NCBI GenBank assembly: GCA_002171615.1
Contig: NHEF01000008.1
Span: 1-55,889 of the forward strand
Reading direction: 5' to 3'
DNA length: 55,889 nt
Source: Gammaproteobacteria bacterium TMED78
GTDB taxonomy: Bacteria; Pseudomonadota; Gammaproteobacteria; Steroidobacterales; Rariloculaceae
Shown here: positions 1-55,889 of the stretch, piece after piece
Layout of the letters: every line of letters starts with the position of its first letter
How positions within the stretch are numbered: the stretch's first letter is position 1
Program-made: the position numbers and the translations under genes
Notes under the pieces: generated by a model
What the model saw: only the letters and a program-made list of their open reading frames with translations
Databases searched by the model: none
Told to the model about the DNA's origin: nothing

Positions 1-97
1 CCTCTAGATCTTTTTCTCTTAGGTTTAGATGATGCTGACTGATCATCACTAAATGGTCCTCTAGATCTTTTTCTCTTAGGTTTAGATGATGCTGACT
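1..97 (-). repeat. 57-bp in-frame tandem repeat in the helicase tail
   Basis: Bases 1-40 and 58-97 are identical over 40 bases, giving a 57-bp (19-codon) period. The encoded unit contains SASSKPKRKRSRG followed by GPFSDDQ. About 1.7 copies are visible and the array probably continues beyond the window. Perfect nucleotide identity suggests a recent duplication or continuing slippage or homogenisation. Confidence 0.85.
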
Positions 98-1253
98 TTT
101 TAAATTCTCTAATTTTAAGATTTCTTGTAGGCTCAAAGCCTTCTAGTACTACTTTGTTTATCTCAATATTAATAAATCGTTCTATACTATATAATAATTT
201 TCCTTCATCGCTACCTACTAGTGATACTGCAATGCCATCTTTACCGGCTCTTGCGGTTCGTCCTATGCGATGAATATAATCATCTGGTTGATCTGGCAAG
301 TCATAATTTACTACATATGGTAGCTTTTCAATATCTAATCCTCGGGAAGCAACTTCAGTGGCAACTAATACTTGGGCTTTTCCAGATTTAAAATCATCTA
401 GAGATCGAGATCTAACTAATTGTGATTTATTACTATGTATAGCCAAAGTTCTAATACCTTCGCTTAAGAGGTATTTAGTTAGCCTATCAGCTCCATGTTT
501 GGTTCTAACAAATACTAAAACCTGATTCCATGACTCGGACATGATCAATGCTAATAACAATTTATTTTTTTGCCCCCTATCAGTTAGATAGACAACTTGC
601 TTAACCTTGTCTACAAATTTATTCTTTCCGGCAATCTGAACTTCTTTTTGACTATTTAAAAAATCATTAGCTAGCTCTTTAATAGGAGCTGAAAAAGTAG
701 CAGAAAATAAAAGTGTTTGACGTTTTTTTGGAACTTTTGCTAAAATTTTTCTTATATCCTTGATAAAGCCCATATCAAGCATCCTATCTGCCTCATCGAG
801 CACGATAGTCTCTACTCCAGTAAGGCTGATAGATCTTTGCATCATATGGTCAAGAAGGCGGCCAGGTGTAGCGACAACAATGTCTACGCCTTTTCTTAAC
901 TTTGCCTTTTGAGGGCCTATACTTACTCCACCATATATTTTAGCAACCTTGAGAGGTAAGTAATTAGCATAATTATGAACATTATCAGCTACCTGAGAGG
1001 CTAACTCTCGAGTAGGAACAAGGATGAGTGCTCTAATTTCCTTACCTTTTTGTCTTCCATTTTTTAATTTTTCAAGTAGTGGTAAAGTAAAGCTAGCTGT
1101 TTTGCCTGTACCAGTAGGGGCGCCTGCTAATAAATCGTCGCCACTAAGGATAATGGGTATAGCTTTCTTTTGTATAGGCGTAGCATTACTATAGCCTTTC
1201 TGATTAATAGCTTTTAGTAGCTCAGCTGATAAACCTAATTGGTCAAATGACAT
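1..1253 (-). CDS. rhlE: DEAD-box ATP-dependent RNA helicase, RhlE type (3' end cut by window edge)
   Basis: The reading frame starts at ATG 1253 and runs off the window start, so 417 codons are visible and the C-terminus is missing. All superfamily-2 helicase motifs can be read in order: Walker A APTGTGKT, PTRELA, TPGRLLD, DEADRMLDMGF, SAT, VATEVASRGLDIE and HRIGRTARAG. These make it an RNA-dependent ATPase that unwinds RNA, probably in ribosome maturation or RNA turnover. The tail after the helicase core is very basic and carries a 19-residue tandem repeat rich in Lys/Arg/Ser, a typical RNA-binding extension. It lies 5 bases downstream of typA and is probably co-transcribed. RhlE, RhlB and DeaD are hard to separate; the short N-terminus and the DEADRMLDMGF motif favour RhlE. 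Confidence 0.9.
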   Translation of the reverse strand, partial: MSFDQLGLSAELLKAINQKGYSNATPIQKKAIPIILSGDDLLAGAPTGTGKTASFTLPLLEKLKNGRQKGKEIRALILVPTRELASQVADNVHNYANYLPLKVAKIYGGVSIGPQKAKLRKGVDIVVATPGRLLDHMMQRSISLTGVETIVLDEADRMLDMGFIKDIRKILAKVPKKRQTLLFSATFSAPIKELANDFLNSQKEVQIAGKNKFVDKVKQVVYLTDRGQKNKLLLALIMSESWNQVLVFVRTKHGADRLTKYLLSEGIRTLAIHSNKSQLVRSRSLDDFKSGKAQVLVATEVASRGLDIEKLPYVVNYDLPDQPDDYIHRIGRTARAGKDGIAVSLVGSDEGKLLYSIERFINIEINKVVLEGFEPTRNLKIREFKKSASSKPKRKRSRGPFSDDQSASSKPKRKRSR

Positions 1254-1258
1254 AATAG

Positions 1259-3085
1259 TTAACTCACTAATCCTCTAATCGATCTCTTTCTATCAGACTC
1301 TTTTAAATATTTTTTTCTAATTCTTATGTTTTTAGGAGTAACTTCTACCAATTCATCATCATCGATAAACTCTAGGGCTTGCTCTAACGAAAATATTATA
1401 GGTGGAACTAAAATAAGATTTTCGTCAGTCCCAGCTGCTCTAATATTTGTTAGCTGCTTACCTTTTGTTGCATTTACTGGCAAATCATTTTTCCTGCTAT
1501 GGATGCCTATTATCATACCCTCGTAGATTTCTACTCCATGACCTATAAATAGCTTGCCTCTATCTTGTAAATTAAATAGTGAATAAGCAAGAGCCTTTCC
1601 TTTGGCCATAGAAACTAAAGCACCGTTAATACGTTGACCTACTTCTCCTTTAGCTTTTTCTGCATAGCTTTCAAAGACATGATAAATTAAACCAGTACCA
1701 GCAGTTATAGTTAAATATTCATTTCTAAAGCCAATTAATCCTCTAGCTGGAATAATATACTCTAATTGAACCCTTCCTTTGCCATCAGGATTCATATTTT
1801 TAAGGTTACCTTTTCTATCAGCTAGCCTTGTCATAACAGCTCCCTGGTAAGGTTCTTCAAAATCTACTATTAACCTTTCCCATGGCTCTAACGTTTTACC
1901 GCCTACAACCTTTTCAATTACCTCAGGTCTTGAGACAGCTAGCTCGTATCCCTCCCTCCTCATTGTTTCTATTAGAATAGATAAGTGTAACTCACCCCTG
2001 CCAGAAACTTTAAACTTATCTGGATCAGTTGTATCTTCTACTCTCAATGCAACGTTATGCTTTAATTCCTGATTTAGCCTTTCTCTTATTTGTCGACTAG
2101 TTAAGAACTTACCATCTTGGCCAACAAAAGGAGACTTGTTAACATGAAATGTCATGCTTATTGTTGGCTCATCTACTTTCAAGCTTGGTAAAGCTTCTGG
2201 AAAATCTTTATCACATAATGTATCGGAAATTTGCAAATCATCAATACCACTAAATACAATGATATCGCCAGCACTTGCAAAATCTGTTTTTATTTTTTTT
2301 AAACCTTGGAAGCTAAAGATTTCAAGAACCTTAGACTGCTTCTTGGTTTTATTTTTATTGATTATACTAACAGTTGTATTAGACTTTATTGATCCTCTTG
2401 TAATTTTCCCAATGCCTAATACACCAACATAAGGATCATAGTCTAAGCTAGATACTTGCATTTGAAAGGTTCCTTTCTCATCAACATGCGGTGGCGGGAC
2501 ATTATTTATAATTGACTCTAATAGAGGAGTCATATCATTAGTATTTACCTCAAGATCATAGCTAGAGAAGCCTTTTAGAGCTGATGCATAAATAATAGGA
2601 AAATCTAGTTGTTGATCTGATGCGCCAAGTCGATCAAATAGATCAAATGTCTGATCTAGTACCCACTCAGGTCTACTTCCATCACGATCAATCTTATTAA
2701 TAACAACTATTGGAATAAAGCCAAAATCAAAAGCTTTTTTAGTAACAAATCTCGTCTGAGGCATAGGGCCTTCAACAGCATCAACTAAAAGAAGAACACT
2801 ATCAACCATAGATAGGACTCGTTCAACCTCACCTCCAAAATCGGCATGTCCAGGAGTATCAACTATATTTATATGCCACTCTTTCCATTTTATTGATGTA
2901 TTCTTGGATAAAATAGTTATTCCTCTCTCTTTTTCTAGATCACTAGAATCCATTGCTCTCTCAGGAATAACTATTCTAGAATCTAAGCTTTCAGATTGTT
3001 GTAGTAATTTATCCACTAAAGTTGTCTTACCATGGTCAACATGGGCAATAATAGCGATATTACGAAGCTTCTTTTCTAAAGGCAT
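1259..3085 (-). CDS. typA: Ribosome-associated translational GTPase TypA/BipA
   Basis: This 608-residue protein has the usual full length of TypA/BipA. The GTPase domain at the N-terminus shows G1 AHVDHGKTT (about residues 14-22), G3 DTPGHADFGGEVERV and G4 NKID. EF-G-like domains II, III and V follow, and then the family-specific C-terminal domain with GRGELHLSIL and GLIGFRNEYLT. TypA binds the 70S ribosome at the factor site and acts in 50S assembly and in growth under stress, such as low temperature. The ATG at 3085 gives the canonical N-terminus. The gene is followed at 5 bases by the rhlE-like helicase, which also fits a ribosome-assembly or cold-adaptation unit. Confidence 0.97.
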   Translation of the reverse strand: MPLEKKLRNIAIIAHVDHGKTTLVDKLLQQSESLDSRIVIPERAMDSSDLEKERGITILSKNTSIKWKEWHINIVDTPGHADFGGEVERVLSMVDSVLLLVDAVEGPMPQTRFVTKKAFDFGFIPIVVINKIDRDGSRPEWVLDQTFDLFDRLGASDQQLDFPIIYASALKGFSSYDLEVNTNDMTPLLESIINNVPPPHVDEKGTFQMQVSSLDYDPYVGVLGIGKITRGSIKSNTTVSIINKNKTKKQSKVLEIFSFQGLKKIKTDFASAGDIIVFSGIDDLQISDTLCDKDFPEALPSLKVDEPTISMTFHVNKSPFVGQDGKFLTSRQIRERLNQELKHNVALRVEDTTDPDKFKVSGRGELHLSILIETMRREGYELAVSRPEVIEKVVGGKTLEPWERLIVDFEEPYQGAVMTRLADRKGNLKNMNPDGKGRVQLEYIIPARGLIGFRNEYLTITAGTGLIYHVFESYAEKAKGEVGQRINGALVSMAKGKALAYSLFNLQDRGKLFIGHGVEIYEGMIIGIHSRKNDLPVNATKGKQLTNIRAAGTDENLILVPPIIFSLEQALEFIDDDELVEVTPKNIRIRKKYLKESDRKRSIRGLVS

Positions 3086-3162
3086 AACAAATGAAGTTAA
3101 AAATATGGAAAGAGAGCATCATACATTGTTAATGCTATTAATCAATTATCTTTGACTTGGCT

Positions 3163-3915
3163 CTACAGTCTTGGCAGTGAATCTATAATAACTCTATTAT
3201 TTCTCTTTAGGGCAAAAACTACCTTCTCAGGAGATGTGCGATTATCTAAAAAAGCAGCTCCTGTATAAGTATTATTATTAAATTCAGCATAGTCTCCAGT
3301 ACAGTTCGAGTAAGTAATAGATCCCTTATAGGCATTATAATTTGAATTAATAACCCCAACCGTTCCATTGAGAATACAATTTGTACTTGCTGACTGCTCA
3401 AATATTACGCCATTAGATGACACAGTTAGAGTTTCGCCTCCATCATTATAGTTACCAGCAATTGTCGATAGACTTGAGTCTCTATCATATATGTTTAAGT
3501 AGTTTAATGATGCAGTGCTATTCGATGACGTCCCAAGAGTAGTGGTACAGGAATATATTAATGAAAACGATTGTCTTTCTATAATTGTTCCAGCCCCAGA
3601 ACAATTGGCAACAGTAGAGCCATCCTCAAACATCCATCCAATATCAGTTATAACCTGCCAGCTAGCAGAAAAGCTATTACCGGAAACTACAGCAGTCCCT
3701 CCTCCAGATTGGTTATCTGAAGAAAAGAAAAAGATTTCACCAGTATCAAGAGTCGCTGCATCTACTGGTACTCCATCGTATGTTCCTGTCCAAATACCTC
3801 CTAAAGACTGATTTGTTGAAGCTGAGCTAGAGGGGGTAGAGGCAGTCGAGCCTCCTCCTCCGCCACCACAAGCAGCAAGAAGGATAGAAAAAATAAAATA
3901 AACAATAAATCTCAT
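3163..3915 (-). CDS. Small outer-membrane-type lipoprotein of unknown function
   Basis: The 250-residue protein begins with a lipoprotein signal, MRFIVYFIFSILLAAC, with cleavage expected before the Cys. A run of six glycines and a Ser/Thr-rich linker follow. The remainder (about residues 40-250) is rich in Ser, Thr, Asn, Gly and aromatic residues, suggesting a beta-structured extracytoplasmic domain, and contains several Cys. I do not recognise a catalytic motif or a named family. It lies between tRNA-Lys and typA on the same strand. The LAACGGGGG start is a common lipoprotein pattern in marine gammaproteobacteria and says nothing about function. Confidence 0.7.
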   Translation of the reverse strand: MRFIVYFIFSILLAACGGGGGGSTASTPSSSASTNQSLGGIWTGTYDGVPVDAATLDTGEIFFFSSDNQSGGGTAVVSGNSFSASWQVITDIGWMFEDGSTVANCSGAGTIIERQSFSLIYSCTTTLGTSSNSTASLNYLNIYDRDSSLSTIAGNYNDGGETLTVSSNGVIFEQSASTNCILNGTVGVINSNYNAYKGSITYSNCTGDYAEFNNNTYTGAAFLDNRTSPEKVVFALKRNNRVIIDSLPRL

Positions 3916-3989
3916 ATCTAATTGTACTATTATTTATAAAATCTTTATCTATATATTAGTAAAAGATCAAATGTTTAATTAATTAAAAA

Positions 3990-4065
3990 TGGTGGGGGCA
4001 GCAGGATTCGAACCTGCGACCAGCGGCTTAAAAGGCCGATGCTCTACCAACTGAGCTATACCCCC
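3990..4065 (-). tRNA. tRNA-Lys (anticodon TTT), CCA encoded
   Basis: On the minus strand a complete cloverleaf can be folded. The acceptor GGGGGTA pairs with TGCCCCC, followed by discriminator A and an encoded CCA. The D arm is GCTC/GAGC, the anticodon loop is CTTTTAA (anticodon TTT), and the T arm is GCAGG-TTCGAAT-CCTGC. The anticodon stem has a T-C mismatch at its outermost pair. The gene sits directly downstream of queC, the same position it has in Pseudomonas. Confidence 0.97.
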
Positions 4066-4092
4066 ATTAGATTTATATATATTATAAATTAC

Positions 4093-4788
4093 TTAAGACT
4101 TTATATACAGAGTTGGATCACTTATCCCCGCCTCTTTGAAGCCTTGTTGTCTAAATCTACAGGAGTCACAATTACCACAAGCATTACCGCCTTTATCTGC
4201 TGAGTAGCATGAGACAGTGATGCTATAATCTACACCAAGAGATGTCCCTAATTTAATAATTTCAGACTTTGATAAATTTATTAAGGGAGACTCTATCGAT
4301 ATATCTAAACCTTCAATAGCTTCCTTTGTAGCTAGATTTGACATTTTTTGAAAAGCATTAATAAATTCAGGGCGACAATCAGGATAACCAGAATAATCAA
4401 TCGAGTTTATTCCAATAAATATCTTACCAGCCTTAACAACTTCAGCTATAGCTAGAGCAAAGGAAAGAAAGATAGTATTTCTAGCTGGAACGTATGTAAT
4501 TGGTATGCCTTTTGTTGCTACTTTAGGTATGTCAATACTCAAATCCGTTAGTGCCGAGCCTCCAATAGCATCGAGTGGTATATTAATTAAACGATGGTCC
4601 TTGGATTTTAACTTCCTAGAGATTACTGCTGAAGCCTCAATCTCAGCAATATGACGTTGACCATAATCAAAACAAACTGTATGGCATGCTAGACCTTTAT
4701 TTTTTGCTATTGCTAATACTGTAGCAGAATCTAATCCTCCTGATAATAAAACTACGGCAACATTATTCTTAGTGGCCACGTTTATCAC
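4093..4788 (-). CDS. queC: 7-cyano-7-deazaguanine (preQ0) synthase QueC
   Basis: QueC converts 7-carboxy-7-deazaguanine to preQ0 using ATP and ammonia in queuosine biosynthesis. The PP-loop motif [13 protein letters not shown] lies near the N-terminus. The C-terminal zinc site is visible as [18 protein letters not shown]. Length (231 residues) is normal. The start is not certain: GTG at 4788 gives the longest product, but GTG at 4779 is preceded by GGGGTG at a better distance and gives [15 protein letters not shown], closer to known QueC N-termini. Either start overlaps the end of queE, so translation is probably coupled. Confidence 0.95.
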
Positions 4789-5413
4789 CCCATATATACT
4801 TGTGCACTTGAAGTTGTAATCTTACTGGTAAGCTATCATCTAAGATCCATTTTGATAAGTCAGTAGATGGCAACTCGTTATGACTTGGAGAAAAATAGAT
4901 TTCACAATCTATAGACTTATAAGTAGCAACTAAATCTTTTGCCCATTCATAATCTTTTCTGTTACAAATAACTATTTTCAAACAATCCTTATTGGTAAGA
5001 TAAGACAAATTTTCTAATAGATTTTTATCAGACTCACCAGAAGATGGAGTTTTTATATCTAAAATTTTTATAACATCAGGATTAATATTTTTTATATTGA
5101 ATGCTCCACTTGTTTCAAGGCTAACTGAATATTTCTTTTTGCATAACGCATCTAGTAGTAATGAGCAGCTCTTTTGAGCTAAAGGCTCCCCACCTGTAAC
5201 ACAAACAAACGAGGAGTTTATTTTACTGATTCTATTCATAATCTGAGCAACTTCCAAATAGTTACCACCAGTAAAAGCATACTCTGTATCACAATATTTG
5301 CATCTCAATGGGCATCCAGAAAGCCTAATAAATATGGTAGGTATTCCAGTAAAAATAGCCTCACCCTGAATAGAGTAAAAAATTTCTGATATTTTTATTT
5401 TTTTTGAGCTCAT
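4769..5413 (-). CDS. queE: 7-carboxy-7-deazaguanine synthase QueE (radical SAM)
   Basis: QueE performs the radical-SAM ring contraction of 6-carboxytetrahydropterin in the queuosine pathway. The cluster-binding motif CPLRCKYC (CxxxCxxC) is at about residues 34-41, preceded by the substrate-side motif [17 protein letters not shown] and followed by VTGGEPLAQ, the SAM-binding GGE motif. The length of 214 residues is typical. It overlaps the queC start and lies 33 bases downstream of cpoB, so the queuosine pair appears to ride at the end of the tol-pal transcript, as in Pseudomonas. Confidence 0.95.
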
Positions 5414-5446
5414 TCGTGTCTAGAGCATATAGTTTAAGAAATTTAA

Positions 5447-6196
5447 TTATTCAGCCAATAAACTTATTCTTTCAGAGGCTAAACGTGATAATGTTGAGTC
5501 TGGAAACTCCTCAATAACTCTGTTCAAGTACAAAAAAGAATTATCAGGCTGTCCAATCTCATCAAAACAGAAACCTATTTTTAATAACGCATCTGCTAGC
5601 TTATCAGAAGACTCATATTCATTAACGACAGACTGGAACATAGGAATAGCATCCTGAAAGCTACCTTGCACATAAAATGTTTCAGCTAACCAGAATTGAG
5701 CATTATCAGCTAGATCGCTAGTAGGAAAAATAGTTAGAAAGGTTTGAAAAGCTTCAGCTGCACTTAACCATTGAGACTGACGCAAAAGCTCAAAAGCTTC
5801 ATTATAGTTATCTCTATCGTCTCCTGTAACAAAATCATTAGAAAATGAATCATCAACCGCTACTGGGGGCAAGTTAGTAATAAGATTTACGCTTCCACCT
5901 TCAAGAATAGTTAATCTATTATCTAGATCAATATATATATCCCTCTGACGATCAATATTATTGGAAAACTCATAAGATATTACTTCTACTTCTCCTCTTA
6001 ATTCTTGTAGCTCTCTTTGAATAAGGTCAAGTTGAGAAACTATCTCAACTAAGCTTTCATTATTAACAACCCTCTCTATTCTTTGGATCCTAGTTTCCAT
6101 TTCAGTCAATCTTACAAAAACAGGATCTTCAGCTTGAGGCAAAGTTGTGCAACCTCCTATAAATAAAATTAAATAAAAAAATATTTTTCTTATCAT
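5447..6196 (-). CDS. cpoB: Tol-Pal system protein CpoB (YbgF), predicted lipoprotein
   Basis: CpoB links the Tol machine to outer-membrane constriction and peptidoglycan synthesis at division. An N-terminal coiled-coil segment (about residues 20-95) corresponds to the TolA-binding trimerisation domain. The C-terminal half has tetratricopeptide-like repeats, such as DNYNEAFELLRQSQWLSAAE and DNAQFWLAETFYVQG. I chose ATG 6196 because it gives MIRKIFFYLILFIGGC, a good lipoprotein signal; the longer frame from TTG 6229 adds an implausible leader. A lipidated CpoB differs from the soluble periplasmic E. coli protein. It is the last tol gene, downstream of pal. Confidence 0.9.
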   Translation of the reverse strand: MIRKIFFYLILFIGGCTTLPQAEDPVFVRLTEMETRIQRIERVVNNESLVEIVSQLDLIQRELQELRGEVEVISYEFSNNIDRQRDIYIDLDNRLTILEGGSVNLITNLPPVAVDDSFSNDFVTGDDRDNYNEAFELLRQSQWLSAAEAFQTFLTIFPTSDLADNAQFWLAETFYVQGSFQDAIPMFQSVVNEYESSDKLADALLKIGFCFDEIGQPDNSFLYLNRVIEEFPDSTLSRLASERISLLAE

Positions 6197-6212
6197 ATCA
6201 ATCAATATAAAG

Positions 6213-6752
6213 TTAATAGATGATTTCAACCCTTCTGTTTAGGCTATAAGACTCTTCATTGCTACCTATTACAACAGGCCTTTCTTCTCCATAGCTTACA
6301 ATAGTTATTTGATCATTACTTGCTCCCTGCAGTAATAATAAACGCCTCACCGCTTGCGCTCTTCTTTCTCCTAATCCAATATTATATTCCCTACTACCTC
6401 TCTCATCAGCATGTCCCTCTAATCGAATGGTTATCGATGAGTTATTTGCTAACCTGTTACCATGGGCTAATAATGTAGAATTAAATTCAGGATTAACATC
6501 GCTTTGATCAAAATCAAAATAAATAAGTAGGTTAGAAAGTACCTCTTGAGTACTTGTATCTTCAAAAATATCAGGATTAGATGATCCAGAAGCACCCGAG
6601 ATCATTGCTGACTCATTACTTCCATTAACGCTAGAAGAGCTGTTATTGCTTGTATCAGAAGCAGTGCCATCTTGCTGAGTTGGTGAACTAGAACAACTAG
6701 CTAAAATAATCGCTAGTAACGAAAAAAATAATAAATTAATTTTTTTTAACAT
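6213..6752 (-). CDS. pal: Peptidoglycan-associated lipoprotein Pal
   Basis: Pal is an outer-membrane lipoprotein that binds peptidoglycan and TolB. The lipobox is in MLKKINLLFFSLLAIILASC. A low-complexity Ser/Asn-rich linker (about residues 20-65) precedes the OmpA-like domain, recognisable by YFDFDQSDV, LEGHADERGSREYNIGLGERRA and the C-terminal SLNRRVEIIY. The Asp and Arg of the diaminopimelate-binding pocket lie in the HADERGS and GERRAQAV region. The length of 179 residues is normal. It sits between tolB and cpoB in the conserved order. Confidence 0.96.
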   Translation of the reverse strand: MLKKINLLFFSLLAIILASCSSSPTQQDGTASDTSNNSSSSVNGSNESAMISGASGSSNPDIFEDTSTQEVLSNLLIYFDFDQSDVNPEFNSTLLAHGNRLANNSSITIRLEGHADERGSREYNIGLGERRAQAVRRLLLLQGASNDQITIVSYGEERPVVIGSNEESYSLNRRVEIIY

Positions 6753-6797
6753 ATCTGATCCTTTTGATTAAATTTCTTAAATTATAGTATAGCTAAA

Positions 6798-8117
6798 CTA
6801 ATCTTCAAGGGAAGGCGACCATACCGGCTCTCTTACATCTCCCACAACTGAAGCTATCTTTCTTCTGATTCTACCATCAGTACTGACCGAAGATAATACT
6901 CCTGACCCATTTTCTCTAGTTGCGAATATTATTTGGGAGCCATTTGGAGAAAAGCTAGGAGATTCATCAAGATATCCTCCGCTTAGTACTTGAGTTAGAC
7001 CCGACTCTATATCAACAAGAGCTATCCTATAATTATTATTTGCGCCTCTATGAACAACAGCTAATTGATTACCATCCGGACTTAATCTAGGTCTAGCATT
7101 ATAAGTACCCTCAAATGTAACTCTACTTATATTACCACCCAATCTAGTATCAACTTTATAAATTTGAGGATTGCCTGATCGATCAGAAGTAAAGTAAATA
7201 ACTTGACCATCAGGTGACCATGCTGGTTCTGTATCAATGGACGGGCTTCTTGTTAATCTAGTCAATACCTGCCCATCTATATTGAGCATATAAATATCTA
7301 AATTACCGGTATCTCTAGATAAAGCTAATGCTAGATATCGCCCATCCGGAGAAAATGAAGGAGCACCATTAATACCCAGCCTATCTGAGACTAAAGTTCT
7401 TGTTCCTGCTTCAATATTTTGAATATAGATAGCAGCTTTATCTTGCTCGAAAGATACATAAGCTAATTGTGTTCCGTCAGGAGACCAGCTAGGTGACATT
7501 AAAGGCTGAGGTGAGTCAGCTATAATTTGTGGGTTCTCTCCATCTATATCTGAAACTATTAACCTATATCTACTAGTATCTCCTACACCTAATTGGCTAA
7601 TATAAGCTACTTTTGTATTAAAAATTCCAGTAATTCCAGTAAGTTCGGCAAAAATCATATCAGAAATTTTGTGTCCAACAGATCTAAAGCTTGAGCTATC
7701 CGATAACAATCTAAAAGCCAATAATTGCTCGCCTCTTAAAACGTCAAAGAGTTGGAAATGAATAGTAAATTGATCCTGTCCTGAAGAAATAATCCGACCA
7801 ATAACAAGAGCATCGATATCAAGAATCCTCCAGTCATTAAAATCTACATCACTTGGTAAGATTGGTCTAGACAACATACTTTCTTGTGGAAGAGTGGTAA
7901 AGCGACCGCTATTAATTAAATCTGACTGAATAACATCCTGTATATTGGAGATTTCAGAACTAGATAGAGATTGTGAAGTAAAAGGCACAACTGCTATTTG
8001 TATTGGCCTTTCAACACCTTGACGAATTTCAATTCTCAATTGAGCTAAAGATTGAGATGAAAACAAAATCATTAAAGTGAACAAGCTTAATGTTCTAAAA
8101 TAAAAAAATATCTTCAA
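6798..8117 (-). CDS. tolB: Tol-Pal periplasmic beta-propeller protein TolB
   Basis: TolB is the periplasmic partner of Pal and TolA. After a signal peptide ending SSQSLA comes the N-terminal domain (about residues 26-165, starting LRIEIRQGVERPIQIAVVPF). A six-bladed propeller follows, with repeated SWSPDG-type motifs: PSWSPDGTQLAYVS, PSFSPDGRYLAL, PAWSPDGQVIYFTSDRSG, PRLSPDGNQLAV and PSFSPNGSQIIF. The start is TTG 8117: there is no ATG that leaves a usable signal peptide, and an AGGA lies 7 bases upstream. The full length of 439 residues matches the family. Confidence 0.96.
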   Translation of the reverse strand: MKIFFYFRTLSLFTLMILFSSQSLAQLRIEIRQGVERPIQIAVVPFTSQSLSSSEISNIQDVIQSDLINSGRFTTLPQESMLSRPILPSDVDFNDWRILDIDALVIGRIISSGQDQFTIHFQLFDVLRGEQLLAFRLLSDSSSFRSVGHKISDMIFAELTGITGIFNTKVAYISQLGVGDTSRYRLIVSDIDGENPQIIADSPQPLMSPSWSPDGTQLAYVSFEQDKAAIYIQNIEAGTRTLVSDRLGINGAPSFSPDGRYLALALSRDTGNLDIYMLNIDGQVLTRLTRSPSIDTEPAWSPDGQVIYFTSDRSGNPQIYKVDTRLGGNISRVTFEGTYNARPRLSPDGNQLAVVHRGANNNYRIALVDIESGLTQVLSGGYLDESPSFSPNGSQIIFATRENGSGVLSSVSTDGRIRRKIASVVGDVREPVWSPSLED

Positions 8118-8124
8118 GTGTTTA

Positions 8125-8128
8125 TCCT
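8125..8128 (-). promoter_or_regulatory. Shine-Dalgarno supporting the TTG start of tolB
   Basis: On the minus strand AGGA stands 7 bases before TTG 8117. The only nearby ATG, 15 codons in, would remove the positively charged part of the signal peptide, so this site decides the start. Confidence 0.6.
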
Positions 8129-8138
8129 ATAAATTAAA

Positions 8139-8942
8139 TTAATCATCTGGTATAAAATCAATAATAAGATTCCTATCAAATAATGATGGAACAGGTGGTC
8201 TAGGTAAAGGAGCTGATCTTAGAACTGCAGCTTCTAGCGACCTAATTACAACTTCATCTCCATTACAATCACCAACAATGACATCAACTATATCGCCACT
8301 TGGTATTTGAGTAACATTTAGTTGGCACATTAAACCACTAATCGTACTAGGCGGCTTTATCCAATTACTTTCAATCCTTCTGACAAGCATAAGATTATAT
8401 TCCTCAAGCAATGATAATTCTTCAGCTTGCCTAGCTTCTTGCTGAAGATCTAATTCTCTTTGTATTTGTGCTTGAAGATCTGATTGTCTCTGTCTTTCTT
8501 GATCTGCTTGAATCTGCCTTTGCTCTTCCTCAATTCGTCTTTGCTCAGCATCTCTTGCTATCCTTTCCTGTTCAGCTTGAAGTGCTTGTAACTCACTTCT
8601 TTGTTGATCAGCTACTTGCTCTGCCGCTTCTCTCTGTGACTGTAGTAACTGTAAAGCCTTTCTTTCAGACTCAACTTCTGCTAATGCTTGCTGTCTTTGT
8701 GCCTCAATTAGTTGCTGCTGCTCTATTCTATTAACCTCTTCTTGTCTTTCAATTTGATTTAACCGATCAATTTCTCTTTGAATATCGTCAACATCAATAA
8801 GAGTTGCCTCTATAGCTATATCTTCAATATTTGCTACTCTTAACTCCTTGGATGAAAACGATAATCCAAGACCAAGAATAGTTAAAGCAACAATGTGAAA
8901 AGCAAATGAGTAAAAAAAAGATTTTATGCGAAGTATAATCAC
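8139..8942 (-). CDS. tolA: Cell envelope protein TolA
   Basis: TolA spans the periplasm and transmits inner-membrane energy from TolQR to Pal/TolB. A single N-terminal membrane helix (about residues 8-30, SFFYSFAFHIVALTILGLGL) is followed by a long Glu/Gln/Arg/Ala-rich helical stalk (about residues 45-180). The C-terminal globular domain has a Cys pair (GLMCQLNV and VGDCNG), consistent with the TolA domain III disulfide. The start is GTG 8942, with AGG upstream. Domain II is rich in Gln and Arg rather than the Lys/Ala-rich E. coli version. Confidence 0.93.
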   Translation of the reverse strand: MIILRIKSFFYSFAFHIVALTILGLGLSFSSKELRVANIEDIAIEATLIDVDDIQREIDRLNQIERQEEVNRIEQQQLIEAQRQQALAEVESERKALQLLQSQREAAEQVADQQRSELQALQAEQERIARDAEQRRIEEEQRQIQADQERQRQSDLQAQIQRELDLQQEARQAEELSLLEEYNLMLVRRIESNWIKPPSTISGLMCQLNVTQIPSGDIVDVIVGDCNGDEVVIRSLEAAVLRSAPLPRPPVPSLFDRNLIIDFIPDD

Positions 8943-8951
8943 ACAGGTAAC

Positions 8952-9392
8952 CTAAAAAGGATTTATAGAAACGGGGTCAGTGATGAAGCCTATTTGATCA
9001 GCACCACCTTGTTGAAGCAAGACCATGCCTTCAACTAACTTATCATAAGAAATAGATCTATCAGCATTGACCAATATTGGAGTATTAGGATTTCTAGTAA
9101 TTATGGCTGCTGTTCTCAAGGTTACAGTCTGGTTATCTATCGGTTCATCCTCTTTATCTCCAACATTTAGATAAAAAGAACCTTGATTATCAATACTAAG
9201 AACTAGTGGCTCATTATTTTCTAGGAAGCTAGGCTCTAGGGGCTCTGATGCAGCATCAGGCAAATCAACCTTTATACCCTGAGTCAGTAGAGGAGCTGTA
9301 ACCATAAAAATAATCAAAAGAACTAGCATGACATCGATATACGGTACTACATTTATCTCTGCTACAAGCCTTCTGTTCGTAATTTTTTTCAT
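8952..9392 (-). CDS. tolR: Tol-Pal proton-channel subunit TolR (ExbD family)
   Basis: TolR forms, with TolQ, the proton-driven motor that energises TolA. It has a short cytoplasmic N-terminus, then a membrane helix with the essential Asp in VVPYIDVMLVLLIIFMVTAPL (Asp near residue 18). A periplasmic domain follows, ending IGFITDPVSINPF. I chose ATG 9392 (MKKITNRRLVAEINVVPY), 4 bases after the tolQ stop. A longer frame up to 9455 overlaps tolQ and adds residues unlike other TolR proteins. The length of 146 residues is typical. Confidence 0.95.
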   Translation of the reverse strand: MKKITNRRLVAEINVVPYIDVMLVLLIIFMVTAPLLTQGIKVDLPDAASEPLEPSFLENNEPLVLSIDNQGSFYLNVGDKEDEPIDNQTVTLRTAAIITRNPNTPILVNADRSISYDKLVEGMVLLQQGGADQIGFITDPVSINPF

Positions 9393-9396
9393 GAAG

Positions 9397-10077
9397 CTAC
9401 TTAACCAACATATGTCTTTCAAGGATAATTGAAAATTCTTCCTTAAAAGTATCAAAGCTTAATTCAATTCTTGAGATTTGATCAGCGAAACGATTGTAAG
9501 CAATCACCGCTGGAATTGCAGCAAAAAGACCCATTGCCGTTGCTATTAATGCCTCTGCTATACCTGGTGCTACTAAAGCTAATGTAGCACTTTGAATGCT
9601 ACCTAGTGCCTGAAAGGAATTCATAATTCCCCAAACTGTCCCAAACAAACCAACATAGGGGCTTGTAGAGCCAATTGTTGCTAAGAAAGATAAGTTTTTC
9701 TCTAAGTTATCAGTAACCTTAATATGAGCAACTCTCATAGAACGATTTACACTTAGTAGCATTTGTTCTGTAGCAATATTTTTATTTGCATATAAACGTG
9801 AAAATTCTTCATAACCTGACTTAAAGATTATTGACGAGCCACTAAGATCACTATCTTCTACATCTTTATAGGAATTGTATAAAGCCTCTAGTTCCTTGCC
9901 AGACCAGAACAGCTTTTCAAAATCCTTTGACTTGGAGTAAGTTTCACTAAGTAATTTATTTTTTTCAAAAATCACTACCCAGGATAAGACTGAGCCTACA
10001 AGCAATGCCAACATAACAAGCTGAACAACAAAGCTAGCTTCTAGAATTAAATTAAGTATCGATAAGTCTGTATTCAT
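9397..10077 (-). CDS. tolQ: Tol-Pal proton-channel subunit TolQ (ExbB family)
   Basis: TolQ is the three-helix inner-membrane subunit of the Tol motor. Helix 1 lies at about residues 15-37. Helices 2 and 3 are marked by LSFLATIGSTSPYVGLFGTVWGIMNSF and TLALVAPGIAEALIATAMGLFAAIPAVIAYN, both strongly typical of TolQ/ExbB. The length of 226 residues is normal. Its ATG overlaps the ybgC stop by 4 bases, so the two are probably translationally coupled. Confidence 0.96.
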   Translation of the reverse strand: MNTDLSILNLILEASFVVQLVMLALLVGSVLSWVVIFEKNKLLSETYSKSKDFEKLFWSGKELEALYNSYKDVEDSDLSGSSIIFKSGYEEFSRLYANKNIATEQMLLSVNRSMRVAHIKVTDNLEKNLSFLATIGSTSPYVGLFGTVWGIMNSFQALGSIQSATLALVAPGIAEALIATAMGLFAAIPAVIAYNRFADQISRIELSFDTFKEEFSIILERHMLVK

Positions 10078-10523
10078 TTAATATCTCTGTCCTTTAGTTT
10101 ATTTACTAAATCTTTAGGTATTCTTACTGGTTTAGATCTTATTGTATCTATACAGGCAACTTCTGCAATCCCAGAAACCAATAATTTCTTATAAAGAAGG
10201 TCACCAGATTTTTCTAATACAGAGCTCTTATAAATGCTTTGGTCAAAAATAATTTTTGCTCCCGATATAGAATGTATCTTAGCAGTTACGAGTAATAAGT
10301 CATCTAGGCATGCAGGGGTAATAAAATTTACCTCAATTTTTGATAAAACTAATAAAATATTATAACGAATCTTAAGGTCGTTATGATCTATTAAGGCTTT
10401 TCTTAACCATTCAGTTCTAGCTCTTTCAAAGAAGCGAAGGTAGTTAGCATTATATACCACTCCTTGTGCGTCAGTATCTTCAAGATATACACGACATTGA
10501 ATGTAATGATCCTCAGATATCAT
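10074..10523 (-). CDS. ybgC: Tol-Pal system acyl-CoA thioesterase YbgC
   Basis: This hotdog-fold thioesterase heads the tol operon in gammaproteobacteria and acts on acyl-CoA or acyl-ACP at the inner membrane. The signature VYLEDTDAQGVVYNANYLRFFERARTEWLR contains the catalytic Asp (EDTDAQG). I prefer ATG 10523 (MISEDHYIQCRVY), because the distance to the EDTDA motif then matches E. coli YbgC. ATG 10547 is also possible and would overlap the ruvB end; neither has a clear Shine-Dalgarno. The product is about 149 residues. Confidence 0.92.
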   Translation of the reverse strand: MISEDHYIQCRVYLEDTDAQGVVYNANYLRFFERARTEWLRKALIDHNDLKIRYNILLVLSKIEVNFITPACLDDLLLVTAKIHSISGAKIIFDQSIYKSSVLEKSGDLLYKKLLVSGIAEVACIDTIRSKPVRIPKDLVNKLKDRDIK

Positions 10524-10536
10524 TTTTTTATTTTTA

Positions 10537-11598
10537 TCAATTATCATTTTTAAAAGGATCAGCCTGCTCAGGAGTATTTATTTCATTCGGTACATCAATA
10601 TTAAAATATTTATATGCATTAATTGTTGCAATCCTTCCTCTAGATGTTCGCTGAACAAATCCTTCTTGAATCAAAAAAGGCTCAACAACATCTTCAAGCG
10701 TTCCTTTTTCTTCTCCTATAGCTGAAGCTAAATTCTCTATACCAACCGGGCCTCCAGAAAATTTATTAATGATAGTTAATATTAATTTTCTATCCATACT
10801 ATCGAATCCAAAAGGATCAACCTCTAACAAGTCCATTGCATCTGATGCTACACTTTTAGTAACAATGCTATTAGCTTTAACTTCAGCATAATCTCTCACT
10901 CTTCTTAGTAGTCTAATTGCTATTCTCGGAGTACCTCTTGCTCTACTTGCAATCTCACTTGCTCCATCGTCATCAATACTTAATTTGAGAATTTTAGCAG
11001 TACGTTGAATAATTAAGGACAATTCATTCTTAGAATAAAACTCTAATCTTTGAACAATTCCAAATCTATCTCTAAGTGGAGATGTTAATAAGCCCGCCCT
11101 AGTAGTTGCTCCTACAAGCGTAAATGGAGGAAGGTCTAATTTAATTGATCTTGCTCCAGGTCCTTCGCCTATAATAATATCTAATTGAAAATCTTCCATT
11201 GCTGGATATAACGCCTCTTCAACAACAGAGCTTAAGCGATGAATCTCATCTATAAACAAAACATCTCTTGGCTCTAAATTTGTCAATATAGCTGCAAGAT
11301 CACCAGCTTTTTCTAGCACAGGACCCGAAGTTTGCCTTAGATTAACTTCAAGCTCATTTGCTATTACATGAGCTAATGTTGTCTTACCTAGTCCTGGCGG
11401 ACCAAAAATTAAGACATGATCTAGCGAGTCTTCTCTCCTTTTAGAGGCCTGCATAAAAATCTGCATCTGATTTTTTACCTGTTGCTGACCAATATATTCA
11501 TTTATCTTTTTAGGACGAATTGTATTATCTAAAAAAGATTCTTCGGATGAGCCAGTATCCTTTACTAAATTTTCTTGACTGTTAACATCATCAACCAT
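10537..11598 (-). CDS. ruvB: Holliday junction branch migration ATPase RuvB
   Basis: RuvB is the hexameric AAA+ motor of RuvAB branch migration. Walker [12 protein letters not shown], Walker [10 protein letters not shown] and sensor 1 VGATTRAG are all visible, with the arginine-finger region in PLRDRFG and a C-terminal winged helix ([16 protein letters not shown]). The length of 353 residues includes a somewhat longer acidic N-terminal extension before [16 protein letters not shown]. It overlaps ruvA by 8 bases. No LexA-type operator was sought in detail here. Confidence 0.97.
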
Positions 11599-12166
11599 AT
11601 TGATTCTTTAGTGCCTGTCTTATTAGCTCTTCTGTGCTTAGTGATTTATCTAAGGATTTCAACATTTTTATTATCTCAGGACTTCTATAACCAAGCGCTT
11701 CTAATGCGCTCTGAGCTTCTACTTCATTATTACCAGAACCTTCTATGATCGTTGTTAAGGATATATCTGATATCTTATCAGCCATATCAACTAATAATCT
11801 TTCAGCTGTTTTATTTCCTATACCTGGTATTTTAGTTAAAGCCGTAACGTTTTTTTCTACTACACAAGATTTAAAGCCTTCAATTGAAATACCTGAAAGT
11901 ATAGCAAGAGCAATCCTTGATCCTACACCAGAAGTTTTTATTAGATTTCTGAATAACTTCTTCTCTTCTTCTGTAGAAAATCCATATAATATATGAGCAT
12001 CATCTCTAATTAATAAATGAGTAATAATTTTATAGTTACTGCCAACATCAGGTAAATTATAAAAAGTTGCCATGGATACCTCTATTTCATAACCAACTCC
12101 ATTTACATTTAACACAATAAGGGGCGGCTTTTTTGAAACTAATTCACCAAAGAGGTAATTAATCAT
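11591..12166 (-). CDS. ruvA: Holliday junction DNA helicase subunit RuvA
   Basis: RuvA is the tetrameric junction-recognition subunit. The N-terminal OB-fold region starts [19 protein letters not shown] and contains NGVGYEIEV. Two helix-hairpin-helix motifs follow: [13 protein letters not shown] and [18 protein letters not shown]-terminal RuvB-interacting domain ([18 protein letters not shown]) completes the protein. The length of 191 residues is normal. It lies between ruvC and ruvB in the standard order. Confidence 0.96.
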
Positions 12167-12177
12167 AATGCTTTATC

Positions 12178-12669
12178 CTAATTATTTTCAAAATACTTTG
12201 AGCTTGATTGATTTGAGTGACACAAGGCAACAGCCAAAGCATCAGCAGTATCTGGTTTGGGAGCATCTTTTAGTGCAAAAAGAATTTTAATCATATGTTG
12301 TACTTGAGATTTATCTGCATTTCCACTTCCTACAACTGCTTTTTTTATCACCTTTGCGGCATATTCAAAAATAGGCAAATCTAAATTAAAAGATGCGCTT
12401 AAAGCCGCTGCTCTTGCCTGCCCTAACTTTAGAGCGCTATCTGCATTTTTATGAACAAAAACTTTCTCAATAGCAATTACATCAGGTCTGTGCTCTTCAA
12501 TAATTTTTTTTAATTCATAGAATATACTTTTTAAGCGATCATTATGATCACCTTTTGTTTCTATTGTACCAGCTTTAATTAAAATTGGTTTTTGATTAAA
12601 CATTATAAGACCATAGCCTGTTTTTCGTGAACCCGGATCTATTCCTAGTACTTTTGACGATTCATTCAT
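12178..12669 (-). CDS. ruvC: Crossover junction endodeoxyribonuclease RuvC
   Basis: RuvC resolves Holliday junctions by symmetric nicking. The catalytic acidic residues sit in LGIDPGSRKTGYGL (Asp near residue 11), VIAIEKVFVHKNADSALKLG (Glu) and KPDTADALAVALCH (two Asp). The length of 163 residues is typical. The ATG at 12669 overlaps the yebC stop by 4 bases, indicating coupled translation. Confidence 0.96.
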   Translation of the reverse strand: MNESSKVLGIDPGSRKTGYGLIMFNQKPILIKAGTIETKGDHNDRLKSIFYELKKIIEEHRPDVIAIEKVFVHKNADSALKLGQARAAALSASFNLDLPIFEYAAKVIKKAVVGSGNADKSQVQHMIKILFALKDAPKPDTADALAVALCHSNQSSSKYFENN

Positions 12670-13415
12670 GAAATATCAGCGTCTAATAGTGAATCAGGTA
12701 TATTAGCGTTAGAGTAAACGTCTTGAACATCATCTAACTCGTCAAGAAGATCTATTAGCTTTATAAGCGATTCTGCATCAGACCTACTAAGTTCCAATCT
12801 ATTCTCAGCCCGCATGGTAACTTCTGCTAATAAAGGTGTAAGGCCCGAATCAATCAATAAATCTTTAATTCTATTTAATTCGCTGGAAGGTGTAAGAATA
12901 TCAATTGAATTATCATCATTAATTATGACATCATCTGCCCCTCCATCTATAACAACCTCCATAATCTTTTCCTCATTACTACTATCAGGATATGATATCA
13001 ACCCAATAAGATTAAATAGATAGGATACAGCGCCATCCGCGCCTAAGTTACCATTAAATTTTGAGAGCGCATGCCTTACTTCAGCCACTGTCCTGTTTTT
13101 GTTATCAGTTAAACAATCAATAATTATTGCAATACCTCCAGGTCCATAGCCTTCATATCTAACTTCTTCATAATTTACACCTGTATCTTCTCCAGTACCC
13201 CGCTTGATTGCTTTCTCGATTTTATCTTTAGGCATGCTTTGTGACTTAGCTTTATCTATAGCTACACGAAGACGGGGATTTGACCCCGGATCTCCTCCAT
13301 TTTCTTTAGCTGAAACAGTAATTTCCCTAATTAGCTTAGTAAATAACTTACCTCTTTTTGCATCTTGAGCACCTTTTCTGAACCTAATATTTGCCCATTT
13401 ACTGTGTCCTGCCAA
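12666..13415 (-). CDS. yebC: YebC/TACO1 family regulator
   Basis: The N-terminus MAGHSKWANIRFRKGAQDAKRGKLF and the motif YEGYGPGGIAIIIDCLTDNKNRT are diagnostic of the YebC/PmpR family. Recent work on the family supports a role in relieving ribosome stalling at proline stretches, besides reported DNA binding. The start is TTG 13415, preceded 5 bases upstream by a perfect AGGAGG. Length is 249 residues. It heads the conserved yebC-ruvCAB-tol block. Only 16 bases separate it from the DUF3187 gene upstream. Confidence 0.96.
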   Translation of the reverse strand: MAGHSKWANIRFRKGAQDAKRGKLFTKLIREITVSAKENGGDPGSNPRLRVAIDKAKSQSMPKDKIEKAIKRGTGEDTGVNYEEVRYEGYGPGGIAIIIDCLTDNKNRTVAEVRHALSKFNGNLGADGAVSYLFNLIGLISYPDSSNEEKIMEVVIDGGADDVIINDDNSIDILTPSSELNRIKDLLIDSGLTPLLAEVTMRAENRLELSRSDAESLIKLIDLLDELDDVQDVYSNANIPDSLLDADIS

Positions 13416-13420
13416 TTTAA

Positions 13421-13426
13421 CCTCCT
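13421..13426 (-). promoter_or_regulatory. Consensus Shine-Dalgarno of yebC
   Basis: AGGAGG on the minus strand stands 5 bases before TTG 13415 and fixes that codon as the start of yebC. It is the strongest ribosome-binding site seen in the core region. Confidence 0.8.
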
Positions 13427-13431
13427 ATAAC

Positions 13432-14403
13432 TCAATAGTTCCATTGAAAATCAACATTTAAGGTGACATCTGGAGCAGTTCGAACAATAAGATCTTCTCC
13501 AATCGATAAGGCTATATCTTTATTATCGCTAAATCTATAAAGTAAGCCTAAATTACCCTGTATTGATGTTTTAAATTCATTAAGAACACTATTATAAAAT
13601 GGGCTGTGGATATCCATTTGTGCTTTTAGAACTAAATTTTCAAAAACTCTATAATTTAAACCAAAAATACCTAATCCAATATAGTTAATCTTATTACCAA
13701 ACATCTTAGACTGCCCGGTTTTTAAAAGTCCTAAACCCCAGAAAAACCGATAATTAGAGCTCAGTAGATCATTTTTAATTCTTTTGAAATACGAGATAGA
13801 AAAATCTGTATACCCACTTCCAAATAAATTTTGATAATCTCCAGTTGGCATTTTAACACCTATGGAAAGAATAGACTGGTCATGAATAAATTCTTTTCTA
13901 TAATTTAATTGAATATCTCCCAACCCTTTGACTGTATTGGTCAAATGAAATATTCTTGACCCATCAATTGCATAGGAAATATTCATTAAATCTTCAGGAT
14001 ACTGGCTCCTATTTCCATCAGGCATACTAAACGCTTTATGCCAACCATCTATAAAATCATCTAAAGATCCACCAGTATGGACTATTTGTGGAATCTGTAG
14101 ATCTAAATATGCATTATTAGCTATTTTTTTTTTAATTATCAATATATTACGATGGGTCTCACCATCTTGTCTTATAGATTCATTAGTAACATCAGCTAGT
14201 TGAAAATGACTAGCTCTTTCTGTTACAAAGCCAATAGAACCCTCCTCCAAATGATAATCCGGCCAAGTAGGAACTCCAAAAATAGAAATCATCGGGTTCA
14301 AATTTCGAAGCTTTATAGGCCCAAAGTATGTTGCCCCATGAGCAATTGAAGTAGTAAAGAATAATATATAAAATACTTTAAAGAAGAGTAGTAAGCACTT
14401 CAT
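13432..14403 (-). CDS. Exported DUF3187-like outer-membrane protein
   Basis: The 323-residue protein has a signal peptide of about 23 residues (ending SIAHGA). Its body alternates short hydrophobic and polar stretches with aromatic residues, consistent with a beta-barrel, and ends FQWNY. The start of the mature protein (FGPIKLRNLNPMISIFG) and the block TGGSLDDFIDGWHKAFSMPD, followed by an ISYAIDG region, resemble DUF3187 proteins of gammaproteobacteria, which have no assigned function. A family search would be needed to confirm this. It lies between the propeller lipoprotein and yebC. Confidence 0.7.
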   Translation of the reverse strand: MKCLLLFFKVFYILFFTTSIAHGATYFGPIKLRNLNPMISIFGVPTWPDYHLEEGSIGFVTERASHFQLADVTNESIRQDGETHRNILIIKKKIANNAYLDLQIPQIVHTGGSLDDFIDGWHKAFSMPDGNRSQYPEDLMNISYAIDGSRIFHLTNTVKGLGDIQLNYRKEFIHDQSILSIGVKMPTGDYQNLFGSGYTDFSISYFKRIKNDLLSSNYRFFWGLGLLKTGQSKMFGNKINYIGLGIFGLNYRVFENLVLKAQMDIHSPFYNSVLNEFKTSIQGNLGLLYRFSDNKDIALSIGEDLIVRTAPDVTLNVDFQWNY

Positions 14404-14410
14404 TAATATA

Positions 14411-15676
14411 TTATTTTAATACTGGCAAAAACTTTTGTATCCTTTTTCCAGTCTCAACCTCACCAGTATAGATATTACCATCAGAGTCTGTAGCTATTGC
14501 ATTAAGCCAATGAAACTCTCCAGCATAGCGACCATTTCTTCCAAAATGTCCTAAGGTTTCGCCTGAGAGACGATCGACAATCCAAACAACATTATTAGTC
14601 CCATCACCTATATAGGCATACTTTTGCTCAGGATCTTTAGATAAAGCCAATTTATACATTGTGCCGCATGGGGGAACAAGGGTATCACCTCTCAAAGATC
14701 CACATTCAATAATACCTGTCTCTGAATTCTCATATTCCGGTGGCCAGGGGCGTCTATTTCTTTCTCCTGGTGTTATTTCTGCACCTACATAAATATCTTC
14801 AACCCAAGTACCATCCTTTTGATAGACACCCATGCGATTTTGGCCTCTCTCCCCAACATAAACTAAGCCATCATTAGATATCTCAATAAAATGAAGGGCA
14901 GGTGCAAATTGTACCTCCTCAGGTGGAAGATTTATGCCATCAAACACATATGGCGCAAGAGGCACATTAGACACTTCACTTAAGGGCATGCCGTGACCTC
15001 CCCAACCTCTTTTATAGTCACCACTATCCATATCATAAACAAGAACTCTCTTTTGCTGAATAATATAAATTTCACGAGCATCATTATCTAGCTGGAATCG
15101 ACCTTTATTAGATAAAATATCAGTTTGTTGATTATTTTCCTCCCAATCAGGATCGGTAGGTCTTCGTCCAAAATCCCAAACAAACTCGCCATCTTTAGTC
15201 CATTTCGTAATACTGCTTTGTGCAGAGGTACCAGCAATCCAAACAAAATCTTCATCATCAACAATAATTGTTTGGAGACCTCCTTGAGGAAATAAAGGGT
15301 GATGATCAGACCCGCCCCAAGATCTTAGGACGTTACCTTCTTGGTCCATTTCAATAACCGCAGGTCCACGAATACAGCATAACTGCCTAGGTGGATCAAA
15401 TTCTGCACCTATTTCATCACCACGGGCACTATTGTCTCTATTCATCCACCAAATATGGTCATCTTTATCCACAAAGATACTAATTGCTTGTTGATTACTC
15501 CAATTATTAGGTAAAGTCTTAGGCCAAAAAGGATCGACCTGAAATAAGGGCATACCATTATCATCATAGGCCCTCTCTAAGGAAGTTTGATTTTGCATAT
15601 CACTACATGCAAGAAAAATTAAAGGTAGTAAAAATGATAAAAATAAATTTATTTTTTTTTGTATTCCGGATCTCAT
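14411..15676 (-). CDS. NHL-type beta-propeller lipoprotein
   Basis: The protein (421 residues) carries a lipoprotein signal ending LPLIFLAC. The rest contains repeated propeller blades with IFVDKDDHIWWMNR, VIEMDQEGNVLRSWGG, IIVDDEDFVWIAG, HFIEISNDGLVYVGERGQNRMGVY and AIATDSDGNIYTGEVETGKRIQKF. These resemble the NHL/peptidyl-alpha-hydroxyglycine lyase-like propellers common in marine proteobacteria. I see no catalytic residues I can assign. ATG 15676 has AGGAG 7 bases upstream. tRNA-Arg lies 40 bases upstream. A role in binding or sensing an extracellular ligand is only inference. Confidence 0.75.
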   Translation of the reverse strand: MRSGIQKKINLFLSFLLPLIFLACSDMQNQTSLERAYDDNGMPLFQVDPFWPKTLPNNWSNQQAISIFVDKDDHIWWMNRDNSARGDEIGAEFDPPRQLCCIRGPAVIEMDQEGNVLRSWGGSDHHPLFPQGGLQTIIVDDEDFVWIAGTSAQSSITKWTKDGEFVWDFGRRPTDPDWEENNQQTDILSNKGRFQLDNDAREIYIIQQKRVLVYDMDSGDYKRGWGGHGMPLSEVSNVPLAPYVFDGINLPPEEVQFAPALHFIEISNDGLVYVGERGQNRMGVYQKDGTWVEDIYVGAEITPGERNRRPWPPEYENSETGIIECGSLRGDTLVPPCGTMYKLALSKDPEQKYAYIGDGTNNVVWIVDRLSGETLGHFGRNGRYAGEFHWLNAIATDSDGNIYTGEVETGKRIQKFLPVLK

Positions 15677-15716
15677 GATATTACTCCTAAAAGATTTTAA
15701 ATAATTAACTCTAGTT

Positions 15717-15793
15717 TGGCGCCCTTGAAGAGATTCGAACTCCCGACCTAGCAGTTAGGAACCGCTTGCTCTATCCAGCTGAGCTACAAGGGC
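15717..15793 (-). tRNA. tRNA-Arg (anticodon CCT), CCA encoded
   Basis: The minus strand folds as a full tRNA. The acceptor GCCCTTG pairs with CAAGGGC, followed by discriminator G and an encoded CCA. The D arm is GCTC/GAGC. The anticodon stem is AGCGG/CTGCT with loop TTCCTAA (anticodon CCT), and the T arm has loop TTCGAAT. It reads AGG codons. It sits between the bicupin gene and the propeller lipoprotein. Confidence 0.96.
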
Positions 15794-15801
15794 ATATAAA
15801 T

Positions 15802-16644
15802 CTATACACCGTCAGGGTTAACTTCTTCTGCTGAGCTATGTGCTTTCATAACTCTTGAAGGGTCCCCTCCATCTATATTTGACCCAGTTGGTATCCAGGC
15901 GCATGTTGTTTCAGGATTAACCCAAATAGTTTTACATTCTGCAGGAACAAAGTATTCAACGAAAACTAATTCTTCATCACTATCATTTATAAAATTATGT
16001 CTTTCAAACTCATAATTATAAAGAACATCACCAGCTCTAGCCGGATGAGGCTCCTCACTTAATAATGCAGTGGCATTGCCACTAATTATATATTGAAAAT
16101 GTTCAGCTCCCTCATGATGGTGATTTGATGCTGATGTTCCAGGAGGATAAATTATCATTTCACCTTTAATCGCCTTTGTACCAAAAAGAGTTGGTGTAAC
16201 CAAGTATATTCTTGTCCTAGCATCATGCTCTGAGTCTAAAGTAGGCTCCTCTCTCCAATTAACACATCTAAAAGATAAGGCATCGGGATCAAATTCTGGG
16301 TCGTACCTATCTGCGTTAGGAACTCTTCCATAAAGTATTGCAACTTCCTCTTCGCCAGAAGTTATGGTTCCAGAAAAATTAGGAGGTAAGAAAACAACAT
16401 GATCTATAGTAAGGTCTTCAGATACATCTGGACCAGTTAATGATGCTTGACCTTCCAAAATCTGAAACCACGCAAGATCCTTCTCATTAACGTTAATAGA
16501 AATTTTCTTATTTGGCTTTATTGACCATCTATCTAAAAGTATACAATCACTTTTAACTCTCTCGGGTGTAATAAGAGGGCGGGTATATAGACCCTCTTGC
16601 AAACAAATCTCTTCTACACTGTCATAATTAAAAAGTACTGGCAT
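15802..16644 (-). CDS. Bicupin-domain protein
   Basis: The 280-residue protein contains two cupin-like halves. The C-terminal half carries a recognisable metal-binding cupin: motif 1 is PPGTSASNHHHEGAEHFQYI (His-rich plus Glu) and motif 2 is PARAGDVLYNYEFERHNF. The N-terminal half has a decayed version (VVFLPPNFSGTI) without the His cluster. No signal peptide is seen, so it is cytoplasmic. ATG 16644 is chosen because GGAG lies 6 bases upstream; the longer TTG frame to 16656 would start inside that ribosome-binding site. The substrate is unknown. It is divergent from the GPH symporter gene, which may hint at carbohydrate or small-molecule metabolism. Confidence 0.8.
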   Translation of the reverse strand: MPVLFNYDSVEEICLQEGLYTRPLITPERVKSDCILLDRWSIKPNKKISINVNEKDLAWFQILEGQASLTGPDVSEDLTIDHVVFLPPNFSGTITSGEEEVAILYGRVPNADRYDPEFDPDALSFRCVNWREEPTLDSEHDARTRIYLVTPTLFGTKAIKGEMIIYPPGTSASNHHHEGAEHFQYIISGNATALLSEEPHPARAGDVLYNYEFERHNFINDSDEELVFVEYFVPAECKTIWVNPETTCAWIPTGSNIDGGDPSRVMKAHSSAEEVNPDGV

Positions 16645-16650
16645 TAAAAT

Positions 16651-16654
16651 CTCC
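16651..16654 (-). promoter_or_regulatory. Shine-Dalgarno deciding the bicupin start
   Basis: GGAG on the minus strand, 6 bases before ATG 16644. It excludes the longer TTG start at 16656, which would overlap the site. Confidence 0.6.
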
Positions 16655-16745
16655 AAAAATTTTCATATTAATAACATTATATTGAAAAAAAGGACATAAA
16701 AAAAATATCTCTTGCTTATAAGTCATTACAGCTTATTCTATAACC

Positions 16746-18080
16746 ATGAGCGATATATATCCCAATAAAACAAAAATGCTAGGCTTTTCATTGCCAGCAC
16801 TTGGCTTAAATACTCTAGTTACTGCTATTTTTGTATTTGTGCCAGTTATCTATGCAGAACATAGAGGTATGGATCCAGCGCTTGTTGGTTTAATATTTTT
16901 TCTAGCAAAAATTGTAGATATGGTCGCTGCCCCTATTTGGGGAAACTTCATGGATACCCATAGAACTAAGTTTGGAAGAAGAAGACCTTGGCTCATAGTA
17001 TCAGTAGCTATTCTGGTTCCAGCTGTTTTTATGCTCTTTAATCCTCCAGATAATGTATCTACTCTCTATTTATTCTCTTTTCTAGCAATGCTATACATAG
17101 GCTGGGATGCATGGACTATTAGCCATACATCGTGGGCATTAGAGCTATCAAGAGACTATGATCGTAGATCAAGAATTACTGGCCTTTTGCAAGTGATGTC
17201 AATGCTAGGGGCAATAATAACTAGTCTTGTGCCAGCTACATTAGAAAGAATGGGTATCTTAGATTTTGAAACCAAGACTTCAATTATAGGATGGGCAATT
17301 ATTTTTATTCTGCCAATCACAGCGTTTATATGTGTGTTGAGCGTACCCGAAAGACGGACTGATAACAAATCACATATTGGCTTTAAAAAAGGCCTTAGCA
17401 TTCTTATGAACAATTTTGCATTATTAAGACTGCTAACAGCAAATATTCTAATTTCTTTTTCAACCTATTTTGTCCAAGGTTTATTTATTTTCTTTGTCTC
17501 TTACACATTAAGGCTCCAGGATTGGACTGGGATGATACTTACATCCTTGTTAGTAGGTGGCTTAATTGGATTACCAGTCTGGTTATTTATATCTCAAAAA
17601 GTAAATAAGCATAGAACAGTTCAAATAGCTATGCTAACAGGAACAATAACACCTATCAGTTTACTCTTTATTCCCCCAGAAAATATTTTTTTAAGTGTTC
17701 TAGCGTTCTTAATTGTGGGTCTAAATACTTCAGCAAATGAATTTCTACCTAGAACTATGATGGCAGATGTATGCGATAAAGATCATATTGAAACTGGCTC
17801 AGAAAGGATGGGTCTATATTATTCAATACTTCAGTTATCTAGTAAGTTTGCATCGGGAACAGGTATTTTAATAGGATTTTCATTTTTGTCTTTCTTTGGT
17901 TTTGATCCGGAGCTTGGAATAGACAATCCTCAAGAGTCGTTAGATAGATTAAGGTATTTAATTGTCTTACTACCTATTATCGCTAATGCCTTAGTAATCA
18001 TACTTATGCTTAAGTACCCTATCAGTCGAGAGGATCAAAAAAATATGAGAAAAATAATTGAATCTAAAGAATCTAATTAA
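16746..18080 (+). CDS. MFS/GPH-family sugar:cation symporter
   Basis: This 444-residue, roughly 12-helix membrane protein carries the glycoside-pentoside-hexuronide signature in the loop between helices 2 and 3: FMDTHRTKFGRRRPWLIV, similar to the DRTRTRWGRRRPW pattern of MelB-like carriers. The first helix block is SLPALGLNTLVTAIFVFVPV. It probably imports a glycoside or related solute with a cation across the inner membrane. The gene is monocistronic and divergent from the bicupin gene across 101 bases, where I see no convincing promoter pair. Its stop is 3 bases from the convergent fabA stop. Confidence 0.85.
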   Translation: MSDIYPNKTKMLGFSLPALGLNTLVTAIFVFVPVIYAEHRGMDPALVGLIFFLAKIVDMVAAPIWGNFMDTHRTKFGRRRPWLIVSVAILVPAVFMLFNPPDNVSTLYLFSFLAMLYIGWDAWTISHTSWALELSRDYDRRSRITGLLQVMSMLGAIITSLVPATLERMGILDFETKTSIIGWAIIFILPITAFICVLSVPERRTDNKSHIGFKKGLSILMNNFALLRLLTANILISFSTYFVQGLFIFFVSYTLRLQDWTGMILTSLLVGGLIGLPVWLFISQKVNKHRTVQIAMLTGTITPISLLFIPPENIFLSVLAFLIVGLNTSANEFLPRTMMADVCDKDHIETGSERMGLYYSILQLSSKFASGTGILIGFSFLSFFGFDPELGIDNPQESLDRLRYLIVLLPIIANALVIILMLKYPISREDQKNMRKIIESKESN

Positions 18081-18083
18081 AAC

Positions 18084-18638
18084 CTAAAATCCCTCTGTAG
18101 ATGTAAATAGACCAACCCTTAAATTTGTAGCACGATATATAACTCTACCATCTACATCCATTTCAGAATCTGCTAGGCCAACTATAAGTTTTTGTTTTAT
18201 GATTTTTTTTATATCAACCTTGTAAGTCACTACCTTGCTAGTAGGTAAAACCTGTCCTTGAAATTTAACCTCGCCTACACCCAAAGCCCTACCTCTACCA
18301 GTTCCACCATTCCAAGCCAAAAAATATCCTAAGAGTTGCCACATAGCATCAAGCCCTAAGCAGCCTGGCATAACGGGGTCATTCTTAAAATGACAACTAA
18401 AAAACCATAGTTCTGGAATTATATCTAACTCAGCAGTAACCAAACCTTTACTGAACTTACCTGTATCATTATCTATATGAGAAATCCTATCAAACATCAG
18501 CATATTCGGAAGAGGTAATCTTGCATTCCCTTTACCAAATGTCTCTAGATTACCAGCATTAATCAATTCATCTCTTGAATAAGATGATTTTCTTGGCAGT
18601 CCAGTTAAAGTATCTATTGCTTCTTTATCAATTATCAT
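18084..18638 (-). CDS. fabA: 3-hydroxydecanoyl-ACP dehydratase/isomerase FabA
   Basis: FabA introduces the cis double bond in type II fatty acid synthesis. The catalytic His and Asp lie in [28 protein letters not shown]. The blocks [17 protein letters not shown] and [20 protein letters not shown] are FabA-specific. ATG 18638 gives 184 residues, about 12 residues longer at the N-terminus than E. coli FabA; the TTG start at 18656 is less likely. It overlaps alr by 11 bases. The usual partner fabB is not adjacent, which is worth noting. Confidence 0.95.
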
Positions 18639-19713
18639 AAATATATTTTCTCTCAATTCTTGAGCCTAAGCGCGTTAAAAGTTCATAACCTATAGTATCA
18701 ATACTACTAGCAATACTATCGATATCTGAATTGTTACCGAAGATCTCAATGCCACAACCAATATATAAATCTTTTTTGGGTATACTAGAAACATCAATTG
18801 TAATCAAATCCATTGAGACGGGACCAACTATTTTCACTTTTTTGTCATTTATAAAGCAAAACTCTCTATTACTCAAGGATCGTGGAATCCCATCTGCATA
18901 GCCAACACCAATAGTCGCAAGTAAAGAATTGGCAGATACTTCTGAATTTGCTCCATAACCTACAGTTATTTTTTTATTAGCTTCTCTTAACTGAAGAATT
19001 GGTGCAGTAAGTGAAAAGACCTTTTCCATTGGGTTTTCTAGATTCTGGAAAGGACTCATTCCATATAAAGCAATACCAGGCCTAACAAGATCACCTAATA
19101 AATCAGGTCTTTTTAAAATAGTTCCAGAGTTGCCAACTGATGTTCTTACTCCAGGGAATAATTTTGTTAATTTATTAAATAAAATAATTTGCTCATCATT
19201 AATCAAATTATCAGGCTCGCTTGAACAAGAAAGATGGGTAAATATAAAAGAGATCGCTAATTTATCGATTAGATTTTTATTTTTGTAAAGCCTAAGAACA
19301 TCACTTTCTGCTAAACCTAACCTAGCCATTCCAGTATCAAAGTGTATTGCTATAGGATGCTCAGTATCGCTACTTTTATCAACCCAGCTATAAATCTCAT
19401 CTAAAGAATTTAAAACGGGGATTAAATTTTTTTCAAGAATTAATTTAATATCTGAAGAAGCTAAACCATCCAATATAAATATATCTATATTTTTATATTT
19501 ATTTCTTATTTCAATAGCTTCATAAATATTTGCAACAAAATAATTCCTACACCCATTACTATACAAACAATCTATTACCTCTTCCACACCAAGACCATAA
19601 GCATTAGCTTTTATAACAGCTCCACATAAAGAAGAGCTTGAATATTTATCAAGCATTTTATAATTTCTTGCTAATGCAGATAAATTAATTGTTAAAAGAG
19701 GTTTAGTTTGCAA
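18628..19713 (-). CDS. alr: Alanine racemase
   Basis: The PLP-dependent enzyme makes D-alanine for peptidoglycan. The PLP lysine is in [13 protein letters not shown] (about residue 34). The catalytic Tyr region appears as [10 protein letters not shown], and [12 protein letters not shown] marks the C-terminal domain. [27 protein letters not shown] is the conserved mid-protein block. There is no in-frame ATG near the beginning. TTG 19713 ([18 protein letters not shown]) gives the correct family N-terminus, but no clear Shine-Dalgarno precedes it. Length is 361 residues. The gene is coupled with fabA and divergent from the acuI-like gene. Confidence 0.94.
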
Positions 19714-19815
19714 ATTATTGAAAAAAATTTCTAAAATGAAATAAAGTATAGTTTAATTAATTTATTAAAACATATAGAGTATCTGTATCCAAATTTATTT
19801 ATAGGTTGCCTGGCT

Positions 19816-20802
19816 TTGAAAGAATTTTTAGCATATAGAATATTTGAATCAAATGGTCGATCATCTGGAAGGCTAGAAAAAATATCAAGTGTTGATCTTG
19901 GTATTAATGATCTTTTTGTTAAGGTTGAGTACTCTGCTATAAACTATAAAGATGCACTCGCGGCTACTGGGCAAGCACAAATAGCTAAGAAGTTTCCACT
20001 AATTGGTGGTATTGATCTTATTGGAACCGTACTAGAATCAAAGACAGATAAGTTTCGTGATGGAGAAAAGATAATTGTTACAGGCTCTGGTCTAAGTGAA
20101 ACTCTCAATGGTGGCTACTCAGAATACGCTCAAATAGATTCTGATTTAGCTTTTCTCATTCCTGAATCTATTAGTACTAGACTAGCCGCAGGTATCGGCA
20201 CAGCTGGTTTTACAGCTGCTCTAGCTATTTATAAAATGAAAATAAATAAGCAAAAGTTTAGTAATGAAAAAATTATAGTTACAGGCGCAACAGGAGGAGT
20301 TGGAAGCTTTGCTATATTATTACTTAATAAGGCTTTATCAGAAGTTATAGCAGTTTCTAGTAAGAATAATTGCATTAATTATCTAGACAGCCTAGGAGTT
20401 AAAGACATCATAAACCCATCAGATATAAAAGATAATGAGTCTTTACTCGAAAAAGCATTGTGGCATGGGGCTATAGATAATATTGGTGGTGATATATTGT
20501 CATGGCTAACAAGGACAGTCAGGCCCCATGGAAATATAGCCTCAATAGGTTTGGCTTCTAGTCATGACTTAAATACAAATGTTATGCCTCTGATTTTAAG
20601 AGGCATTAATATTTTAGGCATAAGTACAAATATCAATAGGAAAATATCAGAAGACCTATGGAAAGATATTTTTTGTAATTTAACTAATGACGATATAGAA
20701 AAAGTTATTACAAGAGAGACATCCTTAAAGGACCTATCAAATCACTTTGACAGGTACATAACTGGTAATAACTATGGACGGACGATAATAAAGATAAGTT
20801 AA
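19816..20802 (+). CDS. acuI: AcuI/YhdH-family NADPH-dependent acryloyl-CoA reductase
   Basis: The 328-residue medium-chain reductase matches the YhdH/AcuI subfamily: YSAINYKDALAATGQAQIAKKFPLIGGIDLIGTV, then GGYSEYAQ, and the nucleotide-binding TGATGGVGSFAILLL. AcuI reduces acryloyl-CoA to propionyl-CoA. In marine bacteria this detoxifies acrylate from dimethylsulfoniopropionate, but the family is also widespread without DMSP genes, and no other ddd/dmd gene is seen here. The start is TTG 19816, chosen by family alignment; only a weak AGG precedes it. Confidence 0.88.
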   Translation: MKEFLAYRIFESNGRSSGRLEKISSVDLGINDLFVKVEYSAINYKDALAATGQAQIAKKFPLIGGIDLIGTVLESKTDKFRDGEKIIVTGSGLSETLNGGYSEYAQIDSDLAFLIPESISTRLAAGIGTAGFTAALAIYKMKINKQKFSNEKIIVTGATGGVGSFAILLLNKALSEVIAVSSKNNCINYLDSLGVKDIINPSDIKDNESLLEKALWHGAIDNIGGDILSWLTRTVRPHGNIASIGLASSHDLNTNVMPLILRGINILGISTNINRKISEDLWKDIFCNLTNDDIEKVITRETSLKDLSNHFDRYITGNNYGRTIIKIS

Positions 20803-20818
20803 TTAAGCTAGAGTTAAT

Positions 20819-21529
20819 TTACTCGTCTATCCTTAAGTGATAATTAAAAGGTGTGCCTGCCTCCCTTCCATAAACATAAAGGAATAACATTCCTTCAAGA
20901 ATATGAGCAAACCTTACAGGACCTAAATCTATAGCCTCAAGCCCCATGGCTCTAATCAAATTAGCTACAAAATCTTTGGATGGTTTATGATTTCCTACTA
21001 TAGGAATCGTTACTTGGCCTCCAGAAGAATCTGGATCTATCATTGTTCTATAGTTGAGAGTATTAAATGCCTTAACTACATATGATTCGGGTACAAGGTC
21101 TTGAATTATCTCTGCGTAAGAGGTTTCGACTGGATAAACCCTATGACCATCGTCACCTAATACTCTGCTGTTTGTAGGATCTATAACAATCTTTCCGGTT
21201 AAGTCGCCTAAGTTTAAAACTACTTCTGATACGGCGCTTCCAGGAACTGCTAGCACAACTACTTGTGATTTTTCAGCAGCCTCTCTTGGAGATGTAACAT
21301 AAGGTTTGTTTTCTGGATGCTGTAAATTAACAACCAACGTTTGATCCAAAAGTAATTGTAACTCTGGATTTGATGGATTTCTTGACCCATATACAATTTC
21401 ATGTCCTTGTTTAGCAAATGCCGGTCCTAAAGCACTAGCTACATTACCAGTCCCTATAATAGCTATTGTTTCAGCTACAATACAGGATGAAAAAAGACAA
21501 AGGATAAGTAGATTTAAAATTTTTATCAT
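20819..21529 (-). CDS. NADP-binding F420-reductase-like Rossmann protein with an export signal
   Basis: The core resembles NADPH-dependent F420 reductase/NADP-oxidoreductase coenzyme-F420 proteins: IAIIGTGNVASALGPAFAKQ at about residues 22-41, then YGSRNP for NADP phosphate binding, and later VVLAVPGSAV and KIVIDPTNS. Unusually, the fold is preceded by a hydrophobic signal-like segment, MIKILNLLILCLFSSCIVAE, so the product may be exported or membrane-anchored. The ATG at 21529 is the only sensible start. It is the last gene of the operon with the 2-oxoacid dehydrogenase. True F420 use is unlikely in a gammaproteobacterium; the substrate is unknown. Confidence 0.8.
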   Translation of the reverse strand: MIKILNLLILCLFSSCIVAETIAIIGTGNVASALGPAFAKQGHEIVYGSRNPSNPELQLLLDQTLVVNLQHPENKPYVTSPREAAEKSQVVVLAVPGSAVSEVVLNLGDLTGKIVIDPTNSRVLGDDGHRVYPVETSYAEIIQDLVPESYVVKAFNTLNYRTMIDPDSSGGQVTIPIVGNHKPSKDFVANLIRAMGLEAIDLGPVRFAHILEGMLFLYVYGREAGTPFNYHLRIDE

Positions 21530-21545
21530 AAACTATACTAAATAA

Positions 21546-22904
21546 TTAAATCTCATTTAACCACTCATGACCCTCCAAGAGGGATCGAACTTTATTCAAA
21601 AATGCAGCTGAATAAGCTCCATCTATAGCCCTATGATCAAATGATTGAGATAGAATGCCAGTAGGTCTTATGCCCAGAGACTCGCCATCACCATCCTGAA
21701 TAACTACAGGCCTTCTTTTTATGGAATCAATAGAGAGAATTGCAATCTGTGGCTGATTAATTATAGGGGCCGTCATTAATGTTCCATAAGAACCATTATT
21801 AGATAAAGTATAGGTACCTCCTGAAAGATCATCTGGAGATAGTGAGCCATTTCTAGCTTTTTGACTAAGTTCATTTATTCTTCTTGAAAGGCCAGAAACA
21901 GTAAGATCTTCAGCATTCTTAATTACTGGAGCTACCAAAGCCTCTAAACTTATAGCCACAGCGACAGAAAGATGTATAGTGCTATGAAGGACTAGGGCAT
22001 CATTATCTTGAATATTTTGTTGTATGCTACTGTTAACTCTAGGATATTCTTTTAGTGCAATACAAACTGCTCTACTAATAAATGGTAGATAAGTTAATGA
22101 AAAGCCATTTTTAGTCTTCCAATCATCTTTAACCTCTGACCGAGCCCTGTCAACATTACTAAAATCGACCTCAATAGCTTGAAGCACATGTGGGCTTGTA
22201 GCCTTAGACCTTACCATATGCTCTGCCGTCAACCTCCTGATTCGATCAAAAGGAATGGTATTTGCATTAGGGGTTACTTGAGTTAAATTGTTGCTAGAAT
22301 CAACAGGCTCGGAAGGAAGGCTAGAAGTATCGCTATTTTCAGTATATGACAAAACATCTGATCTAGTGATTCTACCATCTCTGCCTGTGCCTTTAATTAT
22401 GTTTGGGTCTAGGTTATATTCAGATAATAATCTTCTTACTACAGGAGATAGTTTAAGAGGTTTTTCATCATTTCCATCATAATGAGAATCAGAAGAAATA
22501 ATCTCATTGTTATCTGGTAATTGGCTACTTAACTCGGAAGCGCTATCGTTAACTCTCGAAGATAGATTGACACTATTATTTTCTTTTGAATCAACCTCTT
22601 CTTCAATTGAAGCTTCTGGAGTGGTATTTTCTTGATTATTATTTTTATCTACTGGTAAGCCTTCATCTTCTTTAGGTCCATTAATAACTGCTAATACAAC
22701 ACCAACATCAACTGTTTTACCTTGATCAACCTTAATTGAAGTTATTATACCATCTTCAGGAGCTGGGACTTCAATAGCAGCTTTATCTGTTTCAACATCA
22801 AGTAATATTTCATTTTTAGAAACTTTATCACCGACATTTTTATGCCATGCTGCAATAGTTCCTTCAGTAACCGTCTCTCCTAGTTGTGGCATTAAAATAT
22901 TCAT
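21546..22904 (-). CDS. pdhC: 2-oxoacid dehydrogenase E2 (dihydrolipoamide acyltransferase)
   Basis: Domain order: one lipoyl domain (about residues 1-75; the lipoylated Lys is in DVETDKAAIEVP), a long acidic Ser/Asn-rich linker (about 76-145), a peripheral-subunit-binding domain (KLSPVVRRLLSEYNLD with GTGRDGRITRSDV), and a catalytic acyltransferase domain ending in SQSFDHRAIDGAYSAAF with the HRxxDG motif. It transfers the acyl group to CoA within a PDH, acetoin or branched-chain complex. It follows E1-beta by 12 bases. The E3 subunit is not in this window. Confidence 0.93.
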   Translation of the reverse strand: MNILMPQLGETVTEGTIAAWHKNVGDKVSKNEILLDVETDKAAIEVPAPEDGIITSIKVDQGKTVDVGVVLAVINGPKEDEGLPVDKNNNQENTTPEASIEEEVDSKENNSVNLSSRVNDSASELSSQLPDNNEIISSDSHYDGNDEKPLKLSPVVRRLLSEYNLDPNIIKGTGRDGRITRSDVLSYTENSDTSSLPSEPVDSSNNLTQVTPNANTIPFDRIRRLTAEHMVRSKATSPHVLQAIEVDFSNVDRARSEVKDDWKTKNGFSLTYLPFISRAVCIALKEYPRVNSSIQQNIQDNDALVLHSTIHLSVAVAISLEALVAPVIKNAEDLTVSGLSRRINELSQKARNGSLSPDDLSGGTYTLSNNGSYGTLMTAPIINQPQIAILSIDSIKRRPVVIQDGDGESLGIRPTGILSQSFDHRAIDGAYSAAFLNKVRSLLEGHEWLNEI

Positions 22905-22916
22905 AATATAGAAACC

Positions 22917-23894
22917 TTAGTCAACTAACTTAAGAACATCTTTAACTATGCGCTCAGTACTTGGTAATACAGCATCCTCTAGTGCATCTGCTGAAGGTAA
23001 AGGAATATGCGGAGTAGTAATTCTAACTATTGGTCCATCAAGATCCCAAAATAATTCCTCTGCAACAATAGAGGCTATCTCTGCTCCCCAGCCACAAAGC
23101 CTAGGGTTTTCTTCAACAGTTACCAGCCTTCCTGTTTTGCTAACATCTTCTAAAATTGTCTTTGTGTCTAGCGGAACTAAAGATCTAACATCAATTACTG
23201 ATGCTGATATTCCATGGTCGTTTGACAAAATATCAGCAGCTTTCTCAGCTCTAGGAACCATTGCTGCTAATGCAACAATACTTACATCATCACCTTCTCT
23301 AGTAATTGCAGCTTTGCCTAAGGGGATCACATGTTCATCATCTGGAACCTCACCTTTAGTTGCATAAAGAGACTTTTGCTCAAAAAAGAGAACTGGATCT
23401 GGATCTCTAATAGATGCAGCGAGCAATCCTTTAATATCTCCAGGTGTAGAAGGCGCAACAACTTTAAGTCCTGGAATAGCCATTGCCCAATTTTCAATAC
23501 TTTGTGAATGCTGAGCTCCAAAACGACTGCCTCCGCCATTAGCACTTTTTATAACAAGTGGAAAACTACACTGGCCATCAGTCATATATCTTGTTTTAGC
23601 TATCTGATTAGCTACTAAGTCCCAGCAAACTGCAAAGAAATCTGAAAACATAATTTCAGCGATTGGTCGCAAACCAGTCATAGCAGCACCCATAGCTGCT
23701 CCAATTATTGCTTGCTCAGAAATAGGCGTATCCCTTACTCTATCTTTACCAAATTCATCTAAAAGACCAACGGTTGTCTTAAAAACACCACCAGCAGCAG
23801 CTATATCCTCTCCAAGAAACAAAACATTACTATCCCTTCTCATCTCTTGAGCAATAGCAGCATGCACGGCATCTCTATAAGTTAATTGCGCCAT
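22917..23894 (-). CDS. pdhB: 2-oxoacid dehydrogenase E1 beta subunit
   Basis: The transketolase-like beta subunit binds TPP with E1-alpha. Typical blocks are VLFLGEDIAAAGGVFKTT, RVRDTPISEQAIIGAAMGAA, RPIAEIMFSDF and SRFGAQHSQS. I chose ATG 23894 (MAQLTYRDAVHAAIAQEM, 325 residues): GGGAG stands 6 bases upstream, and the longer TTG frame to 23915 is not supported by the family. The gene overlaps the end of the alpha subunit gene by 13 bases. The sequence fits PDH or acetoin dehydrogenase; the two are not separable by eye. Confidence 0.94.
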   Translation of the reverse strand: MAQLTYRDAVHAAIAQEMRRDSNVLFLGEDIAAAGGVFKTTVGLLDEFGKDRVRDTPISEQAIIGAAMGAAMTGLRPIAEIMFSDFFAVCWDLVANQIAKTRYMTDGQCSFPLVIKSANGGGSRFGAQHSQSIENWAMAIPGLKVVAPSTPGDIKGLLAASIRDPDPVLFFEQKSLYATKGEVPDDEHVIPLGKAAITREGDDVSIVALAAMVPRAEKAADILSNDHGISASVIDVRSLVPLDTKTILEDVSKTGRLVTVEENPRLCGWGAEIASIVAEELFWDLDGPIVRITTPHIPLPSADALEDAVLPSTERIVKDVLKLVD

Positions 23895-24880
23895 GTTGAG
23901 CTCCCGTCTGCCCAAACATCAGTATCAGCGATATCTAATGGTGGTGGATTACTATTCTTTGCAATTTCCGTTGCTTCATCAATTTTAGCCTCTGTCTCAG
24001 CATCAATTTTTTCTATCGATTTCGCATCGATGCCAAGTTTAAGCAAACGCTTTCTATAAACATCTAATGGATCTCTTTTCTTCCATTCTTCTACTTCTTC
24101 ATCTGGTCTATACTTACCAGGATCAGCTCTAGAATGACCACCATGTCGATAAGTTTTTGCTTCAATTAGGCTTGGCCCTTCCCCTTCCCTGGCCTTATTC
24201 AAAGCTGTCATAGCAGTTTCATAAACTACATCAGCATCATTACCATCAATAAGTATAGGATCTAAATTATACGCGGATGCTCTATCTGCTGCAGGATTAG
24301 CAACGGCAGTTACATCACTAATGGCGGTATACTCCATATATAAGTTATTTTCACAAACAAAAACAACTGGCAATTTCCAAATAACAGCAAAATTTAAAGC
24401 CTCATGAAAAGCTCCAATATTAGTTGTACCATCGCCAAAAAAGCAAACAGCTGCCTGTTGGGTACCTCTATATTGCGCCGACCATGCAGCACCAGCAGCT
24501 ATAGGAAGATGTGCACCAATAATTGCATAAGAACCCAAAGCACCATGATCCATACTCATCAAATGCATAGATCCACCTTTTCCTCGCAGTAAGCCACACT
24601 CTCTACCCATTAGCTCACCTAAGATTGACGTCATAGATACTCCTCTTACATACGTATGGTTATGCCCTCTATATGTACAAAAAGTATAATCATCTTCTCT
24701 CATTGCATTACCAAAACCAGAAGCAACGGCCTCTTGTCCTAATGCTAAGTGGCTTGTTCCTTTTATCAGATTTTGCATGAATAAATCATATGCTCTTTGC
24801 TCTAAAGCTCTACATTCGGACATAGTCCTATATAGATTTAATCTAATTTCAGGGTTAAGTTTAGGTTTATATTTTGCCAT
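23882..24880 (-). CDS. pdhA: 2-oxoacid dehydrogenase E1 alpha subunit
   Basis: The alpha subunit carries the TPP motif GDGTTNIGAFHEALNFAVIWKLPVVFVCENN. Other marks are YRGHNHTYVRG, a GSMHLM block, and TYRHGGHSRADPGKYRPDEE. Length is 332 residues. With E1-beta and E2 it forms the heteromeric type of complex. Many gammaproteobacteria instead use the single-chain AceE for pyruvate, so this could be the main PDH of the clade or a dedicated 2-oxoacid dehydrogenase. It follows the DUF6152-type gene by 8 bases. Confidence 0.94.
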   Translation of the reverse strand: MAKYKPKLNPEIRLNLYRTMSECRALEQRAYDLFMQNLIKGTSHLALGQEAVASGFGNAMREDDYTFCTYRGHNHTYVRGVSMTSILGELMGRECGLLRGKGGSMHLMSMDHGALGSYAIIGAHLPIAAGAAWSAQYRGTQQAAVCFFGDGTTNIGAFHEALNFAVIWKLPVVFVCENNLYMEYTAISDVTAVANPAADRASAYNLDPILIDGNDADVVYETAMTALNKAREGEGPSLIEAKTYRHGGHSRADPGKYRPDEEVEEWKKRDPLDVYRKRLLKLGIDAKSIEKIDAETEAKIDEATEIAKNSNPPPLDIADTDVWADGSSTWRN

Positions 24881-24888
24881 TTAAGTTC

Positions 24889-26040
24889 CTAAAGACGTCT
24901 TAAAAAATCTTGATCATTCTCAGATAAAGTTCGATCATCACAATTGTATGGTTCATATGGTAAATCAGAAACAAATACACTATCAGATCCCTTATACTGC
25001 CCGATAAAATTTTTCGGGTCAGTTGCAATCCAAGTTCTTCGTAATTGACCTAAATCATGATCTAAAGAAAAGGTTTCAACAACATGCATCTCATCGCTGT
25101 ACATGAAAGGCACGAACAAATAACCAGGATCAAATCCTATTGTATCAACAATTAAATTTGAATCAACCCACTTACCGATAGAGTGTCCCCATTGCGAAGC
25201 CTCTAAATCAGAAGGATGACTATCTAGGTTCATATAAATTTTTCTATACAAATCGAAAGAACCATACTTAATTATAATTTGATCATCCACAAGTGATATT
25301 TGATTAGTCATTGAATCAAAAGTCCAATCAAAGAAAATATTTGTTGGCGAGCAATGCCACCTTGGCATATCTCTTTCATAATCAAAATCCTCAGCTGAAT
25401 CTAACATTGCCTGAGTAGGTTCAATGCCAATACCTGGCGGTAAGCCCATACCCATGCCCGAGCCCATAGCTCTACCCATACCAAGATAATTTTGATTAGG
25501 GGCTATACCTTGCTGATACAAACTTAAGGCCTCACTCAAAAGGACTAGCTCACCTCTTCTTCCTCTAGGGTCTGTACCAATTCTTTGCTCAGCCGCCCAA
25601 TCACCAAAAATATTAGGTGTTCCATCTATTAAGGTTGCTGGTCTATTAGTAGAAATAGAGCTTTGTTGTGTAAGTTGTTGATATCTATCAATAGACGTTC
25701 CATCTGCAAATCTTACTGTTGCAACATAACATGTATTAGGCTCCTCTCTATCAGGAATACCTTCAACAGTTATAGCTCTTCCATCTAAAAAAATCTCTTC
25801 TGTCCAACCAGATCGTCTGAGAACAGTAGCAGCCCTCATTTCACACCTCCAAGGCTCAACCACATCTTCATCATCACGAATGGCATCTAAATATACAAAT
25901 GCATGAGGATTAACCATTGCTATATCGGTAACTATTCCCGTCAGTACTAAATCTATAGTGGGGTCAAATGTACCCATTCCATGATGAGAATAAGCATTTA
26001 AAGAAATTAAAGAAGAAAATATAAAGAAAAAATACTTAAT
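24889..26040 (-). CDS. Exported DUF6152-type two-domain protein, probable ATT start
   Basis: The nearest ATG (25977) would begin inside the conserved N-terminus. The frame upstream encodes a signal peptide, KYFFFIFSSLISLNAYS, followed by HHGMGTFD, exactly as in its paralogues. ATT 26040 follows GAGGAG by 7 bases and is the best start, giving 383 residues. The N-terminal domain has NPH (VNPHAFVYLD) and a CEMRAATVLRRSGW block. The C-terminal domain starts near FGDWAAEQR, has a Cys in RWHCSPTN and GHSIGKWVDSNLIVDT, and ends with a second Cys (YNCDD). A Met/Gly-rich insert lies between the domains. It heads the 2-oxoacid dehydrogenase operon. Function unknown. Confidence 0.8.
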   Translation of the reverse strand: MKYFFFIFSSLISLNAYSHHGMGTFDPTIDLVLTGIVTDIAMVNPHAFVYLDAIRDDEDVVEPWRCEMRAATVLRRSGWTEEIFLDGRAITVEGIPDREEPNTCYVATVRFADGTSIDRYQQLTQQSSISTNRPATLIDGTPNIFGDWAAEQRIGTDPRGRRGELVLLSEALSLYQQGIAPNQNYLGMGRAMGSGMGMGLPPGIGIEPTQAMLDSAEDFDYERDMPRWHCSPTNIFFDWTFDSMTNQISLVDDQIIIKYGSFDLYRKIYMNLDSHPSDLEASQWGHSIGKWVDSNLIVDTIGFDPGYLFVPFMYSDEMHVVETFSLDHDLGQLRRTWIATDPKNFIGQYKGSDSVFVSDLPYEPYNCDDRTLSENDQDFLRRL

Positions 26041-26047
26041 TTTGTCT

Positions 26048-26053
26048 CTCCTC
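26048..26053 (-). promoter_or_regulatory. Strong Shine-Dalgarno in front of the ATT start
   Basis: GAGGAG on the minus strand, 7 bases before ATT 26040. No ATG, GTG or TTG lies in the matching window and frame, so the site points at ATT as the start codon of the DUF6152-type gene. Confidence 0.65.
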
Positions 26054-26191
26054 TGGACAATTTTTAATATTATACATTAAAAATACTTACTATATTAATT
26101 TTAAAGCTAACAGAAATAGAATTAATCATTTAAACTTTTACCTAAATTATGATATATATTTATTTACAAATTTCTTAAAATTGGAGTAATA

Positions 26192-27211
26192 ATGAGAATG
26201 CATCTATTTTTAATTTTATTATTAATATCTCCCACTATGAGCTATAGTCACCACTCCTTTAGTAGCACATTTCATACTAATCTCTTTATCGAAATAGAAG
26301 GAGAAATTACTAGGATCCTTTGGCGTAATCCACATGTAATGTTTATGGTTGATGTAACAGATGAAAACGGTGAAACATCTGAATGGGAAGTTGAAGCAAA
26401 CTCTTTAAGCCTCCTTAGAAGAGCAGAAATTTCAAGAGAGATGATTAATATAGGTGATAATGTAAAGATTTCTGGATGGCCTTCTAGATACCATGATACA
26501 GAGATGTTTGTTCAAAATATGTTACTTCCCTCAGGACAAGAAATTTTATGGTGGTTAGCATCAAAACCAATCTGGTCAAATGATACACTTGGTAATTGGG
26601 ATGAGTGGAGAACAGATGGTGGAAATACTAATGATAATAGGGAAAATGGGATTTTCGGCATATGGACTTCAAACTTTCTTTCAAGAAATGGTGGACTGTG
26701 GAATGAAAGCTATCCATTAACAGAATTTGCTTCTAATGCGAGAAACCAATATGACCCTGGCTCATCTAATAATCCTCTGCTGAACTGCCAGCCCAAAGGA
26801 ATGCCTTTTATTATGGAACAACCCTATCCATCTCAATTTATTGACATGGGAGATATAATTATTTGGCATGCTGAGGAGTACGATACTATGAGAGTCATCT
26901 ATATGGATCTAAATAATATTCCTGATGAGCCTGATAATCCAATATTAGGAATATCAACTGGACAATGGGATGGTAATAACTTAGTAGTAAGTACTAATAA
27001 TATTAACTATAGCGTCTTTGATCCTACAGGCATACCATTAACTAAAAGCGTGTCATTAGTAGAGCGTTTTATTCCTACTGATAATGGAAATAGGATAATT
27101 TACGAAGTAGATGTAACTGATCCTGGTGTATTCACTGAAACTATAACTTTAGATTCCACATGGACTAGAGCATCTGATCAAACGGTTGGAAATTATGAAT
27201 GTACCATCTAA
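26192..27211 (+). CDS. Exported DUF6152-type two-domain protein
   Basis: The 339-residue protein has a signal peptide ending TMSYS, then His20-His21 at the predicted mature N-terminus (HHSFSSTF). The N-terminal domain shows WRNPHVMFMVDV, EWEVEANSLSLLRR and GDNVKISGWP. The C-terminal domain begins near FGIWTSNF and contains NCQPKGMPFIMEQPYP, AEEYDTMRVIYMD, ISTGQWDGNNLVVST and a last Cys in NYECTI. ATG 26192 has GGAG upstream. It forms a tandem pair with the next gene and is divergent from the ATT-start paralogue. The function of DUF6152 proteins is not established. Confidence 0.85.
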   Translation: MRMHLFLILLLISPTMSYSHHSFSSTFHTNLFIEIEGEITRILWRNPHVMFMVDVTDENGETSEWEVEANSLSLLRRAEISREMINIGDNVKISGWPSRYHDTEMFVQNMLLPSGQEILWWLASKPIWSNDTLGNWDEWRTDGGNTNDNRENGIFGIWTSNFLSRNGGLWNESYPLTEFASNARNQYDPGSSNNPLLNCQPKGMPFIMEQPYPSQFIDMGDIIIWHAEEYDTMRVIYMDLNNIPDEPDNPILGISTGQWDGNNLVVSTNNINYSVFDPTGIPLTKSVSLVERFIPTDNGNRIIYEVDVTDPGVFTETITLDSTWTRASDQTVGNYECTI

Positions 27212-27226
27212 TAAAGTAAGCTAAAT

Positions 27227-28240
27227 ATGATAAAAATCTTAATTAAAATTACTATATTGGCTATGCTTGGTCTAATTACTTTAAATGCTTTTGCTCACCA
27301 TGCTTTTAATAGCATATATGATGTAAATAACTTTTCTGTAATTAACGGCACAATCGAAAAAGTAATGTGGAAAAACCCACATGCTCAACTGACCATTACA
27401 ACCGATAGTGGTGATTCCTGGCATATCGAAACTAACTCAATAAGCATTTTGAAAAGAATGGGAGTTGATGATAATTTACTTTTAGTTGGTGATAGAATTT
27501 CTATAGCTGGTTATAAAAGAAGAGATGGTAAGTTATCTATGTGGACTAATAATATCCTCTTGTCTAATGATCAGGAAGTAATATTACGTCCTGGTATAGA
27601 GTCATTTTGGAATGATAGTGCATTATCTAGTTCTGAATCCTGGTTATCTAATGGTGACACCGGAGGGGAAGAGCAAGGTATTTTTAGAGTATGGAGTACT
27701 AGGTTTAACGGTCCAGGTAGATATATGAGGCTCCCCAATCCTCCATTAACTGAATCAGCATTAGTTAAGTATAATTCATATAATCCACTAGTAGATGATC
27801 CAACACTTAACTGCAACCCAAAAGGTATGCCATGGATAATGCATCAACCCTATCCTACTGAATTTAGGCAGGGAGAAAATAAAATATATTTTCATATTGA
27901 AGAATATGACCTTATTAGAGTAATACATATGGAACAAAATATAGAAGCCGAAGAAAGAACCTTGTTAGGTCACTCAACTGGAAAATGGGATGGAGACGAC
28001 TTGTTAGTAGAAACTACTCATGTCAACTGGCATCAATTTGATAATACTGGTATCCCTATATCAGATAATGCTACTTTTGAAGAAAGGTTTTCACTGAGTA
28101 GTGATGGTAGTGAACTTAATTACACCATCAAAACTACTGATCTATTAACATTTAATGAGGTTATTATACAAAATAAGCAATTCGTCTGGAGAGAAGATGT
28201 GACTATTGATCCATACATCTGTACAAATTATGATGGTTGA
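27227..28240 (+). CDS. Exported DUF6152-type two-domain protein (tandem paralogue)
   Basis: This 337-residue protein is a clear paralogue of its upstream neighbour. It has a signal peptide ending TLNAFA, then His24-His25 (HHAFNSIYD), WKNPHAQLTI, WHIETNSISILKRMG, a domain junction near FRVWSTRF, NCNPKGMPWIMHQPYPTEF, EEYDLIRVIHME, GHSTGKWDGDDLLVET and a terminal Cys (DPYICTN). It starts 15 bases after the preceding stop, so the pair is probably one transcript. The two share the same domain order and length and probably arose by tandem duplication followed by strong divergence. Confidence 0.85.
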   Translation: MIKILIKITILAMLGLITLNAFAHHAFNSIYDVNNFSVINGTIEKVMWKNPHAQLTITTDSGDSWHIETNSISILKRMGVDDNLLLVGDRISIAGYKRRDGKLSMWTNNILLSNDQEVILRPGIESFWNDSALSSSESWLSNGDTGGEEQGIFRVWSTRFNGPGRYMRLPNPPLTESALVKYNSYNPLVDDPTLNCNPKGMPWIMHQPYPTEFRQGENKIYFHIEEYDLIRVIHMEQNIEAEERTLLGHSTGKWDGDDLLVETTHVNWHQFDNTGIPISDNATFEERFSLSSDGSELNYTIKTTDLLTFNEVIIQNKQFVWREDVTIDPYICTNYDG

Positions 28241-28246
28241 TAAAGG

Positions 28247-28744
28247 TTAATCAGCTAAGCCTGGCCCCCTAACCATAGACCTTAACTCTATTCTAGCAAT
28301 CTTCCAGCCCTCTTCAGTATTTATAAAGTGTGTATGATACTCAACCGCAGAAGTAATGCCTTTCATTCTAATAGGGCTATCTCCTTTAAGGACGGGTCTA
28401 TTTCCATTCAAGATTACTGCATAACTTATACCAAATGCTTCATTCATACTTTGCGGAGTAATTTTTGAAGACATTAATAAAACCATATGGGCGACACCTG
28501 GTGCTGGTCTAGAGGTAATATTAGTTCTAATAGCATCTCTACCTTTATAAGATCCTGAGCCTAGAATTAACTCACCATCAACTGAAAATGTGTTGGCAAA
28601 GCTGTCAGCATCTAAATGATCGCGATAAATCGCATAATCAGCTAACAATTGCTCACAAGAGATAATAATCATATCAGACTCTAAATTAGATAACTGAGCC
28701 TGTAAGGTAATTGGAATAAATAAAAATAAAAGGAATTTTCTCAT
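28247..28744 (-). CDS. Exported SnoaL/NTF2-like protein
   Basis: The 165-residue protein has a signal peptide (MRKFLLFLFIPITLQAQ). A SnoaL-like fold follows, recognisable by CEQLLADYAIYRDHLDADSFANTFSVDGELIL, YKGRDAIRTNI and a C-terminal strand pattern HTHFINTEEGWKIARIELR. The family includes isomerases, dehydratases and non-enzymatic ligand binders, so no reaction can be assigned. It is the downstream member of two adjacent paralogues on the minus strand and is convergent with the DUF6152 tandem pair, 6 bases away. Confidence 0.82.
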   Translation of the reverse strand: MRKFLLFLFIPITLQAQLSNLESDMIIISCEQLLADYAIYRDHLDADSFANTFSVDGELILGSGSYKGRDAIRTNITSRPAPGVAHMVLLMSSKITPQSMNEAFGISYAVILNGNRPVLKGDSPIRMKGITSAVEYHTHFINTEEGWKIARIELRSMVRGPGLAD

Positions 28745-28759
28745 ATTAATTAAATATTA

Positions 28760-29332
28760 TTAGTCTGGATCAACAAACAAGGTTGTATATTCCCTTTTAT
28801 CTATTTTCCAGCCCTCACTAGTAAGTTTATAGATACTTCTAGATTCAGAAGCTACTTGAAAACCTAGCAAGGTAACAGGAAGGCCATTTTCATCTATAGG
28901 AGCCTCCAGAACTACTGCATAACTAATGCCAGTTGCCGTTGTTTCATTAATAGGTTTAATTTGTATAGTAGATGTTAGTTGCATATGAACTTCTGGAGTA
29001 GAGTTATTATTAGAATTAATTACATACTCCTTTATAGCCTCTCTACCTTTAATAACTTCTCTAGGCCTTCCCCATTCTCCTTGCTCTGTGAAAATATTAG
29101 CAAAAGCCTCAGCATCGCCTTGATCTCTATAAATTGCATAATCATGCTCAAGTTGCTCACAAGCTATAACAATTTGATTTATAATATATTGATCAATATC
29201 TTCCTGGCTAATTGCCTTAGGCAGATAGAAAAGTAAAGAAACTAGACAACATAAAGTAAAAAATGTATAAATCGAGTAACGATCAGATAAGAAACGTAAC
29301 GTTTTAATAGCAATTAAATGTATATTTTTCAG
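28760..29332 (-). CDS. Exported SnoaL/NTF2-like paralogue with no standard start codon
   Basis: The frame is open well upstream of ATG 28984, which lies in the middle of the domain. The upstream part encodes YTFFTLCCLVSLLFYLPKAIS, a signal-like helix, then IACEQLEHDYAIYRDQGDAEAFANIF and KGREAIKEYVI, closely matching the downstream paralogue. No in-frame ATG, GTG or TTG precedes this. Candidates are CTG 29332 (AAGG 7 bases upstream), ATT 29308 (giving MKTLRFLSDR) and ATT 29272. I set the start at CTG 29332, giving 190 residues, but it is uncertain. It may be a gene using a rare start or one that has lost its ATG. Confidence 0.6.
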   Translation of the reverse strand: MKNIHLIAIKTLRFLSDRYSIYTFFTLCCLVSLLFYLPKAISQEDIDQYIINQIVIACEQLEHDYAIYRDQGDAEAFANIFTEQGEWGRPREVIKGREAIKEYVINSNNNSTPEVHMQLTSTIQIKPINETTATGISYAVVLEAPIDENGLPVTLLGFQVASESRSIYKLTSEGWKIDKREYTTLFVDPD

Positions 29333-29420
29333 AGTTGCGCCTTTTTTTCTTTCTATCTTACTACTTTTATAAAAAAAAGATAAAATTAATTTAAATAAAT
29401 TCTAAGACTTTAAGTTGTAT

Positions 29421-30116
29421 ATGAAAAATACTAACAAATATTTTTTTATAAATGATTTTAGTGGCCCTATAATTGCTACTATATTAATTACTGTATTTTC
29501 CTTTTTCATTATTCTTTATAACCTGGATCTACAGGTTTCTAGTTATTTTTGGGATCCTCTTGCTAGCTTCTCTTTCAAAGACACCTTTTTGGAATTTATA
29601 ATTTATGAATCTATTAATTGGGCCGTTATAGTTACTTTATTCTTCTCAATAGCATTTTTATCTTATTCAAAGATAACAAATAAATTTATTCAGTATAAAG
29701 TCGTAACTAAAAGCTATTTGATGGCACTGATAATCTCACCAGGAATTATTGTTAATGCATTACTCAAAAGTAATTGGGGTAGACCAAGGCCAATCCAGAC
29801 AATAGATTTTAATGGGAGATATCAATATCAGGAATTTTTCGAACATAACTTAGGTGGATTCGGTAATTCATTTTCTTCAGGGCATGCCTCTGTGCCTTTA
29901 ATATTTATTATTTTTGGTCTTTACTTTATAAACAAAAAGAATATTAGTATTGGTAGAATAATTATTTATTTTAGTATTGTATGGTATGTAGCGACAAGTA
30001 TGGCAAGAATTATGGCTGGGGGACACTTCTTAAGTGACGTATTGTGGTCTGGATATATAAGTTATCTAACAGTATGGGCTAGCCATAAATATTACTTTTT
30101 ACCAAGAGCTAATTAA
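29421..30116 (+). CDS. PAP2-family membrane phosphatase
   Basis: This 231-residue integral membrane protein has the three PAP2 phosphatase motifs: KSNWGRPRP, SFSSGHASVP and SMARIMAGGHFLSDVLWSG. Family members remove phosphate from undecaprenyl diphosphate, phosphatidate or lipid A. I chose ATG 29421 rather than TTG 29415 two codons earlier. It is convergent with a GT2/PAP2/GT39 group, so a role in lipid-linked glycan or lipid A modification is likely but inferred from context only. Confidence 0.87.
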   Translation: MKNTNKYFFINDFSGPIIATILITVFSFFIILYNLDLQVSSYFWDPLASFSFKDTFLEFIIYESINWAVIVTLFFSIAFLSYSKITNKFIQYKVVTKSYLMALIISPGIIVNALLKSNWGRPRPIQTIDFNGRYQYQEFFEHNLGGFGNSFSSGHASVPLIFIIFGLYFINKKNISIGRIIIYFSIVWYVATSMARIMAGGHFLSDVLWSGYISYLTVWASHKYYFLPRAN

Positions 30117-30122
30117 TTATGA

Positions 30123-31064
30123 CTATTCTTCAACTTGATAAGGCTTTTCTTTAGAAGATGCAAAATAAGTCCTGCTTAAAATCTCTCCTAAAACACCAAA
30201 ACTAATAAGCTGAATACCAACAGTAAAAAATAATATTCCTGCAAGCAATAAAGGCCTGCTGCCAATATCAGCTCCTAAAAATAACTTTTCATAAGTTAAC
30301 AAAGATAAGACTAAAGTCCCAGCAAAAAAGAAAATCATCCCAATGAAACCAAAAAAATGGCCTGGTTTAGAAAGAAATCTCATAAAGAAATATATTGATA
30401 GAAGATCAATAACCACTCTAAACGTTCTCGAGATGCCATATTTAGATTTACCTGCTACCCTAGGATTATGGTTAACAGGTATTTCTACAATTTTTCTTGG
30501 ATTAGATTGTGTTGCCAGCCAAGTAGGGATGAATCGATGCATCTCTCCATAAAGTCTAACCTTTTTTAAACAAGAGGCCCGATAAACCTTGAGAGAGCAA
30601 CCATAGTCATGAAGTTTAACGCCAGTGATAAAAGAAATAAGCTTATTTGCTAAAAAGCTTGGTATTCTTCGGAGAAAAAGACCATCTTTTCTTTGCTTGC
30701 GCCAACCAACCACTAGATTCATATTAAAATCAACTAAGTGATTAACCATCATTGGTATATCTTGGGGATCATTTTGGAGATCGCTATCTAGAGTAACAAT
30801 GATCTTACTATCAGATAAATCTATACCAGCTTGAGTAGCTGCGGTTTGTCCAAAGTTTTTTACAAGCTTTACTAGTTTTAAATTTTTATTGTTAGAATAT
30901 TCGGATTGGATTAAATCATAACCACCATCAATACTCCCATCATCAACAAGAATCAATTCCCAGTCTGTTGAAAACTTATCCATAGCAGAAAAAACCTGAT
31001 CAACAAATTTTTTAATATTATCCACCTCATTATAAAAAGGTGCGACTACTGCAATTTTCTTCAT
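30123..31064 (-). CDS. GT2 polyprenyl-phosphate glycosyltransferase (ArnC/GtrB/DPM1-like)
   Basis: The N-terminal GT2 domain has VVAPFYNEVDNI, ELILVDDGSIDGGYDLI and the metal-binding TLDSDLQNDPQDIP. Two C-terminal membrane helices (about residues 230-255 and 265-300) match the GtrB/ArnC architecture. The protein probably attaches a sugar to undecaprenyl phosphate on the cytoplasmic face. Its ATG overlaps the upstream PAP2 stop by 4 bases, so the two are coupled. The sugar cannot be read from the sequence. Confidence 0.9.
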   Translation of the reverse strand: MKKIAVVAPFYNEVDNIKKFVDQVFSAMDKFSTDWELILVDDGSIDGGYDLIQSEYSNNKNLKLVKLVKNFGQTAATQAGIDLSDSKIIVTLDSDLQNDPQDIPMMVNHLVDFNMNLVVGWRKQRKDGLFLRRIPSFLANKLISFITGVKLHDYGCSLKVYRASCLKKVRLYGEMHRFIPTWLATQSNPRKIVEIPVNHNPRVAGKSKYGISRTFRVVIDLLSIYFFMRFLSKPGHFFGFIGMIFFFAGTLVLSLLTYEKLFLGADIGSRPLLLAGILFFTVGIQLISFGVLGEILSRTYFASSKEKPYQVEE

Positions 31065-31843
31065 TTTTCGGAGACCCGCTTACTTTTAGATTTATATAAA
31101 TAAAATAATTGAATTAATATCAGTAGTATAAATAAATAACCTAAAATGATAAACATATATGAGCTCTGCAAATAATAAGAGCCTCTTCCAGTAACTAGAC
31201 CAAGCAAAGAAAAAGCAAATACAAAAATAACAAATATATTAAATAATAAGTTTTTAGACAAAGTATTAGCTATAGGAATATATTTTATTACTAAGTATGA
31301 ACTTAAAAATCCTGTGTAAATACCAATCAGTACATCGAAAGGCCAGTGAACGCCAATCGTGATTCTGCTGATGCAGGTAAAGAGAAGAAAAATAACTAAA
31401 AAAAACTTACTCATTACTTTTAAGTTAGCAGATAAGAAAAAAATACCTATAAAAGAAGATATTGTTGTTGCATGACCAGAAGGGAAGCTATTGAGAGTGA
31501 TAGGATTACCAATTAAATTGAAAGTATCTAAAGATAAAACCCCTGGCGGCCTAATAACTCCAAAAAACTGCTTACCTAGCCTAACAATTATAGTGCTTAT
31601 AAGCATTGCAATAATAACTCTAGTAGTTAGAACCGGATACCTTATAAATAAGACAGAAAGCAACCCAAGTAATATATAGGCATTGCCAAACTCGGTAAGA
31701 ATAATCCAAAAAGTACTAGGAAAAAATGAACCGAGGTAATTTATAAAATAAAATAAATACGTATTATTAAAATAAACTAAAGTAGTAAAGCAAATAAAAA
31801 AGAAAATAGAAAGAATATTTATTTTATTAAAGTTTGTATCCAC
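31061..31843 (-). CDS. PAP2-family membrane phosphatase
   Basis: The 260-residue protein has about six membrane helices and the PAP2 motifs KQFFGVIRPPG, SFPSGHATTIS and SRITIGVHWPFDVLIG. The start is GTG 31843, 3 bases after the GT39 stop. It sits between the GT39 and GT2 genes in one transcript, suggesting recycling of the polyprenyl carrier or removal of phosphate from the acceptor lipid. It is a distant relative of the convergent PAP2 gene at 29.4 kb. Confidence 0.88.
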   Translation of the reverse strand: MDTNFNKINILSIFFFICFTTLVYFNNTYLFYFINYLGSFFPSTFWIILTEFGNAYILLGLLSVLFIRYPVLTTRVIIAMLISTIIVRLGKQFFGVIRPPGVLSLDTFNLIGNPITLNSFPSGHATTISSFIGIFFLSANLKVMSKFFLVIFLLFTCISRITIGVHWPFDVLIGIYTGFLSSYLVIKYIPIANTLSKNLLFNIFVIFVFAFSLLGLVTGRGSYYLQSSYMFIILGYLFILLILIQLFYLYKSKSKRVSEK

Positions 31844-31846
31844 AGC

Positions 31847-33406
31847 TTAATCCATTCTTAATAAAAATTGACCATTATTCTCATAAATTATCTCATAATT
31901 AGAAAGTAATATAAGTGACTCTCTCTTTGTGTAAACAAGGTCACCAGAAGAAGGAATTCGCTTTATTGCTATTTTTCTAGAATAAAGGCTTACACTAGGA
32001 TTATATATATCATAAAAAACTAGATCGCCCTCTTCTATTGATGCTCTTAACCCAATTTCTTTTTGTGTCGATTGTAATAGCCCTAAAATACTGGGATATA
32101 CTAAAAAAGAAAAAACTATAATAAGAGAAATTGAAGAGAAGCTTATCTTGTCTGGCCTAGTCAAGTTGGCATTAAGTACCGTATATATGTAAATACTTGA
32201 AATAATAATTAACCAAAGGAAGTATTTATAATTAAAATAACTTAAAACATCATTAGATAAAGATGACCAAATAATTTGATCTTGAGAGAGAGCAGAAAAA
32301 TATAAAATTAAAGGTAAGGAGAAATAAAATATAATCATTAAAATAGTTTGTAAAACAAGAAAGGTTGTAGGTCCCTTTTTTAATGCATAATCTGATAATA
32401 AGATAAATATTGGTGACATTCCATAAATAAGATAATGGGGGAGCTTGGTTGCAGATACAGAAAATAAAACAAAAACAATCAAGAACCAAATGAATAAAAA
32501 TAATCCTATAGATTTAAGCTTATAATTACCTGAATCAAAAATAGTATCTTTTAGTAAGCCTAAATAAGGCATCGTAAATATAATTAACACAGGTAAATAA
32601 AAAAAATAACTCAACACACCACCGTCATGACCCTCTAATGGCTGAGTAAATCTTATGTAATTATGATATAGGAAGAATTCAGAGAATTGTTCCCATCCTT
32701 GAGAAATATATATAAACGCATACCAAGGTAAAGAAAAGAGTAAAAAAATGAACCAAGCTATCGGAGATAAAATAGATTTTAAAAAAGCATTTCTAAAATC
32801 TGAATTAAAAAATGAATATAAAATAAATAATAACCCTGGTATGGCAATTGCCGCAGGACCTTTTGTTAAAAATCCTAATCCAGCAAAGGCGCTTGCTAGG
32901 TATAGGAATAACCTTCTATCCTCTTTTGCATATTGGTAAAAAAGACCTATAGTGAGAACTAAAAATAAATTAAATAAAGCATCAGCAGTAGCTGCTTTTG
33001 ATATAGCCATTATACCAACACAAGATCCACTAATAATTATAGTTAGTAGCCCATGTTTGCGTGAAAAATTCCTTGCTGCAAAATAGCCTAAAAAAGATAA
33101 CCAAATTGATGCAGCAATTGATGAAGGTAATCTAAATGCCCATTCGCTGAAGCCAAAGGTCTTTATACTAATTGACTGAAGCCAGTGAGTGAGTATTGGC
33201 TTGTCAGATCTGTATTCGCCTAATAAACTAACTGATAAATAATTATCATTAGCCAACATCTCCATAGTAGCCTGAGAAAAAGCTCCTTCATCAACATCTG
33301 ATATTGGAGCTATCCAAATATTATGAAAACAGCACAAGTAGATAACAATAATAGCAACTAAGCTATAAATTATAGAAGATGGCTTATCGTATCTATTTGA
33401 TTGCAT
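31847..33406 (-). CDS. GT39/ArnT-like membrane glycosyltransferase
   Basis: The 519-residue protein has about 12 predicted membrane helices and the family signature near the N-terminus: ISDVDEGAFSQATMEML (catalytic-loop Asp/Glu), then YRSDKPILTHWLQS and WAFRLPSSIAAS. ArnT-like enzymes transfer a sugar from undecaprenyl phosphate to lipid A or another envelope acceptor on the periplasmic side. It heads the GT39-PAP2-GT2 operon and is divergent from gtrA across 44 bases. The specificity is unknown. Confidence 0.88.
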   Translation of the reverse strand: MQSNRYDKPSSIIYSLVAIIVIYLCCFHNIWIAPISDVDEGAFSQATMEMLANDNYLSVSLLGEYRSDKPILTHWLQSISIKTFGFSEWAFRLPSSIAASIWLSFLGYFAARNFSRKHGLLTIIISGSCVGIMAISKAATADALFNLFLVLTIGLFYQYAKEDRRLFLYLASAFAGLGFLTKGPAAIAIPGLLFILYSFFNSDFRNAFLKSILSPIAWFIFLLFSLPWYAFIYISQGWEQFSEFFLYHNYIRFTQPLEGHDGGVLSYFFYLPVLIIFTMPYLGLLKDTIFDSGNYKLKSIGLFLFIWFLIVFVLFSVSATKLPHYLIYGMSPIFILLSDYALKKGPTTFLVLQTILMIIFYFSLPLILYFSALSQDQIIWSSLSNDVLSYFNYKYFLWLIIISSIYIYTVLNANLTRPDKISFSSISLIIVFSFLVYPSILGLLQSTQKEIGLRASIEEGDLVFYDIYNPSVSLYSRKIAIKRIPSSGDLVYTKRESLILLSNYEIIYENNGQFLLRMD

Positions 33407-33450
33407 ATGGTAGTATTATGATCTAATTAGAAAAATTAATTTAACAAACA

Positions 33451-33855
33451 GTGAAAAATATCTCAATACACAAATTTATTACAAAAATATCAAAATACGG
33501 TTCTGTTAGTGCTGTAACAACAATTTTTGATTTCTCAATACTATACTTTATTGACACAATTACTACATTTCCTAGGACTATCATAAGTATATTTACATAC
33601 TTATTAGGCTCAACTTTAGGTTATTTTATAAACACTAAATATGTATTTTCTCCTGGCTGGTTAGACAATCATAAAAAATCTGAATTGAGTCTCTATATAG
33701 CCTCTGGAATACTTGGCTCGATCATAACTGGATCTATCTTTTATCTTACCGCCAGCATTGGTATCAATAATATATTTATACAAAAACTTACTGCATCGCT
33801 GATTAGCTTCACTTTAATTTTTATAATTAGAAATAACTTTATATTTAGGATATAA
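33451..33855 (+). CDS. GtrA-family membrane protein
   Basis: This 134-residue protein has four predicted helices and the GtrA pattern: FITKISKYGSVSAVTTIFDFSILYFI, then SIFTYLLGSTLGYFINTKYVF. The family is thought to flip polyprenyl-phosphate sugars. The start is GTG 33451, without a good Shine-Dalgarno. It lies divergent from the GT39-PAP2-GT2 operon and 4 bases before the BNR-type lipoprotein gene. Confidence 0.88.
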   Translation: MKNISIHKFITKISKYGSVSAVTTIFDFSILYFIDTITTFPRTIISIFTYLLGSTLGYFINTKYVFSPGWLDNHKKSELSLYIASGILGSIITGSIFYLTASIGINNIFIQKLTASLISFTLIFIIRNNFIFRI

Positions 33856-33859
33856 GAAT

Positions 33860-35068
33860 ATGAATATATTAGTATTATTATTTTTAACTATATCACTACT
33901 TACCGCGTGTGACAAAAATCAACATATAGATTTTTCTATAATCAATAATGGAAGTGAGCTAGAAGAATGGACAGCTCAGCCTAATTTTAGTATTTCTGAT
34001 GATAAAGGGCTCATACTGAGTTGGGTCCAAACTAGTTCGGACAATAACTCATTACATTTTTCCCACTTTAATAATAACAGCTGGACAGAACCATATAAAA
34101 TTGCCGATGGTGTCATGTCTAGTTGGGCAGACTTACCATCTGTTAAAGAAATAAACAATAACCTTTGGATCGCCCATTGGCCAGTATATCAAGCCAATAG
34201 CTATGGATATGATATTGCTCTTTCTATCTCGAATGATCGTGGTATGTCATGGAAAGATCCTTTTAAGGTTAATACGGATACAACGCCAGCAGAACATGGA
34301 TTTGTATCAACTTTTAAAGTAAATCAAGGCTTTGGCGTAATATGGATAGATGGAAGGGATTATTATAAAGATGGTGAGTTTAAATATGTTAACGAGCAAG
34401 GTGACATACTTGGAAGTCATTTAAGATTTGCAACATTTAATAATAATGGACATCGATTAAGCGAAGAAGTTATTGACAACCTAGTTTGTGATTGTTGTGA
34501 AACAGATATAATAGAATCCAATGATATCAATTATTTAGTTTATAGAAATAGAAGTAATCTCGAGATTAGGGATATACAAATTAAATCCTTTAATAACGAG
34601 ATATGGTCTGAACCATTTACAATCAATGAAGACAATTGGCAGATAAACGCATGTCCCATTAATGGACCTTCGATAGCTTCTAAAGATAATGTTTTAGCTG
34701 TTTCTTGGTATGATGGTTCTGATGATATAGGTAGAATTTTATCGAAAGTTTCATATGATCATGGGCAGAGCTTTCAAGATTTAATTATTGTTGATACTAA
34801 TGACGTTTATGGTCATACGGACATAGTTATAACTGAAGATAAACAGATACTGGTTAGCTGGCTGGGTAATGAAAATAACGATTTAGTACTAAAGATTAAG
34901 CAAATTTCTGCTAAAAATGATTCCGATCCATTTATCGTCTACAGAGAAACAGGGCTAGGACCATCTGATTTTCCTAAAATAGAATATTATGATAATAAGC
35001 TATTCATAGCTTGGACTAGCTACGATAAAACTATGCAAGTTAAAACTAAAATAATTCACTTAGAATAA
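33860..35068 (+). CDS. BNR/sialidase-like beta-propeller lipoprotein
   Basis: The 402-residue protein has a lipoprotein signal (LTISLLTAC) and several Asp-box-like blades: LSISNDRGMSWKDPF, VSYDHGQSFQDL and LILSWVQTS. These resemble the sialidase fold, but the sialidase Arg triad cannot be assigned. A cluster Cys210-Asp-Cys212-Cys213 (LVCDCCETD) is followed by NRSNLEIRDI and a further Cys265 in NACPINGPSI, a pattern I associate with a distinct exported propeller group. It is probably co-transcribed with gtrA. Function unknown; binding or metal-dependent chemistry are possibilities. Confidence 0.75.
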   Translation: MNILVLLFLTISLLTACDKNQHIDFSIINNGSELEEWTAQPNFSISDDKGLILSWVQTSSDNNSLHFSHFNNNSWTEPYKIADGVMSSWADLPSVKEINNNLWIAHWPVYQANSYGYDIALSISNDRGMSWKDPFKVNTDTTPAEHGFVSTFKVNQGFGVIWIDGRDYYKDGEFKYVNEQGDILGSHLRFATFNNNGHRLSEEVIDNLVCDCCETDIIESNDINYLVYRNRSNLEIRDIQIKSFNNEIWSEPFTINEDNWQINACPINGPSIASKDNVLAVSWYDGSDDIGRILSKVSYDHGQSFQDLIIVDTNDVYGHTDIVITEDKQILVSWLGNENNDLVLKIKQISAKNDSDPFIVYRETGLGPSDFPKIEYYDNKLFIAWTSYDKTMQVKTKIIHLE

Positions 35069-35096
35069 GGTCGTTATATTGTTTTCTTGAGTTGCA

Positions 35097-36971
35097 TTAT
35101 TTCCTTGTAACATATACATAGTAGGCGCTAAGAACAGTATCATAACCCATTATTGCATCTCGACTTTCTGCACTTATAGGTCCTCCGCGGAACCAGGTAT
35201 GCAAAGCAATTGGCCCCTTCTCCAGAGGGAGTGTAAAAGTAGCAGCTGTATCATCAGGTGCTAATTCAACCGTTAATCCCTCAAAACTATAAGGGCTTTT
35301 TTCATCAATAGGTAGATGTTGATAATCACTTATATAAAGGCTTGCATGAGTAATAGGGAGAGCTCCTTGTCCTTCTGGGCCGCCATCTCTACCATAAGTG
35401 ATTGGACGATCTAGCTCAAGAGGCCAACGTCTTAGTTCAAACTCATAGATACCAGTCTCAGCAACATCAAGCATCCAGTAACCACTCTTTTCTACACCAA
35501 CTTCAACTTGTGATTGCTGGTCTACGAAAACATCAATCCACTCAGTAGCGCTTAGCTTTGATGGATTTTCATGATCGCTACCAATGATGACTCGCTGAAT
35601 CTCGTTTACGATTGGCTCCACCTCGTTCCACGAGTGATATAGATAATTACGCATCATACTAAGAACTTCTGGGTTTTCACTGATTACATTAGTTTGCTGC
35701 AAAGGATCAGAGTCTAAGTCAAAGAGTACACGGTCTTCTAATAACCTCCATGTTTTCCATAAAACTGCAGCTCCATCTCTTCGTAGAACTGTCTGACCAT
35801 AAGGTGCTGGATAATTAATGAACCCCGGCATACGACTATAATTGAGAATTAGCATTCGATCTTCAGATATATCATCATTCCCTCTTAAAACGTTTGCTAG
35901 GCTTATTCCATCAAATTGTAGATTCGACTCAATGCCTGATAGATCTAGAAGTGTTGGAAGAATGTCCTGCATTTGAGCTAAGCCAGCAATTTCTTTAGGC
36001 TCCATAAAATTACCATTTGGCCAGCTGATAAACAATGGTACACGATGACCGCCATCCCAGAGCTCTGTCTTCATGCCACGCATCCCGGCATTATAATATC
36101 GATGCCCAAGAATACTTCCATTGTCTGTCATAAAGACTAAAATTGTATTTTCTCTCAACTCCTCTTCTTCTAGGAAGCTAACAAGCTTACCTACATTTGT
36201 ATCAATATTTCGAATCATACCAAGGTAGCTACTTAGTCTATCTTTTAAGCCAATATCCATTTGATCAAACTGTGGTTTAGCTAATACCTTTTTAATCTCG
36301 GCCTTATCTTCATCTTTGGCTCTAAGTGGTGCATGAGGAGTGGCTGTTGATATGTATGCTAAGAAGGGCTTCCCATCATCTGCTGATTGCTTTATAAATC
36401 GCATAGCTTCATTGAAGAAAATGTCTGTGGTATATCCCTCAAATAACCTCAGATCACCATTATTGATATAGGTATCATCAAAATAGTCGTTACCCCAGTA
36501 GTCAGGTATGGAGCCGATATGAGAGGAAGGAAACCAGACGGTATCTTGAAATCCCCTATCTTCTGGTCTAAAAGGATAGTTTGCCCCCATGTGCCATTTT
36601 CCATAAATCCCTGTTGCCCATCCTGCATTTTTAAACAGATCTGCCATAGTAGGAATTTCTGGTCTTAGCAATGCCCTGCCAGCGCTTACATTTATTAATC
36701 CATTCCGGGCAGCATCTAAGCCAGTTAGCAATTGTCCTCGAGTTGGTGCGCACATTGGTGAAGAGTGAAAATCACTAAAGCGAAGTCCCTTGCTAGCCAG
36801 ATCATCTAAATGTGGAGTTTGTAATATAGGATTGCCATGAGAAGATAGCTCTGGATATCCCTGGTCATCAGTCATAATGATTACAATATTAGGCTGTAAA
36901 TCTTCGCCTATAGCATTTCCTAAAATAAAAAATGTATTTAGTAAAATTAAATTTTTAATATACCAACTCAT
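35097..36971 (-). CDS. Secreted formylglycine-dependent sulfatase with extra C-terminal domain
   Basis: The 624-residue type I sulfatase has a signal peptide, the metal-binding IIMTDDQGYPE, and Cys74 in CAPTRGQLLTG, the residue converted to formylglycine. GIYGKWHMG and MTDNGSILGHRYYNAGMRG follow. After the catalytic core (to about residue 480) comes a beta-rich extension of about 130 residues seen in some N-acetylgalactosamine-6-sulfatase-like enzymes. It cleaves sulfate esters outside the cytoplasm. It is downstream of the tannase gene on the same strand (23 bases). The substrate is unknown. Confidence 0.92.
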   Translation of the reverse strand: MSWYIKNLILLNTFFILGNAIGEDLQPNIVIIMTDDQGYPELSSHGNPILQTPHLDDLASKGLRFSDFHSSPMCAPTRGQLLTGLDAARNGLINVSAGRALLRPEIPTMADLFKNAGWATGIYGKWHMGANYPFRPEDRGFQDTVWFPSSHIGSIPDYWGNDYFDDTYINNGDLRLFEGYTTDIFFNEAMRFIKQSADDGKPFLAYISTATPHAPLRAKDEDKAEIKKVLAKPQFDQMDIGLKDRLSSYLGMIRNIDTNVGKLVSFLEEEELRENTILVFMTDNGSILGHRYYNAGMRGMKTELWDGGHRVPLFISWPNGNFMEPKEIAGLAQMQDILPTLLDLSGIESNLQFDGISLANVLRGNDDISEDRMLILNYSRMPGFINYPAPYGQTVLRRDGAAVLWKTWRLLEDRVLFDLDSDPLQQTNVISENPEVLSMMRNYLYHSWNEVEPIVNEIQRVIIGSDHENPSKLSATEWIDVFVDQQSQVEVGVEKSGYWMLDVAETGIYEFELRRWPLELDRPITYGRDGGPEGQGALPITHASLYISDYQHLPIDEKSPYSFEGLTVELAPDDTAATFTLPLEKGPIALHTWFRGGPISAESRDAIMGYDTVLSAYYVYVTRK

Positions 36972-36994
36972 AAAAATCCCTTCATCAAAAATAA

Positions 36995-38560
36995 TTAGTT
37001 TGTAATTGAGCAGAAGAAGCTATCAGCCTTTGATGTGTCTAAATCACCAGCTTTAACTTTGGCTTCTGCTGGATAAGGACACCAAGGCCTAGTGATCTGC
37101 CTATCTTTATTAGAAACATTTATTGAGTCGGGAGCTTTATCACTCACTACCCAACTATCTAAAGCATCTAATAATGGCTCAACCCAGTCATTTGGACCCT
37201 CTCCATTAGAACAATGGCCCATTGATGGACCCAAAAAAAGCCTTACACTATCTTTTATACTCTCATCATCTAGCATTGACGATACCACGCTATCCATAGA
37301 GTTATAAAAATCAATAGTTGCTAATGCAGGGACCCCTGGATCAGCCCAACCATGAAATAAAATAGCTTTTCCACCTGATTGTACAAAAGGAGTGATATTT
37401 GGATTAATAGCTTGAGTTGCTCTGCTATAAAGTGTTGATTCAATAAAATCTATGCTTGCTCTATCATTAATATTAAATGTATCTAAAATATTTATATCTG
37501 TATCTTGGTACCAAGCCAGTTTTAATGTTGGAACTATGGGTGAGGCGTTTACTCGTAAAAGATCAGCCCATCCAACTCCAAATGTATTAGGAATAATCAT
37601 TCCTTCACTACCCATAACTCTTCCCGGAGCAATCTGTTGACCATCAGAAGAGATTGGACCGTCATAAGCTTTTTTTATGAAATCATGCTGCTTATTAGTG
37701 AGACATAATTCAGAGTCTGAATTACCACAAATTAACTGACTAGTATCAAAAGAGCACTGCAGTGGATTGTTAATGATATTGTCATCAACACCATCATTTA
37801 AATCACAAACATTTAAAATCGAACTATAAATATAATTAAATTGGTCTATCGTAAGTAACTTATCCTCGCTATCTAAATTATTCAATTCTTGCTGGTACCA
37901 CACCTGAGCCATATTTTGTCGAGTTAAGTTAAAAACAGGCGCTCCTGCTATTATCCCATCAAAGTCGCTAGGATACACTTGCATAGCCTGTAAACCTTGT
38001 CTACCTCCTTGAGAGCACCCTATGTAATACGACTTATCAAGATTATCCGAATAATAAATATCTATAAACTGCTTACCTACTTTAGTTAATAAATGTATTG
38101 ATCGATGGCCAAAGTCTTCTATAGCTACCAAATTTGGAAGCAATTGTCCTTTCTCGTTAGTCGTAATTAGCCACTCATTATCTGTATTGCTATGGCCAGT
38201 ATCAGTCTGTGCAATAACGTAACCACTTTCCAAAGCTTTAACTAATCTATCATCACCTTGAAAAAGGCCAGCCATACCTCCGTTTCCTCCGACTAAAAAC
38301 TTTTTGTTCCACGAATTTCTAGGAGGTAATCTATAACGAAATTTTATCTTACTTAATGAATCGGTAGCATTTGCTATATTACCTTCTAGTAAGCAATGTT
38401 CAGCAGGTAAATCTCCTTCTTCCACCTTATCTAGAGTTACTCCATAAATCGAGTTACTAACAATGGGCTGTAAAAAATCTAAATTACAATTTTGAGAAAA
38501 AGCCTGAGTAGAAAAAAACTTAGCAATCAGCACCAGAGAAAACTTAATATATAACTTCAT
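36995..38560 (-). CDS. Secreted tannase/feruloyl-esterase family protein
   Basis: The 521-residue protein has a signal peptide (ending TQAFS) and the tannase-family core: YYIGCSQGGRQGLQAMQVYPSDFDGIIAGAPVFN, with the nucleophile Ser next to a Cys. HGWADPGVPALATIDFY supplies the Asp and MGHCSNGEGP the His, next to the second Cys, forming the CS-D-HC arrangement typical of tannases and feruloyl esterases. It would hydrolyse aromatic or polysaccharide-bound esters. It lies 6 bases downstream of a sulfatase and upstream of another, so esters and sulfates are probably removed from the same material. Confidence 0.9.
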   Translation of the reverse strand: MKLYIKFSLVLIAKFFSTQAFSQNCNLDFLQPIVSNSIYGVTLDKVEEGDLPAEHCLLEGNIANATDSLSKIKFRYRLPPRNSWNKKFLVGGNGGMAGLFQGDDRLVKALESGYVIAQTDTGHSNTDNEWLITTNEKGQLLPNLVAIEDFGHRSIHLLTKVGKQFIDIYYSDNLDKSYYIGCSQGGRQGLQAMQVYPSDFDGIIAGAPVFNLTRQNMAQVWYQQELNNLDSEDKLLTIDQFNYIYSSILNVCDLNDGVDDNIINNPLQCSFDTSQLICGNSDSELCLTNKQHDFIKKAYDGPISSDGQQIAPGRVMGSEGMIIPNTFGVGWADLLRVNASPIVPTLKLAWYQDTDINILDTFNINDRASIDFIESTLYSRATQAINPNITPFVQSGGKAILFHGWADPGVPALATIDFYNSMDSVVSSMLDDESIKDSVRLFLGPSMGHCSNGEGPNDWVEPLLDALDSWVVSDKAPDSINVSNKDRQITRPWCPYPAEAKVKAGDLDTSKADSFFCSITN

Positions 38561-38566
38561 CTATAA

Positions 38567-40210
38567 CTACCTCTTTATAATTCCAATTTTATTTGCATGT
38601 TGATCAAACTTTGACACCAGGTCTATCAGCTTATTTCTATTAAGAAGAGCAATATTATTTAGCTCTTTAGGGTCATTAGCTAAATTATATAATTGCCACT
38701 CATCCTCGCCTTGTATTCGAAGTATCTTCCAGTCACCCTCTGTTAACCAACTGTATCCAGAATGATCTAAAGCTATTGCTTCATTAGCTTTATGAACTTG
38801 AAATTCACTATTGTCAATAAGTGTAGCAAATGATTTGCCCCGAATTGGAAGAGCATCTTTTTTAGTTAAATTAATACTATTTTCATCAATATTTGCTAGA
38901 TCAAGAATTGTTGGCAAAATATCCATTACCGTTAGCATAGAGTTGCTAACCGTGCCTTGGCTATTAGAATTAGGAGGCGAAATGAAAGCAGCTACTCTTA
39001 TTCCTCCCTCATAGTTTCTCCCCTTATCACCTCTATATGGAGCTGAAAGAGCATCTGCCCAGCCTTGATCATTAGTTACCCAGCTATTTCTATTGCCTAA
39101 GTTACTAATAGAATTATCAAACCTTGATAATTTACTTCTATTATCAAACATTGGTCCAGCATCAGGGCCATTATCATTATGATAAATAATATATGTATTT
39201 TCTAACTGCCCTGTTTCTTCTAAATAGCTTAATAGCCTTCCAACCTCGCTATCTAGATGAGCAACCATGGCCGCATAAAGTTCCATAGTCCTACTATGAA
39301 TAGCTCTTTCATCATCGGATAGCTCACTCCAGGGTTTGGCTATTTCAGGGCACGAGCTAAACTCTAAGCCTTGTGGTAAAACACCTGCTAATGATGCCCA
39401 TTGTTGGCGCTGCCTACATAAAATATCGTAGCCTTCGTCATACAAGCCAATAAATTTATCTTTCCATTCAGGAAGGAGCTGTAAGGGCCAATGAGGTGCA
39501 GTTGGCGCTAACCATGCAAAAAAGGGTCTTCCATCAGCCTCATTTGATTTTAAATAACTTATCATTTTATCGATATATGCTGTTGTAGAATAAAAATCAT
39601 CGGGTATATCATCATGACTTAGCATCCTGCCATCTTCTGAATATGGGACTTCAGCGACTCCTCTTCCTACACGTGGTAGCTCTTCACCAGGTAGTAACTT
39701 AAAATGATCAAAGCCTCCAGGCATAAGTGCAAAACTTCGTTCAAAACCTCTATTCCCAGGTAATGTACCAAGGTCACTTTCAGATGCTAAATGCCACTTA
39801 CCAGCCATATAGGTATGATAGCCTTCAGCTAATAACCTCTCAGGAAGGGTTGCTACACGATAAGCAATATGAGATTCATAACCAGGCATGTCTTTAAAAG
39901 CATCAGTCATTTGTTGTGAACCCATTCCAGCCTCATGATTACCTGTGCCAGAAAGTAACATTGCTCTAGTTGGCGCACAGCTTACATTAGCATGAAAATT
40001 TGTTAGCCTAATACCCTGCATAGCAAGCATATCTAGATTAGGAGTAGGTATGTCATGACCGCCGAAAGCACCAAGATCTGTGAAACCCATATCGTCAGTT
40101 GTAATAAGTAGAAAGTTAGGTCTTTTATCTTCAGCAACTTTTACAAAATTATTTGTTGATGAACAACCGCATAAAACAAATATAGTAAAAAAAACAATCA
40201 ATCTAGACAT
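38567..40210 (-). CDS. Sulfatase, predicted lipoprotein (arylsulfatase-like)
   Basis: The 547-residue sulfatase carries a lipobox signal (FVLCGC), metal-site LLITTDDMGFTDLG, Cys78 in SCAPTRAMLLSG for formylglycine, YMAGKWHL, HNDNGPDAGPM and RGDKGRNYEGGIRV. The sequence resembles the AslA/arylsulfatase group. As a lipoprotein it would sit on the outer membrane, unlike the two neighbouring sulfatases, which have ordinary signal peptides. It overlaps no gene but is only 3 bases from the next stop, within a four-gene operon. Confidence 0.92.
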   Translation of the reverse strand: MSRLIVFFTIFVLCGCSSTNNFVKVAEDKRPNFLLITTDDMGFTDLGAFGGHDIPTPNLDMLAMQGIRLTNFHANVSCAPTRAMLLSGTGNHEAGMGSQQMTDAFKDMPGYESHIAYRVATLPERLLAEGYHTYMAGKWHLASESDLGTLPGNRGFERSFALMPGGFDHFKLLPGEELPRVGRGVAEVPYSEDGRMLSHDDIPDDFYSTTAYIDKMISYLKSNEADGRPFFAWLAPTAPHWPLQLLPEWKDKFIGLYDEGYDILCRQRQQWASLAGVLPQGLEFSSCPEIAKPWSELSDDERAIHSRTMELYAAMVAHLDSEVGRLLSYLEETGQLENTYIIYHNDNGPDAGPMFDNRSKLSRFDNSISNLGNRNSWVTNDQGWADALSAPYRGDKGRNYEGGIRVAAFISPPNSNSQGTVSNSMLTVMDILPTILDLANIDENSINLTKKDALPIRGKSFATLIDNSEFQVHKANEAIALDHSGYSWLTEGDWKILRIQGEDEWQLYNLANDPKELNNIALLNRNKLIDLVSKFDQHANKIGIIKR

Positions 40211-40213
40211 AAG

Positions 40214-41713
40214 TTAATTCCTTGGATAATAAATTCTATTTAATTCAATCATAGGATTATAATAAACTTTATTTCCATTTCTATTTATTGAAGGAGTTCT
40301 TGGCTTCGAGAAATCATAAGATGTATTTATTGCTGGGATATCGGCATTAATGCTTTTTAAATATGTATCAAGAATAATCTCAAGCTCCGCCGCCTTATTG
40401 GGAAAAGTCGATATTAAATTATTTTTTTCACCTATATCTTCGACAATATTAAATAAGACAGTTTTGTTTATTTCATAATACTTAATCAATTTATAGTCAT
40501 CTAAAAATATTGCTGACTGTGGGGATCCATCTTGATAATGTGGGAAGTGAAAAACTAATTCTTCTTTAATTCTATTTATTTCACCAATGCCGTTATTCTC
40601 AAGTATTGAAGCAATACTTCCACCCTCAATATTTTTAGGTAATTCTTGTTTATCTATACCCGCCCATTCTGCAAAAGTAGGGAATAAATCGTACCCGACT
40701 GCTTGTGTATGAGACCAAGAATTTTTATTTATACCTGGACCTTTAATAATAAATGGAACTCTTATCCCTCCCTCAGAAACATTACCTTTTGCGCCAGTTA
40801 GAGCTGCATGCTCTTCTCTATTGATACAAACCTCTGTAAATGAGCAGTTACTATTGTGTTCGTAGGCACGCTGGCCATTATCACCCATATATATAATATA
40901 GGTGTTGTCAGAAAGATTTAACTCTTCAATGCCATCCAAAATAACCCCAACCCCTGAATCAAGATCTTCTGTAATTGCTGCAACTAAATAATCATGGTGA
41001 ATTAGCCCAATAGGTCTTTGCTTAACTTTTTTGATAGTCAACGGTGAGGCCTCTTGCTGCTCATGAAGTGGATAGTAAGATATCTGAATAAAAAATGGTC
41101 TTCCTTCTTCACTCGAACGTTTCATAAAATCTAGTGCTCTCTGTGACATACCATATACGTCTAGAGGGTTATCTGAGCTAGTAATATCATAAGCATTACC
41201 ATTACTAGTATCTCCATCACTTTCTGTATACCCATGAAGCTCAGGCCCGCCTCCAGAAATATGCCATTTACCATAATGTGCAGTCATATAACCTTTAGAC
41301 TGAAGAACTTCTCCAATAGTTATCTCATCCTCTAGTATTGCTCTTCTATGAGGAATAGGAACCATAGGGAAATTTCTTTCTGCGGTTATTGTTGGTGCAG
41401 CTTTTGTCCATTTATTTTTAGCTGGACTAATTCCAGTTTGTAAACTAATTCTTGTTGGTGCACAAACAGAACTTGGTGAATAGAAAGCAGAAAATCTCAT
41501 TCCTTGTGCAGCTAGCTCTTCTAGCCTTGGTGTATAATAAAGATCACTTTTAGAGCTATCCACATCTGGATGCATTTGGACTGACAGGCCATCCCAACCC
41601 TGATCATCAGATAGCATTAAAACAATATTAGGTGCACCAATGGATATATTAAAAAAAAAGAAAAGGGGTAATAATGTAAATAGTAATTTAATATACCTTG
41701 GAAGAAGTATCAT
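40214..41713 (-). CDS. Secreted sulfatase
   Basis: The 499-residue protein has a signal peptide (ending NISIGA), LMLSDDQGWDG, Cys84 in SVCAPTRISLQTG, AHYGKWHISGGGPELHGY and MGDNGQRAYEHN. It is the first gene of the minus-strand sulfatase-sulfatase-tannase-sulfatase operon. FGE or anSME maturation enzyme genes, required to make formylglycine, are not found in the window. The substrate is not evident. Confidence 0.92.
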   Translation of the reverse strand: MILLPRYIKLLFTLLPLFFFFNISIGAPNIVLMLSDDQGWDGLSVQMHPDVDSSKSDLYYTPRLEELAAQGMRFSAFYSPSSVCAPTRISLQTGISPAKNKWTKAAPTITAERNFPMVPIPHRRAILEDEITIGEVLQSKGYMTAHYGKWHISGGGPELHGYTESDGDTSNGNAYDITSSDNPLDVYGMSQRALDFMKRSSEEGRPFFIQISYYPLHEQQEASPLTIKKVKQRPIGLIHHDYLVAAITEDLDSGVGVILDGIEELNLSDNTYIIYMGDNGQRAYEHNSNCSFTEVCINREEHAALTGAKGNVSEGGIRVPFIIKGPGINKNSWSHTQAVGYDLFPTFAEWAGIDKQELPKNIEGGSIASILENNGIGEINRIKEELVFHFPHYQDGSPQSAIFLDDYKLIKYYEINKTVLFNIVEDIGEKNNLISTFPNKAAELEIILDTYLKSINADIPAINTSYDFSKPRTPSINRNGNKVYYNPMIELNRIYYPRN

Positions 41714-41796
41714 AAATCTGTTTTCCTAATATCAATTTAAACAATAATGTAACATAATACTTTAAATTAAAAATATTTTTATAGGGCTTAATTACT

Positions 41797-42729
41797 ATGC
41801 ATAGAAGACGATTTCTAAATTATATTTCTGCTTTGGTAGCATCTACAGCTTTTACCTTAAAGGGGTTTTCTCAAGAAAATAAAATGCTATCGAGATCTAT
41901 ACCTGGTACTAATGAATTTTTACCAGTAATTGGACTTGGTTCGCCAGAGGAATTTATCAATATAACCTCAGAAGGCAAAAACCTACCTAAATCATTAATT
42001 GATATAATGCTTAAAATGGGAGGAAAAGTAATAGATACTCCAGCTTTCTTTAGGCCTGATGTTCCAATCATAGGAGATATCATAAATGAAATGGGTGTCA
42101 AGAATGACTTATTCTTAATTGGCAAAAGCACTGTCAATGGTAAAGAAGCTAGCCGAATACATCTAGAAAAATTAGTAGCTAACCTTAATAAACGTCCTAT
42201 AGATGCTTTGCTTATTCATAATATGAGACAAATGGATATTCAATGGCCAATGCTCAAAGACTGGAAAGAAAAAGGACTTGTTCGCTACATTGGAGTTTCT
42301 ATGGTCCCAAGAAGAAATAGATTTGACGCCTATGAAGCTTTGGAAAAATTTATGACTAATGAAAACCCGGATATCATAATGACAGGCTATTCCATGACCC
42401 AACCATGGCCTGGAGATAGGATTACTCCTCTTGCTAAAGACAAGGGGATTGCAGTTATTGCAGCAGAAGCGTTTAAAACTCTTGAGGATGGTGCTTACTT
42501 TGCTGTAACCGCTGGAAAAGAAATACCTGAATGGGTAAAAGAATATAATATTAATTCATGGGCACAATTTTCTTTAAAATGGATCATATCTGACCCTGCC
42601 ATAACCACTGTTGTTACAGAAACCGGAAAGATTGAGCATGTAATTGATAATATGGGAGCTGGGTTTGGTAATCTACCAGATCGAGAAACTAGAAATCGTA
42701 TGCGTGAACTGCTTTATTCCTTCGTATAA
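41797..42729 (+). CDS. Tat-exported aldo/keto reductase-like protein lacking the catalytic Tyr
   Basis: A twin-arginine-type leader, MHRRRFLNYISALVASTAF, precedes an aldo/keto reductase-like barrel of about 280 residues. The family tetrad can be placed at Asp80 (VIDTPAFF), Lys110 (FLIGKS) and His141 (ALLIHNM). However, the position of the catalytic Tyr is Phe85. Later blocks WKEKGLVRYIGVS and SWAQFSLKWIISDPAITTVV are typical. The protein may be a non-reductase relative, as found among other Tat-exported members. It is divergent from the sulfatase operon and followed by a small ORF. Confidence 0.82.
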   Translation: MHRRRFLNYISALVASTAFTLKGFSQENKMLSRSIPGTNEFLPVIGLGSPEEFINITSEGKNLPKSLIDIMLKMGGKVIDTPAFFRPDVPIIGDIINEMGVKNDLFLIGKSTVNGKEASRIHLEKLVANLNKRPIDALLIHNMRQMDIQWPMLKDWKEKGLVRYIGVSMVPRRNRFDAYEALEKFMTNENPDIIMTGYSMTQPWPGDRITPLAKDKGIAVIAAEAFKTLEDGAYFAVTAGKEIPEWVKEYNINSWAQFSLKWIISDPAITTVVTETGKIEHVIDNMGAGFGNLPDRETRNRMRELLYSFV

Positions 42730-42747
42730 ATTACTTATATCGTCTAT

Positions 42748-43077
42748 ATGGCAGATACAGAGTTTAAATATTCGAATAAGTATCGGATACTAATAGAAGA
42801 AATCACCAGATCTTATTATAAAATATTTTTATTTGGCGCTCACAAAAACTCTACACATTATGTAACAGTTACCAATAAGGATTGGGCATTCTTAACACAA
42901 AAAAAAATTCCGATAACGACGTTGCTAGAATTTTCTTTTAACTTTTTACTAGAAAGAGAGCCTAATACATCAATTATGAAAGAATTTGAAATACTAACTA
43001 TTTCAAAATATTATTCTAATTATGAAGAACATATAAAAGATTACTGTCTAGCTTTTTGTGAAAATAATATCACCTAA
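42748..43077 (+). CDS. Small hypothetical protein
   Basis: A 109-residue soluble protein, starting at ATG 42748, 18 bases after the aldo/keto reductase gene. It has no signal peptide or membrane helix. It is rich in Tyr, Phe, Lys and Glu, with one short stretch FLTQKKIPITTLLEFSFNFL that may be helical. I recognise no family. A position in the same transcript as the reductase is likely. It could be a genuine lineage-specific gene. Confidence 0.55.
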   Translation: MADTEFKYSNKYRILIEEITRSYYKIFLFGAHKNSTHYVTVTNKDWAFLTQKKIPITTLLEFSFNFLLEREPNTSIMKEFEILTISKYYSNYEEHIKDYCLAFCENNIT

Positions 43078-43214
43078 TTAAAGAAATAATTATAGCTTTA
43101 TAGAAATAAATTATTTGGAAGCTTTTCTATAGATATTATATTGAGAAAAAGATCCTAAATATTAAAAATACTGTATCAAAAAGAATAGAAAGTTGATTAA
43201 ATATTTACTAAATC

Positions 43215-44258
43215 TTAACCTCTATCTGGCAGGTAGCACTCAGTATCAGCAAACTCATAGTCATTAATTCTTAATTTTCTCCAGCCGCCTTTCCATGGGG
43301 CAGAAAGGTTCACTGGGTCAGTATAGGTAATATCTACAGAAAGTGCTGAATTCTCATCATCATCTGCACGACTATATCTTTCCACTATTGTAGTTTGATC
43401 ACTTAGAATGTTTCCTCGTCCATTTACAGGAGAGGCAAGCAAGTTACTAGTTTCAACTACGAATGCATCTCCATCATAATAGCCAGTTGAATGACCTAAT
43501 ATTGTATGCTCACTACTACTAGGAGCCCTGTCATCGAGATAGATAAGACGCTGAGAGTTATTTGTTTCCTGAGCAATAATGACATAATCCTCTCTTTGGG
43601 TAACTCTAACTGACTGAATCGCATCTATCACTCTGATTGTTCCCTGTGTTGCACATTCAGTATAAGCAGGGTCTTGCGTTGGGTCCCAATTATTTTGCAA
43701 AGCTTGTCCAATATCAGAAAATTGTGGAGTAGTTCTGATATTTAAATCGGACCCACCAGCTATTGCTAAGTAAGTTCCATTGAGATTAGGAAGTCCATTA
43801 CTAAGCTTAAGAGGAGGAACATCAACATCTGGAGTCTGATCAGGCTTAGGCCCTTCTAGCACTCGTATAAGTGAACCATCATTTGGATCAATCTCTAGAA
43901 GGCGTCCACCATTAATATCAGGATTCTCAATTAGAATCATTGGTCCTCCATGCCTTGACTTTCTACCAACGAGTCTTACGTACTGCCCTGGCTCAATCAT
44001 CTCAGCTGTCCATCCCCATCTTCTAAATCCTGCAACAGCAGGAGCAGTTGCAGTCCACTCTACTAACTCTCGATCTTCATTAAGAACATCAAGTTTAATA
44101 GTTATGTGAGGATTCCTAAAACTAAACTCCCTAACAAACCCCTCAATCTCCATATCTAAGTCAACATCAAAAGTAGCTGTTGCTGCATGATGAGCATTAA
44201 GCGTAAATGCAAATAATGCTGAGAATAAAAATAATATTAAAAGATTGAGGGTTTTCAT
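43215..44258 (-). CDS. Exported DUF6152-type two-domain protein
   Basis: The 347-residue protein has a signal peptide ending FTLNA, then His23-His24 (HHAATATFD). The N-terminal domain shows FRNPHITIKLDV, EWTATAPAVAGFRRWGW and PGQYVRLVGRKSRHGG. The C-terminal domain starts near NLNGTYLAIAGG, has a Cys in YTECATQG, QRLIYLDDRAP, LGHSTGYYDGDAFVVET and a last Cys (DTECYLP). ATG 44258 has AGGAG upstream. It follows a GlcG/HbpS-like gene by 21 bases and probably shares its transcript. Confidence 0.86.
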   Translation of the reverse strand: MKTLNLLILFLFSALFAFTLNAHHAATATFDVDLDMEIEGFVREFSFRNPHITIKLDVLNEDRELVEWTATAPAVAGFRRWGWTAEMIEPGQYVRLVGRKSRHGGPMILIENPDINGGRLLEIDPNDGSLIRVLEGPKPDQTPDVDVPPLKLSNGLPNLNGTYLAIAGGSDLNIRTTPQFSDIGQALQNNWDPTQDPAYTECATQGTIRVIDAIQSVRVTQREDYVIIAQETNNSQRLIYLDDRAPSSSEHTILGHSTGYYDGDAFVVETSNLLASPVNGRGNILSDQTTIVERYSRADDDENSALSVDITYTDPVNLSAPWKGGWRKLRINDYEFADTECYLPDRG

Positions 44259-44279
44259 GATTAAGCTCCTTATTTAATT

Positions 44280-44747
44280 CTACTGTACGGCTGCTGCGCC
44301 CGCTTCACAAGCAATTTCATCATTATCACCAGTATCACCCGAACAGCCCAACGCACCGATAATTTGTCCATTTAAGACTATGGGCACACCTCCTGGTGAA
44401 CCAACAACTCCTGGTAATGTAGCAAGAGCTGGGTTTCTTCCAATGCCCTGAGCCCAGGCTCGCGTAGGACGCCTAAAACTAATAGCTGATTGAGCTTTAG
44501 CCATAGAGATTTCTATAGAAGCATACTGCGTTCCATCAACTTTCTCAAAATGAACAAGGTGGCCTCCAGGGTCAACAATACTTAGAGCCATCCTCCACCC
44601 ATTCTCATTCATAGTTTCAATAGCTGCTGATGCCGCTGCTTTTGCTTGTTCAGCTGTGATAGAAGGTCCATATTCCTGAGAGAGGACAGAAGTACCAAAG
44701 AATGATCCAAAGCTAAAAATAAATAACGTACATAATATTTTCTTCAT
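44280..44747 (-). CDS. Exported GlcG/HbpS-family (heme-binding-like) protein
   Basis: The 155-residue product has a signal peptide (MKKILCTLFIF onward, ending SVLSQ) and the GlcG/HbpS/PduO-C domain: ITAEQAKAAASAAIETMNENGW, LSIVDPGGHLVHFEKVDGTQ, ASIEISMAKAQSAISFRRPT and GGVPIVLNGQIIGALGCSGDT. Members bind heme or corrinoid or have no known ligand. ATG 44747 is chosen because AGGA stands 8 bases upstream; ATG 44768 would add seven residues. It is flanked on both sides by DUF6152-type genes. Confidence 0.85.
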   Translation of the reverse strand: MKKILCTLFIFSFGSFFGTSVLSQEYGPSITAEQAKAAASAAIETMNENGWRMALSIVDPGGHLVHFEKVDGTQYASIEISMAKAQSAISFRRPTRAWAQGIGRNPALATLPGVVGSPGGVPIVLNGQIIGALGCSGDTGDNDEIACEAGAAAVQ

Positions 44748-44933
44748 TAAGTTTATCCTATAATACATTGATTTATAACAATTATTAAAAAAATTACATA
44801 GCCTTTTTATATAAACAGTCTATTGCAATTTATTTTTTTAAAAAAAGATACTATCATAAAAAACATCTCCATCATATTTTCTTAAAATTAAGATAAATGC
44901 ACCAAATACAGTATATACTATCGACTACTTAAC

Positions 44934-45929
44934 CTACTCTCCAGGGATGCATCCATACTCATATAGCTGAAGATGTGGGGTATAAAGCATCTCAAGTCGA
45001 CCAGTAAACGGCTCTATTAAAAAATCTGGATCTTCAACAATTACATCTACAATAGCTCGTGTGCCATCATTATTTAAAGAATAACGCTCAACTACATGCT
45101 TATTATAACCTGACGGTATGCCAATTCCGTTTCCAGAGTTAAACTTATCAAACAATTGAGTGTCAACTACCAGTGTTTCACCTTCCCACCATCCAATAGA
45201 GTGACCTTGAATGGTCCTTTCAGTATCTTCTGGATGACCTCTTCCATCCATATAAACTACCCTCTTAAGATCGAAAAATTCATTACGTAAAATAGCATAA
45301 TCCTGAAAGACCTCTATACCGCTTAAATAATTAACACTCCCAATAGTAAAAGGTGTTGGGTGAGGAATACATGATAGATCTGATGCAGCATTTGGCTGGT
45401 CGGGTGATATAGGATTACCTAAAAGATCATTAAATCTATCTCTTGCTTCAAGTGCTGCTGTAGTTAATCTGGCATCCACAAATTGCCTTCTTATGTTTGT
45501 ATGTGATAACGCCTTCCAAACGCCTTCAATGCTAGTGGCACTTTCCGTAGCTTCTAGATCTCCTTCAACTTGTGACCACAAATTACCATCGCTAGTCTCT
45601 AGTGTATTAAGGATAGCTCGATTTCGACCATTCTTTTCAGGGTGTGCCCTAATAGTAATTACATCACCAGGCTTTAATAAAGATGATGACCATCCACTTC
45701 TGATCATAATTGGAACAGATCCAGTTTCAATCTCCCATTCTTCTATATCGGCTTCATTATTGTTAGCTTCAACAAAAATCATAACGTGTGGATTACGAAA
45801 GGTGTATTGAGTTACTACAGCCTCAAACGCAACTAATCTCTCAAAATCATATATAGCATCACTATGGTGAGCAACAATAGGAGTTGCTAAAAAAAATATT
45901 AGAGATAGAATAGGTTTGTTTAGATGCAT
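44934..45929 (-). CDS. Exported DUF6152-type two-domain protein
   Basis: The 331-residue protein has a 20-residue signal peptide and His21-His22 at the predicted mature N-terminus (VAHHSDAIYDF). Visible blocks are FRNPHVMIFVEA, EEWEIETGSVPIMIRSGW, KPGDVITIRAHP, EGVWKALSH at the domain junction, SCIPHPTPF, KRVVYMDGRGHP and IQGHSIGWWEGETLVVDT; it ends with a second Cys (YEYGCIPGE). It is third in a minus-strand run starting at 47.2 kb. The 186 bases before the next gene (44747) are AT-rich and show nothing I can name. Confidence 0.86.
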   Translation of the reverse strand: MHLNKPILSLIFFLATPIVAHHSDAIYDFERLVAFEAVVTQYTFRNPHVMIFVEANNNEADIEEWEIETGSVPIMIRSGWSSSLLKPGDVITIRAHPEKNGRNRAILNTLETSDGNLWSQVEGDLEATESATSIEGVWKALSHTNIRRQFVDARLTTAALEARDRFNDLLGNPISPDQPNAASDLSCIPHPTPFTIGSVNYLSGIEVFQDYAILRNEFFDLKRVVYMDGRGHPEDTERTIQGHSIGWWEGETLVVDTQLFDKFNSGNGIGIPSGYNKHVVERYSLNNDGTRAIVDVIVEDPDFLIEPFTGRLEMLYTPHLQLYEYGCIPGE

Positions 45930-45966
45930 ACTTTATTTAAATCAAGGTATTACTCATAACTACCCA

Positions 45967-46443
45967 TTAGCAATCATAAGTGAAGCAGAAGTCGCGTTGC
46001 TTACGAAACTCATCTAATTTTGTTTGAATATATCTTGTACGTTCAGCAAACTGACCATTACCCCCTCCAACCTCAACACCATCAGAGTTTGTTATAAAAA
46101 TCCATTCAACTAAATTATAGCCAAACCTTGAAGGTCGACCTAAAATCTGAATATGATCACCAGGCTTAAACTGATCATCAGTCCAGTCAGCTCTTCGAAG
46201 ATTAATAATACTGTCACCTTCACTCATCCATTTTTCTGTCTCTCCTTCATCATTTATAACATCAAAATAAATTCTTGAATGAGGATTAGCTGCTATAAAT
46301 TCAGTCACTACACCATTAATCTCAATACGTTCATCAACTAAATAATGTGCTGCAGGATTATGATGAGCAATGATAGGCATAGAAAGAGATATTAAGATTA
46401 CAACAGATAATGCTAAGCTCTTGATATAGTATTTGATTCTCAT
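45967..46443 (-). CDS. Stand-alone DUF6152 domain protein (exported)
   Basis: This 158-residue protein contains only the N-terminal domain of the family. It has a signal peptide ending SMPIIA, His27-His28 (HHNPAAHYLV), ANPHSRIYFDV, EKWMSEGDSIINLRRADW and KPGDHIQILGRPSRFGYN. ATG 46443 is chosen: it leaves 1 base after the upstream stop, while ATG 46482 would overlap that gene and damage the signal peptide. Its missing C-terminal partner domain is encoded by the gene just upstream. Confidence 0.85.
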   Translation of the reverse strand: MRIKYYIKSLALSVVILISLSMPIIAHHNPAAHYLVDERIEINGVVTEFIAANPHSRIYFDVINDEGETEKWMSEGDSIINLRRADWTDDQFKPGDHIQILGRPSRFGYNLVEWIFITNSDGVEVGGGNGQFAERTRYIQTKLDEFRKQRDFCFTYDC

Positions 46444-46444
46444 T

Positions 46445-47236
46445 TTACATCTCACCAGAAATTGTCTCACAAGGCGCATCAAGTAGATCTGCTTCTGGGG
46501 TAAAGATCCTAGTTCGCTCTAAAACCAACGGCTCTAGAAACATCACAGGATCTATTAGCGTAAACTGACCATGTAAACGAGTGCCATCTCCATTAAGCGT
46601 ATATCGCTCAATAAATCGAGCATTATCTGCATGATGGATATTAAGTGTATCGTCAGCTATAGCGGCTGAAATGTTTATAGTATCTATCACTAATGATGAT
46701 CCTTCATACCAGCCAATTGAATGACCCAAGGCAGATAAGGACCCGTTTTCTGGATGATTACGACCATCCATATAAATTATCCGATCTGAAGCTAAATCTT
46801 CTGGCAAGATCAATGTTTGGTCTTGAGCTTGCTGAATTAAAATTGGATCATTATGAAGAACAGTCCTTACTATACCAAATTTCTCACATTGAATGGACGG
46901 ATCATCTGCGGGATCATAGCTTGAAAGATAATCTATTTTATCCTGTGTAAATATCTCAGCAATAGCAATATCATTATGATCATTTACAGCATCCTCTATC
47001 TCCTGAGCTGATAAATGATCATTCTCTGGAAGCAACAACTCACGAAGATAACTATAGGTTTCTGAGGTGCAATTGCACGAGAATAGCTCTTCAATAGTCC
47101 AATAAGGGTGCTCAAAAAAAGTTTCAGTTGTACTCCAGATGCCATCAATATCTGGCGTTGAGCTTTGTGATGCTGCAATTTGCATACAGAACAATAAGCC
47201 TGAAATAGTAAATATATGTTTAAGAATTTTCTTCAT
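46445..47236 (-). CDS. Stand-alone C-terminal-type domain of the DUF6152 fusion family (exported)
   Basis: The 263-residue protein has a signal peptide (ending MQIAAS) and then DIDGIWSTTETF. It lacks the NPH/DUF6152 domain but matches the C-terminal half of the two-domain paralogues: a Cys in SIQCEKFGIV, DRIIYMDGRNHPENG, ALGHSIGWYEGSSLVIDT, ERYTLNGDGTRLHG, LIDPVMFLEPL and a last Cys in DAPCETISG. It additionally has a Cys pair (SCNCTSE) near residue 54. It is first in the minus-strand run, followed at 1 base by the stand-alone DUF6152 gene. Confidence 0.8.
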   Translation of the reverse strand: MKKILKHIFTISGLLFCMQIAASQSSTPDIDGIWSTTETFFEHPYWTIEELFSCNCTSETYSYLRELLLPENDHLSAQEIEDAVNDHNDIAIAEIFTQDKIDYLSSYDPADDPSIQCEKFGIVRTVLHNDPILIQQAQDQTLILPEDLASDRIIYMDGRNHPENGSLSALGHSIGWYEGSSLVIDTINISAAIADDTLNIHHADNARFIERYTLNGDGTRLHGQFTLIDPVMFLEPLVLERTRIFTPEADLLDAPCETISGEM

Positions 47237-47305
47237 AAAAACCTCAACTACAATAATCTCATAAAATTACTTGTTGAGTCATTAAAATTTTGATCAAATA
47301 GTTTT

Positions 47306-48748
47306 ATGAGGTTATGTCTATTTATTTTTTCTGCTTTTGTTATAATATTAGGCTGTTCTAATCACTCTATTGATCCAGTTCAAGTAGATTCTACAAATCA
47401 ATCTCTTGATAGCTCCAATGAAGATTATTTATCTATCTCACGGCAAGACTACCTTAATAAGTTACATGGCTTCTGGCTAGGAGCATCTATTGCGAATTGG
47501 ACCGGTCGTGTTACAGAAATGGATAAAATAGGTGGAGATGGCCCAAATGGTGGTCCATTCTATACACGAGATGATTGGGGGAAAATGGACTTGCCTAATC
47601 AAATGGGCAGAACAGGTGTTCAGCTTAGCTCAGGTGAAATATTTGATAGAATTGATTGGGCTCTTGAAGGTGAAACAGGGATCTGGGGATCAGATGATGA
47701 TACTGATATTGAGTATATCTATCAATACCTATTATTAAAAAATGAGACTAGCATTCTCAGTGACGAGCAAATTCGTAATGGTTGGATTACTCATATTTAT
47801 TCTGATGAAAACACGCCCTTCATAAGAAACGGTAGACCAGAAAATTGGCTTTGGGTATCGAATCAAGCAGCACATGATCTAATGTTAGAGAAAGGTTTGA
47901 TGCCGCCTGCTACAAGCGATCCAGAAAATAATTTTTTCTATGACATGATAGATGCACAGCTGACAACTGAGATTTTTGGTCTTTTTGCACCAGCAAGACC
48001 TGATATCGCAATAGAAATGGCACATCTACCCATACGAGTAACAGCTTTTGAAGATGCAGAATGGATTGCTAAATTTTATGTAGAGATGCATTCGCTAGCT
48101 TCATCGGTTGATCAAAATCTTTCCTTAAAAGAACAAACTCAATGGATGGCAAAGATTGCCCGTCTTAGAATACCTGATAATTCCTATACTGCAAAAATGT
48201 TTGATTTTGTTAATAGCCTTTATAATTCTGGTATATCCTGGGAACAGGCAAGAGATAAAATCTACATAAGATACCAGGTTAATCAACTTGATGGCTACGA
48301 TATTCTATCAACAAAATTATTATCTGATTCTGATCCTAATTCAGATAACGGCTTCTATCAAACTTTTGTTAATTGTCATGGTTGTTTTGCTGCAGGCATT
48401 AACTTTGCGGCAAGTATTATTAGTTTGCTCTATGGTGAGGGTGATTTCCAAGAAACTGTCAAGATAGCCTCCCTATCGGGTTGGGACTCTGATAATCCTG
48501 CAGCAACTTGGGGAGGATTACTTGGTTTCATGATTGGCAAAGAAGGGCTAGAAGGATCCTTTAATCGAAAATTCTCTGATCGTTATAATATTCACAGAAC
48601 TCGTGGAGGCTTCCCTAATAATGGTATCGATAATTTTCAAGCCATGGCTGAAAAAGGTCTTCTTGTTATAGATAGAGTTGTAGAAGAAGAGATGGGAGGC
48701 CGGATTGATTTTATGAAAAACCAATGGATTATTCCATTAACTAACTAG
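47306..48748 (+). CDS. ADP-ribosylglycohydrolase-fold lipoprotein
   Basis: The 480-residue protein has a lipoprotein signal (FVIILGC) and the ADP-ribosylglycohydrolase fold: YLNKLHGFWLGASIANWTGRVTE, the first metal-binding motif WGSDDDTDIEYIY, and the second SGWDSDNPAATWGGLLGFMIG. The family cleaves N- or O-glycosidic bonds of ADP-ribose, but exported members may act on other ribosides. It is followed at 24 bases by a GRP/DMT transporter, with ribokinase nearby, which suggests release and uptake of ribose or a nucleoside. This is inference from the neighbourhood. Confidence 0.85.
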   Translation: MRLCLFIFSAFVIILGCSNHSIDPVQVDSTNQSLDSSNEDYLSISRQDYLNKLHGFWLGASIANWTGRVTEMDKIGGDGPNGGPFYTRDDWGKMDLPNQMGRTGVQLSSGEIFDRIDWALEGETGIWGSDDDTDIEYIYQYLLLKNETSILSDEQIRNGWITHIYSDENTPFIRNGRPENWLWVSNQAAHDLMLEKGLMPPATSDPENNFFYDMIDAQLTTEIFGLFAPARPDIAIEMAHLPIRVTAFEDAEWIAKFYVEMHSLASSVDQNLSLKEQTQWMAKIARLRIPDNSYTAKMFDFVNSLYNSGISWEQARDKIYIRYQVNQLDGYDILSTKLLSDSDPNSDNGFYQTFVNCHGCFAAGINFAASIISLLYGEGDFQETVKIASLSGWDSDNPAATWGGLLGFMIGKEGLEGSFNRKFSDRYNIHRTRGGFPNNGIDNFQAMAEKGLLVIDRVVEEEMGGRIDFMKNQWIIPLTN

Positions 48749-48772
48749 TTACTTCCTTAAGGAGAATTTTAT

Positions 48773-49771
48773 ATGTTCATAATTCAAGACTACACAATTG
48801 CTGTTATTTTTTGTGTCATAACAATGTTTTGCTGGGGCTCGTGGGCTAATACACAAAAGTTAGCTGGTAAAGAATGGCGGTTTGAGCTGTTCTATTGGGA
48901 CTATGTTTTAGGAGTTTTACTTGCCTCTATTTTATTTGCCTTCACAATAGGCAGTGCTGGCAACGAAGGTCGAGGTTTTATAGAAGACCTTGCCCAAGCA
49001 TCATCATCGAGCTTAATTTCTGCAATCATTGGTGGAGTTATATTTAATTTAGCTAACATCTTACTCGTCGCGGCCATCGCTCTAGCTGGTATGGCAGTGG
49101 CCTTCCCTGTTGGTATTGGGTTAGCATTAGTTATTGGAGTCGTTGTAAACTACATTGCACAACCACAAGGTGATCCATTGTTACTCTTTATTGGTGTAGG
49201 CTTAGTAGCGTTAGCCATTATTCTTGATGCGATGGTATATAAAAGACTTCCAGGACAAGGCGGTTCTCGAGGAACGCTTGGGCTAGGCCTTGCCATCTTA
49301 TGTGGCATACTAATGGGCTTCTTCTATCGTTTTGTGGCGGCCGCAATGGCACCAAACTTTGAAGCGATGGAGCCAGGATTACTTAGCCCCTATACCGCTA
49401 TGGTATTTTTTGCTCTTGGAATATTTTTGAGTAATTTTATTCTTAATACAATCATCATGCTTAAACCTTTTCAGGGTGAGCCTATTTCTCCAATAAAGTA
49501 TTTTAGAGGTAGAGGAATTGATCACTTCTGGGGTATAGCTGGAGGAATGATTTGGTCTATTGGAATGATGTTTTCCATTATTGCTTTCGGTATTGCAGGT
49601 GCGGCAATTTCATATGGGCTAGGACAAGGTGCAACTATGGTAGCTGCACTTTGGGGTGTTTTTGTTTGGAAAGAGTTCAAAGAAGCACCAAAAGGAACCA
49701 ATAAGCTAATAGTAATGATGTTCATTAGCTTTATTGTAGGATTAGCCCTCATCGTTAGAGCTGGATTATGA
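48773..49771 (+). CDS. GRP/DMT-superfamily sugar transporter
   Basis: This 332-residue, about 10-helix membrane protein begins IAVIFCVITMFCWGSWANTQKLAGKEWRFELFYWDYVLG, a pattern of the glucose/ribose porter (GRP) and related ureide-permease-like branch of the drug/metabolite superfamily. It has paired helical halves and a conserved GLGQGATMVAALWGVFVWKEF near the end. It probably imports a sugar or nucleoside-derived solute. It is co-transcribed with the ADP-ribosylglycohydrolase-like gene. Some annotation pipelines call such proteins multidrug exporters, which the context does not support. Confidence 0.8.
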   Translation: MFIIQDYTIAVIFCVITMFCWGSWANTQKLAGKEWRFELFYWDYVLGVLLASILFAFTIGSAGNEGRGFIEDLAQASSSSLISAIIGGVIFNLANILLVAAIALAGMAVAFPVGIGLALVIGVVVNYIAQPQGDPLLLFIGVGLVALAIILDAMVYKRLPGQGGSRGTLGLGLAILCGILMGFFYRFVAAAMAPNFEAMEPGLLSPYTAMVFFALGIFLSNFILNTIIMLKPFQGEPISPIKYFRGRGIDHFWGIAGGMIWSIGMMFSIIAFGIAGAAISYGLGQGATMVAALWGVFVWKEFKEAPKGTNKLIVMMFISFIVGLALIVRAGL

Positions 49772-49781
49772 AAAAAATTAA

Positions 49782-51218
49782 TTATTGGCCGTTACGTAAC
49801 TCTATGATCTGCTTCTTCAGCGATTCATAATTACTCACTAGATCAGGAACTTCTAGATCAGTAATTAGTAAATTATTATGCTCATAGGGGTCATTATGAA
49901 GATCATAAAATTCTTCTTTATTGTTATTCCTTAGGAGCTTATAACGATTATTTCGCATAGCATAGTTTTCTACTGTATCGCCAGAAGAGACATCATAGAA
50001 ATAGTCAGCATATATCCAATCACGCGGTGATTTTGTATTAACATTTTTAAGCACTGGCATAAAACTGATAGAGTCATGAATAATGTTCTCAGGTATAGTT
50101 GTTTGTAAATTAATTCCAGCCATCTCCATAATTGTCACGAAAAGGTCTGTAGAGTTAATAAGTGCATCTGAAACAGTGCCGGATTCAACTTGTGGACCAA
50201 CAATAATCATTGGAGTATTCACTCCTCCTTGATAAATAGTACCTTTAGCCTTATTACTGCTAAATGGCGGTTGTACATTAGACCTTGCGGTTCCATTATC
50301 ACTAAGGAAAATTATATACGTGTTCTTTAGAACATTAGGCTCCATTGATGCAATTAGCCTTCCAATCTGTGTATCCATTGATTCTATCATTGCATTAAAA
50401 TATTTAGCTCTATGAGACACATCAATTACTTTAGAGTCTAGACTTGAGTAATCAGATTGCCAATTGTCTTTAGGAGGCAAGTGCATTGGAGCATGAGCTT
50501 GGTTAAAGGCAAGCCACATAAACCATGGTTTATCGCCCTGCTCTAATATCCATTCAATAGCGTCATTTGTTTTATCTTCGGGCACATAACCAGTTTTACC
50601 AGATACCTCTCCATTAATAATTTTATTCCATGAAAAATAATGCCTTGGCCCCCCATCCATTAATCCAGAAAAATGATCAAAACCAGCTTGATTTGGGTGA
50701 TCAACTCCTCCATTAGAAATATCAGCAAGGTGCCACTTACCTATAGCAGCGGTGGAATAATTTAGATTTGGGCTATCTTTAAAAGCCATAGGTAAGGTAT
50801 ATTCCTCTTCCAGTAAACCATGCTGGGGAATAAAGTTAGGAGGGTAACCACCACCAGCCATAACCCGAGGTGAGCCAGGGGCTGGTGAGGCCCATTCTGG
50901 AACCTCAGGATTTTCTGGTAAATTTAAACTTGGAAAGACAGCGAAGCCGATATTGGTTCGAAAACTATACCGACCAGTAATAAGCGTTGCTCTAGTGGGA
51001 GAGCATACTGGCTGTGACCAAAAATTTTTAAAACTCATGCCTTGATCAGCCATTTGATCAAGAGTAGGTGTTTTTGCCGAGCTCTCACCTACACCAAAAG
51101 AAGAGAGAACTTCGATACCTACATCATCAGCAATAATTAATAAAATGTTAGGAGAGGCTTGGACTGTCATCGAGATAATGGTTAATAATAATACAATTGA
51201 CAATTTAAAGCTTTGCAT
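49782..51218 (-). CDS. Secreted sulfatase
   Basis: The 478-residue type I sulfatase has a signal peptide (ending TVQA), LLIIADDVGIEV, Cys72 in PVCSPTRATLITG for formylglycine, AIGKWHLADISNGG and LSDNGTARSN. It is the last gene of a minus-strand run behind ribokinase (12 bases). Its presence beside ribokinase suggests that a sulfated sugar is the natural substrate of this sub-locus. It is convergent with the transporter gene. Confidence 0.92.
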   Translation of the reverse strand: MQSFKLSIVLLLTIISMTVQASPNILLIIADDVGIEVLSSFGVGESSAKTPTLDQMADQGMSFKNFWSQPVCSPTRATLITGRYSFRTNIGFAVFPSLNLPENPEVPEWASPAPGSPRVMAGGGYPPNFIPQHGLLEEEYTLPMAFKDSPNLNYSTAAIGKWHLADISNGGVDHPNQAGFDHFSGLMDGGPRHYFSWNKIINGEVSGKTGYVPEDKTNDAIEWILEQGDKPWFMWLAFNQAHAPMHLPPKDNWQSDYSSLDSKVIDVSHRAKYFNAMIESMDTQIGRLIASMEPNVLKNTYIIFLSDNGTARSNVQPPFSSNKAKGTIYQGGVNTPMIIVGPQVESGTVSDALINSTDLFVTIMEMAGINLQTTIPENIIHDSISFMPVLKNVNTKSPRDWIYADYFYDVSSGDTVENYAMRNNRYKLLRNNNKEEFYDLHNDPYEHNNLLITDLEVPDLVSNYESLKKQIIELRNGQ

Positions 51219-51230
51219 AATTAATCCTAT

Positions 51231-52154
51231 TTAGTTCTTCACTTCATCTACAAAAGGAAGCGAGGTCTGTGCACCCATACGAGTAACTGATACGGCGGCG
51301 GCTCGATTAGCAAAACTAATGCTATCCGCCAATGAATGACCTTGTGAAAGTAATGTGGCAAGAGCACCATTAAAACAATCACCAGCAGCTGTTGAGTCAA
51401 TAGCCTTAACTTTTGATGAGGCAAAGAATTGGCTTCCTGATAAGTTAGATAAAAGTGAACCATTAGCACCCATCGTAACGATAATATTTTTTGCACCAGC
51501 ATCAAGGAGTATTTTAGAGGCCTTAAGTGCTGAATTCTCATCAATAACATCAATACCTGTTAACAATTTTGCTTCTGTTTCATTTGGTGTAATTAAATAA
51601 GATCCTTCAATAATTTCTGCTGATAACCCATCAGGTGGAGCTGGGGCAGGATCTAAAATCACACGAAATTTTTTTTCTTTTGCTATGTCAATAATATGCG
51701 AGATTGTCACTAAAGGAATTTCTAGCTGAGTAAGAATTATAGCCTCTTCTGGTGCGTTACTCAGCGCTTCATCCACTTGAGCTGGGCTCAAAGAGTTATT
51801 TGCACCAGACGCAACAACAATCTGATTTTCTCCATGATCATCGACAATAATTAAAGCAACTCCTGATGGCAAGCTTTGATCACGACCAATAAAATCACAA
51901 TTAATATCTTCCCTATTTAGTCCTTCTATCGCACCTTCACCAAAAACATCATTGCCAACGTTTCCCACAAAAATAACCTGGCCGCCTAAACGAGATGATG
52001 CTACAGCTTGATTTGCTCCCTTTCCACCAGGAACCATCAAAAAATTATCGCCTAGTATTGTCTCCCCAGTGGATGGAAGCCTTGGTGTTTTTACAACCAT
52101 ATCAGTATTCGAGCTACCAATAACATAAATAGGTTTATTTTTTATTTCACTCAT
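51231..52154 (-). CDS. rbsK: Ribokinase (PfkB family)
   Basis: RbsK phosphorylates ribose to ribose-5-phosphate with ATP. The N-terminal PfkB signature is VPGGKGANQAVASSRLGG and the C-terminal one is DSTAAGDCFNGALATLL, with the catalytic Asp. SSNTDMVVKTPRLPSTGETILG is a ribokinase-type start. The length of 307 residues is normal. No rbsD or rbsR regulator is adjacent. It lies between the alpha/beta hydrolase and sulfatase genes on the same strand. Confidence 0.93.
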   Translation of the reverse strand: MSEIKNKPIYVIGSSNTDMVVKTPRLPSTGETILGDNFLMVPGGKGANQAVASSRLGGQVIFVGNVGNDVFGEGAIEGLNREDINCDFIGRDQSLPSGVALIIVDDHGENQIVVASGANNSLSPAQVDEALSNAPEEAIILTQLEIPLVTISHIIDIAKEKKFRVILDPAPAPPDGLSAEIIEGSYLITPNETEAKLLTGIDVIDENSALKASKILLDAGAKNIIVTMGANGSLLSNLSGSQFFASSKVKAIDSTAAGDCFNGALATLLSQGHSLADSISFANRAAAVSVTRMGAQTSLPFVDEVKN

Positions 52155-52157
52155 AAT

Positions 52158-53150
52158 TTAGAGTAAAGGAATTGCTTTTACTTTAATGTATCGATTGCTA
52201 AATGAAATAATATCATTAATGATCATATCCATTACCTCTTCTGTTATACCACCCCTGCCATTCAAATAACTATGCTCATACCCAGGGTAATTAATTTCTT
52301 TTGTAAGTTTGCCATATTTTGTAAGAGCTGGAATTAATATTTTATCATTAGCTATATTAACTCGATGAACATCACTATGTATCAACAAAATAGGTGATGA
52401 TATTAGCCGAACTTTACTTTCCAAAATATCCTGCTTTTCAGCGGTATAATACTTGTCAACATTTAGAGCAACATCAAAATTAGGAGTATAAGGTTCTCGA
52501 TTCTCATTAGCATCAGGAACAGGAAAAATCTCAGCAAGCAATGTTGAAGCGGGCTCACTAACAACAATAATGGTTGGTGGTTTAGGCAAGCCAGCTGCCT
52601 CTAAAGTCAGTCGACCACCTGAGCTATGACCGAGCATAATAATACTATTTAAATCAATACGAGGTAATGACCGCACTTCCTCAAGTATGGCTGATATATC
52701 ATTAACTGGACCTCGCTTGTTCGCCTCAAATTGCTCATAACTCCTAAATGAAGCCATCACAATACCAAATCCAGCTGCTAATAAACGTGTCATCGATGGG
52801 CTATTCAGTGATTCATTGATTCGATTTTCAAGTGATCGATATCTATGGCCGCCATGTACGTAAATTATGACTGGAAAAGGACCTTCTCCTTTAGGAATTC
52901 TATGAGCTATTTGCAATGAGTATTGGTCATCTACCGCGATAACAGAAGTCACAATAGGGGCAACTTCCTCTGTAATATTTACTCCAGATACAGCTTGACG
53001 TCTTGGTCTATTTAAATTGGCATCAGTAGCTTGAGTAGCTATCGCTTCATTATCACTGGTTGACGATAATAGAGGCTGTAGATCAGAGCGATAAAAAATA
53101 TTTTGGCAGGCCACCAAGCTGAAAGTGATTACAAGTATTAAAGATCTCAT
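52158..53150 (-). CDS. Alpha/beta-hydrolase lipoprotein
   Basis: The 330-residue protein has a lipoprotein signal (MRSLILVITFSLVAC) and a low-complexity linker. The alpha/beta-hydrolase core follows: IIYVHGGHRYRSLENR (oxyanion), MLGHSSGGRLTLEA with the nucleophile Ser, PILLIHSDVHRVNIAND with a likely Asp, and YPGYEHSYLNG with the His. It resembles the prolyl-oligopeptidase/dienelactone-hydrolase-like branch (S9). The substrate is unknown; an ester or peptide in the periplasm is likely. It lies 3 bases upstream of rbsK. Confidence 0.83.
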   Translation of the reverse strand: MRSLILVITFSLVACQNIFYRSDLQPLLSSTSDNEAIATQATDANLNRPRRQAVSGVNITEEVAPIVTSVIAVDDQYSLQIAHRIPKGEGPFPVIIYVHGGHRYRSLENRINESLNSPSMTRLLAAGFGIVMASFRSYEQFEANKRGPVNDISAILEEVRSLPRIDLNSIIMLGHSSGGRLTLEAAGLPKPPTIIVVSEPASTLLAEIFPVPDANENREPYTPNFDVALNVDKYYTAEKQDILESKVRLISSPILLIHSDVHRVNIANDKILIPALTKYGKLTKEINYPGYEHSYLNGRGGITEEVMDMIINDIISFSNRYIKVKAIPLL

Positions 53151-53201
53151 CTATTAAAAGTATAGTTAAAAAAATACACAAATAAAACAGCTGTAATAAT
53201 T

Positions 53202-53238
53202 AAAAAAAATCCGCCCTAATTAAAAAACTAGGGCGGAT
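53202..53238 (-). terminator. Rho-independent terminator of the TonB receptor gene
   Basis: ATCCGCCCTA (53209-53218 on +) and TAGGGCGGAT (53229-53238) form a perfect 10-bp stem around a 10-base AT-rich loop. On the minus strand the stem is followed by a run of T's (53202-53208). It stands 27 bases after the receptor stop and is the only strong terminator seen in the window. Confidence 0.9.
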
Positions 53239-53265
53239 ACATCCTAAGTGAATTAACTTAAAATA

Positions 53266-55884
53266 CTAATTACCAAAATAGTGTTGGTATCTAACATAAG
53301 ACTCTCTTGGCCTATTTACATTAATCATGGAATTGCCATAGCCATAACTAAATGATCCATTAGATCCATATTTTTCATTAGTTAAATTTCTCACACCAAA
53401 GGAAAGTGACCAATCTTCAGCTGCGCTATTATAAGTAGTACTTAAGTTAGCCATGCTATAAGCAGCCTGCTTCATTGACCAATGCGGCTCAAGTTTAAAT
53501 GTTTGCTTATCTGTGAACATATAGTCAACACGAGTAGTCATATTACCACCTGTAGCCAAAGGAAGACGATGAGTTAAACCAAGCGTATAGTTCATCTTTG
53601 GTGCATAAGGAAGCTGTGCTTCTGAGAGTGGAGTACAAAAAATTGTAGGACAATTAGTCGCTGACACTAAAGGTGTTGAAAGAGTGGCGTCAGTATAGCC
53701 AGGTCCGTACCATGCAAATTCCCCTGACTGAACATAATTACCAACTAATGACTCAATTTCTGTTTCTAGTAAACCGAGAGTAGCATCAACACGAAGATTG
53801 TCACTGACAATCCATAATGCTTCTAGTTCAGCACCAGTTAACCTACCCTTACCAATATTCTCAATACCAGTTCCCCCAGCAAATGCACTTGGCGGTCTCG
53901 CATTGACCTGCATATCATCATAGGAAGAATTAAATATCGCACCATTTAATCTTACAGAGCCAAAATCTACTTTAGCGCCGATCTCCATATTTGTTACGTA
54001 TTCAGGATCAAAAGTGGGCATAGGATTAGGCAAGCCTTCTGGAAAACGACTTGCATAACCGCCTTCACGGAAGCCTTTGCTATAAGATCCATAAACCATA
54101 GCATTATCGCTAATATCATAAGCTAAGCTAAACATAGGATCAGTTACATTCCATTTGTCATCACCCACAGCTGTCTCACAAATATCTACTCCAGCTTCAG
54201 GATTAACACTAATTATTCCATCGCCGTTAGAGGTAGGTCCACCAACAGGATGTTGTTTACTGCCGCTTTGAGGGCAATAATCTCTAAAAGTAAAAACCTC
54301 GAACCATTTTTTTGATTCAGTAGCTCTAATACCACCAGTTAGATGAAGTCTATCTGAGATATGATAGGTTAGCTGAGAATAAAATGCGGTAGAATTATTT
54401 TCTATAGTTCTAGTTTTGCGTTGGTGAGCTAAGCCTGCCATTCCAGGACGTGCTCCCGCTTGAGACATTCCAGTGTACGGAGCGCCATCAGCAGTCATAT
54501 GGTAGTTTGTATTTGCAGTAGCGCCTCTAGTTATCCATAAACCATTGACGCCATAAACAGCATTTACCTCTGAACCTGTTTCTTTAAATAAAAATAAGCC
54601 AGCTGTGTAGTCTAACTTACCATCCATAGCTTGACCTGATAACTGGAACTCTTGTGACCTACCATCTTGATGAAATTCATCATTATAAATAGACATTATA
54701 GGTATAGGTGTATAGTCATGGTCATTCATAAAGCTTGAATCAAATCCTCTCCAAGATGTAATTGACTTGAAAGTACCTAAACCAGTTTCAGCTTCTACAG
54801 TCAAAGCACCGCCAAAAGTGGTTAGCCAATTCTGGGGGTTCCAGATTCTATCACCGTTAGTATCCATATAAATGGCCCCATTTTCATAGACCATATGACC
54901 AGGATTGTGCACTTCACCAAAACAGGCTTTATTGGTATTTCTGCCTGCCGCTGTTGCACAAGCTGCGACTCCCCCGAAAGCTGGGGTACCCATAGGTGCG
55001 CCAACATTCCACCATGGAGCCATACCTCCTCTAGTAGATTCACTTGTACCTGGATTATCGATATCATAAAGAGCAGTGGCAATGAAAGGTGCTGGAGCTG
55101 CAACATTATGAGACCAATCACCTGTAAGATTAACCCTTAAGGTATCAGAAGGAGTGAACTCTAATTGAACACGTGCTGCATCAGTCCTATCATTACCCAA
55201 CCATAGGTTGTCATAACTAGTAGCCTTGACGTATCCACCTTTATTTCTAGACATAAGAGATACTCTTGCTGCTAAATTATCTACTCCTTGAATAGGTAAA
55301 TTAACAGAAGCTTTTATATCTCCATAACTATTTTCACCGCCTGAAATACTGATTTTTGCATCAAAAGCATCAGGATTAGGTCTTTTTGATACTAAATTAA
55401 CTGCACCAGCTAAGGTATTTTTTCCAAAAAGCGTTCCCTGAGGACCTCTTAGCACCTCTGCTCTTTCAAGATCAACAAGATCCATCATGCTTCCAATTGA
55501 TCTGGCAATATAAACGCCATCTATATATACACCAACTGCAGGGTCTGTGTTAATAACGAAGTCTGATTGACCAACACCACGCATAAAGATAGTTGGTGAA
55601 GATGTTAAGCCTCCAATACCACCTGACTGTTCAATTAATACATTTGGCGTGGCTCTAGCAAGATCATCAATGTTTAATGCGCCTCGTAGATCCATTTCGT
55701 CCGCAGTAAATGCAGTAACCGCAACAGGCGTATCTTGAAGTGATTCTTCTCTTCTTCTGGCAGTTACAACAATCTCTTCAATAGCAAAAGCACCGCCTGT
55801 AGCTTGCTGGGCGTTTACTTGATGCATTGAAATGAAAGGAAGTATAGCTAGAAAAGAAATGATTAATAGTCTTATTATTATCAA
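53266..55884 (-). CDS. TonB-dependent outer-membrane receptor
   Basis: The 872-residue receptor has a signal peptide (ending HQVNA), a TonB-box-like region IEEIVVTARRREESLQDTPVAV, the plug domain (RGVGQSDFVINTDPAVGVYIDGVYIARS and LRGPQGTLFGKNTLAGAVNLVSK) and a long beta-barrel ending YQHYFGN. It imports a bulky ligand with TonB energy. The TTG at 55884 lies 5 bases from the window end, so the true start may be slightly upstream and outside the sequence. The barrel has several Cys in extracellular loops. A terminator isolates it from the hydrolase/ribokinase/sulfatase genes. The ligand is unknown. Confidence 0.92.
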   Translation of the reverse strand: MIIIRLLIISFLAILPFISMHQVNAQQATGGAFAIEEIVVTARRREESLQDTPVAVTAFTADEMDLRGALNIDDLARATPNVLIEQSGGIGGLTSSPTIFMRGVGQSDFVINTDPAVGVYIDGVYIARSIGSMMDLVDLERAEVLRGPQGTLFGKNTLAGAVNLVSKRPNPDAFDAKISISGGENSYGDIKASVNLPIQGVDNLAARVSLMSRNKGGYVKATSYDNLWLGNDRTDAARVQLEFTPSDTLRVNLTGDWSHNVAAPAPFIATALYDIDNPGTSESTRGGMAPWWNVGAPMGTPAFGGVAACATAAGRNTNKACFGEVHNPGHMVYENGAIYMDTNGDRIWNPQNWLTTFGGALTVEAETGLGTFKSITSWRGFDSSFMNDHDYTPIPIMSIYNDEFHQDGRSQEFQLSGQAMDGKLDYTAGLFLFKETGSEVNAVYGVNGLWITRGATANTNYHMTADGAPYTGMSQAGARPGMAGLAHQRKTRTIENNSTAFYSQLTYHISDRLHLTGGIRATESKKWFEVFTFRDYCPQSGSKQHPVGGPTSNGDGIISVNPEAGVDICETAVGDDKWNVTDPMFSLAYDISDNAMVYGSYSKGFREGGYASRFPEGLPNPMPTFDPEYVTNMEIGAKVDFGSVRLNGAIFNSSYDDMQVNARPPSAFAGGTGIENIGKGRLTGAELEALWIVSDNLRVDATLGLLETEIESLVGNYVQSGEFAWYGPGYTDATLSTPLVSATNCPTIFCTPLSEAQLPYAPKMNYTLGLTHRLPLATGGNMTTRVDYMFTDKQTFKLEPHWSMKQAAYSMANLSTTYNSAAEDWSLSFGVRNLTNEKYGSNGSFSYGYGNSMINVNRPRESYVRYQHYFGN

Positions 55885-55889
55885 TTTAA

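Follow-up and report, generated by a model that had tools for sequence, protein, structure and literature searches.

VtrA/VtrC and ToxR/ToxS are paired bile-sensing periplasmic proteins (PMC4933562, PMC10624426) and serve here as a working analogy only for a locus in which two neighbouring genes may give rise to one calycin-like periplasmic ligand-binding module. A second point of reference is provided by metalloproteins with an N-terminal histidine. The copper histidine brace of LPMO and CopC is recognised by a histidine at the mature N-terminus combined with another histidine (PMC10952591), and signal strapping has identified other metal proteins of this kind, namely DUF4198, DUF6702 and the anglerases, with no mention of PF19649 or of an OB-fold (PMC12537917). 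PF19649 is the Pfam model of DUF6152, a domain without an assigned function. Our literature search found no description of the domain that is fused or adjacent to DUF6152 (here termed the C-domain) or of a His-His mature N-terminus in DUF6152, and a search on DUF6152 or Candidatus Rariloculus found no paper on the subject.

We analysed a window of 55,889 nucleotides, positions 1 to 55,889 of contig NHEF01000008.1 of Gammaproteobacteria bacterium TMED78, which encodes five proteins with an N-terminal DUF6152 domain fused to a C-domain and one pair of genes, C46 and N45, that carry the same two domains separately (Table 1). The original prediction placed a C-domain gene ahead of a DUF6152 gene at one base distance, each with its own signal peptide, and its coordinates, strand and gap proved exact: the TAA stop of C46 ends at 46445, base 46444 is an A and the ATG of N45 begins at 46443. 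Both signal peptides were recovered by rule-based prediction. With a GGTGAG located inside the last part of C46, the two genes may be translationally coupled. One of the fused paralogues is irregular at its start; within 24889-26064 of the minus strand its ATG gives a product without a signal peptide while the open frame runs on upstream, and this extension spans a signal peptide and HH and contains no ATG, GTG or TTG, suggesting an ATT start after GGAGAG.

Table 1. Features of the split pair, the fused paralogues of the window, and arrays of single-domain genes (N, DUF6152 gene; C, C-domain gene)
Feature	Position or locus	Strand	Remarks
C46, stand-alone C-domain gene	46445..47236	(-)	263 aa; signal peptide; predicted calycin (lipocalin/FABP-like) barrel
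C46 Gly-x-Trp	47135..47143	(-)	residues 32-34, first barrel strand
C46 Cys117	46886..46888	(-)	invariant in C-domain alignment
C46 Cys256	46469-46471	(-)	putative disulfide partner of Cys117
GGTGAG	46451..46456	(-)	possible Shine-Dalgarno of N45, within C46 end; read from sequence
N45, stand-alone DUF6152 (PF19649) gene	45967..46443	(-)	158 aa; signal peptide, then directly His-His
N45 His-His codons	46360..46365	(-)	residues 27-28, predicted start of mature protein
N45 Asn-Pro-His (NPH)	46279..46287	(-)	residues 53-55
N45 C-terminal tail	45994..46068	(-)	GGGNGQ..ER.R....L.E.R.QR
Fused paralogue	44934..45929	(-)	immediately follows the pair; structural model built
Fused paralogue	43215..44258	(-)	belongs to the subgroup that trees place as sister to the split pair
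Fused paralogue	24889..25977	(-)	true start further upstream; HH and signal peptide encoded within about 25977-26064
Fused paralogue	26192..27211	(+)	
Fused paralogue	27227..28240	(+)	
C>N, this genome	C46/N45 pair; L051		
C>N>C and N>C, this genome	L046 (both)		
N>C, this genome	L045, L049		
N>N>fused>C>C, this genome	L044		
C>N, other class	L066, L067, L081, L082		
C>N>N>C, other class	L064, L065		
N>C, other class	L083, L084, L085, L090, L091, L092		
Divergent, other class	L086, L093		

Membership of both proteins in the fused family was established by direct comparison. N45 matches DUF6152 with 71.3 bits (E=7e-20), above the curated Pfam cut-off of 27 bits, and the N-terminal halves of the five window fusions are members by the same cut-off (45-82 bits); N45 aligns with these halves at E-values from 1e-19 to 1e-7. 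C46 gave no PF19649 match in the Pfam search and matched no Pfam or NCBIfam family. Detectable homology between C46 and the C-terminal halves of the fusions was the point on which the original prediction hinged, and BLASTP finds it in all five, the best being the half encoded at 44934-45929 (E=8e-24, 36% identity over 129 aa), followed by the other four at E=8e-16, 1e-14, 4e-13 and 6e-9.

Conservation of the pair was followed in related genomes. Orthologues of C46 with 45-72% identity were found in other members of this family, Candidatus Rariloculus versatilis among them, and they are followed on their own strand by an N45 orthologue, always in the C-then-N order, in 21/21 contexts from 15 other genomes, counting those that are intact and not cut by a contig end. 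The outer flanking genes vary, with at least 10 distinct neighbourhoods among 22 pairs, the window's included. Six genomes each carry two such pairs that form two subclades, and the two genes have thus been duplicated together. The trees of the two partners mirror each other, and their distance matrices correlate with r=0.89, a value reached by 0/5000 permutations. Together these data show joint inheritance with adjacency maintained, which is not by itself proof of contact, and they support the retention of both halves as one unit. The same data bear on the explanation that C46 and N45 are functionally unrelated and lie side by side by chance or through operon inertia after a recent split. The one-base spacing, taken from the window alone, could indeed be recent, but adjacency persists at the protein divergence given above and across all of these neighbourhoods, and each partner carries a conserved extra segment: the C-terminal tail of N45 is kept in the pair's DUF6152 proteins and shared by no other DUF6152 protein of TMED78, and C46 has a pair-specific helical region. 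Chance adjacency is ruled out by the conserved contexts with differing flanks, and we consider unrelated function of the two neighbours very improbable. The view of the C46/N45 halves as cooperating exported modules is well supported by this conservation.

The pair is part of a large family. The TMED78 genome (1.57 Mb, 28 contigs) contains 47 copies of DUF6152 and 43 of the C-domain, which by reading frame are distributed over 32 fused genes, 15 genes with DUF6152 alone and 11 with the C-domain alone, such that about 58 genes of this genome belong to one exported DUF6152/C-domain family. Searches with C46 in further genomes of this family returned up to >100 first-look C-domain candidates per genome, and essentially none in sampled genomes of the order's other families. 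An alignment of the five fusions in the window showed too much divergence to serve for scanning the genome collection. Tandem fused copies are present in the window and in relatives. The single-domain genes of TMED78 form seven arrays with direct N/C adjacency; random placement of the 15 and 11 genes among ~1,500 would, by our estimate, yield ~0.2 adjacencies. Both gene orders occur among these arrays, and the reversed order is therefore not special to C46/N45. The split form described by the original prediction is real but not exceptional, being one of seven arrays in this genome; a split arrangement as something exceptional is ruled out by these arrays and by its being the rule in another class.

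Outside this family, DUF6152 was found in about a tenth of the genomes of a phylum sample, usually as one short stand-alone gene. Two families (f51/f52) of another class, most likely Alphaproteobacteria by the GTDB class list, differ in that nearly every DUF6152 gene of the HHS or HHA type adjoins a separate C-domain gene. A further DUF6152 subtype with the mature start HHGW or similar is present in many Pseudomonadota (L069-L080, L089), and no C-domain neighbour was found at its 13 loci within the ~1.5 kb of sequence read to the left and right. As separate neighbours are ordinary in the other class, in both orders, separate genes look older than the fusion, and we take separate neighbouring genes to be probably ancestral and the fused form derived. 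The survey of genomes for split and fused pairs that had been proposed with the prediction finds the same two domains fused in some cases and as separate neighbours in others, and the existence of fused, N-then-C and C-then-N arrangements supports the view of the halves as separable modules. Domain splitting as a general account of these genes does not hold, given the ordinary and probably older separate neighbours of the other class, and the observation made on C46/N45 is older and more general than was originally stated.

Trees of the concatenated domains were used to place the individual pairs. Three split arrays of this genome (two in L046 and one in L049) group with the distant pairs of the other class. 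The C46/N45 clade, with support of 100/100, is located inside the fused radiation as sister to the 43215-44258 fused subgroup, with UFBoot/SH-aLRT values of 98/89 in a data set of 71 rows and 99/91 in one of 121 rows. Trees built separately from the N- and C-domains both place the pair beside that same subgroup. From these topologies C46/N45 is likely, though not proven, to be a secondary split from a fused ancestor, and it is for this pair, and perhaps two other arrays, that splitting in the sense of the original prediction is favoured. The competing account is that C46/N45 was never fused and represents an ancestral separate-gene pair, drawn into the fused radiation by an artefact of tree building. 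Separate neighbours, C-then-N order included, are the rule in the f51/f52 genomes, three other split arrays of TMED78 group with them, and placement of C46/N45 with the never-fused pairs was not rejected in AU tests (p=0.158, 0.154 and 0.066). Against it, each half independently falls beside the same fused subgroup and the concatenated support for that grouping is 98-99, and we regard a never-fused origin as possible though rather doubtful.

A single clade of all fused genes was rejected (AU p=0.036, in a smaller data set). The closest relative of the fused gene L133:1381-2517, which looks like an independent fusion, is a split N>C pair of TMED78 (L046 17473-18625; 100/100). Rejection of one fused clade and the proximity of L133 to a split pair indicate that switching between fused and split forms occurred more than once. 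The pair in L046, separate here and with its orthologue L133 fused in a relative, is a Rosetta-Stone case, that is, the same two domains fused, and encoded as neighbouring genes, in related genomes. The C46/N45 family differs from usual Rosetta-Stone pairs by the presence of both orders and by repeated switching within one genome's large paralogous family.

Profile searches of PDB sequences gave no match to a solved structure that stands, and no Pfam or NCBIfam assignment that stands was found for the C-domain in distant relatives. The AlphaFold2 model of C46, built from 31 sequences, has a mean pLDDT of 89 and a pTM of 0.84, and its best PDB matches are CRABP, FABP and NanoLuc (Foldseek probability 1.00, E=4e-3; by VIA, Z 8.9 and rmsd 4.8 Å over 123 residues). 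Because this Foldseek E-value is weak, homology of the C46 barrel is argued from fold and not from sequence. The fused protein at 44934-45929 was modelled with a pLDDT of 82, and its C-terminal half gives by VIA a Z of 9.5 and an rmsd of 2.8 Å over 114 residues. In these models the C-domain is a calycin-type (lipocalin/FABP-like) barrel, an up-and-down beta-barrel sharing with CRABP, FABP and the lipocalins the conserved Gly-x-Trp on strand 1, helices between strands 1 and 2 and at least eight further strands. It departs from them in being bacterial and exported, in its invariant cysteine pair and in the greater size of the helical part that separates strand 1 from strand 2, which in C46 is the pair-specific segment mentioned above. 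A disulfide between Cys117 and Cys256 of C46 is probable. Many charged residues are conserved in the barrel domain (Arg152, Glu146, Glu210 and Asp229) and are a poor fit to a purely hydrophobic ligand. A barrel of the VtrA/VtrC type is built from both proteins, whereas the whole barrel is predicted from C46 alone and its partner is an OB-fold.

This assignment of the partner comes from the N-terminal half of the 44934-45929 model, whose Foldseek matches include OB-folds such as the single-stranded DNA-binding protein Rim1 (probability 1.00) and the OB domain of LysRS; DUF6152 is in these models an OB-fold, and a weak DUF4131 match of N45 is in line with it. His-His directly follows a signal-peptidase-type residue in 46/46 DUF6152 copies of the genome read from their start, with Ala (23), Ser (20), Gly (2) or Thr (1) at position -1 and a nearly always small or aliphatic residue at -3, which by the -3/-1 rule predicts histidine as the first mature residue. 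The 47th copy (24889-25977) displays the pattern once its start is moved upstream. Orthologues of N45 and all distant DUF6152 proteins read show the same pattern, which in the distant proteins is A-x-A followed by HH. Further into the protein, Pro-His is found in 47/47 copies of the genome and NPH in 45/47. A His-His after the predicted cleavage site combined with a later Pro-His has the appearance of an N-terminal-histidine metal site, and DUF6152 may bind metal. The likeness to the described N-terminal-histidine metalloproteins consists of the histidine predicted immediately after signal peptidase cleavage and another conserved histidine, and the differences are the predicted OB-fold scaffold and the two consecutive N-terminal histidines.

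The genomic surroundings of the family in TMED78 are mixed. A Pfam census of neighbours identified no dominant pathway; sulfatases, which are among the commonest neighbour families, TRAP binding proteins, amidohydrolases and genes of the metallo-beta-lactamase fold number 3-4 each. Sulfatase-like genes with a C-x-P-T-R motif in their translations lie near the family's genes at 38567-41713 and 49782-51218 of the minus strand. Association with TonB receptors in this genome (4/15 within 2.5 kb, 6/15 within 4.5 kb) was not above chance (p=0.13-0.21), and no PQQ dehydrogenase was found near family genes, the one such gene being >30 kb from the nearest copy. In the other class, a PQQ-type dehydrogenase lies beside or near the pair in 5/12 neighbourhoods (L096, L097, L098, L099, L104), and two of these dehydrogenases carry a cytochrome c domain. 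Two arrays of that class, both C>N>N>C (L094, L095), are directly behind a TonB-dependent receptor gene, and L094 is then followed by a cytochrome b561-YceI fusion. The other-class neighbourhoods suggest a periplasmic substrate-handling role with no substrate named.

These neighbourhoods can be accommodated by a ligand-binding or solute-delivery pair without metal chemistry, in which the barrel would shuttle a hydrophobic compound in the periplasm, the OB protein would be a docking or adaptor subunit and His-His would serve processing or folding. The calycin fold, the TonB-receptor and PQQ-type dehydrogenase neighbours in the other class and the TRAP solute-binding proteins in TMED78 all agree with such a shuttle. 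If the cleavage-site His-His and Pro-His had no chemical role, however, their full conservation would be difficult to account for, and the proximity to TonB receptors in this genome does not exceed chance, which leaves this a plausible but somewhat unlikely account.

We hold with middling confidence that C46 and N45 instead form an exported two-module device, a ligand barrel with an OB module that perhaps carries a metal, split from a fused form. The two proteins would be subunits of a periplasmic device that elsewhere in the genome is one fused chain. The C-module would hold a small, probably hydrophobic ligand in its barrel, with paralogues differing in ligand, and DUF6152 would coordinate a transition metal through its N-terminal histidine, the metal being bound or delivered or acting on the ligand in the barrel. 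The chains of the split form may dock non-covalently, perhaps via the helical region of C46 and the tail of N45. Its history would run from separate neighbouring genes to fusion and then, for C46/N45, to a renewed split, in which a fused gene was duplicated in tandem, the first copy then losing its N-half and the second its C-half; such losses would leave C before N with a signal peptide on each.

More broadly, DUF6152 and the barrel may represent a large unrecognised class of exported metalloproteins, in which an OB-fold His-His metal site and a substrate-holding calycin barrel, in cis or in trans, have been expanded to tens or >100 paralogues per genome in one gammaproteobacterial family as a periplasmic toolbox of receptors or metal-dependent enzymes for a range of small molecules, a proposal that we consider speculative and on balance unlikely. 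The occurrence of both fused and split forms indicates one functional unit made of two halves. C46/N45 provides a clean minimal pair for expression, and the His-His terminus and barrel fold turn an unassigned function into two direct questions, namely which metal and which ligand.
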